From NCBI GenBank assembly GCA_016199265.1, contig JACQGX010000063.1, forward strand, positions 1 through 60,682: a stretch of DNA of 60,682 bases, given 5' to 3'. This DNA comes from Chloroflexota bacterium (lineage in GTDB: Bacteria > Chloroflexota > UBA11872 > UBA12225). A model generated the notes under the pieces. The model worked only from the letters and a program-made list of their open reading frames with translations, had not been told where the DNA came from and did not search any database. Shown piece after piece: positions 1-60,682 of this stretch (positions are counted from its first letter, which is position 1; each line of letters begins with the position of its first letter). The position numbers and the translations under genes were made by a program.

Positions 1-107
1 CCGCCCTCGGGCAGTCGGCGGTAGGCGACGAGCGTCGGGTCGGTGATTGGGGAGAATTCGTAACAAGGTAGCCGTACGGGAACGTGCGGCAGGAACACCT
101 CCTTTCT
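1..107 (+). rRNA. rrs: 16S rRNA, 3' end (partial)
   Basis: The stretch carries the 3'-terminal 16S landmarks: GTAACAAGGTAGCCGTA, the helix-45 hairpin with a GGAA loop (GTACG/CGTGC stem) and the anti-Shine-Dalgarno CACCTCCTTTCT. The 5' part lies outside the window. Several bases that are nearly universal differ: GAATTCGTAAC instead of GAAGTCGTAAC, GGGGAGAA instead of GGGGTGAA, and GCAGGAACACC instead of GCTGGATCACC. The helix-45 change is compensated, so the molecule still folds. No 23S or 5S gene follows; a terminator at about 395 and then rnpB come next. Confidence 0.93.
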
Positions 108-394
108 AGGGAGCACGAGGACCGTCCCCGCGCTCACGCGACCACCGGTTGGTGGCCGGGTGCCGGCGCGGGTGGCGTCCCGCTTCCAGGTCGATCCCCG
201 TAAGTGGCGTGGGAGACGCCCGCGGTGGTAAACCACTGCGGGCGGGCCACGAGGCTTACGGGGGCATCTGGTGGCAGATCCACACACGCGGACGCTCAAC
301 AGGAGTCGATGGCGCAGTCGGCAGTCGCGGGAGGGCGCTCTCGCGCCGGTGCCTATGCCTTTCTTCCACTCTTCAGCGGTTAAGGTTCCCGCCG

Positions 395-424
395 ACGGCG
401 TTGCGACTCGCAACGCCGTTTTTT
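395..424 (+). terminator. Intrinsic terminator after 16S rRNA
   Basis: A 9-bp GC-rich stem (ACGGCGTTG at 395-403 with CAACGCCGT at 411-419) closes a 7-nt loop and runs into six T residues (419-424). It ends the 16S transcript before rnpB, which supports a 16S gene that is not co-transcribed with 23S. The 108-394 stretch ahead of it shows no recognisable gene or tRNA. Confidence 0.85.
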
Positions 425-500
425 GTGGGCGCGATCGATCGCGACCGGTCGTCGTCGAATGTCAGGCGCCGGAGCTGCACGAGCCCATGTGCGACCGCGC

Positions 501-506
501 TATAGT
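501..506 (+). promoter_or_regulatory. Putative -10 element of rnpB
   Basis: TATAGT sits 8 nt ahead of the first base of the predicted P1 helix of RNase P RNA (515), the spacing expected for a transcription start. No convincing -35 hexamer is visible. Confidence 0.6.
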
Positions 507-514
507 TTGAGTGT

Positions 515-860
515 CAAGTAGATCGGGCAATCGCGCGGCCGGCGGTGCCGTCCGGTGTCGACACACCGGGCGGCACAGCCGGAGCGAGGAAAGTCCGCAC
601 TCCACAGAGCAGGGTAGCGGGTAACACCCGTCCGCCGTGAGGCGAGGACGAGTGGCACAGAGACGATAGCCCGGTGGCACATCCCTCGCGGGGTGATGCC
701 ACTAGGGAGTGAAAAGAGTCAAACTCTACCCGGAGCAAGTCCAAGTTGGGGCGTCGACGCTGCTCGCCGAGTCCCAGGTAGGACGCGAAGAGCCGCGGGG
801 CAACCCGCGGCCAAGAGGGATGATTGCCCTCGACAGAATGCGGCTTATAGATCTGCTTGG
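515..860 (+). ncRNA. rnpB: RNase P RNA (bacterial, type-A-like)
   Basis: Catalytic RNA that processes tRNA 5' ends. Signatures are GAGGAAAGTCCGCACTCC (about 577-594) in the conserved core and ACAGAATGCGGCTTATAG near the 3' end. The ends are set by the terminal P1 helix: CAAGTAGATC at 515-524 pairs with GATCTGCTTG at 850-859 with one G-U pair. About 346 nt is normal for bacteria. It lies between the 16S terminator and tRNA-Glu, and a heptamer repeat starts just downstream. Confidence 0.93.
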
Positions 861-870
861 CACCGGTATA

Positions 871-951
871 CTAAACCAAGTGCAAAATGAAAAGTGCAAA
901 GTGCAAAATGCAAAGTGAGGAGGCCTGCGGGTTCCACCGTGGCTTTCCTGT
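871..951 (+). repeat. Heptamer array plus GCGGGTTCCACC repeat, copy 1
   Basis: Six period-7 units of the type AGTGCAA (879-920) are followed by CTGCGGGTTCCACCGTGGCTTT. The same compound unit, inverted, occurs at about 45829-45885, and the right-hand part alone at about 41228-41250. Both full copies start with CTAAACCAAGTGCAAA. A TATACT sequence (867-872) at the left edge could be a -10 element for tRNA-Glu/ispG. Confidence 0.75.
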
Positions 952-1022
952 AGGTTAGGTATGGACGATCTGAGTGCGCGGCGAATACAGGCCAGCGCAG
1001 TCGGTCGTCCGTCGTGAACCGC

Positions 1023-1096
1023 GCCGCCATCGTCTAGAGGCCTAGGACATCACCCTTTCAAGGTGAAGATCGCGGGTTCGAATCCCGCTGGCGGTA
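1023..1096 (+). tRNA. tRNA-Glu (TTC)
   Basis: Cloverleaf: acceptor GCCGCCA pairs with TGGCGGT (terminal G-U), the anticodon stem TCACC/GGTGA encloses CTTTCAA with anticodon TTC, and the T arm contains GGGTTCGAATCCC. The discriminator is A and CCA is not fully encoded. 74 nt is usual for this tRNA. Confidence 0.93.
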
Positions 1097-1107
1097 CCTC
1101 TACACCT

Positions 1108-1206
1108 GAAGCGTGAAACGTGAACTTGGGTGCAGCATGCTGCGGTAACGGGGCACGTTGAGAGTGACGCACCGCCCCGCGGCTCACGCTTCACGTTTCA
1201 CGATTT
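1108..1206. repeat. Inverted heptamer array (GTGAAAC family)
   Basis: Three period-7 units (GAAGCGT GAAACGT GAACTTG, 1108-1130) face an inverted arm (TCACGCT TCACGTT TCACG, 1182-1204) across a GC-rich loop. The second arm ends at the ispG start. The loop begins ACTTGGGTGCAGCAT, matching the sequence after the same heptamer at 55287. Confidence 0.8.
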
Positions 1207-1207
1207 C

Positions 1208-3475
1208 ATGACCGGCACCGTTAGCACACCGTTTGAGCGTCTGGCACGCACCGGCTACCTACCGCCGCGGTACGTGCCGGATTCCTATCGCTATCACCGG
1301 CGCCGGACGCGCGCGGTGTACGTCGGCGACGTGGGAATCGGGGGGACCAATCCGATTCGCGTGCAGTCGATGACGACGACCGACACGATGGACACCGACG
1401 GCACCGTCGCGGAGACGGTGCGGTTGGTGGAGGCCGGCTGTGAGATCGTGCGCATCACCGCGCCGACCGTCGAGGACGCGCGCAACATCGGCGTGATTCG
1501 CCGGGCGCTGGCGAGCAAGGGCATCCGCGTACCGCTGGTGGCAGACATCCACTTCAGCCCGGCGGCGGCGATGGAGGCGGCCGACCACGTCGAGAAGGTG
1601 CGCATCAACCCCGGCAACTTCGCCGACAGCAAGCGCTTTGCGGTGCGCGAGTACACCGACGCCGAATACGAGGCCGAACTCGCGCGCATCGAGGAGCGGT
1701 TTGCGCCGCTCGTCGAGAAGTGCAAGGCGCGCGGCATCGCGATGCGCATCGGGACCAATCATGGCTCGCTCTCCGACCGGATCATGAACCGCTTCGGCGA
1801 TACGCCGCTGGGAATGGTCGAATCGGCGCTCGAGTTCGCGCGGATCTGCGCCACGTACGACTACCACGACGTCGTCTTCTCGATGAAGGCGTCGAACCCC
1901 AAGGTGATGATCCAGGCGTACCGTCTGCTGGCGGCGCGCCTCGACGCGCTGGGGCTCGACTATCCGTTCCACCTCGGCGTCACCGAGGCCGGCAACGGCG
2001 AGGACGGCCGGATCAAGAGCGCGATCGGCATCGGCGGCCTGCTCGAGGACGGCATCGGCGACACGATCCGCGTCTCACTGACCGAAGATCCGGAGCGCGA
2101 GGTGCCGGTAGCGTTTGCGCTGGCAAGACCCTACCAGGGGGCCGGAGAAGACTCCCTCTTCCTTTGGGAGAGGGTTGGGGTGAGGGCTCGACTTCGCCCA
2201 CTTCCCCACTCGCCATCTCGACGGTACGGCGAGGGAACCCACGCGGAGCTGCCCGATCTCCGCAACCCCTATGAGTACACGCGGCGGGCGGCGGAGACGG
2301 TGGCGATCGGCGGCGTTGCGGCCGGCGGGGGGCAGCCGGTGCGCGTCTTTCTGCCGTTCCCCGGTGGCTTGGCGAACGTGCACCACGCGGTCGAGCGCGC
2401 GCTGGCGCTAGCGGCCGCCGATGGCATCGTCGAGCGGCGGCCCGACGTGCTTTCGGTGCTGGTGGCAAGTGAGGCGGATGCGGCGGCGCTGCACGCGATG
2501 CGCGCAGCGCTCGATAGGCTGGCAGCGCAGACGCCAGAGACATCACTGCCCATCGCCGCGTGCGTGCCGCCCGATTTTCCCCAGCTCACGCAGGTAGTCC
2601 AGGATGCCGATCTCGTTTCGTTGAGCACCGGCGAGCGCATCGCCGCCGAGACGTTGCGTGCGGCGCTCGAGACGGTGACCAAGCGGCGCCGGCCGGTCAT
2701 GCTGGAGGCGGTCCCGCGCGCGGGAGAGGTCGATACGGCTGTCGCCGCGGCGGAAGCCGTCGAGCGTGTGTTGCAGGCAGGCGTGCTCGCGCGGGAGGCC
2801 GGTAGTCGGAACGTGATCTTTTCGGTCTGCGCGCGAGAGGTGGGCGTGGCCGTGCGGACGTATCGCCGGCTCGAGTCGCGCTTGACGGAGCAGGGCGACG
2901 CATCGCCGATCCATCTGCTGGCGTGGCCTGCGGGCGACGCCGGCGAGGTGCTGTTGCGCAGCGCGGCGCTACTCGGGGCGCTGCTTTGTGACGGAATCGG
3001 CGATTCGGTCCAGATTCTGGGAGCAACACGCGGGCTCGACGACCAGCGGCGCGCGCACCTGGCGTACAACATCCTGCAGGGCGCCGGCGTGCGGCTCTCG
3101 AAGACCGAATTCGTCGCGTGCCCATCGTGTGGCCGCACGCTGTTTAATCTCCAAGCAACGACCGAGCGCATCCAGCGCAAGACGGGGCATCTGCGCGGCG
3201 TGAAGATCGCCATCATGGGCTGCATCGTCAACGGGCCGGGGGAGATGGCCGACGCCGACTTCGGCTACGTCGGCGGCGCACCCGGAAAAGTGAACCTCTA
3301 CGCCGGCAAGGAGTGCGTCGAAAAGGGCGTGCCGGCGGCGATTGCCGACGAACGGCTGATCGAGCTCATTCGCTCGCGCGGCCAATGGGTCGATCCACCG
3401 GACCAGCCGGACCAACCGGTCCAGCCGTCTGACGCGGTTGAGTGGCCGAGGTTGGTGGCAAGCGGCCAGGCGTAG
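1208..3475 (+). CDS. ispG: 4-hydroxy-3-methylbut-2-enyl-diphosphate synthase, long form
   Basis: Seventh step of the MEP isoprenoid pathway: reductive ring opening of MEcPP to HMBPP by a [4Fe-4S] enzyme. The 755-residue product is the long type with an extra middle domain, as in plants, chlamydiae and Bacteroidetes. The N-terminal TIM barrel has IRVQSMTTTDT and VPLVADIHF; the C-terminal domain has CPSCGRT (Cys about 638 and 641) and GCIVNGPGE (Cys about 672, Glu about 679) as cluster ligands. Residues about 308-347 are encoded by a GC-rich palindromic repeat inserted in frame at the barrel/middle-domain junction. The start at 1208 is chosen because upstream in-frame codons are heptamer repeat DNA. 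It stands alone on its strand. Confidence 0.95.
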   Translation: MTGTVSTPFERLARTGYLPPRYVPDSYRYHRRRTRAVYVGDVGIGGTNPIRVQSMTTTDTMDTDGTVAETVRLVEAGCEIVRITAPTVEDARNIGVIRRALASKGIRVPLVADIHFSPAAAMEAADHVEKVRINPGNFADSKRFAVREYTDAEYEAELARIEERFAPLVEKCKARGIAMRIGTNHGSLSDRIMNRFGDTPLGMVESALEFARICATYDYHDVVFSMKASNPKVMIQAYRLLAARLDALGLDYPFHLGVTEAGNGEDGRIKSAIGIGGLLEDGIGDTIRVSLTEDPEREVPVAFALARPYQGAGEDSLFLWERVGVRARLRPLPHSPSRRYGEGTHAELPDLRNPYEYTRRAAETVAIGGVAAGGGQPVRVFLPFPGGLANVHHAVERALALAAADGIVERRPDVLSVLVASEADAAALHAMRAALDRLAAQTPETSLPIAACVPPDFPQLTQVVQDADLVSLSTGERIAAETLRAALETVTKRRRPVMLEAVPRAGEVDTAVAAAEAVERVLQAGVLAREAGSRNVIFSVCAREVGVAVRTYRRLESRLTEQGDASPIHLLAWPAGDAGEVLLRSAALLGALLCDGIGDSVQILGATRGLDDQRRAHLAYNILQGAGVRLSKTEFVACPSCGRTLFNLQATTERIQRKTGHLRGVKIAIMGCIVNGPGEMADADFGYVGGAPGKVNLYAGKECVEKGVPAAIADERLIELIRSRGQWVDPPDQPDQPVQPSDAVEWPRLVASGQA
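2130..2250. repeat. Palindromic repeat inserted in frame in ispG
   Basis: Two hairpins lie back to back: CCCTCTT(N)GGGAGAGGG (about 2153-2173) followed by TTGGGGTGAGGGCT, then CTCGCC(N)GGCGAG (about 2209-2233). The first is the same family as the palindromes at 10293, 44665, 48588 and 59921. The reading frame of ispG stays open through it. Confidence 0.85.
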
Positions 3476-3511
3476 CGGTACGCCTCGCATTCGTTCGTCG
3501 CGCGGCATTGC

Positions 3512-3517
3512 TATACT
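3512..3517 (+). promoter_or_regulatory. Putative extended -10 (TGCTATACT)
   Basis: TTGCTATACT stands 168 nt before the response-regulator start. The same TGCTATACT occurs before rsfS (7993-8001) and the related TGCTATAAC before pgi on the minus strand. The long leader holds several GC-rich hairpins but nothing recognisable. Confidence 0.4.
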
Positions 3518-3684
3518 CCCGCTCAGGTTGTCAGTATTTAGCGGCATGTGGCGGGGTACCGCTGAACGGCAAGGCCAGTCGCCGGGGCCAAACCCGGACG
3601 ACGGCCACGGCTGCCGGCCGCGGCTGTTGGCCGCGGCAGACCGCAGTCGATCGACCAATGACTGACTCGGGGGCAAACGGCAAC

Positions 3685-4389
3685 ATGAAGCAAACGCAAG
3701 TAATGCTGGTGGACGATCAGCGACTTTTCCGGCGTGGCGTGCTCGCCACGCTGCAGGCTGTCCCAGAGATCGAGGTCATCGGTGATATTGAGAACGACGA
3801 CGATGCGGTACAGCGCGTCGTCGCGACGAAGCCTGACGTGGTCGTGCTGGGGGAGCTCAGCGGTGGCTGGGATGTGTTTGCCGCTGCCCTACGGCGGCAC
3901 CTGCCAATGGTCGGGCTGGTTGTCCTGCTCGACCGCGTTGCCGAGGAGGACTTGTTCTATGCGCTCAAGGCGGGCGCCTGCGCCTGCCGGCCGCGCACGA
4001 TCGACCGCGATACGCTGGTGGGGGTGGTGCAGCAAGCGGCCCGTGGCGAGTGCCGCATACTGATGAGTGATGTCACAACTTCTGAGCCGTCGCGACGTAT
4101 CATGGCGCAGGAAGGCATGAGCCGGGATCAGCTCCCCTCCGAGGTGCCGAACCCGTGTCCGCTTTCCGACCGCGAGATGGAAATCCTGGCCGGCGTTGCG
4201 GAAGGGTGTTCAAACAAGGAGATCGGCCGCCGCTGCGGTATCTCCGACCAGACGGTCAAGAACCACCTGACGACGGTGCTGCGTAAGCTGAGCGTCACCG
4301 ACCGCACGGAGGCGGTGGTCATTGCGCTGCGCAACCGCTGGCTCAAGCTGGAGTCGATCAAAGTCGGCAGCCGCGCGGCCGCGGCGTGA
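3685..4389 (+). CDS. NarL/LuxR-type response regulator with degenerate receiver
   Basis: 234 residues: an N-terminal receiver-like domain (1-120) and a C-terminal LuxR helix-turn-helix (about 165-225; LSDREMEIL, NKEIGRRCGISDQTVKNHL). The acidic pair D10-D11 is present, but the position that normally holds the phospho-acceptor Asp is Gly56 (PDVVVLGEL instead of the usual LLDL), the conserved Thr/Ser is Asp (VVLLD) and the Lys position is Arg. It probably does not work by classical phosphorylation. The longer frame from 3442 is rejected because its N-terminus has no domain similarity. No histidine kinase is adjacent. DNA targets are unknown. Confidence 0.85.
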   Translation: MKQTQVMLVDDQRLFRRGVLATLQAVPEIEVIGDIENDDDAVQRVVATKPDVVVLGELSGGWDVFAAALRRHLPMVGLVVLLDRVAEEDLFYALKAGACACRPRTIDRDTLVGVVQQAARGECRILMSDVTTSEPSRRIMAQEGMSRDQLPSEVPNPCPLSDREMEILAGVAEGCSNKEIGRRCGISDQTVKNHLTTVLRKLSVTDRTEAVVIALRNRWLKLESIKVGSRAAAA

Positions 4390-4395
4390 GTCTGC

Positions 4396-4462
4396 GCGAC
4401 GAAGGGCGAACGACGAGCTTCGTCGTCCATCCTTCGTCGTTCGCCCTTCGTCGTTCGTCTTC
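4396..4462. repeat. Inverted heptamer array (GACGAAG/CTTCGTC family)
   Basis: Arm 1 (4396-4418) reads GCGACGA AGGGCGA ACGACGA; arm 2 (4419-4462) has six inverted units of the CTTCGTC GTTCGCC type. It begins seven bases after the regulator stop and ends at the stop of the convergent small membrane gene, so it could form a hairpin between the two 3' ends. Confidence 0.8.
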
Positions 4463-4616
4463 AGCTCGGCACGCGCGTGAAGGCAAACGGCGCGATGAGA
4501 ATAAACAGCAGCATGAAGATCACGCCGACGACAATGCCGGCGACGACGAGGACGATGGCGACGGTACGGGCGGACATTCGCTCGCGCCCGCCCGGCCGGT
4601 TGTACCAATCCCACAT
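4461..4616 (-). CDS. Small single-span membrane protein (51 aa)
   Basis: A 51-codon frame starts at 4616 (MWDWYNRPGG), has a basic stretch (RERMSAR), then one strongly hydrophobic segment of about 25 residues from Val19 (AIVLVVAGIVVGVIFMLLFI) and a short tail ending RVPS. The positive-inside pattern suggests the N-terminus is cytoplasmic. TACACT about 10 bp upstream could be a -10 element for a nearly leaderless message. It converges on the response regulator across a heptamer hairpin. Function unknown. The clean TM architecture makes it more likely real than chance. Confidence 0.6.
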   Translation of the reverse strand: MWDWYNRPGGRERMSARTVAIVLVVAGIVVGVIFMLLFILIAPFAFTRVPS

Positions 4617-4721
4617 CGCTAGTTAGTGTACCGGAGCGGCGTCGTTCGGTCGCGTCGCCCCCGCCGAGACTTGCGATAACCTTGCTTCGTCTATGATTCA
4701 GACGGTGTGGCCCGCCCTCGC

Positions 4722-4750
4722 CCTTCGACGGACTCAGGGCGAACGGAGGA
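4722..4750. repeat. CCTTCGAC-CTCAGGGC repeat
   Basis: CGCCCTTCGACGGACTCAGG and the bases after it form one unit of a family also at 13551, 38281, 41344 and 42735. It lies just before xseA and would be translated if the upstream in-frame ATG at 4707 were used, which argues against that start. Confidence 0.7.
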
Positions 4751-4799
4751 CAGACCGGAACGTCTGGTTGCGCCCACCGGTGGACGAAGCGATGGCGCG

Positions 4800-6044
4800 A
4801 TGATTGACCTGCTCCCATTCCTGCAGTTGGGCCCGGTCACGATGAGCGTGAGCGAGGCGACGGCCCACGTGAAGAGCCTGCTCGAAGACGATACGACGCT
4901 GGCCGACCTGTGGGTACGCGGCGAGATTGCCGACGCGCGCACCTACGCCTCGGGCCATACCTACTTTACGCTGCGCGACGGCAGCAGCCAACTCAAGTGC
5001 GTGCTCTTCCGGCAACGGTCGCGCGGTCTCGAGCCGCTCGAGAACGGGCGCCAATACGTCGTGCGTGGGGGCATCTCGGTTTACGAATCGGCCGGGGCAT
5101 ACCAGCTCTACGTCACCGACCACCGGCGCGTGGGCATCGGCGAGCTCTACCAGCAGTTCGAAGCGCTCAAGCGGCGCCTAGAGGCAGAAGGGCTGTTCGC
5201 GCCGGAGCGCAAACGAGCGCTGCCTCGCTGGCCGCGGCGCATCGGCATCGCCACGTCGGCGCAGGGAGCGGTACTACACGACCTACGGAACGTGATCGGG
5301 CGCCGCTATCCGCTGGCCGAGCTGGTGCTCGCGCCGTGCCAGGTACAGGGCGCCGATGCGGTGCGCACCGTGGTCGCCAGCCTGCGTGCGCTCGGCGGTG
5401 CGGGAGTCGACGTCATCGTCATCGCGCGCGGCGGCGGCTCGCTCGAAGACCTATGGGCGTTCAACGAGGAGGCGGTGGTGTGGGCGATCGCCGCCGCGCG
5501 CGTACCGGTGGTGAGTGCGATCGGGCACGAGACCGACTTCACACTGGCGGATTTCGCCGCCGACGTGCGCGCGCCGACGCCGTCGGCCGCGGGCGAATTG
5601 GTCGCGCCCGATGCGGCGGCGGTGATGCGGCTCGTCGAGGCGCTCGTCGAGCGGGGCGAGCGCGCGGTGAAGGCACAACTGTGGGTAGCGTCGAACGATC
5701 TGGAGGCGCTCGAGCGGCGGTTGCGGCGCGCGCTGGCCGCGCGGCTCGAGCGGGCGCAAGCTCGCCTCGCGGCGGCCGACGCCCGGCTACAGGCACTCAG
5801 CCCGCTGGCGGTGCTGGCGCGCGGCTACGCCGTGGTCTGCGATCCCACGACGCGGATGGTGATCCGGAGCACGCGGCAGGTCACAGGCGGCCAGGCGATC
5901 GACGTGCTGCTGGCCGACGGCCGGCTGTCGGCGCGCGTCGACGGGATCGGCGATGGCAGCGCTGAACGACGTGCCGGCGGAAGTGAGCAAAGCGCCCGGA
6001 GCGGCCAGAGCGCGCGCGCGAGGAAGGAGACGGGGCATGTCTAA
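4800..6044 (+). CDS. xseA: Exodeoxyribonuclease VII large subunit
   Basis: With XseB forms ExoVII, which degrades single-stranded DNA to oligonucleotides. The 414-residue product has an N-terminal OB fold (SVSEATAHVKSLLEDD, VRGEIADARTYASGHTYFTL) and the catalytic core with GIATSAQGAVLHDL, VIVIARGGGSLEDLWAFN and SAIGHETDFTLADFAADVRAPTPSAA split over about 150-260, then a helical C-terminal region. The family is usually 400-460 residues. Start 4800 avoids the repeat-coded extension. It overlaps xseB by 8 bp, which is typical of translational coupling. Confidence 0.96.
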   Translation: MIDLLPFLQLGPVTMSVSEATAHVKSLLEDDTTLADLWVRGEIADARTYASGHTYFTLRDGSSQLKCVLFRQRSRGLEPLENGRQYVVRGGISVYESAGAYQLYVTDHRRVGIGELYQQFEALKRRLEAEGLFAPERKRALPRWPRRIGIATSAQGAVLHDLRNVIGRRYPLAELVLAPCQVQGADAVRTVVASLRALGGAGVDVIVIARGGGSLEDLWAFNEEAVVWAIAAARVPVVSAIGHETDFTLADFAADVRAPTPSAAGELVAPDAAAVMRLVEALVERGERAVKAQLWVASNDLEALERRLRRALAARLERAQARLAAADARLQALSPLAVLARGYAVVCDPTTRMVIRSTRQVTGGQAIDVLLADGRLSARVDGIGDGSAERRAGGSEQSARSGQSARARKETGHV

Positions 6045-6273
6045 CACGTCCGGCACGTTCGAAACGGGCACGCCGACATTCGGCGAAGCGATCGATCAAC
6101 TGGAGGCCATCGTGGCGCAACTCGAGGGTGACGAGACGCTTGGCCTGGAGACATCGCTCGCGCTCTTCGAGCGGGGGCTGGGGCTGGCGCACCGGTGTCG
6201 GGAGCAGCTCGCGGCCGCGCAACTCCGGTTGACGCAGATCGCGGTGGCACCGGCGGCTGAGAGCGACGAGTGA
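6037..6273 (+). CDS. xseB: Exodeoxyribonuclease VII small subunit
   Basis: 78 residues, the normal size. It contains the family pattern FGEAIDQLEAIVAQLEGDE followed by LETSLALFERGLGLAHRC and is mostly helical. It binds XseA to stabilise ExoVII. GGAGA lies about 9 nt before the ATG, and the start sits inside the end of xseA. The last codons (ESDE-stop) are already part of the downstream heptamer array. Confidence 0.94.
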   Translation: MSNTSGTFETGTPTFGEAIDQLEAIVAQLEGDETLGLETSLALFERGLGLAHRCREQLAAAQLRLTQIAVAPAAESDE

Positions 6274-6333
6274 AGAGCGACGAGCGGCGAGCGACGAGCG
6301 GGGCATGAGGAGGCACCTTCTCATGCCCCGTCC
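6262..6333. repeat. Heptamer array (AGCGACG) and hairpin after xseB
   Basis: Six period-7 units (6262-6303), with the xseB stop codon inside the array, are followed by a perfect 10-bp hairpin (GGGGCATGAG with CTCATGCCCC, about 6300-6329). No T tract follows. Confidence 0.75.
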
Positions 6334-6357
6334 TCCATCATGTTTCCCTGACGAAGA

Positions 6358-7284
6358 ATGAGTGAGCTGATCGAGCGGGCGTGGAACGCGTATCTCGCCG
6401 GGCAGGTGGGCGAGTTGCTGGCGAGGCTGGGGTTTGCCATCGTAGCGGCACTCGCCATGTTCGTCGCGGCCCGAATGGCGCTCGGGGCGACACGGCAGGC
6501 GCTGGCGCGTACGCGGTCCAACGACAACGTCCGGCTGCTGATCAGCCGGATTATCCAGTTCGCCTTTCTCCTGTTGGCGGCGATCTGGATTCTGTCGATC
6601 CTCGGGATTGCGCCGACGGCGGTGGTCACGGTATTGGGCGTCGCCGGCCTGGCGGTAAGCCTGGCACTCCAAGACGTCCTGAGGAATCTGGTCGCCGGAC
6701 TGTACATCCTGATCGAGCGGCCGTTTTCGATCGGCGAGCACATCGAGTTTCGGACGTTCTCCGGCGTGGTGGAGAGCATCGAGCTGCGCACGACGGCGCT
6801 GCGCACCGTCGCCGGCCAGCGGGTAGTCATCCCCAACGCGATGCTGTTCGCCGAGACGCTCGTCAACCGCAGCACGTACGGCCGCCAGTTGGTGAAAGTG
6901 CGCATCGCTATCCCGCTCAAACGGGAGACCGGCAAGGACAAGCCGGTCGAGGCCCACGAGGCCGTCGCAGAACCTGCGCGCACGAGAGCAGACGCCGGAG
7001 GCAGAACCCCGGGCACCGCGCCAAGCGCCACTCCGGGCGCGACGAATGAGACTGTTGGGCAGGCGCTCGAGCGGCAGCTCGTGGCCGACGTGCTGAGCGC
7101 GGTACGCGCGGTCGATGGGGCGATCGAGGCGCCGCCGGCGACGGTGGCGGTCGAGGCGATGACGAACGAGAAGCTGACGCTCCGCGCCGAGCTGTGGGCG
7201 CGCGACGCGCGCGAGGCCGCGCCGGAGGTGGCGTGGGAAGTGCGCGGGCGCATTCCGCGGGCAGATATTACGATTCTGGAGTGA
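6358..7284 (+). CDS. Mechanosensitive ion channel, MscS family
   Basis: Small-conductance mechanosensitive channel that releases osmolytes on hypo-osmotic shock. 308 residues with three hydrophobic segments (about 20-45, 62-82, 87-110); the pore helix region has VLGVAGLAVSLALQDVLRNL and the beta domain has IERPFSIGEHIEF and GQRVVIPNAMLFAETLVN. The cytoplasmic part carries a low-complexity insert rich in Ala/Thr/Gly/Pro (about 195-235). Its stop overlaps the GTG start of nadD (GTGA), so the two are probably one transcript. Confidence 0.92.
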   Translation: MSELIERAWNAYLAGQVGELLARLGFAIVAALAMFVAARMALGATRQALARTRSNDNVRLLISRIIQFAFLLLAAIWILSILGIAPTAVVTVLGVAGLAVSLALQDVLRNLVAGLYILIERPFSIGEHIEFRTFSGVVESIELRTTALRTVAGQRVVIPNAMLFAETLVNRSTYGRQLVKVRIAIPLKRETGKDKPVEAHEAVAEPARTRADAGGRTPGTAPSATPGATNETVGQALERQLVADVLSAVRAVDGAIEAPPATVAVEAMTNEKLTLRAELWARDAREAAPEVAWEVRGRIPRADITILE

Positions 7285-7892
7285 GCACGCTCCGCCGCCT
7301 TGGCGTGTTGGGTGGCACGTTCGATCCCATTCACCACGCGCACCTGTTCGCCGCCGAAGCGGCCGCGGCCGCGTACCGCCTCGACAAGGTGCTGCTCGTG
7401 CCGGCGGGTCACTCGCCGCTCAAGGCGACCGCACCGGCGCCGGCCTATCATCGCGCGGCGATGGCCCGCCGCGCGGCCGCCGACAACCCGCTGCTGGAGG
7501 TAGACACGGTTGACGTCGACCGGCCGCCGCCGTCGTACAGCGTCGACACGATCGCGTTGCTGGTGGAGCGGTACTCCAGCGCGGCACTCTATCTGATCCT
7601 TGGCGTCGATGCGCTGCAAGATCTACTCGAGTGGCGCGAGCCGGAGCGGCTGCTTGACTTGTGCCGCCTGGTGGTTGTTTCCCGGCCCGGCCGCCCGCTC
7701 GCGATCCCGGCGCACATCGCGGCCGGTCTCGGCAAGCGGGCGGCACATATTCTGCTGCTGCGTATCCCAGACCTGGATATCTCCTCAACCGACTTGCGGC
7801 GGCGGTTCCGCGAAGGAGAGCCGGTGCGATATCTACTGCCGAGGTCGGTAGAGGAGTACGTGCGAAGCCATCGACTGTACGACAGCAGTTAG
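7281..7892 (+). CDS. nadD: Nicotinate-nucleotide adenylyltransferase
   Basis: Converts nicotinate mononucleotide and ATP to deamido-NAD in NAD synthesis. The 203-residue protein has the nucleotidyltransferase motif GVLGGTFDPIHHAHL at the N-terminus and the SSTDLRRRFREGE / YLLPRSVEEYV signature at the C-terminus. The GTG start at 7281 overlaps the mscS stop; the upstream in-frame ATG (7194) would read through mscS. rsfS follows, the common bacterial order. Confidence 0.95.
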   Translation: MSTLRRLGVLGGTFDPIHHAHLFAAEAAAAAYRLDKVLLVPAGHSPLKATAPAPAYHRAAMARRAAADNPLLEVDTVDVDRPPPSYSVDTIALLVERYSSAALYLILGVDALQDLLEWREPERLLDLCRLVVVSRPGRPLAIPAHIAAGLGKRAAHILLLRIPDLDISSTDLRRRFREGEPVRYLLPRSVEEYVRSHRLYDSS

Positions 7893-7895
7893 CTT

Positions 7896-7989
7896 TCAGC
7901 CGTCAGCACTCAGTCGTCAGCACTCAGCCTGCGCCGAGGTGGAGGCTGCCGACCGCTGAGAGCCGACCGCTGAGAGCCGACCGCTGACC
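7896..7989. repeat. Inverted heptamer array (CAGCACT/GACCGCT family)
   Basis: Five units TCAGCCG/TCAGCAC/TCAGTCG lie after the nadD stop (7890-7892). After a spacer come five inverted-sense units GACCGCT GAGAGCC. The right arm ends just before the rsfS -10 element, so the array separates nadD from rsfS. Confidence 0.75.
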
Positions 7990-7992
7990 CGA

Positions 7993-8001
7993 TGCTATAC
8001 T
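7993..8001 (+). promoter_or_regulatory. Putative extended -10 of rsfS
   Basis: TGCTATACT ends 25 nt before the rsfS ATG (8027). No good -35 hexamer is present, which fits an extended -10 promoter. Confidence 0.5.
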
Positions 8002-8026
8002 GAGGCCGAGAATTACGAGAAGCATT

Positions 8027-8464
8027 ATGGCTCAGCCACTACCGGAAGAGGAGACAACGGAGTCACTCACCGGGCAAGATTTCACTGCGCCGCGGGTCGT
8101 CGCGCGTGAACCCGAGCCCCTGGCTCTGGCCAAGGATATTGTCCAGATCGCCTCTGACAGGGGCGCATCCGATATCCTGCTGATGGATATCCGCAAGCTG
8201 TCGATCATTGCCGACTACTTCGCCATCTGCAGCGGCGAAAACGAGCGCCAGATCCGCGCGATCCACCGCGGCATCAGGGATGGCGTCGACGAGCGATACG
8301 GCCTGGCCCCAATGCACCGCGCCGGTCCCGAGCAGGATCAGGGAGGCTGGGTGGTGCTCGATTACGGGGGTGTGATTGTTCACATCTTCTCGCCGCAGAT
8401 GCGCGAGTACTACCACCTGGAGCGGCTGTGGAGCGAGGCAGCAACGCTGCTGCGGATGCAGTAA
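8027..8464 (+). CDS. rsfS: Ribosomal silencing factor RsfS
   Basis: Binds ribosomal protein uL14 and blocks subunit joining in stationary phase or starvation. 145 residues with the family motifs DILLMDIRKLSIIADYFAI, CSGENERQIRAI and GWVVLDYGGVIVHIFSPQMR followed by YYHLERLW. The first about 30 residues are an acidic extension without similarity. It stands directly after nadD, as in many bacteria. Confidence 0.95.
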   Translation: MAQPLPEEETTESLTGQDFTAPRVVAREPEPLALAKDIVQIASDRGASDILLMDIRKLSIIADYFAICSGENERQIRAIHRGIRDGVDERYGLAPMHRAGPEQDQGGWVVLDYGGVIVHIFSPQMREYYHLERLWSEAATLLRMQ

Positions 8465-8530
8465 CGACGGCCGGCGGCGCGCGTCGAAGCGAGCAGAAAC
8501 GAGTCGAAAACGAGCAGAAAGTAGGTACAC

Positions 8531-8752
8531 GTGGTGAAGGCGGGGAACGCAGGGACGGCAGAGAGAACGGGCGGCCGCCTGGCGGGCAACCAGTTCTTTC
8601 TCGCCGGCGTGCTCGTCGGCAGCGCGTGCGGCCTCGTGCTCGGTTCTGCGCTTGGGTTTGAGCTGCGCCCCGACCGAATCCGGGCGCTCAAGAAGTTTGT
8701 GCGGCGCCTGACGGGGCAAGGCGATCGTCCGCGGTTTGATTTGATGGTGTAG
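8531..8752 (+). CDS. Small Gly-rich membrane protein
   Basis: 73 residues from a GTG start. A single hydrophobic segment (FFLAGVLVGSACGLVLGSAL, about 22-42) is followed by a basic tail (RALKKFVRRL), a layout like YtxH-type small membrane proteins, though no signature can be claimed. It follows rsfS by 66 bp and ends at a palindromic repeat. Confidence 0.5.
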   Translation: MVKAGNAGTAERTGGRLAGNQFFLAGVLVGSACGLVLGSALGFELRPDRIRALKKFVRRLTGQGDRPRFDLMV

Positions 8753-8756
8753 GGAA

Positions 8757-8846
8757 ACCCCTCACCCCCCGGCCCCCTCTCCCCGTGTGGGCATAGGGGG
8801 AGTGCCCTCACCCCCGGCCTCCTCTCCCACACGGGGAGAGGGGGCG
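8757..8846. repeat. GC-rich palindrome pair (CCCTCACCCCC...GGGAGAGGGGG)
   Basis: Two units of CCCTCACCCCCGGCC plus CTCTCCC(N)GGGGAGAGGG fill the gap between two convergent genes. The unit ends one base before the mutS2 stop (8847-8849). Same family as the in-frame insert in mutS2 itself. Confidence 0.85.
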
Positions 8847-11372
8847 CTATACGGCCAGGTGGGCGATGGTGGCGCCTTCACCGCCTTCGGCTTGGGAGGC
8901 GGACTGGAACGATTCGACCATCGGGTTGGTGGCCAAGTAGTCGCGGATGATCTGGCGAAGCACGCCGGTGCCCTTGCCGTGAATGATGCGCACGAAGGGC
9001 ATCCCCGCGAGGTAGGCATCACTCAAGTAGCGCTCGACGCGAGGCACGACCTCGTCGGCGCGCGCACCGCGTACGTCGATCTGCACGCTGACGGAGGGAG
9101 GTGGGGGGAGCCGCACAGCCCCGTCCGATCGGGCCGGCCGGCCGGCGGCGGACACGCGGGCGCCGCGCTCCGGTCCGCCGATGCGCTGCTCGGCTTCGCG
9201 CCGGGTGACGCGCGAGAGCTCGCGCACGTTGGCGCGCGTGCGCAGGCCGCCGAGCTGGATCTCGACGTCGCCGCGCTCGTCCGGGTCGCCTAGGACCTCG
9301 CCAACAGCCTTGAGCCGCCGGAGCTCGACGCGATCGCCGGCGCCGATCGGACGGGGCGTTTCTTCCACCGCCGCCGGCCGGCGGCGGTGCGGGGTGGGAC
9401 GTGCGACGATCTCTTCGGCGGCGTGCTGCACGTCCTTGACGGCGCGGAGCACGGCCAGGCGGTCGCCGCCGGCGGCGCCGACCTGCGCCTCGGCCCGGCG
9501 GATGCGCTGGCGCGCCTCGTCGAGCAGCGCCCTCGCCTCACCCGCGGCGGCTTCGAGCGCGGCCGCGCGCTCGTCTTCGATGGCGTCGAGGCGGCGCGCG
9601 AGCGCATCGCCCTGCGTCTCGATCTCCTCGCGCAGGCGTTGCACACGCAGGCGCTCGTCGCGGGCCGTGTCGCGCTCGGACTGGATGGCGCCGAGCAGAT
9701 CCTCAATCTGCATCGCCGATTCGGTGAGGAGCCCGCGGGCGGCGGCGAGGATCGGCTCGGGCAGCCCAAGCCGTTGGGCGATGGCGAGCGCGTTGCTGCG
9801 CCCGGGGAGGCCGATGATGAGCCGGTACGTCGGGCGCAGCGACTCGACGTCGAATTCAACGCTCGCGTTCTGCACACCCGGTTGGGAATACGCGTAGGCC
9901 TTGAGCTCGGAGTAGTGCGTCGTCGCGATTGTGGGAACGTTGCGCTCGATCAGATATGAGAGGATCGCCCGCGCGAGCGCCGAGCCCTCCTGCGGATCGG
10001 TGCCGGCGCCAAGCTCGTCGAGGAGCACGAGCGAACGCTCGTCGGCGTGATCGAGGATGCGCACGATGTTGGTCATGTGCGACGAAAAGGTCGAGAGGCT
10101 CTGCTCGATGCTCTGCTCGTCGCCGATGTCGGCGAACACCTCGTCAAATATCGCGACCGTCGAGCCGGGCTCGGCGGGAACGTGCATCCCGGCCTGTGCC
10201 ATGAGCTGGAGGAGACCGGCCGTCTTGAGCGCAACGGTCTTGCCGCCCGTATTCGGCCCGGTAATGACGAGAGCAGTGAAGTCTTTGGAGGCGCCCTCAC
10301 CCCCCGGCCCCCTCTCCCACAAGGGGAGAGGGGGAGAGGCGGAGCCCTCATCCCAGCCCTCTCCCAGGGGGAGAGGGAGGTCTTCCCCGGCCACCGGCGT
10401 CTGGCCCCTGCCCAGCCGGATGTCGATGGGCACGACGTTGCCGGTGAGGAGCGGGTGCCGGGCCTGGACGAGGTGAAACGAGCAGCTCTCTTCCAAGACC
10501 GGCTCGACGGCGCGCAGGCTGTAAGCGTACTTGGCCTTGGCGAGCGCGAGGTCGATCGCGGCGATGGTGTTGACGTTGGCAATGATCCGGTCACAGAACT
10601 GGCCGACGAGGCCAGAGAGATGGCGCAGCACGCGCTCGATTTCGTGTTCTTCTTCGAGCTGCAGGCGCCGCCATTCGTTGTTGAGCTCGACGGTAGCCAG
10701 CGGTTCCATGAAGACGGTCGCACCGCTGGCCGACTGATCGTGGACGATACCGCGGAACTGGTTGCGCGCCTCGGCGCGGACGGGGACGACGTAGCGGCCG
10801 GCGCGCATGGTGATGAGCGGCTCCTGGAGCTGGCCGCGCGAGGCGGCCGCGTCCATAATGCGCTGGAGCGAGTCCATCAGCCGGTTGTAGGCGGTACGGA
10901 GCTGCGTGCGGATGCGCGCGAGCTCGGGCGAGGCGGTATCGAGGACCTGCCCGCGCTCGCCGATGCTGTCTTTGATGGCGCGCAAGACGATCGAACAGGG
11001 ATCGATCGTCTGGGCCCGATCGGCGAGGATGGGTACCCGGTCGGCGAATCGCAGAAGTACGCCGCGCACATAGGTACCGCTTTCGAGCGTGTCCTGCACT
11101 TCGAGGAGCGTGGCCGGTTCGAGTAGCGCGCCGATGCGGGCGTTCGCGGCGGTGTGGCGCACGTCGTGGGCGCTGCGCACGGAGAAGTCGGGCTGGAGCT
11201 CGAAGATGAGCTTGGCTTCGGACGTCTCACGCAGGCCATACTCGACGGCGCGTCGCCCGTTGCTCGGCTCGAGCGCGAGCGCCAGCTCCCGCCCGGCGGC
11301 GAACGACGTCCGCTCGGCGAGCCGCTCGCGGATCTTGTCGAATTCGAGTGTGGTGACGGCGCGAGAGTCCAT
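8847..11372 (-). CDS. mutS2: Endonuclease MutS2 (recombination/ribosome-rescue factor)
   Basis: 841 residues. Order: N-terminal core and clamp domain, ABC-type ATPase with Walker A TGPNTGGKTVALKT (about 372-385) and Walker B/signature STFSSHMTNI and LVLLDELGAGTDPQEG, a long coiled coil (about 535-650, AIQSERDTARDERLR onward), and a C-terminal Smr domain (IDVRGARADE ... IIHGKGTGVLR). The family suppresses homologous recombination and can split collided ribosomes. Residues about 331-360 are encoded by two palindromic repeats inserted in frame just before Walker A. The first Met, at 11372, gives the canonical start MDSRAVTTLEFDKIRERL. Confidence 0.95.
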   Translation of the reverse strand: MDSRAVTTLEFDKIRERLAERTSFAAGRELALALEPSNGRRAVEYGLRETSEAKLIFELQPDFSVRSAHDVRHTAANARIGALLEPATLLEVQDTLESGTYVRGVLLRFADRVPILADRAQTIDPCSIVLRAIKDSIGERGQVLDTASPELARIRTQLRTAYNRLMDSLQRIMDAAASRGQLQEPLITMRAGRYVVPVRAEARNQFRGIVHDQSASGATVFMEPLATVELNNEWRRLQLEEEHEIERVLRHLSGLVGQFCDRIIANVNTIAAIDLALAKAKYAYSLRAVEPVLEESCSFHLVQARHPLLTGNVVPIDIRLGRGQTPVAGEDLPLPLGEGWDEGSASPPLPLWERGPGGEGASKDFTALVITGPNTGGKTVALKTAGLLQLMAQAGMHVPAEPGSTVAIFDEVFADIGDEQSIEQSLSTFSSHMTNIVRILDHADERSLVLLDELGAGTDPQEGSALARAILSYLIERNVPTIATTHYSELKAYAYSQPGVQNASVEFDVESLRPTYRLIIGLPGRSNALAIAQRLGLPEPILAAARGLLTESAMQIEDLLGAIQSERDTARDERLRVQRLREEIETQGDALARRLDAIEDERAAALEAAAGEARALLDEARQRIRRAEAQVGAAGGDRLAVLRAVKDVQHAAEEIVARPTPHRRRPAAVEETPRPIGAGDRVELRRLKAVGEVLGDPDERGDVEIQLGGLRTRANVRELSRVTRREAEQRIGGPERGARVSAAGRPARSDGAVRLPPPPSVSVQIDVRGARADEVVPRVERYLSDAYLAGMPFVRIIHGKGTGVLRQIIRDYLATNPMVESFQSASQAEGGEGATIAHLAV
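10293..10380. repeat. Double palindromic repeat inside mutS2
   Basis: CCCTCACCCCCCGGCC-CCTCTCCC(N)GGGGAGAGGGGGAGAGGCGGAG is followed by a second unit CCCTCATCCCAGCC-CTCTCCC(N)GGGAGAGGGAGG. It is translated as a Pro/Leu/Gly/Glu-rich loop (LPLPLGEGWDEGS, LPLWERGPGGEG) between two conserved MutS2 blocks. Confidence 0.9.
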
Positions 11373-11538
11373 GGGATGTCGAAATAATGAGGGGCGGCGG
11401 AAAGCCCTCCGCCGAAACAGAGGCGGAAAACGACGAAGAGCACGGACGTGAGCCGTGCCCCTAAAGTTTACCGTCTAAGTCCACTTTGGGCGGGATATGA
11501 AAGGGCGATCTGGTCTGCTCACGCGGGAGCCGCCCCCA

Positions 11539-11979
11539 TCAGCATAGGGTTGTCCCGGCCCATTTCGTCGGCGGGCTCTCCCAGCCCATCTCGTCGATGT
11601 CGCCGGCCCGGATACTCAGCGTGACCCGGCTGCCGGTGGCATCGCGGATAGAGTCGACGGGCACGAACACGTCGCGCAGCATCGGTCGATCGAGCAGAAA
11701 GTCGCGATCGCGAACCTCTTTGATCGTTCCCACCTGCTCGCCCTCCGCGCCGAACACCGGCATCCCCTCGGTCAAGCGCCCGGCCATGCCTGGCGCAGCG
11801 CCGCCGGAGGCCACCGCCTCGGCGGCCGGCGCGCCGGCGGGGACGTGATCTGTCGCCACCGCGCCGGTGGCGGTCGTATCGGTGGCAAAGGGGCGGGCGG
11901 CAGTAGTGCCGGCGCCGAGTTTCGTGCACTTGAGCGGCAGGCGTCCGCCCGGTTCGAAGGCCTTGCTCGTGAGCTCCAT
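11539..11979 (-). CDS. PRC-barrel/DUF2171-like protein with PEBP-like N-terminus
   Basis: 146 residues with a strong GGAGGC ribosome-binding site before the ATG at 11979. The first about 16 residues (MELTSKAFEPGGRLP) match the start of YbhB/PEBP-family proteins, but that domain stops at once. An Ala/Thr/Gly linker (about 25-65) leads to MPVFGAEGEQVGTIKEV...RDVFVPVDSIRD, a PRC-barrel/DUF2171-type beta domain. It may be a small chimera made by deletion. The BON protein at 17280 has a similar N-terminal barrel. Upstream in the same direction is a moxR remnant. Function unknown. Confidence 0.6.
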   Translation of the reverse strand: MELTSKAFEPGGRLPLKCTKLGAGTTAARPFATDTTATGAVATDHVPAGAPAAEAVASGGAAPGMAGRLTEGMPVFGAEGEQVGTIKEVRDRDFLLDRPMLRDVFVPVDSIRDATGSRVTLSIRAGDIDEMGWESPPTKWAGTTLC

Positions 11980-12032
11980 CGGCTTGCCTCCAGAGTCTTC
12001 TCCCCGTTGCGCTGCAAGCCGCGGGCCAGCCA

Positions 12033-12251
12033 TCAGAAAGAGATGTCGAGCGCACGCGCCAGCGTCTTGTCCAGCGTGGACTTGCCGACTCCGGGCACAG
12101 CCTCGATCAGCACGTGACCTTCGCAGAACAGGGCGACGAGTAGCAGCGTAACCGCTTCCTCCTTGCCGACGACAACCCGCCCGACGGCGTCGCGCACCTG
12201 CGCGGCCTCATGCGCCACCCGCCGGACATCGGCTTGCGCGCTCACCATCAC
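12033..12251 (-). pseudogene. moxR-type AAA ATPase remnant (N-terminus only)
   Basis: 72 codons resembling the start of MoxR ATPases: VVVGKEEAVTLLLVALF, then GHVLIEAVPGVGKST with the Walker A. The frame ends at DISF-stop, where the family normally continues with another 230 or more residues including Walker B. No continuation is visible in other frames downstream; the next in-frame material is the 146-residue chimera. It is a truncated remnant. Confidence 0.75.
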
Positions 12252-12277
12252 CTGCCGTTATGCTACCGGTTGAGGGA

Positions 12278-12371
12278 CCTACCCCCTGGCCCCCTCCCTC
12301 AAGGGAAGGGGAACGAGATAGCACCGCTTTACAGTTCGCCGTCCCTTAAGAGAGGGGGCCCAGGGGGTAGG
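12278..12371. repeat. Long inverted repeat CCTACCCCCTGG / CCAGGGGGTAGG
   Basis: Imperfect 20-bp arms (12278-12297 and 12352-12371) enclose about 54 bp. It lies in the 143-bp gap between the divergent moxR remnant and the sulfatase. The arms resemble, but are not identical to, the CCCTCACCCCC family. No gene is seen in the gap. Confidence 0.8.
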
Positions 12372-12394
12372 CCTGGCTTGAGGAGAGGAAACAC

Positions 12395-13897
12395 ATGCCT
12401 GAACGTCCCAATATCATCTTGATCTGCGTCGACCAGTGGCGGGGAGACTGCTTCAGTGTCGCGGGCCACCCCGTGGTGCACACGCCGTACCTGGATCAAT
12501 TCTCGCTCGGCGGCGCCCGCTTCACGCGGGCGTACACCGCGACGCCGAGCTGCATCCCGGCGCGCGCTGCGCTCATGACAGGCTTGAGCCAGCGCAGCCA
12601 CGGGCGCGTCGGCTACAAGGACGGCGTGCCGTGGGACTATGAGACGACGCTGGCGGGCGAGTTCACCCGCCACGGCTACCAGTCGCAGGCCATCGGCAAG
12701 ATGCACGTCTACCCGGAACGGAGCCAACTGGGCTTCCAAAACGTGATCCTGCACGACGGCTTCCTGCACTGCGCGCGCAACCGGGAGCGCGACTACGGCC
12801 TGGTGGACGACTACATCCCGTGGCTGCGCGAGCGGACGGGGCGGCCCGATGCCGACTACTTCGAGCACGGTGTCAACTGCAACTCGGTCGTGGCGCGGCC
12901 GTGGGACAAGCCGGAAGACCTGCACCCGACCAACTACGTCGTGACGCAGGCAATCGAGTTCCTGCGCCGGCGCGACCCGCGCAAGCCGCTCATCCTCTAC
13001 CTGAGCTTCCACCGGCCGCACCCACCGTACGATCCGCCGGCGTGGGCGTTCGAGCAGTACGTCCACGAGCCGATGCCGGACCCGCCGGTGGGAGATTGGG
13101 TCGATCTGTACGCGCGCTGGGCCAACCCCTACGATCCGACCGCACCGGTGGGACAGATCGACCCGCGCGTCCTACGACGGGCGCGGGCCGGCTATTACGG
13201 CCACATGACGCACATCGACCACCAGCTCAACCGCTTCTTCGAGGTGCTGCACGAGTACCGGCTGCGCGAGAACAGCTACATCTGCTTCACGTCCGACCAC
13301 GGCGAGCTCATGGGCGACCACCACCTCTTCCGCAAGAGCCTGCCCTACGAGGGGTCGGCGCGCATTCCCATGCTGCTGAAGGGACCGGCGTGGAGCGGGA
13401 TCAAGCGGGGCAGCACGCCGAACCAGGTCGTCGAGCTGCGCGACGTCATGCCCACCGTCCTCGACTGTGCCGGCCTGCCGATCCCCGACTCGGTCGAAGG
13501 CCGCAGCTTCCTCCTGATCGCCCGTGGCGCGACGACCGACGACCGATCCTTCGACAAGCTCAGGACAGGCTTTCCGACGACCGAACATGGTGATCGAGCC
13601 TGGCGCACTCATCTGCATGGCGAACATACAAGCCTGGGGCAGAGCATCCACTGGATCACGGACGGCCACGAAAAGTACGTCTGGCTGAGCGGCTCCGGCG
13701 ACGAGCAGTTATTCGACCTGGACGACGACCCACAAGAGCTGCACGACCTGGCGCGCCGACCGGAACGGGCGGAGCGGGTGGCACACTGGCGCCGGGCGCT
13801 GATCGAGGAGCTGGAAGGGCGTCCGGAGGGGTTCACAGACGGATTGCGGCTGATTCCGGGACGGCCGGTGACGCCGGTGCTGCCGGGAGCGCCGTAG
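12395..13897 (+). CDS. Sulfatase (arylsulfatase A-like)
   Basis: 500 residues. PNIILICVDQWRGDC gives the metal-binding Asp, and the formylglycine motif is CIPAR (Cys53; C-x-P-x-R). Further motifs are GKMHV and FTSDHGELMGDHHLFRK. It would hydrolyse sulfate esters after Cys-to-formylglycine conversion; the substrate cannot be inferred, and no signal peptide is visible. Residues about 387-400 (SFDKLRTGFPTTEHG) are encoded by the CTTCGACAAGCTCAGG repeat inserted in frame near the C-terminal subdomain. A small gene follows immediately (GTG two bases into the stop, or 13927). Confidence 0.92.
   Translation: MPERPNIILICVDQWRGDCFSVAGHPVVHTPYLDQFSLGGARFTRAYTATPSCIPARAALMTGLSQRSHGRVGYKDGVPWDYETTLAGEFTRHGYQSQAIGKMHVYPERSQLGFQNVILHDGFLHCARNRERDYGLVDDYIPWLRERTGRPDADYFEHGVNCNSVVARPWDKPEDLHPTNYVVTQAIEFLRRRDPRKPLILYLSFHRPHPPYDPPAWAFEQYVHEPMPDPPVGDWVDLYARWANPYDPTAPVGQIDPRVLRRARAGYYGHMTHIDHQLNRFFEVLHEYRLRENSYICFTSDHGELMGDHHLFRKSLPYEGSARIPMLLKGPAWSGIKRGSTPNQVVELRDVMPTVLDCAGLPIPDSVEGRSFLLIARGATTDDRSFDKLRTGFPTTEHGDRAWRTHLHGEHTSLGQSIHWITDGHEKYVWLSGSGDEQLFDLDDDPQELHDLARRPERAERVAHWRRALIEELEGRPEGFTDGLRLIPGRPVTPVLPGAP
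13551..13572. repeat. CTTCGACAAGCTCAGGACAG repeat inside sulfatase
   Basis: One unit of the family, read in frame as FDKLRTG. The same translated signature is common in proteins from related environmental genomes, as I recall it. Confidence 0.8.
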
Positions 13898-13926
13898 TGG
13901 CGCATCAGCGTGCTGGGAGGAGTCTC

Positions 13927-14199
13927 GTGGTTCTACAGCAACGAGCGGAAACCACGGCCGAGGCCGAGCAGAGCCTTGCCGCTTACCTTGATCAGCTCAC
14001 TGCGATGGTTCGCGCCCGCTATCCAGACGCCGAGTTCCGCTTTGGACCAGGACACGAGCCAAGCGCCTGGCTAATCTGGGCTCGCATCCCCGTGGAGGAT
14101 GACCTCGAACTGGAACATTCGCTGGCAGAACGATCGACGGACTTCCTCGTGGAACACGGCGTTGCCATCAGCGTCATCATCGTCCCCAAGCAAGACTAA
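13927..14199 (+). CDS. Hypothetical small alpha/beta protein
   Basis: 90 residues from a GTG preceded by GGGAGGAG 4 nt upstream, a better start than the GTG at 13897. Pattern: helix with AEAEQSLAAYLDQLTAMV, strand-like AEFRFGPG and AWLIWARIPVEDD, then ISVIIVPKQD. The last third, with its Glu-rich helix and hydrophobic strand, recalls small toxin-antitoxin or nucleotidyltransferase-associated proteins, but no family can be named. It follows the sulfatase by 29 bp. Confidence 0.55.
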   Translation: MVLQQRAETTAEAEQSLAAYLDQLTAMVRARYPDAEFRFGPGHEPSAWLIWARIPVEDDLELEHSLAERSTDFLVEHGVAISVIIVPKQD

Positions 14200-14288
14200 G
14201 CACCCTGAGAGAAGTTGTGCGCAGGATTTACACGCCTCCGCCAGATACAGAGCCGGCCAGATGGTGCGTAGAACTTCCATCGGGGTGC

Positions 14289-14439
14289 TTAGCACCGGAG
14301 CCACACCAGAAAGGGAACGATCTGTTCGTCTTTGAGTCCTTGACGCCCAAGGTTGGAGCCAATCTGGCGCATGTGAATGCCCCCAACCGTGGAGCAGGCG
14401 TCGCTGGCTTTCTGGAACGTTCTCGTCGAGAACGTTCAC
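14289..14439 (-). pseudogene. DUF5615 PIN-like toxin, frameshifted and truncated
   Basis: A GTG start overlaps the DUF433 stop (GTGA). The first frame reads VNVLDENVPESQRRLLHGWG, the DUF5615 N-terminus with acidic active-site residues. A run of five G shifts the frame; the -1 frame then continues correctly (IHMRQIGSNLGRQGLKDEQIVPFL, split after 20 residues) and ends at TAA 14289. The distal half with the conserved TRD-type segment is gone; 14210-14288 holds only decayed sequence. The toxin is therefore inactive unless the frameshift is a sequencing error, and even then it is truncated. Confidence 0.8.
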
Positions 14440-14717
14440 GCCCTTGCCGGCTCCACAAGGAGATCGTGTTGGCGCGCGACCAGCGCATCGCTGGCCAGGC
14501 GAACTGCCTCGGCAATCGCTTCCTTCGTGATGGCGCCGCGCCACTTATCCGCGACCGCGTCCCACGACATGCCCATGGCAACCTGTTCCAGGACGTGCTT
14601 CACAAGAATGCGGGTGCCACGGAAGGTCAACTGGCCGTGGCAGATAGCAGGATCGGCCACAATGAAGCGACCCAGTTCGCGTGCCTCGACACTATGCGTT
14701 GACATTGGCGTAGTCAT
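14436..14717 (-). CDS. DUF433 antitoxin
   Basis: 93 residues with the family core: FIVADPAICHGQLTFRGTRI, then LVKHVLEQVAMGMSWDAVADKW and a C-terminal helix TKEAIAEAVRLASDAL. It is a winged-helix DUF433 protein, normally paired with a DUF5615 PIN-like nuclease as a toxin-antitoxin module. The partner follows with a 4-bp GTGA overlap but is broken, so this is a preserved antitoxin without an intact toxin. Confidence 0.9.
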   Translation of the reverse strand: MTTPMSTHSVEARELGRFIVADPAICHGQLTFRGTRILVKHVLEQVAMGMSWDAVADKWRGAITKEAIAEAVRLASDALVARQHDLLVEPARA

Positions 14718-14770
14718 CTTGCGTTCCTGAGCATGATTCTTGGTAACTCCTCTATGTCGAACCGCTTGGG

Positions 14771-15055
14771 GGCGCGGTCAGCCGGGTCGGCCCGCTCGAT
14801 ACGGCGTACGCCCATCGAGATGCGAAGTACGGCGTCGAGGTCATCGCCAGTTGGACCGACCCGGCAGACACGGAGCGGAACATCGGCTGGACGCGCAAGC
14901 GGTTCGGCGCCCTCCGGCCGTTCATGACCGGTCGTGCCTACGTCAACCTCATCGCCGACGAGGGCGAGGACCCCGTACGCGCCGCGTACCCGCCGGCAGT
15001 CTATGAGCGGCTGGTCGCCGTCAAGAACAAGTACGATCCCGACAGCTTCGTCGTT
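14771..15055 (+). pseudogene. FAD-linked oxidase (berberine-bridge type), 3' remnant
   Basis: An open frame without a start codon reads GAVSRVGPLDTAYAHRDAKY, then VIASWTDPADTERN, TRKRFGALRPFMTGRAYVN, LIADEGEDPVRAAYPP, YERLVAVKNKYDPDSF. This is the C-terminal BBE domain of FAD/FMN-dependent oxidases. The usual end (FRLNQNI) is replaced by unrelated residues after DPDSFVV. The N-terminal FAD-binding part (about 350 residues) is missing. A clear gene fragment. Confidence 0.8.
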
Positions 15056-15307
15056 AGGAGAGGCAGAGCGGACCGGACCGGCGACCCCGAGTGCGCGGGA
15101 GAGATCTACGGCATCTATGGAATGAGCCCCATTTGCCGCCATATGCGCCGCGCCAGGCGCCGCCACTGTCCATTCAACCGGAGCACGGCCACCGTGGCCC
15201 GGCCGATCTCAGTAATACCCACGATAGACGCGAACGCGGCAGTACTCGCACCGGTGCTGCGCCCCGCGGGCGACGAACGGATACACCAGGAACGGCTACT
15301 GGACCGG
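15056..15307. other. Degenerate spacer
   Basis: No supported gene. Frames in both directions are low-complexity Arg/Ala translations. It joins the FAD oxidase remnant to the next small gene. Confidence 0.5.
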
Positions 15308-15613
15308 TCATGGCGAGTCCTGCCGGCCAATGTCATTGGGGCGCCGCGCGCGTCGGTGTAACCCAGACTTCTCCTCCGCTAGTGCCGCGGCGTAGGCTGC
15401 AGGATCGCGGTGGCGCAGCAGGGCGCGCGCGTTTTCCAACGTCAGTTGGGCCGCCTCTTCGGCGAGCGCGCGCAGTTCGTTCCGCTCTTTGGGGGAAAGG
15501 ATGCCCTGATCGAGCTTCTCCGCCAGTTCGTGGTAGCGACGGTCCTTCTGGCCTTCGAGGTCGACGTCCGATACATGGACGGGACGTACGTCGGGCTGGA
15601 TGGCAGGCATCAC
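15308..15613 (-). CDS. Hypothetical helical protein
   Basis: 101 residues. The middle (YHELAEKLDQGILSPKERNE, then LRALAEEAAQLTLENARALL) resembles small uncharacterised helical proteins with a 'KY..G.LSP.E..EL..L..E...L...KA..L' pattern often found next to toxin-antitoxin or restriction genes. A basic tail (RRARRPNDIGRQ) ends it. Function unknown. The next upstream sequence is an oxidoreductase fragment. Confidence 0.5.
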   Translation of the reverse strand: MMPAIQPDVRPVHVSDVDLEGQKDRRYHELAEKLDQGILSPKERNELRALAEEAAQLTLENARALLRHRDPAAYAAALAEEKSGLHRRARRPNDIGRQDSP

Positions 15614-15754
15614 CGTGGCACGTTCGGATTCTTCTGACTGGACCTCTATGAGGGATCAGTTGACTCCGGTAGGCAGATCCACGACTACAACCCCGGCATT
15701 CGGCCGAGCGGATTGTTCTGGACGACGGCCATTCCCAGCTCGAGCGTCCATCGA

Positions 15755-15895
15755 GAGGTCGGTCTTGTGGCCGGCCGCCAGCTTGCTCGCCTCGAACGTG
15801 CCGAGCGCGCCGTTGGCGAAGCGGCACAGCCAGACCGCCGCGTCGTCACCGGTGACGGGGACGCGCTCGTCGGGCCGACCCGAACCGGCCGCGCC
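15755..15895 (-). pseudogene. Fragment of Gfo/Idh/MocA oxidoreductase
   Basis: The minus strand reads ERVPVTGDDAAVWLCRFANG, then ALGTFEASKLAAGHKTDLS, almost identical to residues in the intact oxidoreductase at 20659-21810; the DNA matches 21008-21115 at about 90%. Nothing of the protein lies on either side, so about 45 codons have been left by duplication or by loss of a paralogue. Confidence 0.8.
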
Positions 15896-15918
15896 GCGGG
15901 AGCGTGGCCGAACTTGGG

Positions 15919-16563
15919 CTACGACGGTGTGACGTAGAGCAGCACGCAGACGTAATGCAGGGCGCTGCCGGCCAAAACGAGCACGTGCCAGACGGCATGC
16001 GCGTAGGCCAATTTCAATAGGAAGAAGACAATCCCGAGTGAGTAGCAGAGGCCGCCGACGAGCAGCAGGACGAGCCCGCTCGGATCGATCAGGCTCGAGA
16101 ACGGCTGGAGCACAAAGACGACCATCCATCCCATGAGCAGGTAGAACGGGATGGAGATGAGGTCGGATCGTATTTTCAAGATGGTCTTGGCGAAGATGCC
16201 AAGGACCCCGAAACCCCAGACAGCGCTCAAGACCACGATTCCCGTCGCCCCCTTGAGGATGGTCAGCATGAACGGCGTGTAGGTGCCGGCGATCAGGGCA
16301 TAGATGCACGAATGGTCGAGCCACAGGTAGATCCGCTTCAGTCGCTGCTCGGTGGTGATGTGGTGAAGTGTCGAGGATGCGAAGACACTGACCAGCGCTA
16401 CCCCATACACGGACACGGCAATTGTGTGGGCAACGTTGTTGTACCAGAGAGACCGGTAGGCCAAGACGAAGAGACCGACGAGGCTGAAGATCACGCCAAT
16501 GCCGTGGGTCAGGGCATTTACAAGTTCTTCTCGGCTGACCGCACGAAACATGCCTCTACCCAT
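15919..16563 (-). CDS. Hemolysin III / PAQR-family membrane protein
   Basis: 214 residues, seven predicted membrane spans. Family motifs: ELVNALTHGIGVIFSLVG, ASSTLHHI, LDHSCIYALIAGTYTPF and a C-terminal HAVWHVLVLAGSALHY with the conserved His residues of the putative metal site. The YqfA/hemolysin-III branch is of uncertain function (membrane energetics or lipid hydrolase activity proposed). It stands alone among decayed genes. Confidence 0.92.
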   Translation of the reverse strand: MGRGMFRAVSREELVNALTHGIGVIFSLVGLFVLAYRSLWYNNVAHTIAVSVYGVALVSVFASSTLHHITTEQRLKRIYLWLDHSCIYALIAGTYTPFMLTILKGATGIVVLSAVWGFGVLGIFAKTILKIRSDLISIPFYLLMGWMVVFVLQPFSSLIDPSGLVLLLVGGLCYSLGIVFFLLKLAYAHAVWHVLVLAGSALHYVCVLLYVTPS

Positions 16564-16646
16564 CTACGATGCTGACCCGGTCCCCATTCCTTGCCAACCG
16601 TCCGCGGATGGCCACCGTCCGTAGGCGCAACGGGACGAGGGCTGCC

Positions 16647-16730
16647 TCACTTGCGCTTGGGCCCCTTATTGGGCATGGGTGGCTTGGACGGCCGCTTGGC
16701 CTTGGCCTTATTACCGCCGCGTTTGGACAT
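16647..16730 (-). CDS. Very small basic protein (27 aa)
   Basis: ATG at 16730 is preceded by GGAG with an 8-nt gap. The 27 codons read MSKRGGNKAKAKRPSKPPMP then NKGPKRK-stop, one-third Lys/Arg and without acidic residues. It could bind nucleic acid or ribosomes. Because it is so short, only the ribosome-binding site and the biased composition support it. Confidence 0.4.
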   Translation of the reverse strand: MSKRGGNKAKAKRPSKPPMPNKGPKRK

Positions 16731-16799
16731 CGTCGTTGCTCCTTCTATGGTTTCTACGGGCTCTGTGGGCCGCTCTGTACCCGCACCTGGTTCCGGGTA

Positions 16800-17228
16800 T
16801 CAAGGCGCGTTTTCGTCCCCCGGTAGATCACCGGCGGGCATGTGCAACTCTGTGGACTCTGTGGACTCTGTGGACTCTGCGAGCGCCGTGGGTTCCGTGC
16901 GCACTGCGCGTGTTTCCACCGCTTCGGCCGCTTCGGCTGCTGTGGGCGGTGCCGCGCTGACGGTGGCCCGTTCGAGCCTTTCGGCGCCGTCGGCCCCGTC
17001 GACGCTGGTGGCGGGCCAGCTTGTGACCGGGCAGCGCGACTGCGGCGTCGCGTGCCAATAGAACGCCCCGTTACGCACCAGCGCGGCGCCACAGCGCCGG
17101 CAGCGACGCTCTGCGGTGGCCTCGGCTGCGGCCGCGGCTGGCGCGGTGGGTATTCCGGGTACGCTGGGCGCGCTACCGTCCACCTGCGCCGCCGTTCCCG
17201 CCAGCGCCCCAGACGTCAACCTCTGCAT
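16800..17228 (-). CDS. Cys-containing (zinc-ribbon-like) protein with repeat tail
   Basis: 142 residues. A central block CRRCGAALVRNGAFYWHA followed by RCPV could form a treble-clef-like zinc site. Both flanks are Ala/Glu/Thr rich. The tail has ESTESTESTE, coded by tandem 9-mers (GACTCTGTG, on + at 16852-16881). It lies downstream of the BON gene in the same direction. Function unknown. Confidence 0.45.
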   Translation of the reverse strand: MQRLTSGALAGTAAQVDGSAPSVPGIPTAPAAAAAEATAERRCRRCGAALVRNGAFYWHATPQSRCPVTSWPATSVDGADGAERLERATVSAAPPTAAEAAEAVETRAVRTEPTALAESTESTESTELHMPAGDLPGDENAP

Positions 17229-17279
17229 CCCAACCTCCGGCCCGCGTTCTCTCCTGATGTGCCAGATGTGTTCTAGGCG

Positions 17280-17978
17280 TCATACTGTTGCCGGCCGTAC
17301 GATGGTGTCGTTGCGCACGCCGGCGACTCCGGGCACCGCGCCGGCCAGCGTCCTCGCCGTGGTCCTGGCCGCTTCCGACGGCAGCAGGCCGCTGAGCGCG
17401 ACCTGGCCGCGCCGGCAGGTGACCACCAGGTGTGCGGTGCGGGTGTCTGGGTCGGCAAGGAGCGCCTCCGCCACGCCGGCAATGACGTGCTCGTCGGCAA
17501 CCGTCTCGTCCTGCACCCACAGGACGCCCCGGACGCCCGCGGCGCACGCCCGCGCCGCGCGCGCCCGCGTCGCATTCGTTACGTGCCCGGTCAACGTGAC
17601 GAGCCCGTCTCGAACGGCCACGCCGATGGCGCTCAGCCGCTGCGGCCGCAGGTGCGGGTCGGCCGCCAAGGCGTCGAGGACGTCGGCACGGATGTCGAGG
17701 TCGCGGCGCACCGGCTGGCAGCGGGCCACGGCCGTGCGTTCGGCGTTCAGCACGACCGGAGTGAGGCGGCCTGGCGCGGTGCGTACCCACGCCATGGGGA
17801 CCAGGCGCACAGTGTGCCGGAGCCCAAGCCGCGACGGCTGGCGGACCAGCAGGTAGGCGGCCTCGGGCGGCGCGCCGCCCGTGCGCCTGCCCACAACGGT
17901 CCCGATGGCCCCGTCGCGGCCGGCGACCGGCGTGCCGATCGGCGGTGCCTCGCATTCACTGGGTGTGGTCGTCACCAT
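17280..17978 (-). CDS. PRC-barrel/BON-domain protein
   Basis: 232 residues with GGAGAGGAG upstream of the ATG at 17978. The N-terminal about 90 residues (IGTPVAGRDGAIGTVVGR, LVPMAWVRT) resemble a PRC-barrel/DUF2171 module. Two BON domains follow: about 95-160 (DLDIRADVLDALAADPHL, GLVTLTGHVTNATRARAA) and 165-230 (VALSGLLPSEAARTTARTL). BON domains bind membranes or phospholipids; no signal peptide or TM is present. A -10-like TATAGT on the minus strand (18270-18275) would give a 280-nt leader. Confidence 0.8.
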   Translation of the reverse strand: MVTTTPSECEAPPIGTPVAGRDGAIGTVVGRRTGGAPPEAAYLLVRQPSRLGLRHTVRLVPMAWVRTAPGRLTPVVLNAERTAVARCQPVRRDLDIRADVLDALAADPHLRPQRLSAIGVAVRDGLVTLTGHVTNATRARAARACAAGVRGVLWVQDETVADEHVIAGVAEALLADPDTRTAHLVVTCRRGQVALSGLLPSEAARTTARTLAGAVPGVAGVRNDTIVRPATV

Positions 17979-18149
17979 CTGCTTGTCTCCTCTCCTGTGC
18001 GGTGGGCTGTCGCTCGCTCTCGAGCCGGCCTCGCGCCGGCGCACGGGCTGGGCCAGCGCTGACCGCCGACGAGCCCTTCCGTAGCGACCCTGTGCCGGCG
18101 GCGCCGGCACCGCGCTTCCCAATCGCCGCGGGCCAACAAGCGCCGTAGC

Positions 18150-18275
18150 GCGGCGAAACCTAGCCGGTACCAGAGCGCGAGCAGGCAGGCGGGAAACCCC
18201 AGCGAGGCGAAAGGCGACGGGGGCTGGGTACCGCGTCGCCCGATCTCACCACAACGGGGAGATAGTTTGACTATA
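18150..18275 (-). promoter_or_regulatory. Possible promoter and structured leader of the BON gene
   Basis: TGCTATAGT on the minus strand (18270-18278) would start a transcript that contains a long GC-rich fold bounded by GGTACC at about 18170 and 18225 (arms GGTACC and CCCAGC/GCTGGG). I could not match it to a known riboswitch class. Confidence 0.3.
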
Positions 18276-18450
18276 GCACGGCTTGCGTGGTGCCATTGGC
18301 CATAATTGGCTATAACTGGTCACTGCGCATACAACATACAACTAGACACGCCATCCTAGGACGATCCGGTAGCGGCGTTTGGACCTTTGTACAGGGATCA
18401 GTAGGTTGAGGCAAGGGCGCGAGTGTCCGTTGAAGGGAGCGGATGAGCCG

Positions 18451-18726
18451 ATGGAAACTACTGCTGCGGTCGTGACTGCTGCCACGAGTTGTGGCCAGGC
18501 CGCCATCGTCGAGGCACTGCGAGCGTTCGGCGCGCAGAGCAAACGGCACACCCCGTGGATGAAGGCCGGGGACCTGGCCCGCGCCGTGGGAGTCGCCGAT
18601 GCACAAGATCCACAGTTCCAGGCCGACGTGGAGGCGCTCTACGATGCGGGCACCATTCGGCTCATGTCGGGCGGCAGCGCCGGCGGTGGGAGCTTTTACG
18701 AGGCGATGCTGGTGCCGCCCCGCTGA
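18451..18726 (+). CDS. Hypothetical, possible winged-helix protein
   Basis: 91 residues starting METTAAVVTAATSCGQ. The pattern AAIVEALRAFGAQ - KAGDLARAVGV - FQADVEALYDAGTIRLMSGG looks like a small winged-helix with a beta wing, but no family is recognised. A GGGAG lies about 12 nt upstream. Neighbours are other orphan genes. Confidence 0.5.
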   Translation: METTAAVVTAATSCGQAAIVEALRAFGAQSKRHTPWMKAGDLARAVGVADAQDPQFQADVEALYDAGTIRLMSGGSAGGGSFYEAMLVPPR

Positions 18727-19164
18727 GCGCGCCGGCTGCGGCCGCTCGCACGTAACGGCGAGTGGCGCCTGCCGGGCCCGAGCCATCAGCAGGAAACGTG
18801 TAAGCGGCCGCGAACTGCCTGGCCGAGTCCCCGGCAACCATGGCATGCGCCATGTGGCGTCGTTGCGACAGCTCGGCGCAGGAATCGCCAGAGTGCCCGG
18901 TGACGAAGCACTGCTGGGGAGATCTTGTCGTACTCTTGTGCCAAATGTGGTACTGTTGGAGTGCGTGCGCTGCGTCCAGCAAGCTAGCGCGACCGCTAGG
19001 GCACGGCGGCCGGGCCGTGTGTGCACGTGACGCGCTCCTGCCCTGGAGACCCGAGACTACAGACTCCGTTCTCCGTGCTGGATCCGCCCTCTCAGCCCGA
19101 CGGGTCGCCCGTTCGGCACAGTGACGCCTTGTGCGAGGAGCCGAGGCGAGAAGGGGAACAGCCG
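18727..19164. other. Intergenic spacer, no gene seen
   Basis: No frame on either strand gives a protein-like product. A TTGTCG...TACTGT pair near 18925-18955 could be a promoter for the next gene but is weak. Confidence 0.4.
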
Positions 19165-19617
19165 ATGCCGCAGACGGCAGAGGTGCCTACGCGGGAGACG
19201 GTCGTACAGGGCGTCCCAGCTAGTCACCAGAACGACGAGCCGGTAACCGGCAGCGTCCCTGCCGAAGGGGGCACGCCGCCCGCCGCGGCCCTCACGGCTC
19301 GTCCAGCACTTGGCGCCACCAACCCTCATAGGTCCTCGCGCCCGCCCATCCAGAGCGACGAACTGCGCCGCGCCGAGGTGCAGCGGCATCTGGACGCGCG
19401 AACAGAGCGACTCCAGGCGTACGCCGCCTCCCTCGAAGGTGCGCTGGCCGCGCATCCTCCGGGAGAGCAGGCAGCGCAACTCGAGCGCAAACTGGCGCAG
19501 GTCCGTCGTGACCTACTGGCCGCGGCGCGGCCCCGGTTGCCGGCGCCACGATCGCTGGCTCGCTCCGCTCGCGATGACGCTGCCTCCCAGAGCATGAGAC
19601 CGTCTGGTGCGTTCTGA
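19165..19617 (+). CDS. Hypothetical coiled-coil protein
   Basis: 150 residues. A Pro/Thr/Ala-rich disordered N-terminal half is followed by a helix-forming stretch (about 70-125: DELRRAEVQRHLDARTERLQ and QAAQLERKLAQVRRDLLAAA) likely to be a coiled coil. AAGGGGAA precedes the ATG. No family recognised. Confidence 0.45.
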   Translation: MPQTAEVPTRETVVQGVPASHQNDEPVTGSVPAEGGTPPAAALTARPALGATNPHRSSRPPIQSDELRRAEVQRHLDARTERLQAYAASLEGALAAHPPGEQAAQLERKLAQVRRDLLAAARPRLPAPRSLARSARDDAASQSMRPSGAF

Positions 19618-19641
19618 CATCTGGTGTCTGGGAGCACGGCC

Positions 19642-19999
19642 ATGAACACATTCACTCGCCGCACCGCTAGGTCAGGGAAGTCCACCGGTGCTGAGGAGGC
19701 CCGATTACGGGCCCTCTACCGTACGGCGTTGCTCGACACCCCACCGGACGACGCATTTGACCGGCTCACCCGCCTGGCCGCGAACGCGCTCCGCGCTCCG
19801 GTGGCACTCATCACACTACCGGACGCGGACCGGCAGTTCTTCAAGAGCCAGATCGGGTTGCCGGAACCCTGGGCGTCGCGGCGCCAGACCCCGCTCCCGC
19901 ACACCTTCTACACGCATGAGGTGGCCTCCCGCGGACAGCCAAGAGCGCGCTGGCTCGACCTTCACCATCCGGTTGCCGCTGGACGGAGGGACAACATGA
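19642..19999 (+). pseudogene. GAF sensor histidine kinase, fused remnant ends
   Basis: The first about 80 codons match the N-terminal GAF domain of sensor kinases (LRALYRTALLDTPPDDAFDR, LITLPDADRQFFKSQIGLPE). The remainder of the GAF, HisKA and most of the ATPase domain are absent. In the +1 frame the last codons read ERAGSTFTIRLPLDGG-stop, the typical end of an HATPase domain. So about 300 or more codons were deleted and the two ends joined out of frame. The tail stop (19997-19999) overlaps the next ATG, the relic of an operon. Confidence 0.75.
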
Positions 20000-20592
20000 C
20001 GCCGGAAGAACTCGCAGCGATCAAGGCCTGGGAGGCACGCGCCACGCCCGGCCCATGGGAGCAGGGGGTGGACTACGCCGAGGCGCCGGCCAACCCCGGC
20101 GAGGGAGAGTGGGCCACCTGGCGCGACCGCGACCGCGTTGAGCCGGACCTCATCTGGCAGCTCAAGCATCTGCCCATCGGGCAGTGCGAGTTGTGCGAGG
20201 ACGGCCCCCCAATCCGCGAGGAACGACGCGACACGAAAGTCTCGCTCTACCGCCGCTGGGATACCGGCCAGGGCCACGATTACGTGGCGGAGACGACGCG
20301 GCTCGTCACCTTCCACCTGCACCGGGTCGCGCGCCGGCGCGACACGCCGCTGGCGCCGATTTCCAGTACCACCGCCCGGCAGGTGGTCCTGGATGTCGTC
20401 ACAGTCGCGGGAGCGACGCGGCTCGTACTCTCAGAGGCCGATGCGCTCTTCATCACCCGCGCGCGGGACGCGGTGCCGCAACTCGTGGCGGAAGTCGAAC
20501 GGCTCCAGGAGCAGGTACAGCGCCTGGAGGCGATAGCCTGCGCGGCGCCTGCCACACCCGCTGAACCCGCTGAGCCGACAACGGAGGAGTGA
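19996..20592 (+). CDS. Hypothetical protein (phage/accessory-like)
   Basis: 198 residues; GGAGG 6 nt before the ATG decides this start. It opens MTPEELAAIKAWEARATPGPW, as in many phage and accessory hypotheticals, has a CELCEDGPPI Cys pair (about 63-66) and ends ALFITRARDAVPQLVAEVER plus a coiled-coil-like LQEQVQRLE. The frame is open further upstream only because it runs into the kinase remnant. Function unknown. Confidence 0.65.
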   Translation: MTPEELAAIKAWEARATPGPWEQGVDYAEAPANPGEGEWATWRDRDRVEPDLIWQLKHLPIGQCELCEDGPPIREERRDTKVSLYRRWDTGQGHDYVAETTRLVTFHLHRVARRRDTPLAPISSTTARQVVLDVVTVAGATRLVLSEADALFITRARDAVPQLVAEVERLQEQVQRLEAIACAAPATPAEPAEPTTEE

Positions 20593-20658
20593 CGCGCGCC
20601 ATCCATGACGCGCGCCGCTACCACCCTCGGGTGGAATGTTCCGGCGATACCGGCAACG

Positions 20659-21810
20659 TTACACCGCCTCCACGCTCTCCCAGCGGCGCGACTTCGCAGC
20701 GCGAAGCACGGCATCCATCACCGCCTGGCAGGCGGCGCCATCGACGAAATCTGGGGACGGTGGCTGGCCCTGCGCCAGGGCACGGCAGAGATCGGCGGCC
20801 TGGTTGATGAACGAGTGCTCGTAACCCAGCGGGTGACCGGCGGGCCAGTACGCGGCGGCGAAGGGGTGCTCGGGCTCGGTCGCCAGGATGCGGCGCCAGC
20901 CGCGGGCGTGCGGGGGATCGCCACGGGAGTAGAGCTCCAACGAATTGAGTTCTTGGAAGTGCCAGCGTAAGGCGCCGGCGCTGCCGTTGACCTCGAAAGA
21001 GAGATCAGTCTTATGTCCCGCCGCCAGCTTGCTCGCCTCGAACGTACCGAGCGCGCCGTTGGCGAAGCGGCACAACCAGATCGCCGCGTCGTCGCCGGTG
21101 ACGGGCGCGCGTTCGCCCGGCCGCCCCGGCAGCGGTCGTTCGGGCACGAACACCTCGGTCGCGCCGGCTACCTCGGCAATATCGCCAACCAGGAAACGGG
21201 CTAAGTCGATGGCGTGCGAGCCCAGATCGCCCAGCGCGCCGCTGCCGGCCGTCTCCGCCTGCATGCGCCAGGCTAGCGGGAGCTCCGGATCGAGGAAGCG
21301 TTCGTTGAAGAACTGCGCCCGCCAGTGGTAGACGCGGCCGACCGCGCCCTCGTCGATCAGCCGCCGGGCGAGCTGCACCGCCGGGTAGCGCCGACTGTTG
21401 AACCCAACCATGTGCGGCACGCCGGCCGCCTGCGCCGCGCCAAGCATCTCGCGCGCCTCGGCGAGCGTGCGCGCGAGCGGTTTCTCGCAAAGGATCGCTT
21501 TGCCGGCAGCCGCCGCGGCGATGGCGACGGGGGCATGCACGTCGTTACTGGCGACGATGTCCACGAGATCGACGTCGTCGCGCTCGACCAACCGGCGCCA
21601 GTCGATCTCGACGTGCGCCCAGCCGTACCGCGCGGCCGCCGCCCGCACCGCCGGCTCATTGCGGCCGCAGATCACCTGCAAGACCGGGTAGGCGCCCAGG
21701 TCGTCCGGGGGAAAGAAGAGCGGCAGATCGTGAAAGGCGTGGCTGTGCGCCTTGCCCATAAAGCCGTGTCCCACCATGCCGATCCGAATGGGCCGCGGTG
21801 ATTGAGTCAT
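20659..21810 (-). CDS. Gfo/Idh/MocA-family NAD(P)-dependent oxidoreductase
   Basis: 383 residues. Rossmann motif IGMVGHGFMGKAHSHAF at the N-terminus, the catalytic/cofactor motif CEKPLA (about 103-108), and a C-terminal beta-sheet domain (GALGDLGSHAIDLARFLVGD). The family reduces or oxidises sugars and inositols; the substrate is not predictable. The start MTQSPRPIRIG is preceded by AGAGGGG. A fragment of a close paralogue is at 15755. Confidence 0.9.
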   Translation of the reverse strand: MTQSPRPIRIGMVGHGFMGKAHSHAFHDLPLFFPPDDLGAYPVLQVICGRNEPAVRAAAARYGWAHVEIDWRRLVERDDVDLVDIVASNDVHAPVAIAAAAAGKAILCEKPLARTLAEAREMLGAAQAAGVPHMVGFNSRRYPAVQLARRLIDEGAVGRVYHWRAQFFNERFLDPELPLAWRMQAETAGSGALGDLGSHAIDLARFLVGDIAEVAGATEVFVPERPLPGRPGERAPVTGDDAAIWLCRFANGALGTFEASKLAAGHKTDLSFEVNGSAGALRWHFQELNSLELYSRGDPPHARGWRRILATEPEHPFAAAYWPAGHPLGYEHSFINQAADLCRALAQGQPPSPDFVDGAACQAVMDAVLRAAKSRRWESVEAV

Positions 21811-21880
21811 CGTTCCCCTCTTGACCATGATACTCGTGCGAGATCGGTGCGCCAAGGTTGTACGTATTGCGAGAGGGGAC

Positions 21881-24400
21881 TCAGGTCCTGAGCTTGGCGC
21901 CCGTTTGCCGCTCGGCCGCTTGGACGATCTTCTGCCGCAGCGCCGCGACCTCCTCGTTGGTCAGAGTGTGGTCGGCGCGGTAGGTGACGGTGTAGGCGAG
22001 ACTCTTGGTGCCTTCGGGGACGCGCTCGCCTTTGTAGACGTCGAAGAGCTGGACCGTCTCGACGAGGGGCGCGCCGGCGCGTTTGATCGACGCGACGAGG
22101 CGCTCGGCGGGCAGTTCGTCCGGGACGACGAAGGCAAGATCCTCGACGACCGACTCGAAGCGGGGCAGGGGGTGGTACTGCCGTTCGGTGGTCGCGTGGG
22201 CGATCAGGCGGTCGAAGTCGACGGCGACGACGTAGCAGCGCTGGTCGACGTCGAACGCGCGGCGTGCCTCGGGATCGATCTCCCCGACGACGCCTAGCAC
22301 GTCTTCGGGCAAAACCGGCTTCTTGCCGGCGGCTTCTGGCCGGTGGTTGAGGACGACGGCGGCCGTGCGGTGCGGATGGAAGGCGGGGTGCTGGATGGGA
22401 ATGTAGCCGTGGCCCTCGATGCCCAGGCGCTCGAGCACGGCTTCGAGCACGTCCTTGACATAATAGAAGTCGTTCTCGAGCGGGCTGCCCCAAGTGGGAC
22501 CCGAACGGTACTGGCCGGTCACTGCGGTGATGACACGGCGCTCTTCGGGCAGATTGTGGTCGCGGAGGACGTAGATGCGGCTCAGCTCGAAAAGATGCAC
22601 GTCACGATCGGCGTGGCGCAGATTGCCGCGCAAGCACTCGAGCAGGCTGGGCAGGGCCGACCGGCGCAGGATGGTCTCGTCGGCACTGTCCGGGTTGGCG
22701 AGCCGCACCGGTTCGCCGTGCGGCGCGATGCGATCGTCGGTGAGTGCCGCGATGGTGCCGTCGGCGCGCTCACCGGCAGCGAGCGGCCAGCGGGCTTCGC
22801 GGTCTTCGCTGGTGAGCGTGTAGGTGATGACCTCGGCAAAGCCGGCGGCGGCCAGGACGTCGCGCGCGGTGGCCTCCCAGAAGAGCGGCCAGTTCTGCGC
22901 CGGGACGGGCGGTTCACCGCGCATCACGGAGGTGGGAATCCTGTCGTAGCCGTCGATGCGCGCGACCTCTTCCACGAGATCCGCCGACCGCTCGATGTCG
23001 ATACGCCAGACGGGCGCGTGGACGATGTAGTCACCCTGGGTGGCGACTGGGTCGGGCTTCTCGTACATGAAGCCGAGGCGGTCGAGGATGTTCTCGATCG
23101 TCGCCGGAGCGTAGGCGACGCCGAGCAGTCGCTCGAACTCGCCGGGCGCGATGCGGATGACCGGTCGCTGGTCGGGATTGGGGTAGACGTCAACCGGCTC
23201 GCCCACGATTTCTGCGCTGGCGAGGTCGGCCATGAGTTGGGCGGCGCGGAGCGCGGCGGGCATGGTGTGCTCGGGCGGGATGCCCCGCTCGAAGCGGCGC
23301 GACGCCTCGGTAGGACGCGGCAGCAGAGCGCGCGCGGTGCGCCGGATGCTCGCCGGCTTGAAGTTGGCCGACTCGAGGAGGATCGAGGTCGTCGTCTCGC
23401 GCACTTCGGTGTCGGCGCCGCCGATCACGCCGGCAAGTGCGACGGGGCGCTCGGCGTCGGCGATGACGAGCTGCTCGGGAGTCAGGCTAATGTCGGGCCG
23501 CTCTTCGGCGAGCGTGCGCAGCACTTCGCCGGGGCGCCCGGTACGGACGATGATCTTGCCGCCGCGGATCGTCTCGTAGTCGAAGGCATGCAGCGGCTGG
23601 CTCCATTCGAGCATCACGAAGTTCGTGATGTCGACGACGTTGTTAATGGGGCGCATGCCGGCGGCCTGCAGCCGTTCCTGCATCCATGCGGGGGAGGGGC
23701 CGATCTTGACGTTCTTGAGCAGCACGCCGGTGTAGCGCCGGCAGAGGTCGGGGTCTTCGATCTCGATGGCCAGCGGCTCATCATCCCGGCGCGGGCGGGA
23801 GGGTTTTGGATCGACCATGGGAACGCGCACCGGTTGCTCGTTGAGCGCGCCGACCTCGCGGGCGACGCCGATCATCGCCAGGCAGTCGGGCCGGCCCTTG
23901 AGGTCGAGCTCGATCACGCTATCGCCGAGCGCCTCGGCCAGCGGGATGCCGACCGGCGTGTCGGGCGGCAGGATCATGATGCCCGCGTGGTCGTCGTTGA
24001 GCCCCAGCTCGAAACCGGACATAACCATCCCTTCGGAGGTAACGCCGCGCACGTTCGTCCGCTTCAGCACGCTCATCTGCGTCGGGCTCGTGTGGCCGTC
24101 CCGGTACCGTGTGCCGACGAGCCCGAGCGGGACGATGTCGCCTTCCCTTATGTTGCTCGCGCCCGTGACCACGCGAATGGTGCGCCTTTTCCCATAGTCT
24201 GCCGTCACCAGCGTGAGGCGGTCGGCGTTGGGATGGGGCTCGATCTTCTCGATGCGCGCCACCCAGACGTTGTCCCATTCGCCGCCGGTGTGCTGGATAC
24301 CTTCGACTTCGATGCCCGCCATCGTCAGCCGGCGGGCAAGCTCTTCGGCTGTGAGCGTCACGTCGACGTAATCTCGCAGCCACTTCAGTGACACTTTCAT
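21881..24400 (-). CDS. pheT: Phenylalanyl-tRNA synthetase beta subunit
   Basis: 839 residues. N-terminal MKVSLKWLRDYVD, the EMAP/tRNA-binding domain (VARIEKIEPHPNADRLTL), B3/B4 editing domain (LKGRPDCLAMIGVAREVGAL), B5 (FERLLGV), the core and the C-terminal anticodon-binding FDX-ACB domain (PLPRFESVVEDLAFVV, LTNEEVAALRQKIV). Works as an alpha2beta2 enzyme with PheS. The usual pheS partner does not precede it; the divergent recJ does. Confidence 0.97.
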   Translation of the reverse strand: MKVSLKWLRDYVDVTLTAEELARRLTMAGIEVEGIQHTGGEWDNVWVARIEKIEPHPNADRLTLVTADYGKRRTIRVVTGASNIREGDIVPLGLVGTRYRDGHTSPTQMSVLKRTNVRGVTSEGMVMSGFELGLNDDHAGIMILPPDTPVGIPLAEALGDSVIELDLKGRPDCLAMIGVAREVGALNEQPVRVPMVDPKPSRPRRDDEPLAIEIEDPDLCRRYTGVLLKNVKIGPSPAWMQERLQAAGMRPINNVVDITNFVMLEWSQPLHAFDYETIRGGKIIVRTGRPGEVLRTLAEERPDISLTPEQLVIADAERPVALAGVIGGADTEVRETTTSILLESANFKPASIRRTARALLPRPTEASRRFERGIPPEHTMPAALRAAQLMADLASAEIVGEPVDVYPNPDQRPVIRIAPGEFERLLGVAYAPATIENILDRLGFMYEKPDPVATQGDYIVHAPVWRIDIERSADLVEEVARIDGYDRIPTSVMRGEPPVPAQNWPLFWEATARDVLAAAGFAEVITYTLTSEDREARWPLAAGERADGTIAALTDDRIAPHGEPVRLANPDSADETILRRSALPSLLECLRGNLRHADRDVHLFELSRIYVLRDHNLPEERRVITAVTGQYRSGPTWGSPLENDFYYVKDVLEAVLERLGIEGHGYIPIQHPAFHPHRTAAVVLNHRPEAAGKKPVLPEDVLGVVGEIDPEARRAFDVDQRCYVVAVDFDRLIAHATTERQYHPLPRFESVVEDLAFVVPDELPAERLVASIKRAGAPLVETVQLFDVYKGERVPEGTKSLAYTVTYRADHTLTNEEVAALRQKIVQAAERQTGAKLRT

Positions 24401-24415
24401 AGTTGTCTCGTTTCT

Positions 24416-24510
<95 letters not shown>

Positions 24511-24540
24511 CAGTGTGAGGGCTGAAGGCTCTCTCCTCGT

Positions 24541-24546
24541 TATACT
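24541..24546 (+). promoter_or_regulatory. Putative -10 of recJ
   Basis: TATACT 11 nt before the ATG at 24558 would make an almost leaderless mRNA. Confidence 0.4.
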
Positions 24547-24557
24547 CCCTGACAAGC

Positions 24558-26267
24558 ATGGTCGTCATCCAGAACCGCCAGTGGGCGGTCGCCCCAGCGG
24601 CACCGCCGGAGTTCGTCGCCTCGCTGCCCGAAGTCCATCCAATCGTCGCCCAGGTGCTCTATAACCGCGGTTTTGGCTCTGCCGCGGCTGCCCGCGCCTT
24701 TCTGGCCTCATCCGGCGCGGCGCTGCACGACCCTCGTTCCCTCTACGGCATGGACCGGGCCATCGACCGGCTGCGGCGCGCGCTGCGCGACGGCGAGATC
24801 ATCGCCGTCCACGGCGACTTCGACGTCGACGGCGTGACCGCGGCGGCGATCCTGTACGAAGGCTTGCGCGCCGCCGGTGGCCGCGTGCTGCCACCTCACA
24901 TCCCCCAGCGTACCACCACCGGCTATGGCGTGCACGCCTCGGCGATCGAGAAGCTCGCGGCGGACGGAGCGCGCGTGATGGTCACCGGCGATACCGGAAC
25001 CCGCGCGCTCGAGGCCGTCGAGCGTGCCAACCAGCTCGGCGTCGACGTCGTCATCACCGACCATCACCTGCCGGGAGAGGCGCTGCCCGCGGCATGCGCG
25101 GTGATCAACCCCCAGCAGTCCGTGTGTCCCTATCCGTTCAAGCAACTGTCCGGCGCCGGTGTCGCCTGGAAGCTGGTGCAAGCGCTCGCGCTCGAGGGCC
25201 TCTTCGACCTCGCGCGCGCCGAGGACCTGATCGACCTCGTTGCCCTGGGGACGATCGTCGACGTCTCGCCACTGCTCGGCGAAAATCGCACGCTGGTACA
25301 GTGGGGCCTCGACCGTCTGCTGCAGGCGCCGCGTCCGGGCATCCGTGCGCTCATGAACCGGTCGAGCGCAACACAGCGGCGGCCGGCGCTCGACGAGCGC
25401 ACCGTGGCGTTCATCATCGGTCCTCGCCTCAACGCCGCCGGCCGCATGGACGACGCGACCTTGGCGCTCGAGTTGCTGTTGACCGAAGACGAGCGGCGCG
25501 CTGCCGAGCTTGTGCTGACACTCGAACAGAAAAACCTGGAGCGCCAGCAACTGACCGAGCGCGTGCTCGTCGCGGCGCGGGCGCAGGCCGAACGGGTGGC
25601 CGATCAGCCCGTGCTCGTGCTGCGCGGTGAGGACTGGCCTTCGGGAGTGATTGGCCTCGTCGCCGCACGACTTGCCGAGGAATTCGGCCGGCCGGCGGTC
25701 CTCGTCGAAGTGCGCCCCGACGCCTGCCGCGGTTCGGGACGCGGCGCCCAAGGATTCGACCTGGTGGGCCTGCTTACCTCGTGCGCCGACTTGCTGATTG
25801 AGTTCGGCGGCCACGCCCAGGCTGCCGGATTCGCCGTTCATCCGGACCGGCTCGACGCGCTCGTCGACCGGCTCGTAGCAGGCGCGGCGAAGCAAGGCGC
25901 CGGCGAGGCGGCGCCGCTCACTGCCGACTGCGCGCTGTCGGCGCTCGACGTCGAATGGCCGCTGCACCAGGCACTGCGGCCGCTGCGGCCGTTCGGCGCC
26001 GGCAATCCCCAACCGTCATTCATGACCGCCGGTGTGCCGGTCATGGGCGCCCGCGCCGTTGGCACCGGTGCCAAGCACCTCCAGCTCCGTCTGCGGTTCG
26101 GCCGGCAAGTGCTGCACGCCTTTGGGCCCGAGCTCGGCCCACGCGCCGCCACGCTTGCCCGCGCCGGTCGGGTCGACGCCATCTACTCGCTCGACGTCTC
26201 CACCTGGAACGGCCGTGAATCCCTCGAGCTCCGCCTTCACGACGTCCGCCCCGCGTCTACTACGTGA
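24558..26267 (+). CDS. recJ: Single-stranded-DNA-specific exonuclease RecJ
   Basis: 569 residues, the 5'-3' ssDNA exonuclease of recombinational and mismatch repair. DHH-family motifs: HGDFDVDGVTAAAIL (motif I), GDTGTRALEAV, VVITDHHLPGE (motif III), LVALGTIVDVSPL, and in the DHHA1 domain GLVAARLAEEFGRPAVL and FGGHAQAAGFAV. The C-terminal OB-like part (LRLRFGRQV) is normal. No N- or C-terminal truncation. Confidence 0.94.
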   Translation: MVVIQNRQWAVAPAAPPEFVASLPEVHPIVAQVLYNRGFGSAAAARAFLASSGAALHDPRSLYGMDRAIDRLRRALRDGEIIAVHGDFDVDGVTAAAILYEGLRAAGGRVLPPHIPQRTTTGYGVHASAIEKLAADGARVMVTGDTGTRALEAVERANQLGVDVVITDHHLPGEALPAACAVINPQQSVCPYPFKQLSGAGVAWKLVQALALEGLFDLARAEDLIDLVALGTIVDVSPLLGENRTLVQWGLDRLLQAPRPGIRALMNRSSATQRRPALDERTVAFIIGPRLNAAGRMDDATLALELLLTEDERRAAELVLTLEQKNLERQQLTERVLVAARAQAERVADQPVLVLRGEDWPSGVIGLVAARLAEEFGRPAVLVEVRPDACRGSGRGAQGFDLVGLLTSCADLLIEFGGHAQAAGFAVHPDRLDALVDRLVAGAAKQGAGEAAPLTADCALSALDVEWPLHQALRPLRPFGAGNPQPSFMTAGVPVMGARAVGTGAKHLQLRLRFGRQVLHAFGPELGPRAATLARAGRVDAIYSLDVSTWNGRESLELRLHDVRPASTT

Positions 26268-26308
26268 GGCCCCTGTCCCAAAGGGACAGGGTTTGGGTGA
26301 GGGACACC
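26265..26308. repeat. Palindrome at recJ 3' end
   Basis: CCCTGTCCC-A-A-A-GGGACAGGG is a near-perfect hairpin that starts at the recJ stop, followed by TTTGGGTGAGGG of the CCCTCACCC family. Confidence 0.7.
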
Positions 26309-26315
26309 CTCCCGA

Positions 26316-26606
26316 TCAGGCCGCTGCCGGCGTCTGTGCCGCGCTCGTCTGCGCCACGTGCCGCGCCACTTGCGCCGCGCGCGCGGCGCGCCGGTACGCC
26401 AGGATCGCGCGGTCGTACTCCTCCGAATCGTACGGACCTCCCATGATGGCCGACCACTTCAGCGTGTTGAGGTACTCCAGCGCGTTGGCCAACCTCGTCT
26501 CCGCCTCGAGCACGTGCTCGCACCGCGGCCGGCTTCGACGGCGAGCCATCGTACCACCGCCGTACTGTAGGTGCCGGTAACGGTTGCGGAAGTCGTCTCG
26601 ATCCAT
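26316..26606 (-). CDS. Hypothetical helical protein
   Basis: 96 residues from 26606 (MDRDDFRNRYRHLQYGGG); a later start at the MARRRSRPR Met is possible. Helical core LEAETRLANALEYLNTLKWS, then YDSEEYDRAILAYRRAARAA and an Ala/Thr tail. No family recognised. Confidence 0.5.
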   Translation of the reverse strand: MDRDDFRNRYRHLQYGGGTMARRRSRPRCEHVLEAETRLANALEYLNTLKWSAIMGGPYDSEEYDRAILAYRRAARAAQVARHVAQTSAAQTPAAA

Positions 26607-26721
26607 CACCTGCACTCGCCTCGTCCCGTGTGTTCGTTGGGTTCCATATCGTTTCACTCACCGTAATGCACGAGTCGTGCCAATCGTGCCCAGTGCCTCC
26701 CTCGCCTGCGCTTGCGCCGGA

Positions 26722-27357
26722 TCACTCGCGACGCAGAACCTTCCGTGCCTGCGTCAAGTCTTCCGGCGTATTGATGTTGAAAAACGACAGCCCCTCCGGA
26801 TCGTGCGACGCCAATATCGCCGCATCGACGTAACGCACGCGCACGTCTTCAAAAACGCCGGCAATCTTCAGCCGGCCCGCATCCAGCCGGCGCCGCATCG
26901 GCTCGAGGCACGCCTTCGAGTACACCGCGTGCAGCGGCTCGGGTTCGTCACGCACCGGCACCAGCACGTCGTAGTCGCGCGGCTGCGCCAGCATCCAGCG
27001 CAACAGTGTCACGTTGAGAAACGGCATGTCGGTCGCCACCGCCACCGCGTACTCGTGCGCCGCGGCAACGAGCCCCGAGTAGATCCCGCCAAGACTACCG
27101 CCGCCGGCATACAGGTCCGGCACCGTCCGGTAAGGCAGGGGCTTGGCGCCGCGGTACGCCACCAGCAAGACCTCGTCGCACACCTCCGCCAATCTGCTCG
27201 CCGTCACCTCGAGCAACGTCCGGCTGCCGGTCCCACCCGCCTCCGTCTCACCACCGTCGTCCACCGGCGGCCACAACATCGTCGTCTTGTCGATTCCCAG
27301 CCTCCGGCTTCTTCCCCCTGCCAGGATCACGCCGCTCACCCCACGCCCGTCGGCCAT
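26722..27357 (-). CDS. mobA: Molybdenum cofactor guanylyltransferase
   Basis: 211 residues. Transfers GMP from GTP to Mo-molybdopterin. Motifs: VILAGGRSRRLGIDKT at the N-terminus (GTP binding with essential Lys), GSLGGIYSGL, VATDMPFLN, FFNINTPEDL. GGAGGCAAG precedes the ATG at 27357. The longer upstream frame is heptamer repeat DNA and is rejected. No other Mo genes are adjacent. Confidence 0.92.
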   Translation of the reverse strand: MADGRGVSGVILAGGRSRRLGIDKTTMLWPPVDDGGETEAGGTGSRTLLEVTASRLAEVCDEVLLVAYRGAKPLPYRTVPDLYAGGGSLGGIYSGLVAAAHEYAVAVATDMPFLNVTLLRWMLAQPRDYDVLVPVRDEPEPLHAVYSKACLEPMRRRLDAGRLKIAGVFEDVRVRYVDAAILASHDPEGLSFFNINTPEDLTQARKVLRRE

Positions 27358-27387
27358 CGCTTGCCTCCAACCGGTCAACCGGTAGCC

Positions 27388-27426
27388 ACTCTCGACTCTA
27401 GACTCTCTACTCTCGACTCTCTTCTC
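27388..27426. repeat. Heptamer array (CTCTCGA)
   Basis: Five period-7 units CTCTCGA CTCTAGA CTCTCTA CTCTCGA CTCTCTT lie between the stop of the FAD oxidoreductase (27425-27427) and mobA. Confidence 0.8.
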
Positions 27427-28537
27427 ACCATTCCCGCAGCACATCCGACGCCGACAGACCGGCATTCTGCCCGAGCGCAAACGCCGTTGCGATCAAATTG
27501 CGTTGTCCCGCCACAATATCACCGGCGGCGAACAGCCCGGGCACCGGCTCCCCTTTCGTATCGAGCACCTGGCCGTCCTCGTCCACGACGAGCAACCCTT
27601 CGTCGTCTTCCTGTAACGACCAGCCGTCCTCTTTCCGGAGATACTCAGTATTGGGCACCAGCCCCAGGTCGAGCATGAACCCGTCGAAGAAGAGCTCGCG
27701 CCCGCTCTCCAGGCGCACGCCGAGCAGGTCGGTGCCCTTCCCCACGTGCGCCACGATCTTCTCCTCGACAAGGGGGATGCCTCGTTCCCGCAGCGTCGCG
27801 AGCTGCTGCGCGGTGAAGCCGTGTGGCCGCCCGTTGGTGAGGATCGCTAGCTTCTCCGTGAAGTCCTGCGCGCCACGCGCGATCCCCCATGCGAGGTCGC
27901 CGGTGGCCAGGATCGCCAGCTTCTCGTCAACGTGCAGGTGGCCGTCGCAACGGATGCACACGTGCCACCCCTTGCGGTTGCCCGCGAACCGGAACACCGA
28001 GGCGTAGCGCCGGTACTGCCGCCGTGCCGATTCCTCGACTTCGATGTCCGGCCATACGTCGTCGAAGCCGGACGCAATCACCACGGTGCGCCCGATGAAC
28101 CGTTCGATCTGCGGCGACTTCTCGTCCCGCAGCGGCGCGGTCGATACCTCGAGCTCGAAGAGATGCCCTGCCGGGGCGCGCTCGCCGGGCTCGGCGGCGG
28201 TGCGTGTCAGCCGCAGCATCATGCCGGCACGTAACTCGATACCTGCCGGGCGCGCACGGCCGGAAATCGACACCGTGCGCACCGGCCGCGCCGCCATCCA
28301 CTCGCGCAACGCCTTCATGAACTTAATACCGCTGATGCCCGGAAACGCCGGGGCATCGATAATCTCGACCGTCTTCGACCAGTATGCGCGCCCCTTGCGG
28401 TGGCTCACCGGCCCGGCGTCGAGCACCAGCACGTGCCGCATCTGGTGCGCCGCCGACACCGCCGCCTGCGCCCCCGCCGGCCCGGCGCCGATCACCACCA
28501 CGTCATACATCGTTCGCTTCGCTTGTCCTTCCGTCAT
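27425..28537 (-). CDS. Thioredoxin-reductase-like FAD oxidoreductase
   Basis: 370 residues. N-terminal FAD motif VVVIGAGPAGAQAAVSAA, a CIRC Cys pair in the NAD-domain position, NADPH-binding LAILATGDLAWG, C-terminal VPGLFAAGDIVAGQRNLIA. It is the class-II pyridine-nucleotide disulfide reductase type, but with an about 50-residue insert around 90-150, so it may not reduce thioredoxin. Start 28537 (MTEGQAKRTMYD) or 28507 (MYDVVVIG); upstream codons are repeat DNA. Confidence 0.85.
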   Translation of the reverse strand: MTEGQAKRTMYDVVVIGAGPAGAQAAVSAAHQMRHVLVLDAGPVSHRKGRAYWSKTVEIIDAPAFPGISGIKFMKALREWMAARPVRTVSISGRARPAGIELRAGMMLRLTRTAAEPGERAPAGHLFELEVSTAPLRDEKSPQIERFIGRTVVIASGFDDVWPDIEVEESARRQYRRYASVFRFAGNRKGWHVCIRCDGHLHVDEKLAILATGDLAWGIARGAQDFTEKLAILTNGRPHGFTAQQLATLRERGIPLVEEKIVAHVGKGTDLLGVRLESGRELFFDGFMLDLGLVPNTEYLRKEDGWSLQEDDEGLLVVDEDGQVLDTKGEPVPGLFAAGDIVAGQRNLIATAFALGQNAGLSASDVLREW

Positions 28538-28609
28538 CGTCTCCAGTCGGTTCTCCTCATCTCTGCCTCCGTTCGCAGAAATCGTACAGGCGCCGTCCAG
28601 GCGAACGGC

Positions 28610-28650
28610 TCTCACCCTCGGCTCCTCTCCCTCAAGCGGGGGAGTCGGCG
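28610..28650. repeat. Degenerate CCCTCACCC-family palindrome
   Basis: CTCACCCTCGGCTCCTCTCCC(N)GGGGGAGTCGG; a single worn unit upstream of the FAD gene. Confidence 0.55.
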
Positions 28651-28761
28651 GAAGCGTACCATGTCTGGATTTCAAGTCGCGCATCGCGTGAGAGCACGGC
28701 GCTCTGCAGCCTCCACTGCACGTCTCGTTGACCGACTATTCCCCAAATGGGATACTCCCCG

Positions 28762-28922
28762 ATGGAACGAGCGAAACCGCTGGAATGGATCGGCTCCAGC
28801 ATTGATGATCTGAGGGAATTCCCAACCGCGGTCGAGAGACGGCGCGAAGCGATATCGAGCTTGTCAAGGCCCGGCTCCAATGGGCCCAGAAGCTCTACGC
28901 GGAACGGGAGGGAAAGAAGTGA
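28762..28922 (+). pseudogene. higB: HigB-type RelE-superfamily toxin, internally deleted
   Basis: First 26 codons (MERAKPLEWIGSSIDDLREF) match the N-terminus of HigB/Gp49-like toxins. After ERR the frame is lost. The next-but-one frame reads SDIELVKARLQWAQKLYAER and EGKK-stop, the normal C-terminus. The catalytic middle (about 50 residues with the conserved Arg/Tyr region) is missing. The stop (28920-28922) overlaps the higA ATG, so the operon order is conserved. Confidence 0.8.
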
Positions 28923-29248
28923 TGAGCCATCGCCCGAGTGAGGTAGCCAGCACGCCAAGCAGCGGGAACGTCTTTGCCGATCTGGACCTTCCTGACCCCG
29001 ACGAGCTTGATCTCAAGGCTGAGCTCGTCTATCGGATCAGCAGGATTGTTGCTGAACGCGAGCTGACCCAAGTGCAGGCCGCCGAGGTGCTCGGTATCAG
29101 CCAGTCAAAGGTTGCTGCGTTGCTGCGTGGCCGTCTCGATGGCTTCTCGGTTGAGCGTCTCTTGCGCTGCCTGACTACCCTCGGCTGCGATATCGAGATC
29201 GCAGTCAAGCCGAAGGCAGCCACGCATGGGCGGCTGAAGGTCGCTTGA
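28922..29248 (+). CDS. higA: HigA-type antitoxin, XRE helix-turn-helix
   Basis: 108 residues. HTH at about 35-85: LVYRISRIVAERELTQVQAA then LGISQSKVAALLRGRLDGFS, and the tail VERLLRCLTTLGCDIEIAV, typical of HigA2-like antitoxins. It would bind its own promoter and neutralise HigB. The antitoxin is intact while the toxin is deleted. Confidence 0.88.
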   Translation: MSHRPSEVASTPSSGNVFADLDLPDPDELDLKAELVYRISRIVAERELTQVQAAEVLGISQSKVAALLRGRLDGFSVERLLRCLTTLGCDIEIAVKPKAATHGRLKVA

Positions 29249-29285
29249 CCCCTGTACGCCTTCACGCCGGCCTGCTCGCCTGCGT

Positions 29286-30644
29286 ATGGCCATGACGAAT
29301 TCTGGTATCGGCCCGCTTCGCGCCGGCTACGCGGCGCTCGACATCACGCCGCCGGCGGGGATCGACCTTACCGGCTTTATCGCCCGCCGCGGACCATGCA
29401 CCGGCGTGCTCGATCCGCTCGAAGCGCGCGCGCTCGTCTTCGAGGGCGCGCGCGCCCGCCGCGCGGCGCTCGTGACCTGTGACCTCATCGGCCTCGGCCG
29501 CCATATGGTGGCGCGTGTCCGGCGGCGAGTCGCGGCCGCGACCGGCATCGCACCCGAAGCGCAGCTCTTCAACTGCAGCCATACCCACAGCGGCCCCGAA
29601 ACCGGCGTTCTGACGACCATCGGCATCCCCGACCCGGCCTATCTCGCCGGCCTCGAAGACCGCCTGGCCGGGTCGGTGATCGAGGCGGCGCGGGCGCTCG
29701 AGCCGGTGCGGCTGCGCATCGGCACCGTCGACGTGTCCCCTGGACTGGTGCTCAATCGAGTGTACCGCCGCGCTGGCCGGCCCGAAGCGTACGATCCACA
29801 GCTCACCGTCGTGCGACTCGAGCGCGCCGCCGGACAGGCGGGTCCGCTCGCGACGATCGTCGCCTTCGCCTGCCACGCGGTCGCGCTTGGCTCGGGCGAA
29901 CGCGGCGCCTCGGCCGACTACGTGGCGCCGCTGCGCACCCATCTCGAAGCCGCCGGCGCCGGTCCGGTGCTGTACGTCAACGGCTGCGGCGGCGACGTCA
30001 ACCCGGCGGGCATGGATGCCCGGGGGCGCGAGGCGCGCGACGCCCTCGGTCTCGGTCTGGCGCAGGCGGCGCTCGCCGCGCTCGGACAGGCGGTAGACGT
30101 AGAAGCGTCGACCGGTGGCGCGGCCACGGTGGCGGCCGCGCAGGAGTGGGCGCCGCTGCGGCTCCAGCGCCTGCGCTCGCCCGGAGAGGCGTCCAAACTC
30201 CTCGCGGCCGGCAAAGAGCGCCTGAGTCGCGAAGCGCCCGGGTCGCCGGGCTACCGCGGAACGATGGTCACGCACATCGACTACCCGCTGCGGCTGCTGC
30301 GCCTGCACTACGGGAACGAACAGCCTCCGGTCGTCACCGCCGAGGTACAGGCCATTCGCTTCGGGCCGGTCGCCGTCGTCGCCCTGCCCGGCGAGATCTT
30401 CAGCAGCCTGGGACGCACGATTAAACGGACGTCACCCTTCGCCGCGCCACGGACGCTCGTCGCCGGCTGGTCAAACGACAACGTCGGCTACGTCCCCGAC
30501 CGCGACGCGTATCCGCTCGGCGGCTACGAGGTCGACAGCGCTAGCCGTTACTATGGCTTCCCCGCCGGCTGGGCACCGGAAGCCGGCGACACCCTCGTCG
30601 CGGCCGCCCGGCGCGCGCTCGATCAGGTCGTGAGAGCGACTTGA
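29286..30644 (+). CDS. Neutral/alkaline non-lysosomal ceramidase-like N-terminal domain protein
   Basis: 452 residues. AGYAALDITPPAGIDLTGF at the start, then FNCSHTHSGPETG (zinc His), VAFACHAVALG, YVNGCGGDVNPAG and AIRFGPVAVVALPGEIFSSLG. These are the Zn-binding ceramidase-core motifs, but the bacterial subfamily is short and lacks the C-terminal Ig domain, so substrate may not be ceramide. No signal peptide is visible. Confidence 0.85.
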   Translation: MAMTNSGIGPLRAGYAALDITPPAGIDLTGFIARRGPCTGVLDPLEARALVFEGARARRAALVTCDLIGLGRHMVARVRRRVAAATGIAPEAQLFNCSHTHSGPETGVLTTIGIPDPAYLAGLEDRLAGSVIEAARALEPVRLRIGTVDVSPGLVLNRVYRRAGRPEAYDPQLTVVRLERAAGQAGPLATIVAFACHAVALGSGERGASADYVAPLRTHLEAAGAGPVLYVNGCGGDVNPAGMDARGREARDALGLGLAQAALAALGQAVDVEASTGGAATVAAAQEWAPLRLQRLRSPGEASKLLAAGKERLSREAPGSPGYRGTMVTHIDYPLRLLRLHYGNEQPPVVTAEVQAIRFGPVAVVALPGEIFSSLGRTIKRTSPFAAPRTLVAGWSNDNVGYVPDRDAYPLGGYEVDSASRYYGFPAGWAPEAGDTLVAAARRALDQVVRAT

Positions 30645-30725
30645 CGGTTGTCCCGCTCTATTGCGGAACGCCCAGCGGAACGCCCATGGGTGTGCGTCAC
30701 GAACCAAACGCCGCATCCGCAGACT

Positions 30726-30750
30726 CTTCGTCGTTCGTCGTTCGCCGGTC
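30726..30750. repeat. Heptamer array (CTTCGTC/GTTCGCC)
   Basis: Three period-7 units at the 3' side of the ceramidase-like gene; the stop of the convergent small gene follows at 30749. Confidence 0.7.
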
Positions 30751-30994
30751 AGGACGCGTCGGTGCGGAACGGCGGCAGCTTCCCCTGCCGCAGGAGCTCG
30801 CCGAAGGCGGCCTTGCGCGCGGCGTAGGTGCGCAGCACGTGCACCAATTCCTCTGAGGTCGCTGGGCTCGAAGGTCGCCGCACGCGGCGCCGGCGCGCCA
30901 TCAAATGCTGGTGCAGGACCTCGGCTGCTTCGCCGCGGCTAAGGCCCAGCGACGCCAACAGGTTATCGCCGTCAGTGCCCTCGACGTTGCTCAT
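30749..30994 (-). CDS. Hypothetical small protein
   Basis: 81 residues, AGGAGAGT upstream of the ATG. It contains NLLASLGLSRGEAAEVLHQH, RRRRVRR and LVHVLRTYAARKAAFGELL. Helical and basic; no family recognised. It is convergent with the ceramidase-like gene. Confidence 0.55.
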   Translation of the reverse strand: MSNVEGTDGDNLLASLGLSRGEAAEVLHQHLMARRRRVRRPSSPATSEELVHVLRTYAARKAAFGELLRQGKLPPFRTDAS

Positions 30995-31082
30995 ACTCTC
31001 CTGCTTTACGCCTACGCGGCGCGACTCTGCCGTCTCGCCAGGCCAGACTCTACCACGCCGCCTCGCCGTTCTCCCCGCTCTC

Positions 31083-31466
31083 TCACTCTTGCACCGAGTA
31101 CGGCTGGTACCACGCGTCCATGCGGTCGCCGTCGTCCCGCTTCAGCCGCGCCACCGCGCGGCGTGCGCCGTCTTCGGTGCCGTGGACTTCGGCAATGCTG
31201 TCGCTCTCGCGCAGCTCACCATCTGGGTCTTCCCACGCCGCCCCGCGAAACACCACGAACACCTTCGCCCGGGCCGGGCCGGGCGGCGCCGTCTCGGGCT
31301 CTTCCTCTTCTTCGGGAGGTACGGCCAGGATCGCTTCCATGTCGGCCTGCACGCGCGCTGCGTCACGCCGGCGGCGCTGGCGCTCGCGGATCGAATCGGT
31401 ATCGTCGCCTGCGCCGGTCTGATCGAGATCGAACTGGGCGAAGCCATCTCTGGGTTGCATACCCAT
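31083..31466 (-). CDS. Hypothetical acidic/viroplasmin-like protein
   Basis: 127 residues. An N-terminal disordered part (FAQFDLDQTGAGDDTDSI, RRRRDAARVQ), an acidic run (PEEEEEPE), then KVFVVFRGAAWEDPDGEL plus AEVHGTEDGARRAVARLKR, a beta-alpha unit reminiscent of the small RNase-H-inhibitor/viroplasmin or DUF1508-like folds. Not firmly assigned. It stands after pgi on the same strand. Confidence 0.5.
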   Translation of the reverse strand: MGMQPRDGFAQFDLDQTGAGDDTDSIRERQRRRRDAARVQADMEAILAVPPEEEEEPETAPPGPARAKVFVVFRGAAWEDPDGELRESDSIAEVHGTEDGARRAVARLKRDDGDRMDAWYQPYSVQE

Positions 31467-31488
31467 AAACCTTACCGTGTCCGCCCGC

Positions 31489-33135
31489 TTACCGTGTCCG
31501 CTCGTCGTTTTGTGCAGCCTCCCAGATTGGGAAGAGCGGTACCGACGCCACGGCCAGCGCGTGCACCGCGTCCGGGATGTCGCCCGAGAGACGGATGCGG
31601 AGGACACGCCGTTCGCGGGCCCGCAGCGCCTGTAGATCGCCGATCGCCTGCGCCTGCTTGAGCGTGCCGAACGAATACGGCGCGCCGGGAATCGGCGCAT
31701 CCTCGAGGTCGTCGGAGACGAGCTGAACGAACACGCCGGTATCGGGCCCGCCCTTGTGCCACTGGCCGGTGGAATGCAGGTACCGCGGCCCAAAGCCGAG
31801 CGTCGTCGCGACTTTGAGGTGGTCGCGGAGCGCCAAGCGCCACGCGCTCAGCGCCGCCTCCGTCTCTTTCGTCCGCGGCACAAACGCCAGCACCGCCAGG
31901 TAATCTCCCGGTTGCGCCTGCCGGAGCAGGGTCGCGAGCGCGTGCGTTGCTGCGTCGCCTACCTCGACCTCCGGCACAGCCGGCAACCGGCCGGCCGTCT
32001 CGTACGCCTGCAGCACGCGCGACGTATGGTCTTTGCTCTCCTGGACGTTGGGCTCGTCGAACGGGTTGATGCGCATCGACGCGCCCACCACCGCCGTCGC
32101 GAACTCCCAGGTGAAGAACTGGTAGCCCAAGTCGAGCGGGCCGGCCGCCGGCAGGCGCACCACCAGGTGCCCCTCCCGCTCCAGCGCCCGCAGCCGCTCG
32201 GCCGCCTCGACATCCACACCCACGGCCACGAAAATACGATCGTCACCGTACACGTCCGGTGGGCCGAGCGTCTCTCCCTCCACCGGAAGCAGTCCCTTGC
32301 CTTCCTTTCCGGTGCTCTCGGCGATGAGCTGCTCGACCCAGTAGCCCAAACTCTTGAAGGGATGGGCGTAGACCAGCGTCACCTTGTCCCGGCCGTTCGC
32401 GGCCGCGCGCGCCAGCGCGGCGCCGAGCTGTGCGCCCACGTTGTCTTCGATCGGCGCCTCGGCGGCGCACTCGCGCATTGCCTCGATCGCTCGGTCGAGC
32501 AGCGCCGCCACGTCTACCCCGATGAGCGCCGCCGGCGCCAGGCCGAAGTACGAGAGGGCAGAGTAGCGGCCGCCGATGTCCTCGGGGTTGAGAAACGTCC
32601 GCCGAAAACCGAGCCGCGCGGCCTCGTGCTCGAGGGGCGTGCCGGCGTCGGTGATGGCGATGAACTGCCTGCCCGCGCCGTTTGGCCCATCCCCCGCGTG
32701 CTGTCGCACGTGCTCGTAGTAGAACCGCTCAAACGACAGCGTTTCCGTCGTCGTCCCCGATTTCGTCGAGACGATGAAGAGCGTCTTGTCCCACGGCAGA
32801 CGGCGCTGGTAGTCCAGCACCGTGTGCGGATCGGTCGAGTCGAGCACCGCCAGATCCAGGTATCCCGGACGCACGCCGAACGTGCGGCGCAGCACCTCCG
32901 GTGCCAGCGAGCTGCCACCCATACCGAGCAACAGCGCGTGCGTGAACCCCTCCCGGCGCACTTCGCCGGCGAACGCCGCCAGATCATCCGCCCGGTGCCG
33001 CAGATCCGAAGCCACGTCGAGCCAGCCCAGCCGATTGGCGATCGACGCGTGGTGTGTCGTGTCGTCCGTCCAGGTCGCCGGCCGGCACTCCCAAATCCCG
33101 CGGACGAGTCCCGCCAGATCACTTCGCTCTTCCAT
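31489..33135 (-). CDS. pgi: Glucose-6-phosphate isomerase
   Basis: 548 residues. Interconverts glucose-6-P and fructose-6-P. It resembles the isomerase half of transaldolase/Pgi fusions: LLLGMGGSSLAPEVLRRTFG, DSTDPHTVLD, IVSTKSGTTTETLS, NPEDIGGRYSALSYFGL and GYWVEQLIAESTGKEGKGLL. The catalytic Glu and His context (FHSTGQWHKGG-type GRYLHSTGQWHKGG) are present. TGCTATAAC (33155-33163, minus) is 20 nt upstream, a good extended -10. Confidence 0.92.
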   Translation of the reverse strand: MEERSDLAGLVRGIWECRPATWTDDTTHHASIANRLGWLDVASDLRHRADDLAAFAGEVRREGFTHALLLGMGGSSLAPEVLRRTFGVRPGYLDLAVLDSTDPHTVLDYQRRLPWDKTLFIVSTKSGTTTETLSFERFYYEHVRQHAGDGPNGAGRQFIAITDAGTPLEHEAARLGFRRTFLNPEDIGGRYSALSYFGLAPAALIGVDVAALLDRAIEAMRECAAEAPIEDNVGAQLGAALARAAANGRDKVTLVYAHPFKSLGYWVEQLIAESTGKEGKGLLPVEGETLGPPDVYGDDRIFVAVGVDVEAAERLRALEREGHLVVRLPAAGPLDLGYQFFTWEFATAVVGASMRINPFDEPNVQESKDHTSRVLQAYETAGRLPAVPEVEVGDAATHALATLLRQAQPGDYLAVLAFVPRTKETEAALSAWRLALRDHLKVATTLGFGPRYLHSTGQWHKGGPDTGVFVQLVSDDLEDAPIPGAPYSFGTLKQAQAIGDLQALRARERRVLRIRLSGDIPDAVHALAVASVPLFPIWEAAQNDERTR

Positions 33136-33186
33136 AGTCCCTCAGTCCCTCGCTGTTATAGCACGGCTCGGCGTCCGCGCAGCGCA

Positions 33187-34092
33187 CTACCCGCGCAACA
33201 GCTCCCGCTCGACCCGCGCGCGCAGTTCGCCCAGCCGCGTCTGCAGCCCCGTCAGCCGCTCGCACGCTCCCTGCAGGCGCTCGTGCTCGGCGCCGATGCG
33301 CCGCGTATACGGCGCCAGCACCTGCCGGATGCGCTGGATCGACCGCTCCAGCTCCGGTTCGAACTGGCGGAGCATGCCGTCCTTGAGCCGCATTCGCAAC
33401 CCATCGGTCCTGGCTCGGAATTGTTCGCGCGCCTGCCGGCGCCGCAGGGGAATGATGAAGAACCCGAGGCCGGCGAGCACGCCCGCCGCGAGCAGCCCCG
33501 TCACGTCGGCGAGCGTCTGCACCTCGGCGACCTGGGCCTCGTCGCGCAGCAGATCGATCTTGTTCAGCGCGATCAGCATCTTCTTGCCCCAGCCCCGGAT
33601 TTCCTCCATGAACGCCCGCTCCGACTCGGTGAAGGGGCGATCGACCGAGGTCACGAACAACACCAGGTCGCTGCGCGGGATGAACTCACGCGTCAGCTCC
33701 TCGTGGCGGCGCAACACCGCGTTCGTCCCCGGCGTGTCGACGATCGACAGCTCGCGCAGCAGAGGTGCCGAGAGCGCCCATTCCACGACGCCGCCGGGCA
33801 GGTGCCGCTCGCGCGGCTCCTCGCCGTAGCGCAGGATCGTCACCTGCACCGTCGTCGGCGTCACCCCCTCCTCGACGTATGGCCCGGCGAGTAGCGCGTT
33901 CAGGAGCGCCGACTTCCCGGCGTTGAACTCGCCGACCACTACCACCAGAACCAGGTCCTCCAGGTCGGCTGCCGCTTGGCGTACCGGTGCCAGGTCGCGC
34001 TCGCCGGCGCCCAATGCCGCCAGCGTCTCACGCAATTCGGCCAGCAGGTCGCGTTCCGCGGCCAGCAGCGCCGCCTCGCGTGGCCCAAGCAC
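33187..34092 (-). CDS. Dynamin-like GTPase with large internal deletion
   Basis: 301 residues, GTG start. G1 VVVGEFNAGKSALLNALL (about 50-67), G2 TPTTVQV, G3 VDTPGTNAV, G4 LIALNKIDLL. Bacterial relatives are about 550-600 residues. Here the sequence jumps from NKIDLLRDEAQVAEV directly to ADVTGLLAAGVLAGLGFFII, the membrane-inserting paddle and the C-terminal helices (PYTRRIGAEHERL). About 270 residues of the helical bundle are missing in frame. It may retain GTP and membrane binding but not normal assembly. Confidence 0.85.
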   Translation of the reverse strand: MLGPREAALLAAERDLLAELRETLAALGAGERDLAPVRQAAADLEDLVLVVVVGEFNAGKSALLNALLAGPYVEEGVTPTTVQVTILRYGEEPRERHLPGGVVEWALSAPLLRELSIVDTPGTNAVLRRHEELTREFIPRSDLVLFVTSVDRPFTESERAFMEEIRGWGKKMLIALNKIDLLRDEAQVAEVQTLADVTGLLAAGVLAGLGFFIIPLRRRQAREQFRARTDGLRMRLKDGMLRQFEPELERSIQRIRQVLAPYTRRIGAEHERLQGACERLTGLQTRLGELRARVERELLRG

Positions 34093-34269
34093 CCGCAGGA
34101 TCTGAGACTCGCGTGGCCCGTGCGGCCCCTGCGGCGTATCTGATGATGAAACCGACGACGTTACGTGCGCTCGCTACGCTAACTGTAGCGGCAATGCCGT
34201 GCCGGGTGCCGCACTGTCACAATACGGCCCGGCGGCGGTGTTACTACTACAGAGCATGAGGAGGCAAGA
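34093..34269. promoter_or_regulatory. Divergent intergenic region with inverted repeats
   Basis: Between the GTPase and the sigma gene. Contains GCTACGCTAACTGTAGCGGC (imperfect inverted repeat) and GCACTGTCACAATACGG. GGAGG lies 5 nt before the sigma-factor GTG. A possible autoregulatory promoter, not proven. Confidence 0.35.
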
Positions 34270-34923
34270 GTGCAACGAGCCCTGACCGGCACGCACGTGA
34301 TGCCGGCGACCCGTCCGGCCGTGGCCACGGTTGATGCGGCGATCCGTGACGCGAGCCCGACGATCGAAGAACGCGACCTCTTGGACCGGTTGCGTGACGG
34401 GGATGAGCTTGCCTTCGCCCGGCTCTTCGAGCAGCACTGGGATGGCGTCTACCGCCTGCTTGCCAAGTTGCTCGGCGACGCCGACGCGGCCGCCGACCTG
34501 GCGCAAGACGTCTTCGTTCAGCTCTTCCGGCTACCGCCCGAAACCGGCTCGGCCCCGCTCCGGGCGTGGCTCTTCTGCGTCGCGCTCAACCGCGGCTACA
34601 ACGCGTTGCGGTCGGAGCGCCGCCGGCGCAACCGTGAGGACGCGGTAGCCCGCGATCCCTCGCGTGGGTCCAATCGCGGTGCCATCGCCGACGCCGCGCT
34701 GCTCGAAGAAGCCAACCGCGCCGACGAGCGCGATGCCGTCCGTCGCGTGTTGATCGCCCTCCCCGAGCGCCAGCGCGATTGCCTGATCCTGCGCTCCGAG
34801 GGCCTGAGCTACGCCGAGATCGCGGCCGCCATCGGCGTCGCGCCCGGTTCGGTCGGCACGCTGCTCGCCCGTGCCGAGCGTGCCTTCAAACAACGTTATC
34901 TCGCCCAGCGCGGCGGCTTGTAG
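34270..34923 (+). CDS. RNA polymerase sigma-70 family, ECF type
   Basis: 217 residues. Region 2: DELAFARLFEQHWDGVYRLL, AAADLAQDVFVQLFR; region 4: VRRVLIALPERQRDCLILRS, EGLSYAEIAAAIGVAPGSVG. Start GTG 34270 has GGAGG. The downstream gene is its likely anti-sigma factor, with the ABC exporter as the possible regulon. The stop TAG is the first codon of a heptamer array. Confidence 0.93.
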   Translation: MQRALTGTHVMPATRPAVATVDAAIRDASPTIEERDLLDRLRDGDELAFARLFEQHWDGVYRLLAKLLGDADAAADLAQDVFVQLFRLPPETGSAPLRAWLFCVALNRGYNALRSERRRRNREDAVARDPSRGSNRGAIADAALLEEANRADERDAVRRVLIALPERQRDCLILRSEGLSYAEIAAAIGVAPGSVGTLLARAERAFKQRYLAQRGGL

Positions 34924-34949
34924 GCAGTAGGCAGTAGGCAGTAGGCAGT
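34921..34949. repeat. Heptamer array (TAGGCAG), four units
   Basis: TAGGCAG x4 begins with the stop codon of the sigma factor. It separates sigma and anti-sigma without an inverted arm. Confidence 0.85.
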
Positions 34950-34978
34950 TTTCAGTCGTCTTAATCTGGGAGATCACC

Positions 34979-36295
34979 ATGAGCCTCGAAAGTATCCGGC
35001 GCTATTGTGCGGCCGGCTTTGACGAAGCGCTGTTGAAGGCGCATCTCGACGGCGAGATCGCCGAGTCGTGGCGCATCGAGGTCGCCGGACACGTCCAGGG
35101 GTGCCGCGCGTGTACCGAGCGCCTGATGCACCTGCGCATGGACGGTGCCCTGGTCCACGGCCGCCTGCATCTACTCGACGCCGACGCCGGCCGGGCGCTG
35201 GCCATGCCCGATGCGCGGCCGCCGGCCGGCGCCGTCCTGGCCCGCGCGCGACGCGATTCGACCCACGACGATTCGTGGCGTGGGAGCCTCGCCGCGGCCG
35301 TGGCCGGTTGGCGCGCCGCGCTGCGGCCGGCGATGTCTGCGCATCCCGGGTCGCTGCTCTGGGGCGCGGCGGGCGCGGCCGCGCTGCTCGTCGCGGCGGC
35401 GGTCTCCCAGCCGGCCGTCCAGTCGTTCGCGCAGAGCGCGCTCCAGTCGTTCCGCGTGCAGAAGGTCGAGCCGGTCAAGATCGATCTGGCCGCGATACGG
35501 GGCATGCCACTGCCGGACTTCGACGAGGTACTGACGCTCGGGACGTACACCGGGCCGAAGCAGCCGGCCATCCGCGTCTTGTCGCCGGCCGAGGCGGCGA
35601 AGGCTACCGGACTCGCGCTGCGCGGCCCGACGAAGCTGCCGGCGCACGTCGAGGGCGGGCCGCGCGTCTGGGTCTCCGACCCCGTGACGTTCTCGTTCAC
35701 CTACGACGGCCAGAAGCTGGCGACGGCGGCGCGTGAGTACGGCGTGCAGGACCCCGCGCTCCTGGCCCAGCTACAAGCGCTGCACGGTCGCACCGTGCGG
35801 GGCGCGGTACCGGCGGCGGCGCTCGTCCTCTACGGCGACCCGTTTCCGGCCGGTAGTGGCCCGAGCGGCGCCAAAGGCGGGCGTATTCCCGCACCCCGAC
35901 TCGACGGCCAGAAACCGTCCGAACTACGCGGCAGCGCACCGGCGGCGGGGCCGTTCCTTGCCTTCATTCAACTCAAGAGCCCGTCGCTCGACGTGCCACA
36001 AGACGTCGACGTCGACCGTCTGCGCGAGCAGGTGCTGCGCTCGGGCGCCGTGCCACCGGCGATCGCCGGTCAGTTGCTGGCATTCGCCAACTGGAAGGAG
36101 ACGCTGCCTCTCCCGATTACGCGCGGCACGGCAACGCAGGTCCAGGTCGACGGCGTGACGGCGACGCTGGTCACGGGGGAGGGCCCGCATCCGGTCCTTA
36201 TCTGGCAGAAGGACGGCGCGCTCTACGCGATGTCGACCTCCGGCACCGAGCAGGACCTCCTCGCCGCCGCGCGCTCCCTCGCGCCGGTAAAGTAA
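34979..36295 (+). CDS. Anti-sigma factor with zinc finger and membrane span
   Basis: 438 residues. The N-terminal HC2 zinc domain has LKAHLDGEIAE, HVQGCRAC (H-x3-C-x2-C). A hydrophobic span (about 120-143, SLLWGAAGAAALLVAAAV) places the long C-terminal part outside the cell. The extracellular part includes FSFTYDGQKLATAAREYGVQ and ALVLYGDP, and ends with a beta-sheet domain (TLVTGEGPHPVLIWQKDG) of unknown sensing role. Holds the sigma factor at the membrane until a signal arrives (inference from order). Confidence 0.85.
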   Translation: MSLESIRRYCAAGFDEALLKAHLDGEIAESWRIEVAGHVQGCRACTERLMHLRMDGALVHGRLHLLDADAGRALAMPDARPPAGAVLARARRDSTHDDSWRGSLAAAVAGWRAALRPAMSAHPGSLLWGAAGAAALLVAAAVSQPAVQSFAQSALQSFRVQKVEPVKIDLAAIRGMPLPDFDEVLTLGTYTGPKQPAIRVLSPAEAAKATGLALRGPTKLPAHVEGGPRVWVSDPVTFSFTYDGQKLATAAREYGVQDPALLAQLQALHGRTVRGAVPAAALVLYGDPFPAGSGPSGAKGGRIPAPRLDGQKPSELRGSAPAAGPFLAFIQLKSPSLDVPQDVDVDRLREQVLRSGAVPPAIAGQLLAFANWKETLPLPITRGTATQVQVDGVTATLVTGEGPHPVLIWQKDGALYAMSTSGTEQDLLAAARSLAPVK

Positions 36296-36298
36296 CGT

Positions 36299-37336
36299 AT
36301 GGTCGCAGCGATACGCGTTGAAACGCCGGCACGGCCGGAGGCGGCACGTGCCGCCGGCACGGCCGGCGGCACGACGCCCCTTGCCGTCGAGACCGCCGGC
36401 CTACGCAAGGAATACGGGCGCAAGGTCGCGGTGGCGAACCTCTCTCTCGCCGTGCCCCCGGGCGAAGTCTTCGGCTTCCTCGGGCCCAACGGCGCCGGGA
36501 AATCCACCACCGTCAAAATGCTCGTCGGCCTCGTCCGTCCCACCGCCGGCACCGGGTGGCTGCTCGGCCACCCGCTGGGCGACACCCGCGCCCGCCGGCG
36601 GTTGGGGTTTCTTCCCGAGCTGTTCCGCTTTCACGAGTGGCAGCGCGCCGAGGAGTTCCTCGATTTTCACGCCTCGCTCTACGGCGTGCCGCGGGCCGAG
36701 CGCGAGCGGCGTATCGCCGAGGTGCTCGCGCTCGCCGGCCTCGACGCCCGGGCGCACGACGTGCTTCGTACTTTTTCCAAGGGCATGCTGCAGCGTATCG
36801 GCATCGCCCAGGCGCTGATCGGCGATCCCCGGCTCGTCATTCTCGACGAGCCGACCTCCGCGCTCGACCCGCTCGGCCGGCGCGACGTGCGGGACGTCAT
36901 CCGGCGCCTGCGCGAGCGTGGCATCACCGTCTTTCTCAACTCGCACCTGCTCTCCGAGGTCGAGATGGTCTGCGACCGAGTGGCCATTATCGACCGCGGC
37001 CGGGTCGTGCGCCAGGGGCGGCTCGCCGAGCTCGTCGCCGGCGCCTACGAGGCCGAAGTTCACCTCGAACACCCATCGCCCGCTTTGCTCCACGCGCTCG
37101 AAACCCGCTGGCCCGCCGTCCACCGGCCGGACACCGCCGCTACCGCCGACACGGTGGAGGGCGGCGCAACCGGTGACAACACGCTCGTCGTGCGCTTGGC
37201 GATCCAAGACGAGCGCGAGCTGCCGTCGATCGCCGAGGCCATCGTGCGCGGTGGCGGCCGCCTCCGGGCGCTCGTGCCCCGCCGCATGAGCCTGGAGGAC
37301 CTGTTCGTCCAGTCGGTTGAGACACGAAACGCATGA
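36299..37336 (+). CDS. ABC transporter ATP-binding protein (ABC-2 type)
   Basis: 345 residues. Walker [16 protein letters not shown] (about 62-76), Q-loop [14 protein letters not shown], signature [19 protein letters not shown], Walker [15 protein letters not shown]-loop [11 protein letters not shown]. The C-terminal regulatory segment is normal. Four bases separate it from the anti-sigma gene, and it overlaps the permease by 4 bp (ATGA). Confidence 0.95.
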
Positions 37337-38211
37337 ACACGCTGCGCATCGCCAACCTCACCTTCCGCGAGGCCGTGCGGCGCAAGGCGCTCTACGGCGC
37401 CATCGCGCTCACGCTCGCCATTCTGGCCGTATACGCCTGGGGTACCGGCTGGGCGGTCAATGAGATTTACACCCAGACGCCGCGCGGCGCCATCGTGCGC
37501 CTTGCATTGCAATCGGGTGTCGACGTGCGCCTGCTCGCGGTCGGCGAGCTGTTGCTGGCCGGGCTCTTCGCCGTCTCGAACATCGCCGGGCTGCTCGCCA
37601 TTTTCCTGGCTGCGGGTACGATTGCCCAGGAGATCGAGCAGGGCACGCTCCACAGTATCCTCTGCAAGCCCATTGCCCGCTGGCAGGTTGTGCTGGGCAA
37701 ATGGCTCGGCGGCTCCGCCATGCTCAGTGTCTACGTCGCCGTGACCGCGAGCGCGACGGTGGCGATCATCTACTGGCACGCCGGCTACGTGCCGTCCAAT
37801 CTCCCCCTCGGCATCGCCCTGCTCACACTCAAGGCGATGCTGCTCTTCTCGGTCACGATGATCGGCAGCGCCTTTGCGCCGGCGATTGCCACCGGGATCG
37901 CGATGTTCATCGTCTACGTCGCCGCCAACGTCGCCGGCATGGTCGAGCAAATCGGCGTCGCCGCCGAAATCGAGGCGATGGTGCGCACCGGCATCGTCGC
38001 CAGCCTCATCCTGCCCAGCGACGCGCTCTGGAAGATGAGTGCGTCGGCCGTCCAGCCGCCCAATCCGCTGCCTGCGCTCGGCATCAAGCTCTCCGTCGGC
38101 CCCTTCGGCGTCGTCGAGCCACCCAGCGTCTGGATGGGCGTTTACGCCGCGCTCTACACCGCGGCCGCCCTCGGCCTCACCACGCTCATTTTCTCCCGCC
38201 GCGACGTTTGA
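37333..38211 (+). CDS. ABC-2 type transporter permease
   Basis: 292 residues, six membrane segments; FREAVRRKALYGAIALTLAIL, LLAGLFAVSNIAGLLAIFLA and IEQGTLHSILCKPIARWQVVLGKW are typical of NosY/CcmB-like ABC-2 permeases. Probably a homodimer with the ATPase; substrate unknown. The stop TGA lies inside a heptamer array. Confidence 0.92.
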   Translation: MNTLRIANLTFREAVRRKALYGAIALTLAILAVYAWGTGWAVNEIYTQTPRGAIVRLALQSGVDVRLLAVGELLLAGLFAVSNIAGLLAIFLAAGTIAQEIEQGTLHSILCKPIARWQVVLGKWLGGSAMLSVYVAVTASATVAIIYWHAGYVPSNLPLGIALLTLKAMLLFSVTMIGSAFAPAIATGIAMFIVYVAANVAGMVEQIGVAAEIEAMVRTGIVASLILPSDALWKMSASAVQPPNPLPALGIKLSVGPFGVVEPPSVWMGVYAALYTAAALGLTTLIFSRRDV

Positions 38212-38404
38212 ACGAACGAAGAACGAAGGGCGAACAGGGCGTACGTCGAGGGGTGCAGGCAGAACTTCCGGGAAACGTACCGCTCGCCCTGAGCTTGTCG
38301 AAGGGCGCCCTTCGACAAGCTCAGGGCGAGCGGAGGGGCTCCGGAACAATTGCCTGCACCCTACGTCGACTACCGATTTCGTCGCTCGTCGCTCGTCGTT
38401 CGTC
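38209..38404. repeat. Heptamer array arms (AACGAAC / CGTCGCT) around a MITE
   Basis: Left arm 38209-38240 has five period-7 units including the permease stop; right arm CGTCGCT CGTCGCT CGTCGTT CGTC (38379-38404) ends at the PilZ stop. The two arms are complementary. The element at 38251-38361 lies between them, so it may have jumped into an older hairpin. Confidence 0.8.
38251..38361. mobile_element. MITE-like element A1
   Basis: 111 bp. Terminal inverted repeats: GGGTGCAGGCAGAACTTCCGG on the left and CCGGAACAATTGCCTGCACC C on the right (about 17 of 21 match). Flanked by the direct repeat TACGTCGA (38242-38249 and 38362-38369), a likely target-site duplication. The core holds a perfect palindrome built of the CCTTCGACAAGCTCAGGG repeat (38281-38332). 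No transposase frame. Same termini as A2. Confidence 0.85.
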
Positions 38405-39313
38405 TCACCGCCCCCACAGCCTTCTCCACCACCTCTTCCGCCCCGCAGCCGTGCTTGGCACCGCTGCCTCCGGCCGCACCAGCGGCGCGTCGCTCAAGCG
38501 GCGCAACTGCACTTGCCGGTGGTAGAGTGCCCGCTGCAGACGCCTCAGCTCGCCGGCGCTCAAGGGCTCGAACATGACGCCCCGGCGGATCGCCAGCCGC
38601 TGCTCGCGGCGCGGCTGGGTGCGTGCCTCGGCCGGCCCCGGCGGCGGCACGATTCTGCCGAAGACGACCATGTTCCCGAACCGGCCGGGCAGCTCGAACT
38701 CCAGCCGTACCCTCGCGCCCGTCTCCAGCGGCTCGCCCACGAGCAGTCCCACGCCGCCGACCGAGATGTCCACGATCTCGCCCGAGGTCGCGCGCCACTC
38801 GCCGAACCCGTCCGGCGCGGCCTGTACCTCGAAGCGCTCGGGCCCGATCAACACCGGAACGCGCACGAACCGCCGCAACTGCCGCAGCCGCGTCTCCCTC
38901 ACGTCGACCACAATGTAGGGCGCGGCGTCCGTCACGATCCGGCTGATGACGCCCTTGAGCAGATACGTCCCGCTCGTGTCGGTGAAGTCGAGCTGCACCT
39001 TCTGGAACGGCATCATGCTCCGGATCAGGCGTTCGGGAAAGAGACTGACCTGACCGGCCGGCGCGTCGATGGCGAGCACCTCGGCCGCATCGAGCGGCGG
39101 CGGCGCTCCCACCAGTAGTCGATCGCCCGTCAGCGTGCAATTGATGACCTGCCCGTTATCCAGCAGCTCGAGCGCCGCCGCCGCTTCGATCACCTCGCCG
39201 GGGCCATCGACCGGCGCTTCGCGCAGCATCCGCGCGTGCGCGGCCTGCGACGCGTGGCTCACATCTGGAATGCCGGCCGCGCTGGAGACGCCGCGAACCG
39301 AAATCGCCACCAT
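38405..39313 (-). CDS. PilZ-domain c-di-GMP-binding protein
   Basis: 302 residues. YcgR-like N-terminal beta domain (about 40-120), then the PilZ motif LRRFVRVPV (R-R-x3-R) and DISVGGVGLLV (D-x-S-x2-G). Flagellar or polysaccharide regulation by c-di-GMP. An HD-GYP phosphodiesterase gene is next on the same strand. Confidence 0.88.
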   Translation of the reverse strand: MVAISVRGVSSAAGIPDVSHASQAAHARMLREAPVDGPGEVIEAAAALELLDNGQVINCTLTGDRLLVGAPPPLDAAEVLAIDAPAGQVSLFPERLIRSMMPFQKVQLDFTDTSGTYLLKGVISRIVTDAAPYIVVDVRETRLRQLRRFVRVPVLIGPERFEVQAAPDGFGEWRATSGEIVDISVGGVGLLVGEPLETGARVRLEFELPGRFGNMVVFGRIVPPPGPAEARTQPRREQRLAIRRGVMFEPLSAGELRRLQRALYHRQVQLRRLSDAPLVRPEAAVPSTAAGRKRWWRRLWGR

Positions 39314-39399
39314 CGTTTCTGCTTCCTTTGTGACCGTCGCAACCGCTCGCCCCTAAGCGACCGACACCCGTACGTCGCGCACGAGCGCCGGCTCGAAGC

Positions 39400-39428
39400 T
39401 CACGTTTCACGTTTCACGCTTCACGCTC
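39400..39428. repeat. Heptamer array (TCACGTT/TCACGCT)
   Basis: Four period-7 units between the PilZ and HD-GYP genes; same family as 1108 and 55265. Confidence 0.8.
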
Positions 39429-39453
39429 GCGACTGCCGGCTGCGACTGCCGGA

Positions 39454-40803
39454 TTACGCCGCTGCGGAGGTTGCGGCGCCGGCGATTCGGTCCTTGACCG
39501 GCGTTGCCGGTGTTGGCGCCGGCCCCCCACAGATCGCGCGCTCAAGAGCAGTAACGACATCGGGGTGCCATTGGGTACCCCCGTAGCGCCGCAGTTCGGC
39601 AAAAGCCTCGTCGAGCGACAGCGCCGGCCGGTACGGGCGGTCAGATGTCATCGCGTCGAACGCGTCGGCCGCGGCGATCACCTGCGCCCCCAGATGCAGG
39701 TGCCCGCCGTCCACGCCGTGCGGATAGCCGGTGCCGTCGAATCGCTCGTGATGGTGCAGCACCAGCTCGCGGCCGCGCCCGTACTCCGGGAAGCGCGCCA
39801 AGATCTCCCAGCCAATACGCGGGTGCTCACGGACCATCGCCTGCTCGTCCGGGGTCAGCCGTCCCGGCTTGAGCAGCACGGTGTCTGGGATACCCACGTT
39901 GCCCAGATCGTGGACGCGTGCCGCCAGCCGGATCAGCTCGACGTCCTCGGGCGCCATGCCGAAGCAGCGCGCCGTCCGCACCGCATAATCGGCCACCCGC
40001 CGCGAGTGCTCGTAGGTGTAATGGTCGCGCCGGTCGACCACGTCGGCCATCGCTTCCACCGCCGCGATCGTCTGCTCGACGAGCTGCACCGTCCGTTTGA
40101 GCGAGAGGTAGATGATCGCCACCGGCAGCACCATCACCAAGGGGAACCACGCGTCGTGCACCGCCGTGCGTGCCGTCACCAGCCCAATGAACAGCAGACC
40201 GGCGAACTGGAGCCCGTCCTTCCGCCGCCCATTCAGCCAGACGCGCAGCGGGCTGTCGCGCATTTGGAGGCCGACGATCGCCGCGACGGCGAAGCTGTTC
40301 GCCAGGTACATCACCACCGCCGCTGCCGGGATCGCCCATAGACTCTCGATCCGGTCGATCTGCGCCGGCGCCGCCTGCGGTGCGAAGGCGAAGTACACGA
40401 GCGCGGCCAGGCCGGTTGCGCTCATCGCCTGTGCGGTGTTGAACGCCACGCTGCGCAGACCGCGCACGCGCTTGGCGGTGGTGTTGTACCGGCGCGCCGC
40501 GAGCGTCACGCCGCCGGCGAGTTGGCTCGCGCCCACCAGCAGCAGGGCCGCCGGCGCGCCGAAGAGCAGCAGCGCCGCGAAATAGGGCGCGATCGCCACG
40601 TTGACGTGCTGTCGTGCGGCGAGCGTCAGCGGGAAGTGCTGCGCCGCCACCGCCAGTGCGAAGAAGAGCGCCATCAGCCGCAGACTCGCGGGGTCGCTTC
40701 CGGGCCACACGCCGCGCCACACTTGATGCCAGTAGCCATAGAGGCCGGCGGCGAGGAGCACCATCAGGTAGAGGAAGGCCCGTGCCGTAGGGGGCAGGCT
40801 CAT
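39454..40803 (-). CDS. Membrane HD-GYP domain protein (c-di-GMP phosphodiesterase type)
   Basis: 449 residues. About seven hydrophobic N-terminal segments (to about 235), then HD-GYP: EHSRRVADYAV, AARVHDLGNVGIPD, LVLHHHERFDGTGYP, AADAFDAMTSDRPYRPAL. The catalytic HD and GYP motifs are intact. It likely hydrolyses c-di-GMP at the membrane and works with the PilZ protein. Confidence 0.92.
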   Translation of the reverse strand: MSLPPTARAFLYLMVLLAAGLYGYWHQVWRGVWPGSDPASLRLMALFFALAVAAQHFPLTLAARQHVNVAIAPYFAALLLFGAPAALLLVGASQLAGGVTLAARRYNTTAKRVRGLRSVAFNTAQAMSATGLAALVYFAFAPQAAPAQIDRIESLWAIPAAAVVMYLANSFAVAAIVGLQMRDSPLRVWLNGRRKDGLQFAGLLFIGLVTARTAVHDAWFPLVMVLPVAIIYLSLKRTVQLVEQTIAAVEAMADVVDRRDHYTYEHSRRVADYAVRTARCFGMAPEDVELIRLAARVHDLGNVGIPDTVLLKPGRLTPDEQAMVREHPRIGWEILARFPEYGRGRELVLHHHERFDGTGYPHGVDGGHLHLGAQVIAAADAFDAMTSDRPYRPALSLDEAFAELRRYGGTQWHPDVVTALERAICGGPAPTPATPVKDRIAGAATSAAA

Positions 40804-40887
40804 CGGTTCATCACTCGGCGCCTTCGCGGTCCACTCGGGAGGCGGCGCCGCTCGAGCGTCGACCGTGCGCGGCGCGCCCGCCGCGCG

Positions 40888-41076
40888 CTACGCCGCCGGC
40901 TCGTCGTCCCACCATTCGACGATGGCGCACACGGCCCGCGGTGGCAGTTGGCCGGTGCGGTCGTAGCCGGCGTCGTGGGGGAACCGCCATTCGACGAGCG
41001 GGCGCGCGGCGCGCGGCGCCGCGACCGATGAGCCCGACCAGCTTGGAGGGCGTGCGTTGTGCTGCACGGTTGACAT
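40888..41076 (-). CDS. Hypothetical small protein
   Basis: 62 residues (MSTVQHNARPPSWSG...WWDDEPAA). It has no similarity I can name; a weak upstream ribosome site makes it a doubtful gene. Confidence 0.3.
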   Translation of the reverse strand: MSTVQHNARPPSWSGSSVAAPRAARPLVEWRFPHDAGYDRTGQLPPRAVCAIVEWWDDEPAA

Positions 41077-41462
41077 CCGGGTTCGTACCGTCCTTACTAC
41101 GCTGCGTTCACTGCCCGCGCAGTTGTCAACAGAGTAAAGATCGCCCCCGATGTGCCCGGGTGCCGATCGGGACTATAGGCATACGCCCGATGGCCTACGC
41201 TGAATGGCGTCAGCCCGAGGGTCCCCGCGGGTTCCACCGTGGCTTTCCTTTTGCATCTGCCACCGGCACAAGACTACTTGAGTAGAGAGACGAGGCTTCT
41301 CGCCGGCTCACCATTCGCCCCGAGCCGGCGGCCCGTTCGGCCTGAGCCCGTCGAAGGGCACGTCGGGCCTGTCATGGATTTCTGCTCGCACCGCTTTCCC
41401 CTGCCGGCACGGCTCAGGAGGTATCATCGGCGTCACACGACAACACCGGTGGATTGACAATC
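41077..41462. other. Intergenic region with repeats
   Basis: No gene. Contains the CGGGTTCCACCGTGGCTTTCC repeat (about 41228-41250), one inverted CCTGAGCCCGTCGAAGGG unit (about 41342) and, near 41408, AGGAGGTATCATCGG. Confidence 0.6.
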
Positions 41463-42506
41463 ATGGCAACCGTCGCCCTCCTCCAGCGCGCCAGCGCCCG
41501 TCACCGCAGCTATTACCTGGAAGCGATCCGCGACCTCGACACGATCACCGCCGCGGCGATCGTCGATCCCGACGGCGCAACGTTTGACGAGGCACGCCGG
41601 ATCGTGCAGAACAAGCCGGTTCGGACCTACCCCTCGTTCGATGCGCTGCGCGAGCACGAGCAGCCGGCGATGGCGATTGCCACGTTCACCGGTGCCGAGG
41701 CCCCGGCGATGATCCGGCCGGTGCTCGACGCCGGCGTTCCCGTGCTGGCGGAGAAGCCGGCCTGCGTCGACGCCGAGTCGTTCGCCCGGTTGGTCGACCT
41801 CTCCGAGCAGCGCCGCACGCCACTGATGCTCGCCCTCTGTAATCGCCTCGGCCCCTGGGCCGCCGACGTTCGTCGCATCGTCCGGGACGGCGGGATTGGG
41901 CGCCTCTACGCGGCCCGCGCGCTGGCGCTGGCCGACCAGACGCGGATCTGGCACGAGCGGACGCGCGACTGGTCGTTTCGCCGAGCCGAGGCCGGCGGCG
42001 GCCACCTGATCTGGCTCGGCATCCACTGGCTCGACCTGTTGCTCTTCCTCACCGGCGAGCGCATCGTCGAGGTCCAGGCGATGGCCGGAAACGCCGGCGG
42101 TGGCCCAATCGACGTCGAAGACGTCGCCGTCGTCAACTTCCGTTTCGCCGGTGGCGCCTACGGCTCGCTCACCTCCGGCTACGTCCTCGACTCGAATAAG
42201 CAGCTTGACTTGAGTCTGTGGGGCGCTCATGGCTGGCTGCGGTTCGACCACACCGCCCGCACGCTCGATTGGCACAGCCCTGCCGCCGAGATGAATCAAT
42301 CGCCCAACCGGCAGTTCCGCTACGACTCGGCCGGCGGCGGCTACACGCCGTTCGTCCGCGAATGCTTGCGCGCCAGCCTCCGCGAGGCGCCGCCGCCCAT
42401 CACCGCGGCCGAGGGCCTGCACGTCCTACGCGCCATTTTCGGCGCCTACGAATCCGCCCGCACCGGCCGCACGGTCACGCTCCACGATCGGGCCGAACAC
42501 AGCTAA
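41463..42506 (+). CDS. Gfo/Idh/MocA-family oxidoreductase
   Basis: 347 residues. The Rossmann N-terminus is unusual (ATVALLQRASARHRSYYLEA, without GxGxxG), but PVLAEKPACVDAESFARLVD holds the EKP motif and GGGHLIWLGIHWLDLLLFLTG the C-terminal signature. ATG 41463 preferred to TTG 41454. Substrate unknown. Confidence 0.85.
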   Translation: MATVALLQRASARHRSYYLEAIRDLDTITAAAIVDPDGATFDEARRIVQNKPVRTYPSFDALREHEQPAMAIATFTGAEAPAMIRPVLDAGVPVLAEKPACVDAESFARLVDLSEQRRTPLMLALCNRLGPWAADVRRIVRDGGIGRLYAARALALADQTRIWHERTRDWSFRRAEAGGGHLIWLGIHWLDLLLFLTGERIVEVQAMAGNAGGGPIDVEDVAVVNFRFAGGAYGSLTSGYVLDSNKQLDLSLWGAHGWLRFDHTARTLDWHSPAAEMNQSPNRQFRYDSAGGGYTPFVRECLRASLREAPPPITAAEGLHVLRAIFGAYESARTGRTVTLHDRAEHS

Positions 42507-43003
42507 TCGAGCAAGGGGAGTCTACTGAGTGGGCTGACCCGTCAGGTAAACGTCCAATATCGTGTAATCAATGCCTGACAGAATGAAGCCAGAGCAGAGA
42601 GCGTCCCAAGATCAGTGAACGGAGCCGGATGGTACGGCCGCCACCGCCGCCGGGGGTCTGAGAGCGCAGCGAGGGGGTGCCGCCCGGCTACGTGAACCAA
42701 GCCAGCTCAAGCAGGCTCGGTCCAGGGCGCTTGAGCGTCCCTTCGACTGCGCTCAGGGCAGGCTCTTCGTTTGCGTAGCCGGGCGGCTTCAGCCCCCGGC
42801 GGGGTCGCTCCGTCACAGGTCGTTGCGGGTGCAGGCCAAACTTCCGGGGACCGCCGCCCCTGGGCGTATCGACATACGCCCAGGGGCGGCGGTCGAGCGT
42901 ATCTCGATACGCCCCTACAGGACATCTACGCCGCCGGAACAATTGCCTGCACCCGGTCGTTGCTCACTTCGGGACAGTCTCCCAGACCATGAGTGTGGTG
43001 CCA
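42507..43003. other. Intergenic region carrying repeats and a MITE
   Basis: About 500 bp without a supported gene. It holds a CCCTTCGACTGCGCTCAGGG unit (42735-42758) and the MITE-like element A2. Confidence 0.7.
42827..42954. mobile_element. MITE-like element A2
   Basis: 128 bp with the same ends as A1 (GGGTGCAGGCCAAACTTCCGG and CCGGAACAATTGCCTGCACC C). Flanked by a perfect 9-bp direct repeat GGTCGTTGC (42818-42826 and 42955-42963). The core is different: a CCGCCCCTGGGCGTATCG palindrome (about 42851-42890) and a GAGCGTATCTCGATACGCCC hairpin. No coding capacity. Confidence 0.9.
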
Positions 43004-43462
43004 TTACTCCACTACCTGCTCCAGCTCGACGCCGTGGCCGTCCGGGTCCTCGACGTACACCGAGAAGGTTGGCCGTCCCTGGCGATTGTGCCCCTCTCGC
43101 GTGCCCCGAATAGTCACGCCGCGCGCCCGCAACGCCTCCTGGAGGCGCTCGGCGCCGGCCGGCTCGATCAGCAGGCAGATGTGGTTCAAGCCCCGCGCGC
43201 TTCGGTCGGCCGGTGGCCGGTAGTCACGTCGCTCCATCAGAAACACCGTCTGATCGCCCGCCCCAAGCTCTACGAACGTTGGCCGTCCCGCCTCGTCCCG
43301 CCGCATCACGCTGCGCACGGCCAGGCCCAACAGCTCGGTGTAGAACCGCAGCGACGCCTCCACGTCGCGCACGTGCAGATTGGCGTGGTCCAGCCCCGTC
43401 GGCCTCACCAGCGGCCCGCCCGCCGCCGGTTGGCTCTCCCGTCTCGTATCCACGGCTTCCAT
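43004..43462 (-). CDS. Glyoxalase/VOC-family protein
   Basis: 152 residues, AGGAGGACG upstream. Two beta-alpha-beta modules: LDHANLHVRDVEASLRFYTEL and LNHICLLIEPAGAERLQEAL; the metal-site residues (H, E) are present (GLDHANL, VELEQ). Isomerase, dioxygenase or resistance role is not predictable. Confidence 0.88.
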   Translation of the reverse strand: MEAVDTRRESQPAAGGPLVRPTGLDHANLHVRDVEASLRFYTELLGLAVRSVMRRDEAGRPTFVELGAGDQTVFLMERRDYRPPADRSARGLNHICLLIEPAGAERLQEALRARGVTIRGTREGHNRQGRPTFSVYVEDPDGHGVELEQVVE

Positions 43463-43604
43463 ATCGGTGCGTCCTCCTCTGCCCAATTCATACACCGTGC
43501 CTGCAACAGGCATCGCCGAGGCCGTCGCGGCCGGCTCGCGCCAACGCCCCTATCCCATTCCGTTTCCCACAAGGGACCAGGCCCTCGGCCCCATCACAGT
43601 CCCA

Positions 43605-44609
43605 TCACGGCCACGACGCGGTGCCGCCCAGCCCCGCGGTCTCCGGTTGCCCGGTCATGAGGTTGGCGTTCTGCATTGCCTGTCCGGCTGCTCCCTTGCC
43701 CAGGTTGTCCGTCGCCGCCACTGCGATCACCAGACCCGAAACCGGCGAAACGACGTACGTCAGGAACGCCAAGTTCGAACCCGCTGTCCACTTGGTGTGC
43801 GCGCTCCGGCCGTTCTGGTGGTCCATGACCCGCACAAACGGCTCTCTGGCGTAGAACGCACGCGCCGCCTTCACCACCTGCTCGGTCGCCACGCTGCCGC
43901 GGGGCCGGCCGTAGCACGTCGAGAGAATGCCTCGCGTCATCGGAATCAGGTGCGGCGTGAAGGTCGGCGAGGCGCGCCGCCCGCCGCCCGCCAGCCGTGA
44001 AAGCGCCTCGCTCATCTCCTTCTGGTGGTCGTGACCCAGCAGCCCGTACGCCACCACGTCCTCGTTCGTCTCGGCGTAGCCGTAGGCGTTCGCGCCACCG
44101 CGTCCGGCCCCGCTCACACCGCTCTTCGCGTCGATGATGATCCCTTCCAGCTCGATCAGGCCGCGCGCCACCAATGGCGCCAGGGCAAGCAGCGACGTCG
44201 CCGAGTAGCAGCCCGGATCGGCCACCCGCGTCGCGGCGGCGATTCGCTCGCGCGCTCCCGGCAACTCCGTCAGGCCATACTCCCAGCCGTCCACAAAGCG
44301 ATGGTCGCCGCCGACGTCCACAATCTTCGTCCGCGCCGGTACCCGCGCCAGCGGCTCGCGTGACTTCCCCGTCGGCAGCGACGCGAAGACCACGTCGAGG
44401 TCGGGCAGCTCCTCCGGGACGAACGGTTGGATCACCAGATCGCCCACCGGGTGCCCGTACAGGTGCGGGCATCGCTCGTGCAGCCGCTGCCCGGCCGACG
44501 TCTCGCCGGCGGCGTACACCACCTCGAACGCGGGATGCCCGAGGCACAACCGCAACAACTCGATGCCGCCATACCCGCTGACGCCGGCGATTCCGATCCG
44601 TACGCTCAC
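43605..44609 (-). CDS. argC: N-acetyl-gamma-glutamyl-phosphate reductase
   Basis: 334 residues; third step of arginine synthesis, NADPH reduction of N-acetylglutamyl phosphate. GIAGVSGYGGIELLRL, VFASLPTGKS, ADPGCYSATSLLAL (catalytic Cys), SGVSGAGRG and HLIPMTRGILST. No argJ, argB or argD is adjacent. Confidence 0.95.
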   Translation of the reverse strand: MSVRIGIAGVSGYGGIELLRLCLGHPAFEVVYAAGETSAGQRLHERCPHLYGHPVGDLVIQPFVPEELPDLDVVFASLPTGKSREPLARVPARTKIVDVGGDHRFVDGWEYGLTELPGARERIAAATRVADPGCYSATSLLALAPLVARGLIELEGIIIDAKSGVSGAGRGGANAYGYAETNEDVVAYGLLGHDHQKEMSEALSRLAGGGRRASPTFTPHLIPMTRGILSTCYGRPRGSVATEQVVKAARAFYAREPFVRVMDHQNGRSAHTKWTAGSNLAFLTYVVSPVSGLVIAVAATDNLGKGAAGQAMQNANLMTGQPETAGLGGTASWP

Positions 44610-44664
44610 TCACTGCCTCCGCTGCCGATTCTACAGTCCCATACGGATCATCCCTTGCCGGCGA

Positions 44665-44707
44665 CTCCCCTCTCCCCTGGTGGGAGAGGGGCCGGGGTGA
44701 GGGGGAA
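44665..44707. repeat. GC-rich palindrome unit
   Basis: CCCCTCTCCCCTGGTGGGAGAGGGGCC followed by GGGGTGAGGG; same family as 8757 and 48588, between argC and the ADH gene. Confidence 0.8.
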
Positions 44708-44725
44708 CCGTTCGCTATCATAGGT

Positions 44726-44731
44726 ATACTG
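44726..44731 (+). promoter_or_regulatory. Putative -10 of the alcohol dehydrogenase gene
   Basis: GGTATACT lies 14 nt before the ATG (44746), so the mRNA leader would be very short. Confidence 0.45.
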
Positions 44732-44745
44732 GTCGGAAAGACGCC

Positions 44746-45777
44746 ATGAAGGCCCTGTTGAAAGTTGCCGAGGGTCCAGGCCACCTCGAGCTGCGTGAGG
44801 TCCCTGATCCGGTGCCCGGCCCAGGGCAAGTGGTGGTGAAGGTCAGCGCCACCGGCATCTGCGGCTCCGACCTGCACATCCAGGACGACGAGTACAAGGT
44901 CGTGCCCCCCGTCGTTATCGGCCACGAGACCGCCGGCACCGTCGCCGCCGTCGGCGCCGGCGCGACCCACTGGCGCCCCGGCGACCGCGTCACCTCCCGC
45001 ACCACCATCAGCACGTGCGGCCGCTGCGATTTGTGCCGCTCCGGCCGGACCAACCTCTGCCCCGAGCGGCGGTTTCTCGGCGGGCACGTCGACGGCGGCT
45101 TCGCAGAATACTTCGTCGTCCCCGAAGCCAGTCTTCTTGCGCTGCCGGCGCAGGTTTCGTTTGAAGCGGCTGCCGTGACCGAGCCCCTCGCCTGCTGTGT
45201 CCACGGCGTGCTCGAGCTCGCACAACCGGCCGCCGGATCGCTGGTCGCCGTCTCGGGGCCAGGCCCCATCGGGCTGCTCTGCGCGCAGGCCGCCCGCGCC
45301 GCCGGTGCGTCGATCGTCGTGCTCGGTACGAGCGCCGACGACGCCCGCTTCGCCCTCGCCCGCCGCCTCGGCTTCGACCTGCTCGTCGACGTCCAGCGCC
45401 ACGATCCCGTCGAAGCCGTGCAGCACCTTGCCTCCGGCCGCGCGCCCGATCTTGTGATCGAGGCCGCCGGGGCGGCCGGATCGCTCGACCAGTGCCTGCG
45501 CCTCGCGCCGCGCGGCGGCACCGTCCTCCAGATCGGTCTCTACGGCAAGCCGGTCCCGGCCTCGATGGACACGCTCGTCCTCAAAGAGCTGCGCCTCCTC
45601 GGCTCGTTCTCGAGCACCCCCACCGCCTGGCCGCACGCCCTCGAACTCATCGCCTCCGGCGCCGTTCAGACCGAGCCCCTCGTCACCAGCAAACGCCCCC
45701 TCACCCAGTGGCAGGAAGCCTTCGCCGACGCCCGCCGCAAAGCCGAAGGCAAGATTCTCCTAGTTCCGAGTTCCTAG
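44746..45777 (+). CDS. Zinc-dependent alcohol/polyol dehydrogenase (MDR)
   Basis: 343 residues. Catalytic zinc Cys (ATGICGSDLHI), GHETAGTVAAVGAG, structural zinc CGRCDLCRSGRTNLC, Rossmann VAVSGPGPIGLLCAQAA. L-threonine or sorbitol dehydrogenase-like. The last residues (VPSS) are coded by the heptamer array. Confidence 0.93.
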   Translation: MKALLKVAEGPGHLELREVPDPVPGPGQVVVKVSATGICGSDLHIQDDEYKVVPPVVIGHETAGTVAAVGAGATHWRPGDRVTSRTTISTCGRCDLCRSGRTNLCPERRFLGGHVDGGFAEYFVVPEASLLALPAQVSFEAAAVTEPLACCVHGVLELAQPAAGSLVAVSGPGPIGLLCAQAARAAGASIVVLGTSADDARFALARRLGFDLLVDVQRHDPVEAVQHLASGRAPDLVIEAAGAAGSLDQCLRLAPRGGTVLQIGLYGKPVPASMDTLVLKELRLLGSFSSTPTAWPHALELIASGAVQTEPLVTSKRPLTQWQEAFADARRKAEGKILLVPSS

Positions 45778-45895
45778 TTCCGAGTTCCTAGTTGGGTGGG
45801 GGGAACTTGGAACTCGGAACTAAACCAAAGCCACGGTGGAACCCGCAGGCCGCCTCACTTTGCACTTTGCACTTGGTTTAGGAACCAGGTACTCG
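45767..45895. repeat. Compound repeat: AGTTCCG heptamers plus TAAACC-bounded element
   Basis: TAGTTCC GAGTTCC TAGTTCC GAGTTCC (45767-45797) includes the ADH stop; the inverted arm is GAACTTG GAACTCG (45804-45818). Then comes the inverted copy of the 871-951 unit, bounded by TAAACCAA / TTGGTTTA and by GGAAC on both sides (a possible 5-bp target duplication). Confidence 0.75.
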
Positions 45896-46981
45896 GTCAA
45901 AATGCCTCGCCACCTCGTCGCGGTCGAACCGCGGCCAGTCGCGCAGCAGACCGTCCGGCTCACGCAGCCGCAGACCCTCCTCGCGCGGAGTGAGCCGGCC
46001 GATCGCAGCCACTGGGATGCCCTTGCGCCCGAGCGCGTCGACCGCCGTGGCCGCTGCTCTCGGCGCGACCGCCGCCAGGAGCGCGCCGGAAGCCAGCAGG
46101 CCCAGCGGGTCCAGTCCGAGCGCATCGCAGACGTGCGACGTTTCGGGGAAGATGCGGATCGCGCCGGACTCGACGACGCCGCCGCAGCCTGACGCTTCGG
46201 CTACCTCCCAGACCCCGGCCGAGAGCCCGCCCTCGGTCGGATCGTGCAGGCTGTGCAGCGCGCCCGCCGGCAGCGCCTCCCGCAGTGCCTGCGCCGCCGC
46301 GACGACGCTGATCCCCGGCTCGAACAGAAACCGCTGCGCGCGCTCGATTGCCTCCCGCGCCATCCCCGCCCGCGCCAGTTGCTCAGCCGCCTCGCGTGCC
46401 AGCACCGCCGTGCCCTCGATCGCCACACCTTGTGTCAGCAGCAACGTGTCACCCGGTTGCCCCCCGCCGGTACGGACGAGTTGGTCCCGTGCCGCCTCTC
46501 CCAACATGCAGCCCGCGACGATCGGCCGGTCCAGGCCTGCGGTCACCTCGGTGTGCCCGCCCACCAGGCTGGCGCCGATCTCCTTGCATGCGGCAAGCAG
46601 TTGGTCGAACAGGGTCGACACGTCGGCCTCCGTCCAGCGCTCCGGCAGCAGTGCCGATGCCAGGAACCAGCGCGGCGTCGCTCCCATACACACCACGTCG
46701 TTCGCGTTCACGTGGACGGCGTACCACCCGATTAGATCGGTCGCAAACGTGATCGGATCGGTCTTGGCGATCAGCAGCCGCTCGCCGCGCTCGTCAGCAA
46801 AGACGCCGCCCGCCACGCCACCGGCCATGCTGCCTCCTGCGCTACCCGCCGGCGCCGCCAGGAAGTCGATCGCCGCCGCGTCCTCGCCGATCCCGCTGCC
46901 GAGCACTACCCGTGGGTCCGTCCGCGGAATCCGGCCGAGAAGCTGCGCCAAGAGTTCCGGTGGAAGTTTTCCTGTTCGCAT
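45878..46981 (-). CDS. AIR synthase-related (PurM/HypE/ThiL-like) protein
   Basis: 367 residues. N-terminal VVLGSGIGEDAAAIDF, LLIAKTDPITFATDLIGWYA, NANDVVCMGATPRWFL, GGHTEVTAGLDRPIV; C-terminal LHDPTEGGLSAGVWEVAEA. The architecture matches HypE or selenophosphate-synthetase relatives; no hyp genes are near, and HypE's C-terminal Cys is absent. Upstream start 47047 is rejected. The C-terminus reads into the repeat. Confidence 0.85.
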   Translation of the reverse strand: MRTGKLPPELLAQLLGRIPRTDPRVVLGSGIGEDAAAIDFLAAPAGSAGGSMAGGVAGGVFADERGERLLIAKTDPITFATDLIGWYAVHVNANDVVCMGATPRWFLASALLPERWTEADVSTLFDQLLAACKEIGASLVGGHTEVTAGLDRPIVAGCMLGEAARDQLVRTGGGQPGDTLLLTQGVAIEGTAVLAREAAEQLARAGMAREAIERAQRFLFEPGISVVAAAQALREALPAGALHSLHDPTEGGLSAGVWEVAEASGCGGVVESGAIRIFPETSHVCDALGLDPLGLLASGALLAAVAPRAAATAVDALGRKGIPVAAIGRLTPREEGLRLREPDGLLRDWPRFDRDEVARHFDRVPGS

Positions 46982-47063
46982 CGATCTTGCCTTGTCCCCC
47001 GCTATCGCCCGCTTCCGTTTCCAACGGCCTTCTGCTGTACCATCCAACTATAGGAGGCGTGCC

Positions 47064-47618
47064 ATGGCGACGTCACTACGGTTTACTTCAGCAGACCTCG
47101 AGGTGATGCCCGACGACGGCAAGCGCTACGAGGTCATCGACGGAGATTTGTACGTGTCCAAGCAACCAAGCTGGCACCACCAGCGCACATGCGGGCGAGT
47201 TTTCGCGCTGCTCGAATCCTGGAACAGCCAGGCCGGTCTTGGCGAAGCGAATCTTGCCCCCGGCGTGATCTTTGCCGAGGACGATGATGTGGTCCCCGAC
47301 GTCGTCTGGGTCGGTAAGGACCGGCTGCCCCTGGTGCTCGGGGATGACGGCAAGCTTCACGATGCGCCGGATCTCGTGGTCGAAGTGCTTTCCCCCGGCC
47401 GGCACAACGAACAGCGCGATCGCGACGCCAAGCTCAAGCTCTATTCCCGACGCGGCGTGCGCGAGTATTGGATTCTTGACCGGCAGCTTCGTACGCTCGA
47501 GATCTACCGGCGCCACGAAGCGGCCTTGCGCCTCGAAGCCACGTTGTACGAAGACGACGTGCTGTCATCGCCGCTCCTGTCCGGATTCTCGTGCCAGGTG
47601 GGGCAGTTCTTTGCCTGA
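47064..47618 (+). CDS. Uma2-family (DUF820) PD-(D/E)xK-like protein
   Basis: 184 residues with AGGAGG. Nuclease-like core: VVPDVVWV, DLVVEVLSPGRHNEQRDRDA, KLKLYSRRGVREYWILD. Function unknown; many copies occur in cyanobacteria and Chloroflexi. The mutM start overlaps its stop by 8 bp. Confidence 0.92.
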   Translation: MATSLRFTSADLEVMPDDGKRYEVIDGDLYVSKQPSWHHQRTCGRVFALLESWNSQAGLGEANLAPGVIFAEDDDVVPDVVWVGKDRLPLVLGDDGKLHDAPDLVVEVLSPGRHNEQRDRDAKLKLYSRRGVREYWILDRQLRTLEIYRRHEAALRLEATLYEDDVLSSPLLSGFSCQVGQFFA

Positions 47619-48591
47619 GTTGCCGGAAGTCGAGGGCCTGCGCCGTCGCCTGGTACCGCGGTTGGTGGGCGCGCGCATCGAGCGCTTGGAGGTCCGCGAC
47701 GCCAAGCTCTGGCATCCAGCCGAGGGCCTGTCCGAAGCCGCCGTTGCCGGCCGCACCGTCCTCGCCATCGACCGCTACGCCAAGCTCCTCGTGTTCTCGC
47801 TTTCCGGCGATCTCGCGTTCGCGCTCCACTTGAAGATCGCGGGCCAGGGCGTCTACCAATCGGTCACCGGCGAGCGCCTGATCGGCGGCCATCCCTACCC
47901 GCTGCCCGGCGCCGTGCTGCCCGATCCCTCGACGCGCTTCATCCTCTGGCTCGGTAGTGGTGCGGCGTTCTTCGTCAACGACCAGCGCCGCTTCTCCTGG
48001 CTGCGATTGATGCCGGCTGCGCAGGTGAGCGAGTTCGTCGCCTCGCATCGCTACGGGCCCGATCCGCTGGCGCCCGATTTTACGCCGGACGTGCTTGTCT
48101 CTCGCCTTCGGGCGCGCAAGGGCCGCCCGATCAAGGCTGCCCTGCTCGACCAGACGTGCCTCGCCGGTCTCGGAAACATCTACGCCGACGAGTCGCTGCA
48201 CGCCGCTCGCCTGCACCCGATGCTCCGTGCCGGCGACCTCACCCCTGCCGATGTGCGGCGGCTCCACGCTGCCATCAAGCACGTGCTCGATATCGCGGTA
48301 CCCGTCGGCGGCGCCATCGTCAAGAACGGCCGCGCCGTCGCCGACGTCGAGTCAGGACGCGACTTCCTTCGCGTCCACGGCCGCGCCGGACAACCCTGCC
48401 CCGACTGTGTCGGTCGTGCCGGAGGTGGCTCGCGTGACGGATCATCGGATGGCTCATCCCGCGGCGCTACAGCACAGCGTTCCGGCGCGGCCGGCGAAGC
48501 GCCGCGCATCGTGCGCGCCTTCCTCGCCGGTCGGGGCACCTACTTCTGCCCCGTCTGCCAACCGGCTCCGCCCGAGTGTGGGTTAGGGTGA
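47611..48591 (+). CDS. mutM: Formamidopyrimidine-DNA glycosylase
   Basis: 326 residues. Removes 8-oxoG/FaPy; TTG start giving M-PELPEVEGLRRRL with catalytic Pro2 and Glu3 (the start is decided by this motif). The H2TH part reads LLDQTCLAGLGNIYADESLH; the zinc finger CPDC...FCPVCQ has an unusual Gly/Ser/Arg/Ala-rich insert of about 30 residues between its two halves. The last residues lie in repeat DNA. Confidence 0.93.
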   Translation: MPELPEVEGLRRRLVPRLVGARIERLEVRDAKLWHPAEGLSEAAVAGRTVLAIDRYAKLLVFSLSGDLAFALHLKIAGQGVYQSVTGERLIGGHPYPLPGAVLPDPSTRFILWLGSGAAFFVNDQRRFSWLRLMPAAQVSEFVASHRYGPDPLAPDFTPDVLVSRLRARKGRPIKAALLDQTCLAGLGNIYADESLHAARLHPMLRAGDLTPADVRRLHAAIKHVLDIAVPVGGAIVKNGRAVADVESGRDFLRVHGRAGQPCPDCVGRAGGGSRDGSSDGSSRGATAQRSGAAGEAPRIVRAFLAGRGTYFCPVCQPAPPECGLG

Positions 48592-49026
48592 GGGCTCCGC
48601 CTCTCCCCCTCTCCCCTGGTGGGAGAGGGGGTCGGGGGGTGAGGGGAGCGCCTCCAATTCCACGACCAATCCTCCGCTCGATCGTGCGCCGGCATTGAAC
48701 AGCGTCGCGGTGACAAACCCAACGGCGGCGCCGCCCAGCGCACCCAGCACCAGCACCGTGGCCGCGACGCCGAGCACCACAAGCCATGGTTCTGCGTCCC
48801 ACGCCCGCACGAAGTTGAGCACGCCATCCAGGCGCAGGAGGTGCACGAAGTTCAGCGATGGGAGGACCGTCATCGGCAGGGGGAGGCGTACCGAGCGCCA
48901 CGATTCCAGAGACACGCGCAGCGAGTGTATCGCCAGCATCGTGAAAGTCCCGGCCGCTACGCCGGGCACGAGTGATACAAGGGCGCCGGCGGCAGCGCCG
49001 TGCCTCGCGAGTGCAACAGGGCTCAT
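48583..49026 (-). CDS. Hypothetical membrane protein
   Basis: Up to 154 residues (49047) or 147 (MSPVALARHG). Two TM segments (about LVSLVPGVAAGTFTMLAIHS, and LVVLGVAATVLVLGALGGAA). The C-terminal about 25 residues (SPPDPLSHQGRGGEAEPS) are the translated palindrome, so the end of the native gene is probably earlier or replaced. No family recognised. Confidence 0.6.
   Translation of the reverse strand: MSPVALARHGAAAGALVSLVPGVAAGTFTMLAIHSLRVSLESWRSVRLPLPMTVLPSLNFVHLLRLDGVLNFVRAWDAEPWLVVLGVAATVLVLGALGGAAVGFVTATLFNAGARSSGGLVVELEALPSPPDPLSHQGRGGEAEPSP
48588..48652. repeat. GC-rich palindrome shared by two gene ends
   Basis: GGGTGAGGGCTCCGCC-CTCCCCCTCTCCCCTGGTGGGAGAGGGGG. The mutM stop falls in it, and it encodes the C-terminus of the convergent membrane protein. 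Confidence 0.85.
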
Positions 49027-49117
49027 CCAGCGGATGCGGTATCGCACCGCTCCAGTTTACGTCAGGGTCAGTGCTGCCGTCTTAGCCATCTGACCAATGG
49101 CGAGGCACCGTGGCCTG

Positions 49118-49693
49118 TTAGAGCGTTTCCGCGAGCACGAAGTCAAACGGCAGGTCGTCGGGGTGGATACGCCATTCCTCGGTGTCCTCGCCGCCGGCCC
49201 ATTGACGATCGGGCAGGTAGTGGAGTACCACCGGCGCTGCCGACTCGTTCGCGTAGCCGTGCGCCACACCCGCCGGGATGTAGAGCCCGGTTTCGGGCGT
49301 CAGCACCAGCCTCGCGCGGAGGCCGAACGTGGGCGAGTGCTCGCGGCAGTCGACGATGCCGGCGTTGAGCTGGCCCATCGAAACCGTCCACAACTCGTTC
49401 TGGGACGGGTGGATATGCCAGAAGCGCCGCGTCCCCGGCGTGATGACCGAGACGTTCAGTTGTGCCGGACGCAGCGAGATCCCGTGCCCGCGCAGCGCCG
49501 GCGCGGCGACAATCCCCTCGTTGAGACGCACCACCTCCTTGAAGGTGCCGCCGCTGTCGTCGGGCAAGATGCGTTGTGGTACCAGCACCACGCCCTCTGG
49601 TAGCGGGACCGGCTCGTACGTCTGCCGCAAGATCGGGCCGCCGTCCGGCGCCCGCAGTCCCCGCGCCGCCGGTCCTATCTGTTCAAAACCCAT
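49118..49693 (-). CDS. dTDP-4-dehydrorhamnose 3,5-epimerase-like cupin
   Basis: 191 residues. Cupin core: SVITPGTRRFWHIHPSQNEL, TPETGLYIPAGVAHGYANES. Catalytic His (HIHP) and Tyr region are as in RmlC-type epimerases, but shorter. Next to a sugar epimerase, so it probably acts on nucleotide sugars for a surface glycan. Confidence 0.85.
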   Translation of the reverse strand: MGFEQIGPAARGLRAPDGGPILRQTYEPVPLPEGVVLVPQRILPDDSGGTFKEVVRLNEGIVAAPALRGHGISLRPAQLNVSVITPGTRRFWHIHPSQNELWTVSMGQLNAGIVDCREHSPTFGLRARLVLTPETGLYIPAGVAHGYANESAAPVVLHYLPDRQWAGGEDTEEWRIHPDDLPFDFVLAETL

Positions 49694-49700
49694 CGGTCGA

Positions 49701-50837
49701 TTACTTTCCCTTGGAGCCGGCGCTTCGCACCACGCCCTGTTCGATCATCGCCGCGGCGCCCTCATCTGAATAGTCGCGGAAGTCCTGCTGCACGCGCGCC
49801 CAGCCGGCGTACCCCGCCGCCGCCTCTTCGAGCGTGTGCTGGGGTTCCCACCCGAGCGCGCGCAGCCGCGAGATGTCCGAGATGGCGTGCCGCGTGTCGC
49901 CGACGCGGAAGCGACCGGGCACCTCCGGCGAAACGGTCAGCCCGAGCGTCCGGCCGACGACCTCGGCGTACTCCAAGACCGTGAGTGCTCGCCCTCCACC
50001 TACGTTCAACGCCTGAAAATCGGCGCGGGCGTCCTCCAGCGCCAGCACGTTCGCCCGCGCCACGTCCCATACCGTTACGTAGTCGCGCAACTGCCGGCCG
50101 TCTTCATAGACAATCGGCTGCCTACCGTGCAGCAGGCGCTGCACAAAGATGCGCAGCGCGCCCGAGTACGGATTCGTGAAGCTTTGGCGCGGCCCCTGGC
50201 TGATGCTGTAGCGCATCGCCACCGTCGGGATGCCGTAGCGTGCTCCGAGGTTGAGGCAGATCAGGTCCTGCGACAGCTTGCTGATCCCGTACTGGTTGTG
50301 CGGCTGCGGCGGATCGTCCTCGCGCGTCGGTTCCGGCGTCATCGTCTCGCCGCCCACCGGGCAGCGTGGTTCCCATTCGCGCCGTTCGAGCTGCGCCAAG
50401 GGCCGCTGGCCCGGAAACTGGGTGCCGTGGAGCGGGCAGCGGTAGCGCCCTTCGCCGTAGACCGCCTGCGACGTGGCGACCACCACCTTTTTGACCTGCT
50501 TCTGCAGCGCAGGGCCGGCCACCAGCAACTCGTACAGCAGCGCCGTGCCGGCGGCGTTTGTGTGAAAGAAGCGGCTGAAGTTTGGCAGATAGTCCTGGTG
50601 CGCCGCGAGGTGCATCACCGCCTGCACGCCCCGCAGCGCCTCCCGCCACGCCGCTGGATCGTCGACCGAGCCCTCGATCCGCTCCGCCTTCGCCGGTACG
50701 TAGTCCGGCCAGTGCCGCTCGCGGTGAACGGGCGGCTGTAAATTGTCGAGCACACGAACGTCGTACCCCCGTTCCAGGAGCAAATCGACCGTGTGCGAGC
50801 CGATGAACCCTGCGCCGCCGGTGACGAGTACTCTCAT
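49701..50837 (-). CDS. NAD-dependent nucleotide-sugar epimerase (extended SDR)
   Basis: 378 residues. GGAGFIGSHTVDLLLERGYD (NAD), VMHLAAHQDYLPNF, ATSQAVYGEGRYRC, catalytic YGISK, DYVTVWDVARANVLALED. A Cys-containing insert (RCPLHG, CPVGGE) is typical of dTDP-rhamnose-4-epimerase-like enzymes. Paired with the cupin gene 8 bp apart. Confidence 0.9.
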   Translation of the reverse strand: MRVLVTGGAGFIGSHTVDLLLERGYDVRVLDNLQPPVHRERHWPDYVPAKAERIEGSVDDPAAWREALRGVQAVMHLAAHQDYLPNFSRFFHTNAAGTALLYELLVAGPALQKQVKKVVVATSQAVYGEGRYRCPLHGTQFPGQRPLAQLERREWEPRCPVGGETMTPEPTREDDPPQPHNQYGISKLSQDLICLNLGARYGIPTVAMRYSISQGPRQSFTNPYSGALRIFVQRLLHGRQPIVYEDGRQLRDYVTVWDVARANVLALEDARADFQALNVGGGRALTVLEYAEVVGRTLGLTVSPEVPGRFRVGDTRHAISDISRLRALGWEPQHTLEEAAAGYAGWARVQQDFRDYSDEGAAAMIEQGVVRSAGSKGK

Positions 50838-50928
50838 AACTCGATGTCGTGGAGGTCGCGATAGTCGTGAACGTAATGCGAATTCAGGGTGCCGAAACCG
50901 TCAGTCTACCGGTTTTCGCCCGCCGCGG

Positions 50929-51402
50929 CTATTTGACGGCGATCCGATCGGTCAGTGGGCTCGCGCGCCCGCCGTGGACGCGCACCAGCCCCACCCGACC
51001 CTGCAGGATCAACCGGTCTTCCTCCCACACCTCGACGGCGGCTTCGACGTGGCGCCGGCCAAGCTGCACGATTTGAGCCGTGCTTCGCAGCGCACGCCGG
51101 TTTGTGGTCGATGCCTCCATCGAGAACTGGCAGTAGCGTAGTGTCGTGATTCCCACGTCGTAGCCGCCGGCCGCTTCGATCGCGGCGTCGATCGCCAGCC
51201 CGAGCGGCACCGTCGTCATCGGGTGGATCGCGCGTCCGAGCGGCGCGGGCGCGCCGGCATTCCGCTGCATCAACAACCGCAGCAGTTGCGGACTATCTTC
51301 GAGCGTCACCCGATCGCCCAGCGTTACCACACCGTCCCGGCGCCGGTGGACCTCGATGGTGCGCGGAGGCCGCACTTCCTGTATGAGGCGTTCGCCTGAC
51401 AT
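50929..51402 (-). CDS. Hotdog-fold protein (thioesterase-like)
   Basis: 157 residues from MSGERLIQEV. C-terminal half: PLGLAIDAAIEAAGGYDVGI, YCQFSMEAS and AQIVQLGRRHVEAAVEVWEE have the hotdog pattern of helix and sheet, but the catalytic Asp/Glu of PaaI is not clear. It is divergent from dnaA with a 126-bp gap. Confidence 0.6.
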   Translation of the reverse strand: MSGERLIQEVRPPRTIEVHRRRDGVVTLGDRVTLEDSPQLLRLLMQRNAGAPAPLGRAIHPMTTVPLGLAIDAAIEAAGGYDVGITTLRYCQFSMEASTTNRRALRSTAQIVQLGRRHVEAAVEVWEEDRLILQGRVGLVRVHGGRASPLTDRIAVK

Positions 51403-51528
51403 GGTGCCAGCATACCGGCCACAAGACCCACAGTGCAGCGCGGCTGCCCTCGCTCTGGTGCTGTCGAGCAACAGTCGCCGATGCCGTACGTTTCAGACTC
51501 AGCGGAGCACCATCGACCACTAACCATC

Positions 51529-53160
51529 ATGACCGGCGTTACTGCGATAGAGCCAACCGAGGCAGCGAGGGCAACTGAGGCGACCGAGACAAGAGATATC
51601 TTTTTGCCGGCGGCGGTGGGCGAAGCGGCCGAGGCGGCCGCTTCGCCAGCCGCGACCGAAGCCGCCGGCGGGCGGCACGCTGCCCTATGGCAGGCGGTGC
51701 TGCACGAGTTGCAGCGGGACCCCGCGATTTCTCCCGCGAGCTTCGCCACCTGGCTGCGCGGTACCCAGTTGCTCGCCCGCGATGGCGACCGCTTCGTCGT
51801 CGGCGCCCAACACGCGTTCGGCCGTGACAGGTTGGAGCGCAGCTTCCGAGGCGCCGTCGAGCAGGCGCTGCTCCGCGCCACCGGCCGGCGCGCGGTGCGT
51901 GTCCGGTTCGTCGTCGTCGGCGGGCTCGGTGGGGCCTCGGACCGCGGCCAACCGCCGGCCGGTGGTGCAGCGCCCGGCGCGTCGGGGGTTCCCATCGCCT
52001 TGGCCGGCCACGCGCCACGGCCACCCGAGATGCCTAGCGGCCTCAACGCGCGCTACAGCTTCGGCAGCCTTGTCGTCGGGAAGGCCAACCGGTTCGCCTG
52101 CGCCGCCGCCCGCGCCGTCGCCGAGAACACCGGCCTCTCATACAATCCGCTCTACATCCACGGCGACGCCGGTTGCGGCAAGACACACGTGCTGCACGCC
52201 ATCGGCAACCACGTGCGCGCGATGCGGCCGGAGCGCCGCGTGCGGTACGTTACCGGCCAGGCGTTCGTCGAAGAGTGCGCGCGGGCGGCGCAGTCGGGGC
52301 AGCTTACCGCCTTTCGCAGCCTTTACGGCGCAATCGACGTCCTGTTGCTCGACGACGTCCACGCGCTGGCTGCGCCGCCGGCCGCCGTCGACCCTAACGG
52401 CAGTGGCGGGCAGTCCGGCAGCGATGGTGCGCCCGACTGCGCCGCAGCACAGGCCGAGCTCGACCGCGCCTTTAACGTGCTCTATGATGCAAACAAGCAA
52501 ATCGTCCTCGCTGGCCAGATGGCGCCGGCGTCGCTCATCGGTTTTGACGAACGGCTGCGCTCGCGCTTCCAGATGGGGTTAGTCGCCGGCGTCGGCCTGC
52601 CCGACGCCGAGCTGCGCCTTGCCATTCTCCGTAAGAAAGCCGAAGCCAACCGAATTGCCGTGCCCGTGAGCGCGCTCACGGTGATTGCTCGCCAGGTCGA
52701 AGGCAACGTCCGGCAGCTCGAAGGTGCGCTGACGCGGGCGGCGGCGGCGGCGCTGACCCATTTGCCACTTACGCCGGAGCTCGTCGCGGCTTCGCTCTCC
52801 GGTGTGCTGCATCGTGCGACCCGTTCTCCCCGGCAGCGCGTGACGCCTGCTCAGCTTATCGGCGCGGTTGCACACTATTTCGGCCTGCCGCTCGACGTAA
52901 TCGTCGGGAAGCGTCGAGACAGCCGGACGGCACTGGCGCGGCAGGTCGCGATGTACCTGCTGCGCGAACAAACCATCGCCAGCCTGGCCGAGATTGGCGC
53001 CCACCTCGGAGGGCGCGACCACAGCACCGTGCTCCACGGGTGCGAGAAGATCGCCACGCTGTTGAAGCACGACGAACGCGTGCAGCGCGACCTGACCGCC
53101 ATCCGCCATCTGTTGCTCGACGCCGGACCTGATGCGGCGCTTTGTGCGGCCGCACAGTAG
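51529..53160 (+). CDS. dnaA: Chromosomal replication initiator DnaA
   Basis: 543 residues. Domain I (LWQAVLHELQRDPAISPASF), a low-complexity domain II, AAA+ domain with Walker A IHGDAGCGKTHVLHAIGN (about 210), Walker B VLLLDDVHAL, the arginine finger FDERLRSRFQMGL, then domain IV with GGRDHSTVLHGCEKI. Between Walker B and the next helix there is a Pro/Gly/Ser/Ala-rich insert of about 25 residues (PPAAVDPNGSGGQSGSDG), where most DnaAs have a short loop. Start 51529 over 51433. dnaN follows. Confidence 0.93.
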   Translation: MTGVTAIEPTEAARATEATETRDIFLPAAVGEAAEAAASPAATEAAGGRHAALWQAVLHELQRDPAISPASFATWLRGTQLLARDGDRFVVGAQHAFGRDRLERSFRGAVEQALLRATGRRAVRVRFVVVGGLGGASDRGQPPAGGAAPGASGVPIALAGHAPRPPEMPSGLNARYSFGSLVVGKANRFACAAARAVAENTGLSYNPLYIHGDAGCGKTHVLHAIGNHVRAMRPERRVRYVTGQAFVEECARAAQSGQLTAFRSLYGAIDVLLLDDVHALAAPPAAVDPNGSGGQSGSDGAPDCAAAQAELDRAFNVLYDANKQIVLAGQMAPASLIGFDERLRSRFQMGLVAGVGLPDAELRLAILRKKAEANRIAVPVSALTVIARQVEGNVRQLEGALTRAAAAALTHLPLTPELVAASLSGVLHRATRSPRQRVTPAQLIGAVAHYFGLPLDVIVGKRRDSRTALARQVAMYLLREQTIASLAEIGAHLGGRDHSTVLHGCEKIATLLKHDERVQRDLTAIRHLLLDAGPDAALCAAAQ

Positions 53161-53259
53161 ACTCGATGGAAGAAGTAGAGAAGGTACGATCACGTGAGTA
53201 TCATCGATCAGGAACGCGAAGTACGGCCGGTCGAACTGACCGAAAGGACGGGCGCTGCT

Positions 53260-54417
53260 ATGCGAATCTCGTGTGCCCAGGATCATCTCAGTCGCGGGCT
53301 GGCCATCGTCAGTCGCGCCGTCGGCGGGCGCACGACGCTGCCCGTGCTCAACAACGTGCTGCTCGCCACCGATGGCGAGCGGCTCAAGCTCGCCGCGACC
53401 AATCTGGAGATCGGAATCACGACCTGGGTTCCCGGCCGCGTAGACGGCGAGGGGCAGGTTACCGTCCCGGCCCGCCTGTTGACCGACTTCGTCAACTCGC
53501 TGCCGGCCGGCCAGCCGGTGGCGCTCGAGTCGAACGCGCACAGCTACACGCTGCGCCTCGAATGTGCACGCTACAACGCTAACATCAGAGGGATCGATCC
53601 GGAAGAGTTCCCGCCACTCCCGGCTGCCGACGACCGCCCGACGATCAAGCTCGGCGCCGGCATGCTCAAGGAAATGATCAATCAGGTGGCGTTCAGCGCC
53701 GCGCGCGACGAATCGCGCCCCGTCCTGACCGGCGTCAACCTCCGCCTGGAGGAGACCAAGCTTACGATGGCGGCGGCCGATGGTTTCCGGCTCTCGCGGC
53801 GCGAGGCGGAGCTTGACCGCGGGCTACCCGAGCCACTCGACGTCATCATCCCGGCGCGCTCGCTTTCTGAGCTGGCCCGGTTGCTCGGCGACGGCGGCGA
53901 CGACGTCGAGGTGACCGTCACGCCCAACCGGGCACAGGTGATCTTTCGCGTCCGCTCGGAGCAAGGGGAGGTCCACCTCGTCAGCCGCCTGCTCGAAGGC
54001 CAGTTCCCCGACCTCCAGCGCGTCATCCCGAAGACCTACACCACCAAGCTCATCGCCAAGCGGACCGAACTGATCACCGCCACGAAAATCGCCTCGCTCT
54101 TCGCCCGCGACGCCGCCAACGTCGTGCGCCTTGACGTCACCCCCGGCGCCGAAGGTGGGCTCACCCCGGGAAAAGTCGCGCTTTCGGCGACCGCCGCCGA
54201 TGTCGGCGAGAACCACGGCGAGCTCGACGCCACCGTCGAGGGCGAAGAGACCTACATCTCGTTCAGCTCGGAGTTCCTCGCCGACGTGCTCGGCGTCCTG
54301 CCCACCGATGAAGTCGCGCTCGAGATCACCGGCCCGCTCTCGCCCGCCATCGTCCGCGGCCTCGGCCTCGCCGACTACACGCACGTCATCATGCCGATGC
54401 ACACCGTGCGACAGTAG
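53260..54417 (+). CDS. dnaN: DNA polymerase III beta sliding clamp
   Basis: 385 residues with three clamp domains; LPVLNNVLLATDGERLKLAA, FSAARDESRPVLTGVNLRLE, AADGFRLSRREA, and C-terminal HVIMPMHTVRQ (the partner-binding pocket includes the P-M...R end). ATG 53260 has AAAGGA; an earlier GTG (53194) adds 22 residues. Downstream of dnaA by 99 bp. Confidence 0.95.
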   Translation: MRISCAQDHLSRGLAIVSRAVGGRTTLPVLNNVLLATDGERLKLAATNLEIGITTWVPGRVDGEGQVTVPARLLTDFVNSLPAGQPVALESNAHSYTLRLECARYNANIRGIDPEEFPPLPAADDRPTIKLGAGMLKEMINQVAFSAARDESRPVLTGVNLRLEETKLTMAAADGFRLSRREAELDRGLPEPLDVIIPARSLSELARLLGDGGDDVEVTVTPNRAQVIFRVRSEQGEVHLVSRLLEGQFPDLQRVIPKTYTTKLIAKRTELITATKIASLFARDAANVVRLDVTPGAEGGLTPGKVALSATAADVGENHGELDATVEGEETYISFSSEFLADVLGVLPTDEVALEITGPLSPAIVRGLGLADYTHVIMPMHTVRQ

Positions 54418-54425
54418 CTATCCAG

Positions 54426-54508
54426 ACGAAGAACGAAGAACGAAAAACGAAGAACGAAGAAGGTCGTCCACGGATGACCACTTCGTCGTTCGTCAATCGT
54501 CCTTCGTC
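54426..54508. repeat. Inverted heptamer array (ACGAAGA/CTTCGTC)
   Basis: Five ACGAAGA units (54426-54462) face four CTTCGTC-type units (54481-54508) across 18 nt; a long hairpin between convergent dnaN and the hydrolase, whose stop (54493-54495) lies inside. Confidence 0.9.
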
Positions 54509-55248
54509 AAGAACTTCAGCACCGCCGCTGCCACGTGCGCCGGGTGACTCGCGAACACGGCGTGGCTCGCCCCCGGAATCGATAGCAGCTCTCCTTGCGG
54601 CAAGCGGGCCACAAATCGGCGGGCGGCCTCGTCTCCCAGTACACCGTCCTTCGCCGGATCGGCCTGCACGACGAGCACCGGTGCCGTGATCGCGGACGCC
54701 GCGGCCCACGCCCACGGCGCCCCGCGGGGTGCCCGCAGCAGCGCCTCGAACGCCCCATCGGCCGCCTTGCGGAAGAGCGGCGCGAGCGCCGGTGTCGCGA
54801 GATACCGCTCGAGCTCGCCCGGCAGTGCGTGACGCAAGCGATACACCTGCTCGACGTCCGGTTTCTGTCGATCGAGCGGCGGGTCGAGCAGGACGAGTGC
54901 TTCAACGGTGTCGTGGAAGTCCCTGGCCAGCGCGAACGCGACGAGCGCGCCAAGCGAGTGGCCGATCACCGGCGCCCGCTCGATGTCCAGCCGTATCAGC
55001 AACGCGGCGACGTCGCGCGCGTAGTCCGCCGGCTCGTACCCTGCGGCGGGCTTCTCGCTCTCGCCGTGTCCCCGCAGATCGGGCGCGATCGCCGACCACG
55101 CCGGGACCAACCGCCGCGCAAACGACTGCCAGGCCATGCCCGATACGCCTAACCCGTGGAGATAGATCGCCGGCGGCCCAGCCGCGGCCAGCCGCCTCAC
55201 GTGCAGCCGCACGCCGTCGGCGTCGACCTCCACAGTTTCCCAGGCCAT
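54493..55248 (-). CDS. Alpha/beta hydrolase
   Basis: 251 residues. HGLGVSGMAWQSF (oxyanion), PDLRGHGESEKPA, nucleophile VIGHSLGALVAF, late Asp (VVQADPA) and His (PGASHAVFAS). Esterase, lipase or dehalogenase type; substrate unknown. Confidence 0.9.
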   Translation of the reverse strand: MAWETVEVDADGVRLHVRRLAAAGPPAIYLHGLGVSGMAWQSFARRLVPAWSAIAPDLRGHGESEKPAAGYEPADYARDVAALLIRLDIERAPVIGHSLGALVAFALARDFHDTVEALVLLDPPLDRQKPDVEQVYRLRHALPGELERYLATPALAPLFRKAADGAFEALLRAPRGAPWAWAAASAITAPVLVVQADPAKDGVLGDEAARRFVARLPQGELLSIPGASHAVFASHPAHVAAAVLKFLTKDD

Positions 55249-55264
55249 AGCTCGTGAGGTAACT

Positions 55265-55531
55265 ACGTGAAGCGTGAAACGTGAAACGTGAACTTCGGGG
55301 CAGCATCGTGCGTTGACGCGTGCCGTTCACGGACAGGGCACGTAGGGGCGAAGCATCTGCCGCCGTGATCGGAACGCCGGTGCATGACTCACCGGTGCTG
55401 CATCGATGCAACGTTCAGGGTCGGCCTCTGCAAATGCTTCGCCCCTACATGCGGGTCACCGTGCGGCAGCGTGGCCCGCTTTCTATTGAGTGTCGCATCA
55501 CAGCTCACGTTTCACGTTTCACGTTTCACGC
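55265..55531. repeat. Heptamer arms (GTGAAAC/TCACGTT) around a GTAGGGGCGAAGCAT inverted repeat
   Basis: Arm 1 55265-55293 and arm 2 55503-55531 (including the AKR stop) enclose GTAGGGGCGAAGCATCTGC ... GCAAATGCTTCGCCCCTAC (55342-55448), a 107-bp element with 19-bp near-perfect inverted ends and an inner ACCGG hairpin. No target duplication seen around the inner element. No gene in this 277-bp gap. Confidence 0.85.
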
Positions 55532-56473
55532 ATCCAGACTGAGCCACGCCACCTGTTCGGGTGTCAGCGTCAGATCGGCCACCGCGAGACTGCTTTCCAG
55601 CTCGTCCATCGTCCGCGGGCCGATGAGGGCGAACGTGACGAGGTCCGGCTGGCTGAGTACCCAGGCCAGTGCGAGCTGAATCGGCGAGTAACCGAGTTCT
55701 TTGCCCAAGCGCTCGGCGCGCCGGTAGCGTTCCCAGTTCCGCTCGCCGTAGTAGACGCGCACGATGTTGGCATCCTCGGTGTTCTCCGGCGTGAACCGGC
55801 CGGAGAAGAACCCGCCACCCTGCGATGACCACGAGAGCAGGGGAAACTGGGTGGCCCGGTACCACGCCAGCGCCTCCAGGTCGCCCGAGATGGAGATACA
55901 GTCGGGCCACATCGGTTCGTTCGGCACGGCGAGGCTCAGGTTGGGGCTGCTGGCGGTGAACGGCTGCAGCCCGCGCGCCGTCGCGTAGGCGTTGGCCTCC
56001 TCGATCCGCTGGTGCGTCCAGTTCGAGCCACCGAAGGCGCGCATCCGGCCCTTGTTTCGGTGGTGGTTGAGCGCCTCGACGATCGTGCCGGCGGGCACGT
56101 CGGGATCGTCACGGTGCAGCAGGTACAGATCGACGTAGTTGGTGCCCAGGCGCTCGAGGCTCTGGCCCAGATCGAACGCAATCTCGTCGGGGACGACGCG
56201 CTTGGTGCGATCCGGCGCATGATGCGCGCCCTTGGTCAGGATCATCACGTCGTCGCGCCGGCCGCGTCGCCGCAGCCACTCGCCAATCGCGCGTTCGCTC
56301 CCGCCGCCGCGGTACACATGAGCCGTGTCGATCAGGTTGCCGCCGGCGGCGAGAAAGTAGTCGATCATCGCGCCTGCCAGATTCTGGTTCTGGGGGCCAA
56401 AAGCCATCGACCCCAGCACCAGGCGCGATGCAGGCCGATCCAGTCCGGGAATAGTCGCGTACTTCATCGCCAC
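55526..56473 (-). CDS. Aldo/keto reductase
   Basis: 315 residues. GNLIDTAHVYRGGGSERAIGE (Asp, Tyr), MILTKGA (Lys), DLYLLHRDDP (His), GGSNWTHQRI, LIGPRTMDELESSLAV. AKR-type NADPH reductase. The stop TGA lies inside a heptamer array. Confidence 0.93.
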   Translation of the reverse strand: MAMKYATIPGLDRPASRLVLGSMAFGPQNQNLAGAMIDYFLAAGGNLIDTAHVYRGGGSERAIGEWLRRRGRRDDVMILTKGAHHAPDRTKRVVPDEIAFDLGQSLERLGTNYVDLYLLHRDDPDVPAGTIVEALNHHRNKGRMRAFGGSNWTHQRIEEANAYATARGLQPFTASSPNLSLAVPNEPMWPDCISISGDLEALAWYRATQFPLLSWSSQGGGFFSGRFTPENTEDANIVRVYYGERNWERYRRAERLGKELGYSPIQLALAWVLSQPDLVTFALIGPRTMDELESSLAVADLTLTPEQVAWLSLDA

Positions 56474-56494
56474 GATGATAGCGCCCGGCCGCCC

Positions 56495-57445
56495 CTACTG
56501 CTCGCCTCCGGCCGCCAGCACCGGCTCGGCATAGGCGGAGCGCCACAGGTCACCCATCTCGCGCGTGACGTCGAGATACAACGTGCCCCACTCGCCGTTC
56601 GGGTGGATCTCCGTCCGCTCGCCTGTCTCGTTGAAGCTCGTGATGATCACCATCGCCGGGTTCGTCGCGATGGCGCCGTACCAGGTGGTGCGGTAGTAGT
56701 CGCCGTCTCGGCGGTCGCGGTACTTCCACTGCGATGGATCGCTGCCGCTGCCCCAGTAACCGCCGGGCATCACCGTCGCCACCCAGAGCTTGGATGGGTC
56801 GTAGTCCCGCACGCGCTTGGCCCAGTTCGCCAGTTGTCCGGCCGGATCGGCTGCCCAGGCGATGCTGTAGAGGTGTAGGCCGTCGAAAGCCGGTAGGTAC
56901 GTCAGCGTGCTCCTCGGGTCGCCGCCTTCGGCGATCCAGATGCTGGTGTGTTCCGGATCTACGGCGTTGCGGATCGTCAACCACGTCTCCTGCGCCGACA
57001 TGCCTGGATAGCGCGGCACGTCCTGCGGGTGCCAGAAGATCAGCACCGGCCTGCCTTGGTACCACAGGAACGAAGGATCGGCGGCGTCCCAAGTGAGCGC
57101 GTCACCCAGGCGCTGCGCCAGCGCGTCTGGGCTGGGATACGTTTGCGGCTCGATCCCGGCGGTGATGTGGACGCCGGTGTCGCGCGCGGCGCGCAGGTAG
57201 CCGCCTAGGTCGCGCGCTCCCGTCTCCGACACAACCAGCGCGTCGATACCCGCGGCGGCCGCGTACTCCAGATCAGTCTGCACTCCCTGGCTGAATTGCG
57301 GGTAGTGCCACGCCAGGACAGGGGCCAGCGGCTCGCTCGAGGCGGCCGCCGGCAGCGCAGCGAAGGCGGCCAGCGTGGGGGCAAGACCGGTGAGCGCAAT
57401 CGCCAGGGAACGCGCAATCGAACGAACGATGTGGTTTACGAGCAC
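56495..57445 (-). CDS. Secreted glycosyl hydrolase-like protein (GH99-like)
   Basis: 316 residues from GTG 57445. A signal peptide (SIARSLAIALTGLAPTLAAF, cleavage near AAASSEP), then VLAWHYPQFS, ALVVSETGARDLGGYL, PVLIFWHPQDVPRYPG, VIITSFNETGERTEIHP. Resembles GH99/GH71-like endo-mannanase/hydrolase domains; Glu in SFNETGE and the distal acid fit. Start by ATG 57481 would add a charged extension. Confidence 0.7.
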   Translation of the reverse strand: MLVNHIVRSIARSLAIALTGLAPTLAAFAALPAAASSEPLAPVLAWHYPQFSQGVQTDLEYAAAAGIDALVVSETGARDLGGYLRAARDTGVHITAGIEPQTYPSPDALAQRLGDALTWDAADPSFLWYQGRPVLIFWHPQDVPRYPGMSAQETWLTIRNAVDPEHTSIWIAEGGDPRSTLTYLPAFDGLHLYSIAWAADPAGQLANWAKRVRDYDPSKLWVATVMPGGYWGSGSDPSQWKYRDRRDGDYYRTTWYGAIATNPAMVIITSFNETGERTEIHPNGEWGTLYLDVTREMGDLWRSAYAEPVLAAGGEQ

Positions 57446-57523
57446 TCCTGGGTCCTTCTGCGAGCGTGATCGGCACAGCACTTCGTAGCGCCGGTTGTGG
57501 TCTACGACGACGTTGGTCGCGGT

Positions 57524-58375
57524 CTATAACGACAGATCGGCCGAATTCGTGAGCGCTGGGTCTTGGCTCGACCGGTGGTAGTACTCCCGCCACAACTCGG
57601 GCAGCCTGTTCCCGAGCACCTCCAGCGCGTTGCGCCACAGGATGCGCGCCAGATCGGCCTCGGGCAGCGGCGCCGCCAGCGCTTTTGCGAGCTGCGACGG
57701 GATCGAACGGCCGGCGACGTCGGTGCCGAAGACGATGCGCCCGGCGCCGACGCTGCGGAGCGCCACCTCCATGTAGCCGCCCGAGGCCTCGCCGCCGCCG
57801 ATGTCGAGCCACACGTTATCCACCTGTTTCAACGCGGCGCAGCCCCACTCCCAATCGCCGCCCGTGTGGCCGCCGAAGAACTTCACTCGCGGGTGACGCC
57901 GGGCCAGCGCGACGAGGTCTTCTGGCGTCGATTCTCCCGGCAGATTGGCTGATCCCGGTCCGCCCGGCCCCACCTTTACCCACGTGTGTTGCAGCACCGG
58001 AACGTCGTGCGCCGCGCAGAACTCCATCAGCGGATCGAGCCGGCGATCGCTGCACCGCACGGCGACCCACAGCTTGAGCGCCGCGAAGTGGCGTGCGTCG
58101 CCGGCCAGGCGCCGCTCCATCTCGGCGAGTGCCTCGCGACCGTGCTCCGGATTGACGTAACAGTAGCCGATCACTCGTTCTGGGCACCGTCGCGCCAGAT
58201 CGGCGCACAGGTCGTTGCCTTCGCGCCAGTGCTCCACGCTCGGCACCGGCTTCCACCCCTCCGTCCGCGAGCCCAGATGCGCCAGCACGACACGCGAATC
58301 GAAGCGTTCGAGCGCGGCGACGTAGTCGTCGAAAGTAATGCCCACCGGCTCATGGGCGTGGATGTCGAGCAGCAT
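57524..58375 (-). CDS. Amidohydrolase family (TIM-barrel metal-dependent hydrolase)
   Basis: 283 residues. Begins MLLDIHAHEPVG (metal His-x-His), VPVLQHTW (His), VKFFGGHTGGDWEWG (His) and GRIVFGTDVAGRS (Asp). Amidohydrolase-2/decarboxylase type; substrate unknown. Upstream codons to 58489 are rejected. Confidence 0.88.
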   Translation of the reverse strand: MLLDIHAHEPVGITFDDYVAALERFDSRVVLAHLGSRTEGWKPVPSVEHWREGNDLCADLARRCPERVIGYCYVNPEHGREALAEMERRLAGDARHFAALKLWVAVRCSDRRLDPLMEFCAAHDVPVLQHTWVKVGPGGPGSANLPGESTPEDLVALARRHPRVKFFGGHTGGDWEWGCAALKQVDNVWLDIGGGEASGGYMEVALRSVGAGRIVFGTDVAGRSIPSQLAKALAAPLPEADLARILWRNALEVLGNRLPELWREYYHRSSQDPALTNSADLSL

Positions 58376-58385
58376 GGCTGTGAGG

Positions 58386-58601
58386 CTACCGGTTGACCTC
58401 GGCGGCAATCTCGTTGCCCGTTTTCTGACTGTGACGGTGCATCTCGTCCCAGCCGGCGAAGAAATACCATGCCAGGTGCCGCTGGGCAAACATCGTGAAC
58501 GTCACCGTGTGGATGCCGGCGCGCGAGAGCGCCATCGCCCACGGGAGCTGTGTCGGATCGGTGCCGTGCGCGGCGCCCATGTAATCCTGACCGGCATGCA
58601 T
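58386..58601 (-). CDS. Unrecognised small protein, possibly a gene tail
   Basis: 71 residues (MHAGQDYMGAAHGTDP, ALSRAGIHTVTFTMFAQRHL, AWYFFAGWDEMHRHSQKTGN). The wording looks like the C-terminal end of a larger enzyme, but I cannot name it. It stands between an orphan antitoxin and the amidohydrolase. Confidence 0.4.
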   Translation of the reverse strand: MHAGQDYMGAAHGTDPTQLPWAMALSRAGIHTVTFTMFAQRHLAWYFFAGWDEMHRHSQKTGNEIAAEVNR

Positions 58602-58602
58602 C

Positions 58603-58956
58603 TTACCCGCCGGCAACGTTAGAGTCGGCGGCTCTCATACTGGCGGCACGCTGCCTACTCTCCCTTATGAGTTCCTCCTGGAACGCGTCCATCTCCTCGT
58701 CTGTCAGCCATTCGACTTCGCCCCTCGCCTCGGCCTTTTCAAAGGCTCGAGTCATCTGTGCGTCGGTCATTTCATCCTCGAGCGCATACAGACGGCGGAG
58801 CTCGGCGAACTCGACAATCGCGGCCACCGGGCGACCATCGTCGGTGATGATCACCGGCAACATTGCTCGTCGCGCCCACTGTATGGCCTCGGAGAGCTGC
58901 TGCTGCAATTGTTCGATACGATGGACGCGGCTGCTTGCGCTAATAGGCGATTCCAT
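58603..58956 (-). CDS. Phd/YefM-type antitoxin, orphan
   Basis: 117 residues. The N-terminal fold has EQLQQQLSEAIQWARRAMLP then VIITDDGRPVAAIVEFAELR; the C-terminal toxin-binding tail is long and charged (FEKAEARGEVEWLTDEEMDA). The usual RelE, Doc or PIN toxin is not found on either side. Confidence 0.85.
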   Translation of the reverse strand: MESPISASSRVHRIEQLQQQLSEAIQWARRAMLPVIITDDGRPVAAIVEFAELRRLYALEDEMTDAQMTRAFEKAEARGEVEWLTDEEMDAFQEELIRESRQRAASMRAADSNVAGG

Positions 58957-58980
58957 TGCGTGCCTCCGTCGTCGTCTTGT

Positions 58981-60543
58981 CTAAAGCGTCTCATCGCCAA
59001 CTGCCGCCGCCTCGATCGCCCGCTTCACGTCCCGCAGGAACGCGCCCGCCGGGTAGCCGTCCACGATCCGGTGGTCGAACGAAAGCGAGAGGGTGACCAG
59101 GTGGCGAATGGCGAGCTGGTCCTGGTACACGGCCGGCTTCTTGGCGATCCGCCCAACGCCGAGGATGGCGCACTGTGGTGGGTTGACGATCGGCGTAAAC
59201 GCGTCGACCTCGACCTGTCCCAGGTTGGTGATCGTGAAGGTCCCGCCCTGGAGGTCGTCGACCGAGAGACGGTTGGCGCGGGCACGCTCGGCCAGGTCGC
59301 CTAGTTCCTCCGAAATCACCTGGAGCGGCTTTTGGTCGGCGCCGCGAACGACGGGGACGATCAGCCCGCGTTCGAGCGCGACGGCGACGCCGACGTTGAT
59401 CTCGCTCCAGCAGACGATCTCCTGGACGCCGTTTGCCGCCTGCAGGCTGCTGTTGAGCAGCGGGTGCGAACGCAGCACGCGAGCGACGATCCCCACCAGC
59501 AGATCGGTATACGTCGGCGGCCGGTGACCATAGACCCGAGCTGCCGGCACGAGATGCCCGCGCAGCTCGACGAGCGCAGTGGCATCGGCTTCGGCGGTGA
59601 GCGTGAGCTGCGCGCTCTCCGCCAGCGAGCGCTGCATGCGCTCGGCGATCAGGCGGCGTATACCGTCGAGCTTGATCGTCTCGCGCGGTGTGAGCAGGCC
59701 GGGCGCGGCGACGGCCGGCACACGTGCGGCGCGTTCCTGCGCCTCGAGGGCAGCCAGCACGTCGCGCTCGATCACACGCCCTTCCGGGCCGGTACCACGG
59801 ATCGCGTGCAGCTCGATCCTATGTTCTCGCGCGAGCCGCTTGGCGATCGGCGAGGCGCGGACGTAGCCGTTTTCGATGCCGACGGCTGCGGCTTCGGCCG
59901 CCAACGTGGCAGGGGCGCGGCCGCCCTCACCCCAACCCTCTCCCAAAGGGAGAGGGGGTCTGGCCGCCGCACGGACGTCGGCTTCGACGATGCGGCCGCC
60001 TGGTCCCGTGCCGGCGATGCCGGAGAGATCCACACCGAGACCCGCTGCCAGCCGCCTGGCGATCGGAGAGGCCCGAACCTCGGCCATGGAAGAGGTGCGG
60101 TCTGCGGCAACAGCGGCGGCGGACATCCCCTCTCCCCCTGGGAATGGGCCAGGGTAAGGGCTCCTCGCCCCCTCTCCCTCCGCGAATGGGCCAGGGTGAG
60201 GGCTCCTCGCCCCCTCTCCCAGGGGGAGAGGCGGAGCCGTCACCGGTCCCTGGCCCCTGACGCCTGACCCCTGCACCACCGCTTCGACCGCCGCCTCGCT
60301 CTCGCCCTCGGCGGCGACGACGGCCATTAGGCCAACCACCGGCACCGTCTCGCCTTCGGCGGCGACGATACGGGCGAGAATACCGTCGGCCGGCGCATCG
60401 ACCTCGGCGTTGAGCTTATCGGTCTCGATCTGGGCGACCGGCTCGCCCTTGGTCACCCGATCGCCCTCGCCCGTGAGCCACCGGACGATTTTCGCCTCGG
60501 TCATCGTCATGCCCAATTGGGGCATCTTGACTGCGGTTGCCAT
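58981..60543 (-). CDS. Dihydrolipoamide acyltransferase (E2) of an alpha-ketoacid dehydrogenase
   Basis: 520 residues. Lipoyl domain with QIETDKLNAEV (Lys43), then two peripheral-subunit-binding domains (RASPIARRLAAGLGVDLSGI and RASPIAKRLAREHRIELHAI), each followed by GTGP.GR, and the CAT core ending LSFDHRIVDGYPAGAFL (His/Asp). Two PSBDs are unusual. The linkers 95-140 and about 195-210 are encoded by palindromic repeats (PLPLGEG). The E1 gene tail lies upstream (60640). PDH or branched-chain type is not certain. Confidence 0.92.
   Translation of the reverse strand: MATAVKMPQLGMTMTEAKIVRWLTGEGDRVTKGEPVAQIETDKLNAEVDAPADGILARIVAAEGETVPVVGLMAVVAAEGESEAAVEAVVQGSGVRGQGPVTAPPLPLGEGARSPHPGPFAEGEGARSPYPGPFPGGEGMSAAAVAADRTSSMAEVRASPIARRLAAGLGVDLSGIAGTGPGGRIVEADVRAAARPPLPLGEGWGEGGRAPATLAAEAAAVGIENGYVRASPIAKRLAREHRIELHAIRGTGPEGRVIERDVLAALEAQERAARVPAVAAPGLLTPRETIKLDGIRRLIAERMQRSLAESAQLTLTAEADATALVELRGHLVPAARVYGHRPPTYTDLLVGIVARVLRSHPLLNSSLQAANGVQEIVCWSEINVGVAVALERGLIVPVVRGADQKPLQVISEELGDLAERARANRLSVDDLQGGTFTITNLGQVEVDAFTPIVNPPQCAILGVGRIAKKPAVYQDQLAIRHLVTLSLSFDHRIVDGYPAGAFLRDVKRAIEAAAVGDETL
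59921..59965. repeat. Palindromic repeat in E2 linker 2
   Basis: CCCTCACCCCAACC-CTCTCCCAAAGGGAGAGGGGG in the linker between the two PSBDs, in frame. Confidence 0.85.
60124..60245. repeat. Triple palindromic repeat in E2 linker 1
   Basis: Three CCCCTCTCC / GGGTGAGGGCTCC units in the linker after the lipoyl domain, in frame. The MATA..LGE-type translation is Pro/Gly-rich. Confidence 0.85.
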
Positions 60544-60548
60544 ACGGA

Positions 60549-60637
60549 AAGTTCCGAGTTCCGAGTTCCGAGTTCACAGGTACCCAGTCCTAGCTAGCAG
60601 CTAGGACTGGGTACCAGTGAACTCGGAACTCGGGACC
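60549..60637. repeat. Heptamer arms with perfect 17-bp palindrome
   Basis: AGTTCCG x3 (60549-60577), then GGTACCCAGTCCTAGCT - AGC - AGCTAGGACTGGGTACC (60579-60615, perfect), then GAACTCGGAACTCGG (60619-60633). A strong cruciform or RNA hairpin between E1 and E2. Confidence 0.9.
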
Positions 60638-60639
60638 GT

Positions 60640-60682
60640 CTAGCCGAGCAGCGCCTGGACGGCCTGCACGATCTCTGTCTCG
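60640..60682 (-). CDS. C-terminal end of upstream gene, possibly E1 beta subunit
   Basis: The last 13 codons before TAG (60640-60642) read ETEIVQAVQALLG. Position upstream of E2 and the short helical tail suggest an alpha-ketoacid dehydrogenase E1 beta subunit; the window cuts it off. Confidence 0.5.
   Translation of the reverse strand, partial: ETEIVQAVQALLG

Follow-up and report, generated by a model that had tools for sequence, protein, structure and literature searches.

Does a dynamin-family gene whose frame runs open from start to stop, and from which most of the helical stalk is missing, encode a working miniature dynamin, or is it the remnant of a disabled one? The question is raised by a 301-amino acid (aa) frame at 33187–34092 on the minus strand of the window, the 60,682-nucleotide stretch of Chloroflexota bacterium DNA analyzed here (assembly G000). 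An original prediction made from the DNA letters had placed an intact dynamin-like frame here without naming a strand, and its coordinates prove exact.

Identity and Locus of the Gene

The short protein matches Pfam Dynamin_N (2e-23, 83.7 bits) and, among PDB sequences, BDLP, IniA and the dynamin pair of entries 5OWV/5OXF. All four motifs from G1 to G4 are present (Table 1), mostly in invariant or near-invariant alignment columns. A further 27 open codons precede the GTG (328 in all) and contain no alternative ATG, GTG or TTG start. The start codon lies between the two copies of an exact 12-nt direct repeat (34075–34086 and 34108–34119, 33 nt apart), which the upstream open frame reads as GPRE...GPRE; in the ortholog of genome G004 an ATG stands two codons ahead of the place of this GTG, and the window has CTG at that site.

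Table 1. Features of the shortened dynamin gene and its two neighbors, in window coordinates.
Feature	Position	Strand	Details and basis
Shortened dynamin-like frame	33187..34092	-	301 codons, GTG start, TAG stop
Residues 1-45, two N-terminal helices (H4-26, H31-45), neck helices of the BDLP layout	33958..34092	-	Structure model; BDLP neck as described in PMC2862293
Residues 46-192, first part of the G domain, G1 to G4	33517..33957	-	Dynamin_N, alignment, models
G1 P-loop GEFNAGKS, residues 54-61	33910..33933	-	Invariant columns
G2 TPTT, residues 78-81	33850..33861	-	Motif, alignment
G3 DTPG, residues 119-122	33727..33738	-	Motif, alignment
G4 NKID, residues 177-180	33553..33564	-	Motif, alignment
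Deletion join, residues 192/193	33516..33517	-	Ortholog alignments; 315 (G002) or 293 (G004) residues missing
Residues 193-216, second half of the hydrophobic paddle hairpin	33445..33516	-	Hydropathy comparison
Residues 217-301, long C-terminal helix, trunk/neck end (GED-like)	33190..33444	-	Alignment, structure models
Phosphoglucose-isomerase (PGI) family gene, downstream neighbor	31489..33135	-	Same order in G002
Sigma-70 family factor, divergent upstream neighbor	34270..34923	+	Same order in G004

The dynamin locus is orthologous to those of G002, a relative from the same family, and G004: on one side G004 matches the sigma factor, its partner, an ABC ATPase and a permease, and on the other side G002 matches the PGI-family gene. 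In its genome the window gene is the sole ortholog of a dynamin-like GTPase that is widespread in Chloroflexota and has the BDLP/mitofusin layout. No promoter or terminator consensus was found at the short gene, a weak test and an uninformative one for this phylum. Two other frames lie nearby: a fast-evolving small conserved protein at 31083–31793, which falls in no Pfam family, carries a WYQPY motif close to its end and accompanies the dynamin in the window, G002 and G004, and a frame at 29286–30644 with a neutral/alkaline ceramidase N-terminal match above the Pfam cut-off.

The Join and the Missing Length

When the G002 ortholog (651 aa) is searched against the window's own genome, its residues 8–201 fall on 33517–34098 and its residues 517–631 on 33172–33516; these blocks abut in the window, and G002 residues 202–516 are absent between them. 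The join is thus single and clean, and the missing segment follows window residue 192 or 193, according to the pairwise alignment. Because both blocks are 65–77% identical to one and the same ortholog and neighbors are shared at the locus, a chance match does not explain the pattern. Relative to 69 full-length relatives, 268–315 residues are missing (median 280). The in-frame loss of about 270 residues that had been predicted therefore stands in kind and is slightly low in size, the gap being 293–315 residues against the nearest orthologs; alignment with relatives, by which the deletion was to be placed, puts it at a single point between residues 192 and 193.

Microhomology at the join is limited to 8–10-nt chance words, and the orthologs are too diverged for the pre-deletion sequence to be rebuilt from them. 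Direct repeats of 10–31 nt occur in the region, and none of them meets at the join. Neither the missing middle nor a full-length copy is found elsewhere in the assembly at E<=10; as the assembly is 77% complete, the absence of a second copy is not proof. Among 19 neighbor genes compared with G002 and G004, no internal gap of at least 30 residues is seen past residue 16, with one exception, an ABC gene with a 31-residue gap against G004 alone; start-proximal gaps we put down to the comparison with stop-to-stop frames. Since the neighbors are essentially free of such gaps, the contig is not generally faulty and the lesion is specific to the dynamin gene.

What the Cut Removes

Columns that are invariant in an alignment of 64 relatives number 54, and 11 of these lie in the missing part, among them S213 of a VSAR stretch that we take to be the G5 equivalent of this dynamin. 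The AlphaFold2 model of an intact ortholog (mean pLDDT 82.6) has, in its G domain, strands up to 172–177, a helix at 185–203, a strand at 208–211 and helices at 214–253, followed by bundle helices 256–339, 366–402, 428–465 and 469–494 and a last helix at 513–612. Mapped onto this model, the cut begins within helix 185–203 and ends at 508, just ahead of the last helix. The short form, as modeled (mean pLDDT 72.1), has strands up to 172–176 and none after 176; its pLDDT is under 50 at 177–217, after which a single long helix follows.

The G domain of the short protein therefore stops within the helix that follows NKID and is incomplete, without its last strand, the G5-like VSAR or its closing helices. 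Of the neck and trunk helical bundle, only the N-terminal and C-terminal helices remain. The 22 columns on each side of the break are hydrophobic (mean Kyte-Doolittle above 1.0) in every one of 70 relatives, and the short protein retains only the second half of this paddle hairpin, the first being gone. In the original prediction the G domain led directly into the paddle/C-terminal region, a picture that needs correcting, as the G domain itself is cut after G4 and the paddle is halved; its observation that the helical stalk is missing is correct, with no outgoing neck helix and very little of the trunk left. Relative to orthologs at the same locus, the gene has lost an essential part.

Comparison With Known Dynamins

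The structural matches of the intact ortholog are led by mitofusin 1/Fzo1 constructs (Z 27.1–27.8, rmsd 2.4–2.8, 297–321 aligned), followed by EHD, IniA, SynDLP and BDLP; Foldseek places BDLP first, with low TM-scores, which we take to reflect hinged domains. By sequence and fold, the window product shares with BDLP (PDB 2J68/2J69) the N-terminal neck helices, G1–G4, the second half of the paddle and the C-terminal helix. In BDLP the GTPase domain is complete and neck and trunk are present, whereas in the window product the G domain stops short, the outgoing neck helix is absent and little of the trunk is left. The BDLP neck is described as including residues 1–68, and the chain was broken for fitting at Gly68 and Gly309 (PMC2862293). 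Mycobacterial IniA (6J72/6J73), which matches the G domain in sequence and has the BDLP layout, is described as consisting of a canonical GTPase domain, Neck and Trunk (PMC6715688).

The truncated mitofusin 1/Fzo1 constructs (5YEW, 9KFD–9KFF), the highest structural matches of the intact ortholog, are engineered proteins in which the whole GTPase domain is kept and the distal bundle is removed; in the window product, by contrast, the GTPase domain itself is truncated. The titles and abstract openings covered by literature searches on this subject include no natural short, stalkless or deleted bacterial dynamin.

Distribution of the Full and Short Forms

A scan of GTDB gave 344 confirmed relatives, the best 80 of which were examined; in 76 of these both parts lie in one frame of 541–693 aa. 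The remainder comprise two relatives truncated by contig ends yet still 430 and 501 aa long (L085, L108), one cut at 208 aa by a contig end, too early for its form to be judged (L059), and one in an Anaerolineales genome (L037, 457–1700) whose long form has its two parts in separate frames. This last locus, with 412 aa plus another frame, is a possible frameshift. Relatives that are uncut at both ends and no shorter than 560 aa, 69 in number, form the alignment set, and 64 of them entered the alignments given to AlphaFold2; the 11 dropped are L037, L045, L050, L056, L059, L067, L085, L093, L103, L107 and L108.

A query spanning the join matches 91 of 400 genomes of the phylum. Among the matches listed, G000 is the sole single perfect stretch, in its 328-aa open frame, and the other rows have frames of 511–903 aa, matched mostly in two pieces. 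The short form, which had been expected to be worth seeking in related genomes, is thus found neither among the best 80 of the 344 relatives nor, outside G000, among the phylum-wide matches listed; the deletion is known from this one assembly only.

Within the family, three of nine genomes, G000 included, carry the gene, and the other two have it at full length; it was not found in the remaining six, whose assemblies are incomplete. The family genomes without the gene are the smaller ones (2.2–3.7 Mb, against 5.1–6.1 Mb). The G004 ortholog (L112:4258-6312:-) has a Ser/Gly-rich 14-residue insertion about 10 residues before the deletion site, and the G002 ortholog (L113:4086-6041:-) a long Ala/Gly-rich insertion in the trunk; the lineage thus tolerates length changes here. 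Elsewhere in the G000 assembly Dynamin_N matches one other place, weakly (23.8 bits, or 43.4 with its neighbors; a 512-aa frame).

Divergence of the Remaining Sequence

Relaxed selection on what remains of the gene was considered on the evidence of conserved-column deviations, trees, relative rates and comparison with neighbors, which together give no consistent signal. The window keeps 42 of the 43 retained invariant columns, the exception being F48V. Of the columns that 90% of rows conserve, the window deviates at 2 of the 63 lying in the N part, where 31 of 71 rows (window included) are at least as deviant, and at 2 of the 15 in the C part, where 5 of 71 rows (again with the window) are. 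The window, G004 and G002 form one clade, and relative-rate counts are balanced between the window and both orthologs: 13 to 14 (N part) and 6 to 8 (C part) against G004, 19 to 18 and 9 to 6 against G002. In the FastTree tree of the N part the window's terminal branch is 0.241, compared with 0.131 and 0.160 in the two orthologs, and this near doubling would fit slight relaxation. Three-way distances give the window branch 0.12 (N) and 0.23 (C), values that lie within the 0.11–0.34 spanned by 7 of the 8 neighbor genes with both orthologs, the small gene at 31083 standing at 0.57. GC content by codon position in the short gene resembles that of the orthologs and neighbors. A remainder that has not decayed means that the lesion is young, that some function is left, or that the join is false.

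Explanations for the Short Frame

The explanation we favor, with a probability of roughly 0.6, is a recent in-frame internal deletion that disabled an ordinary single-copy dynamin-like gene. The clean deletion that the original prediction offered as one of two readings is supported by the single join, the missing segment and the relatives that are whole at the same locus. One in-frame event of about 0.9 kb would have hit a BDLP/mitofusin-like gene. It would have taken away the G domain's last strand with the G5-like VSAR and the helices beyond, then the outgoing neck helix, almost the entire trunk and the paddle hairpin's first half. The product would probably be unable to complete the nucleotide pocket or to power membrane remodeling, leaving what would be, in effect, a null allele. 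The frame would have stayed open only because the number of deleted nucleotides is divisible by three and little time has passed. Several points count against a young null allele: were the frame irrelevant, the chance of its being kept would be only one in three, the deletion comes from one assembly, and the undecayed remainder would fit residual function, or a false join, as well. A false join, the main rival, is possible though distinctly less probable: the short frame could stem from a collapse in assembly, from a contig of chimeric origin or from a variant carried by a minor strain, with the full gene present in the main population. G000 is a single assembly of 5.59 Mb in 430 contigs, 77% complete and metagenome-derived to judge from its fragmentation, with no same-genus member among the comparison genomes, and the remainder is as conserved as in intact genes. 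However, the missing segment is on no other contig, no long repeat is seen at the join to drive a collapse, the join is exactly in frame, and the 19 neighbor genes speak for a sound contig.

That the short protein is made and useful, by binding nucleotide or membrane or by capping or inhibiting another dynamin, appears unlikely. The intact frame, the retained G1–G4 and hydrophobic segment and the lack of clear relaxation are in its favor, but the G domain is incomplete, the hairpin is halved, the relatives examined do not share the form, and the promoter and terminator search, for what it is worth, gave nothing; the only other Dynamin_N match in the assembly is so weak that the short protein has no evident partner. 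The original prediction named two observations that would speak against an unusual mini-dynamin: a full form in all relatives, which is what those examined display, and relaxed selection, which is not clearly seen. The loss of the G5/last-strand end and half of the hairpin, the absence of the form from the relatives examined and a model disordered across the join weigh against this reading. We give still less credence to the specific proposal that the 301-aa protein is selected as a stalkless, membrane-seated fragment that binds nucleotide weakly via G1–G4 and serves as a regulator or in a new role, taken up after the lineage gave up the remodeling machine. Least probable of all is that the blocks are two distinct genes, or domains of independent origin, that mimic a deletion: tblastn does return two distinct blocks, but both match one frame in 76 of the best 80 of 344 relatives, at one shared locus, and this colinearity contradicts such an origin.

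Implications

As a likely null allele, the gene would have little import beyond annotation, where a search with Dynamin_N alone would label it a GTPase despite the cut fold. If the short form were functional after all, it would raise the question of what share of the dynamin G domain and stalk a working protein requires. For the family, a disabled gene would be a further data point that the dynamin is dispensable, three of the nine genomes having the gene and one of those three having it broken.
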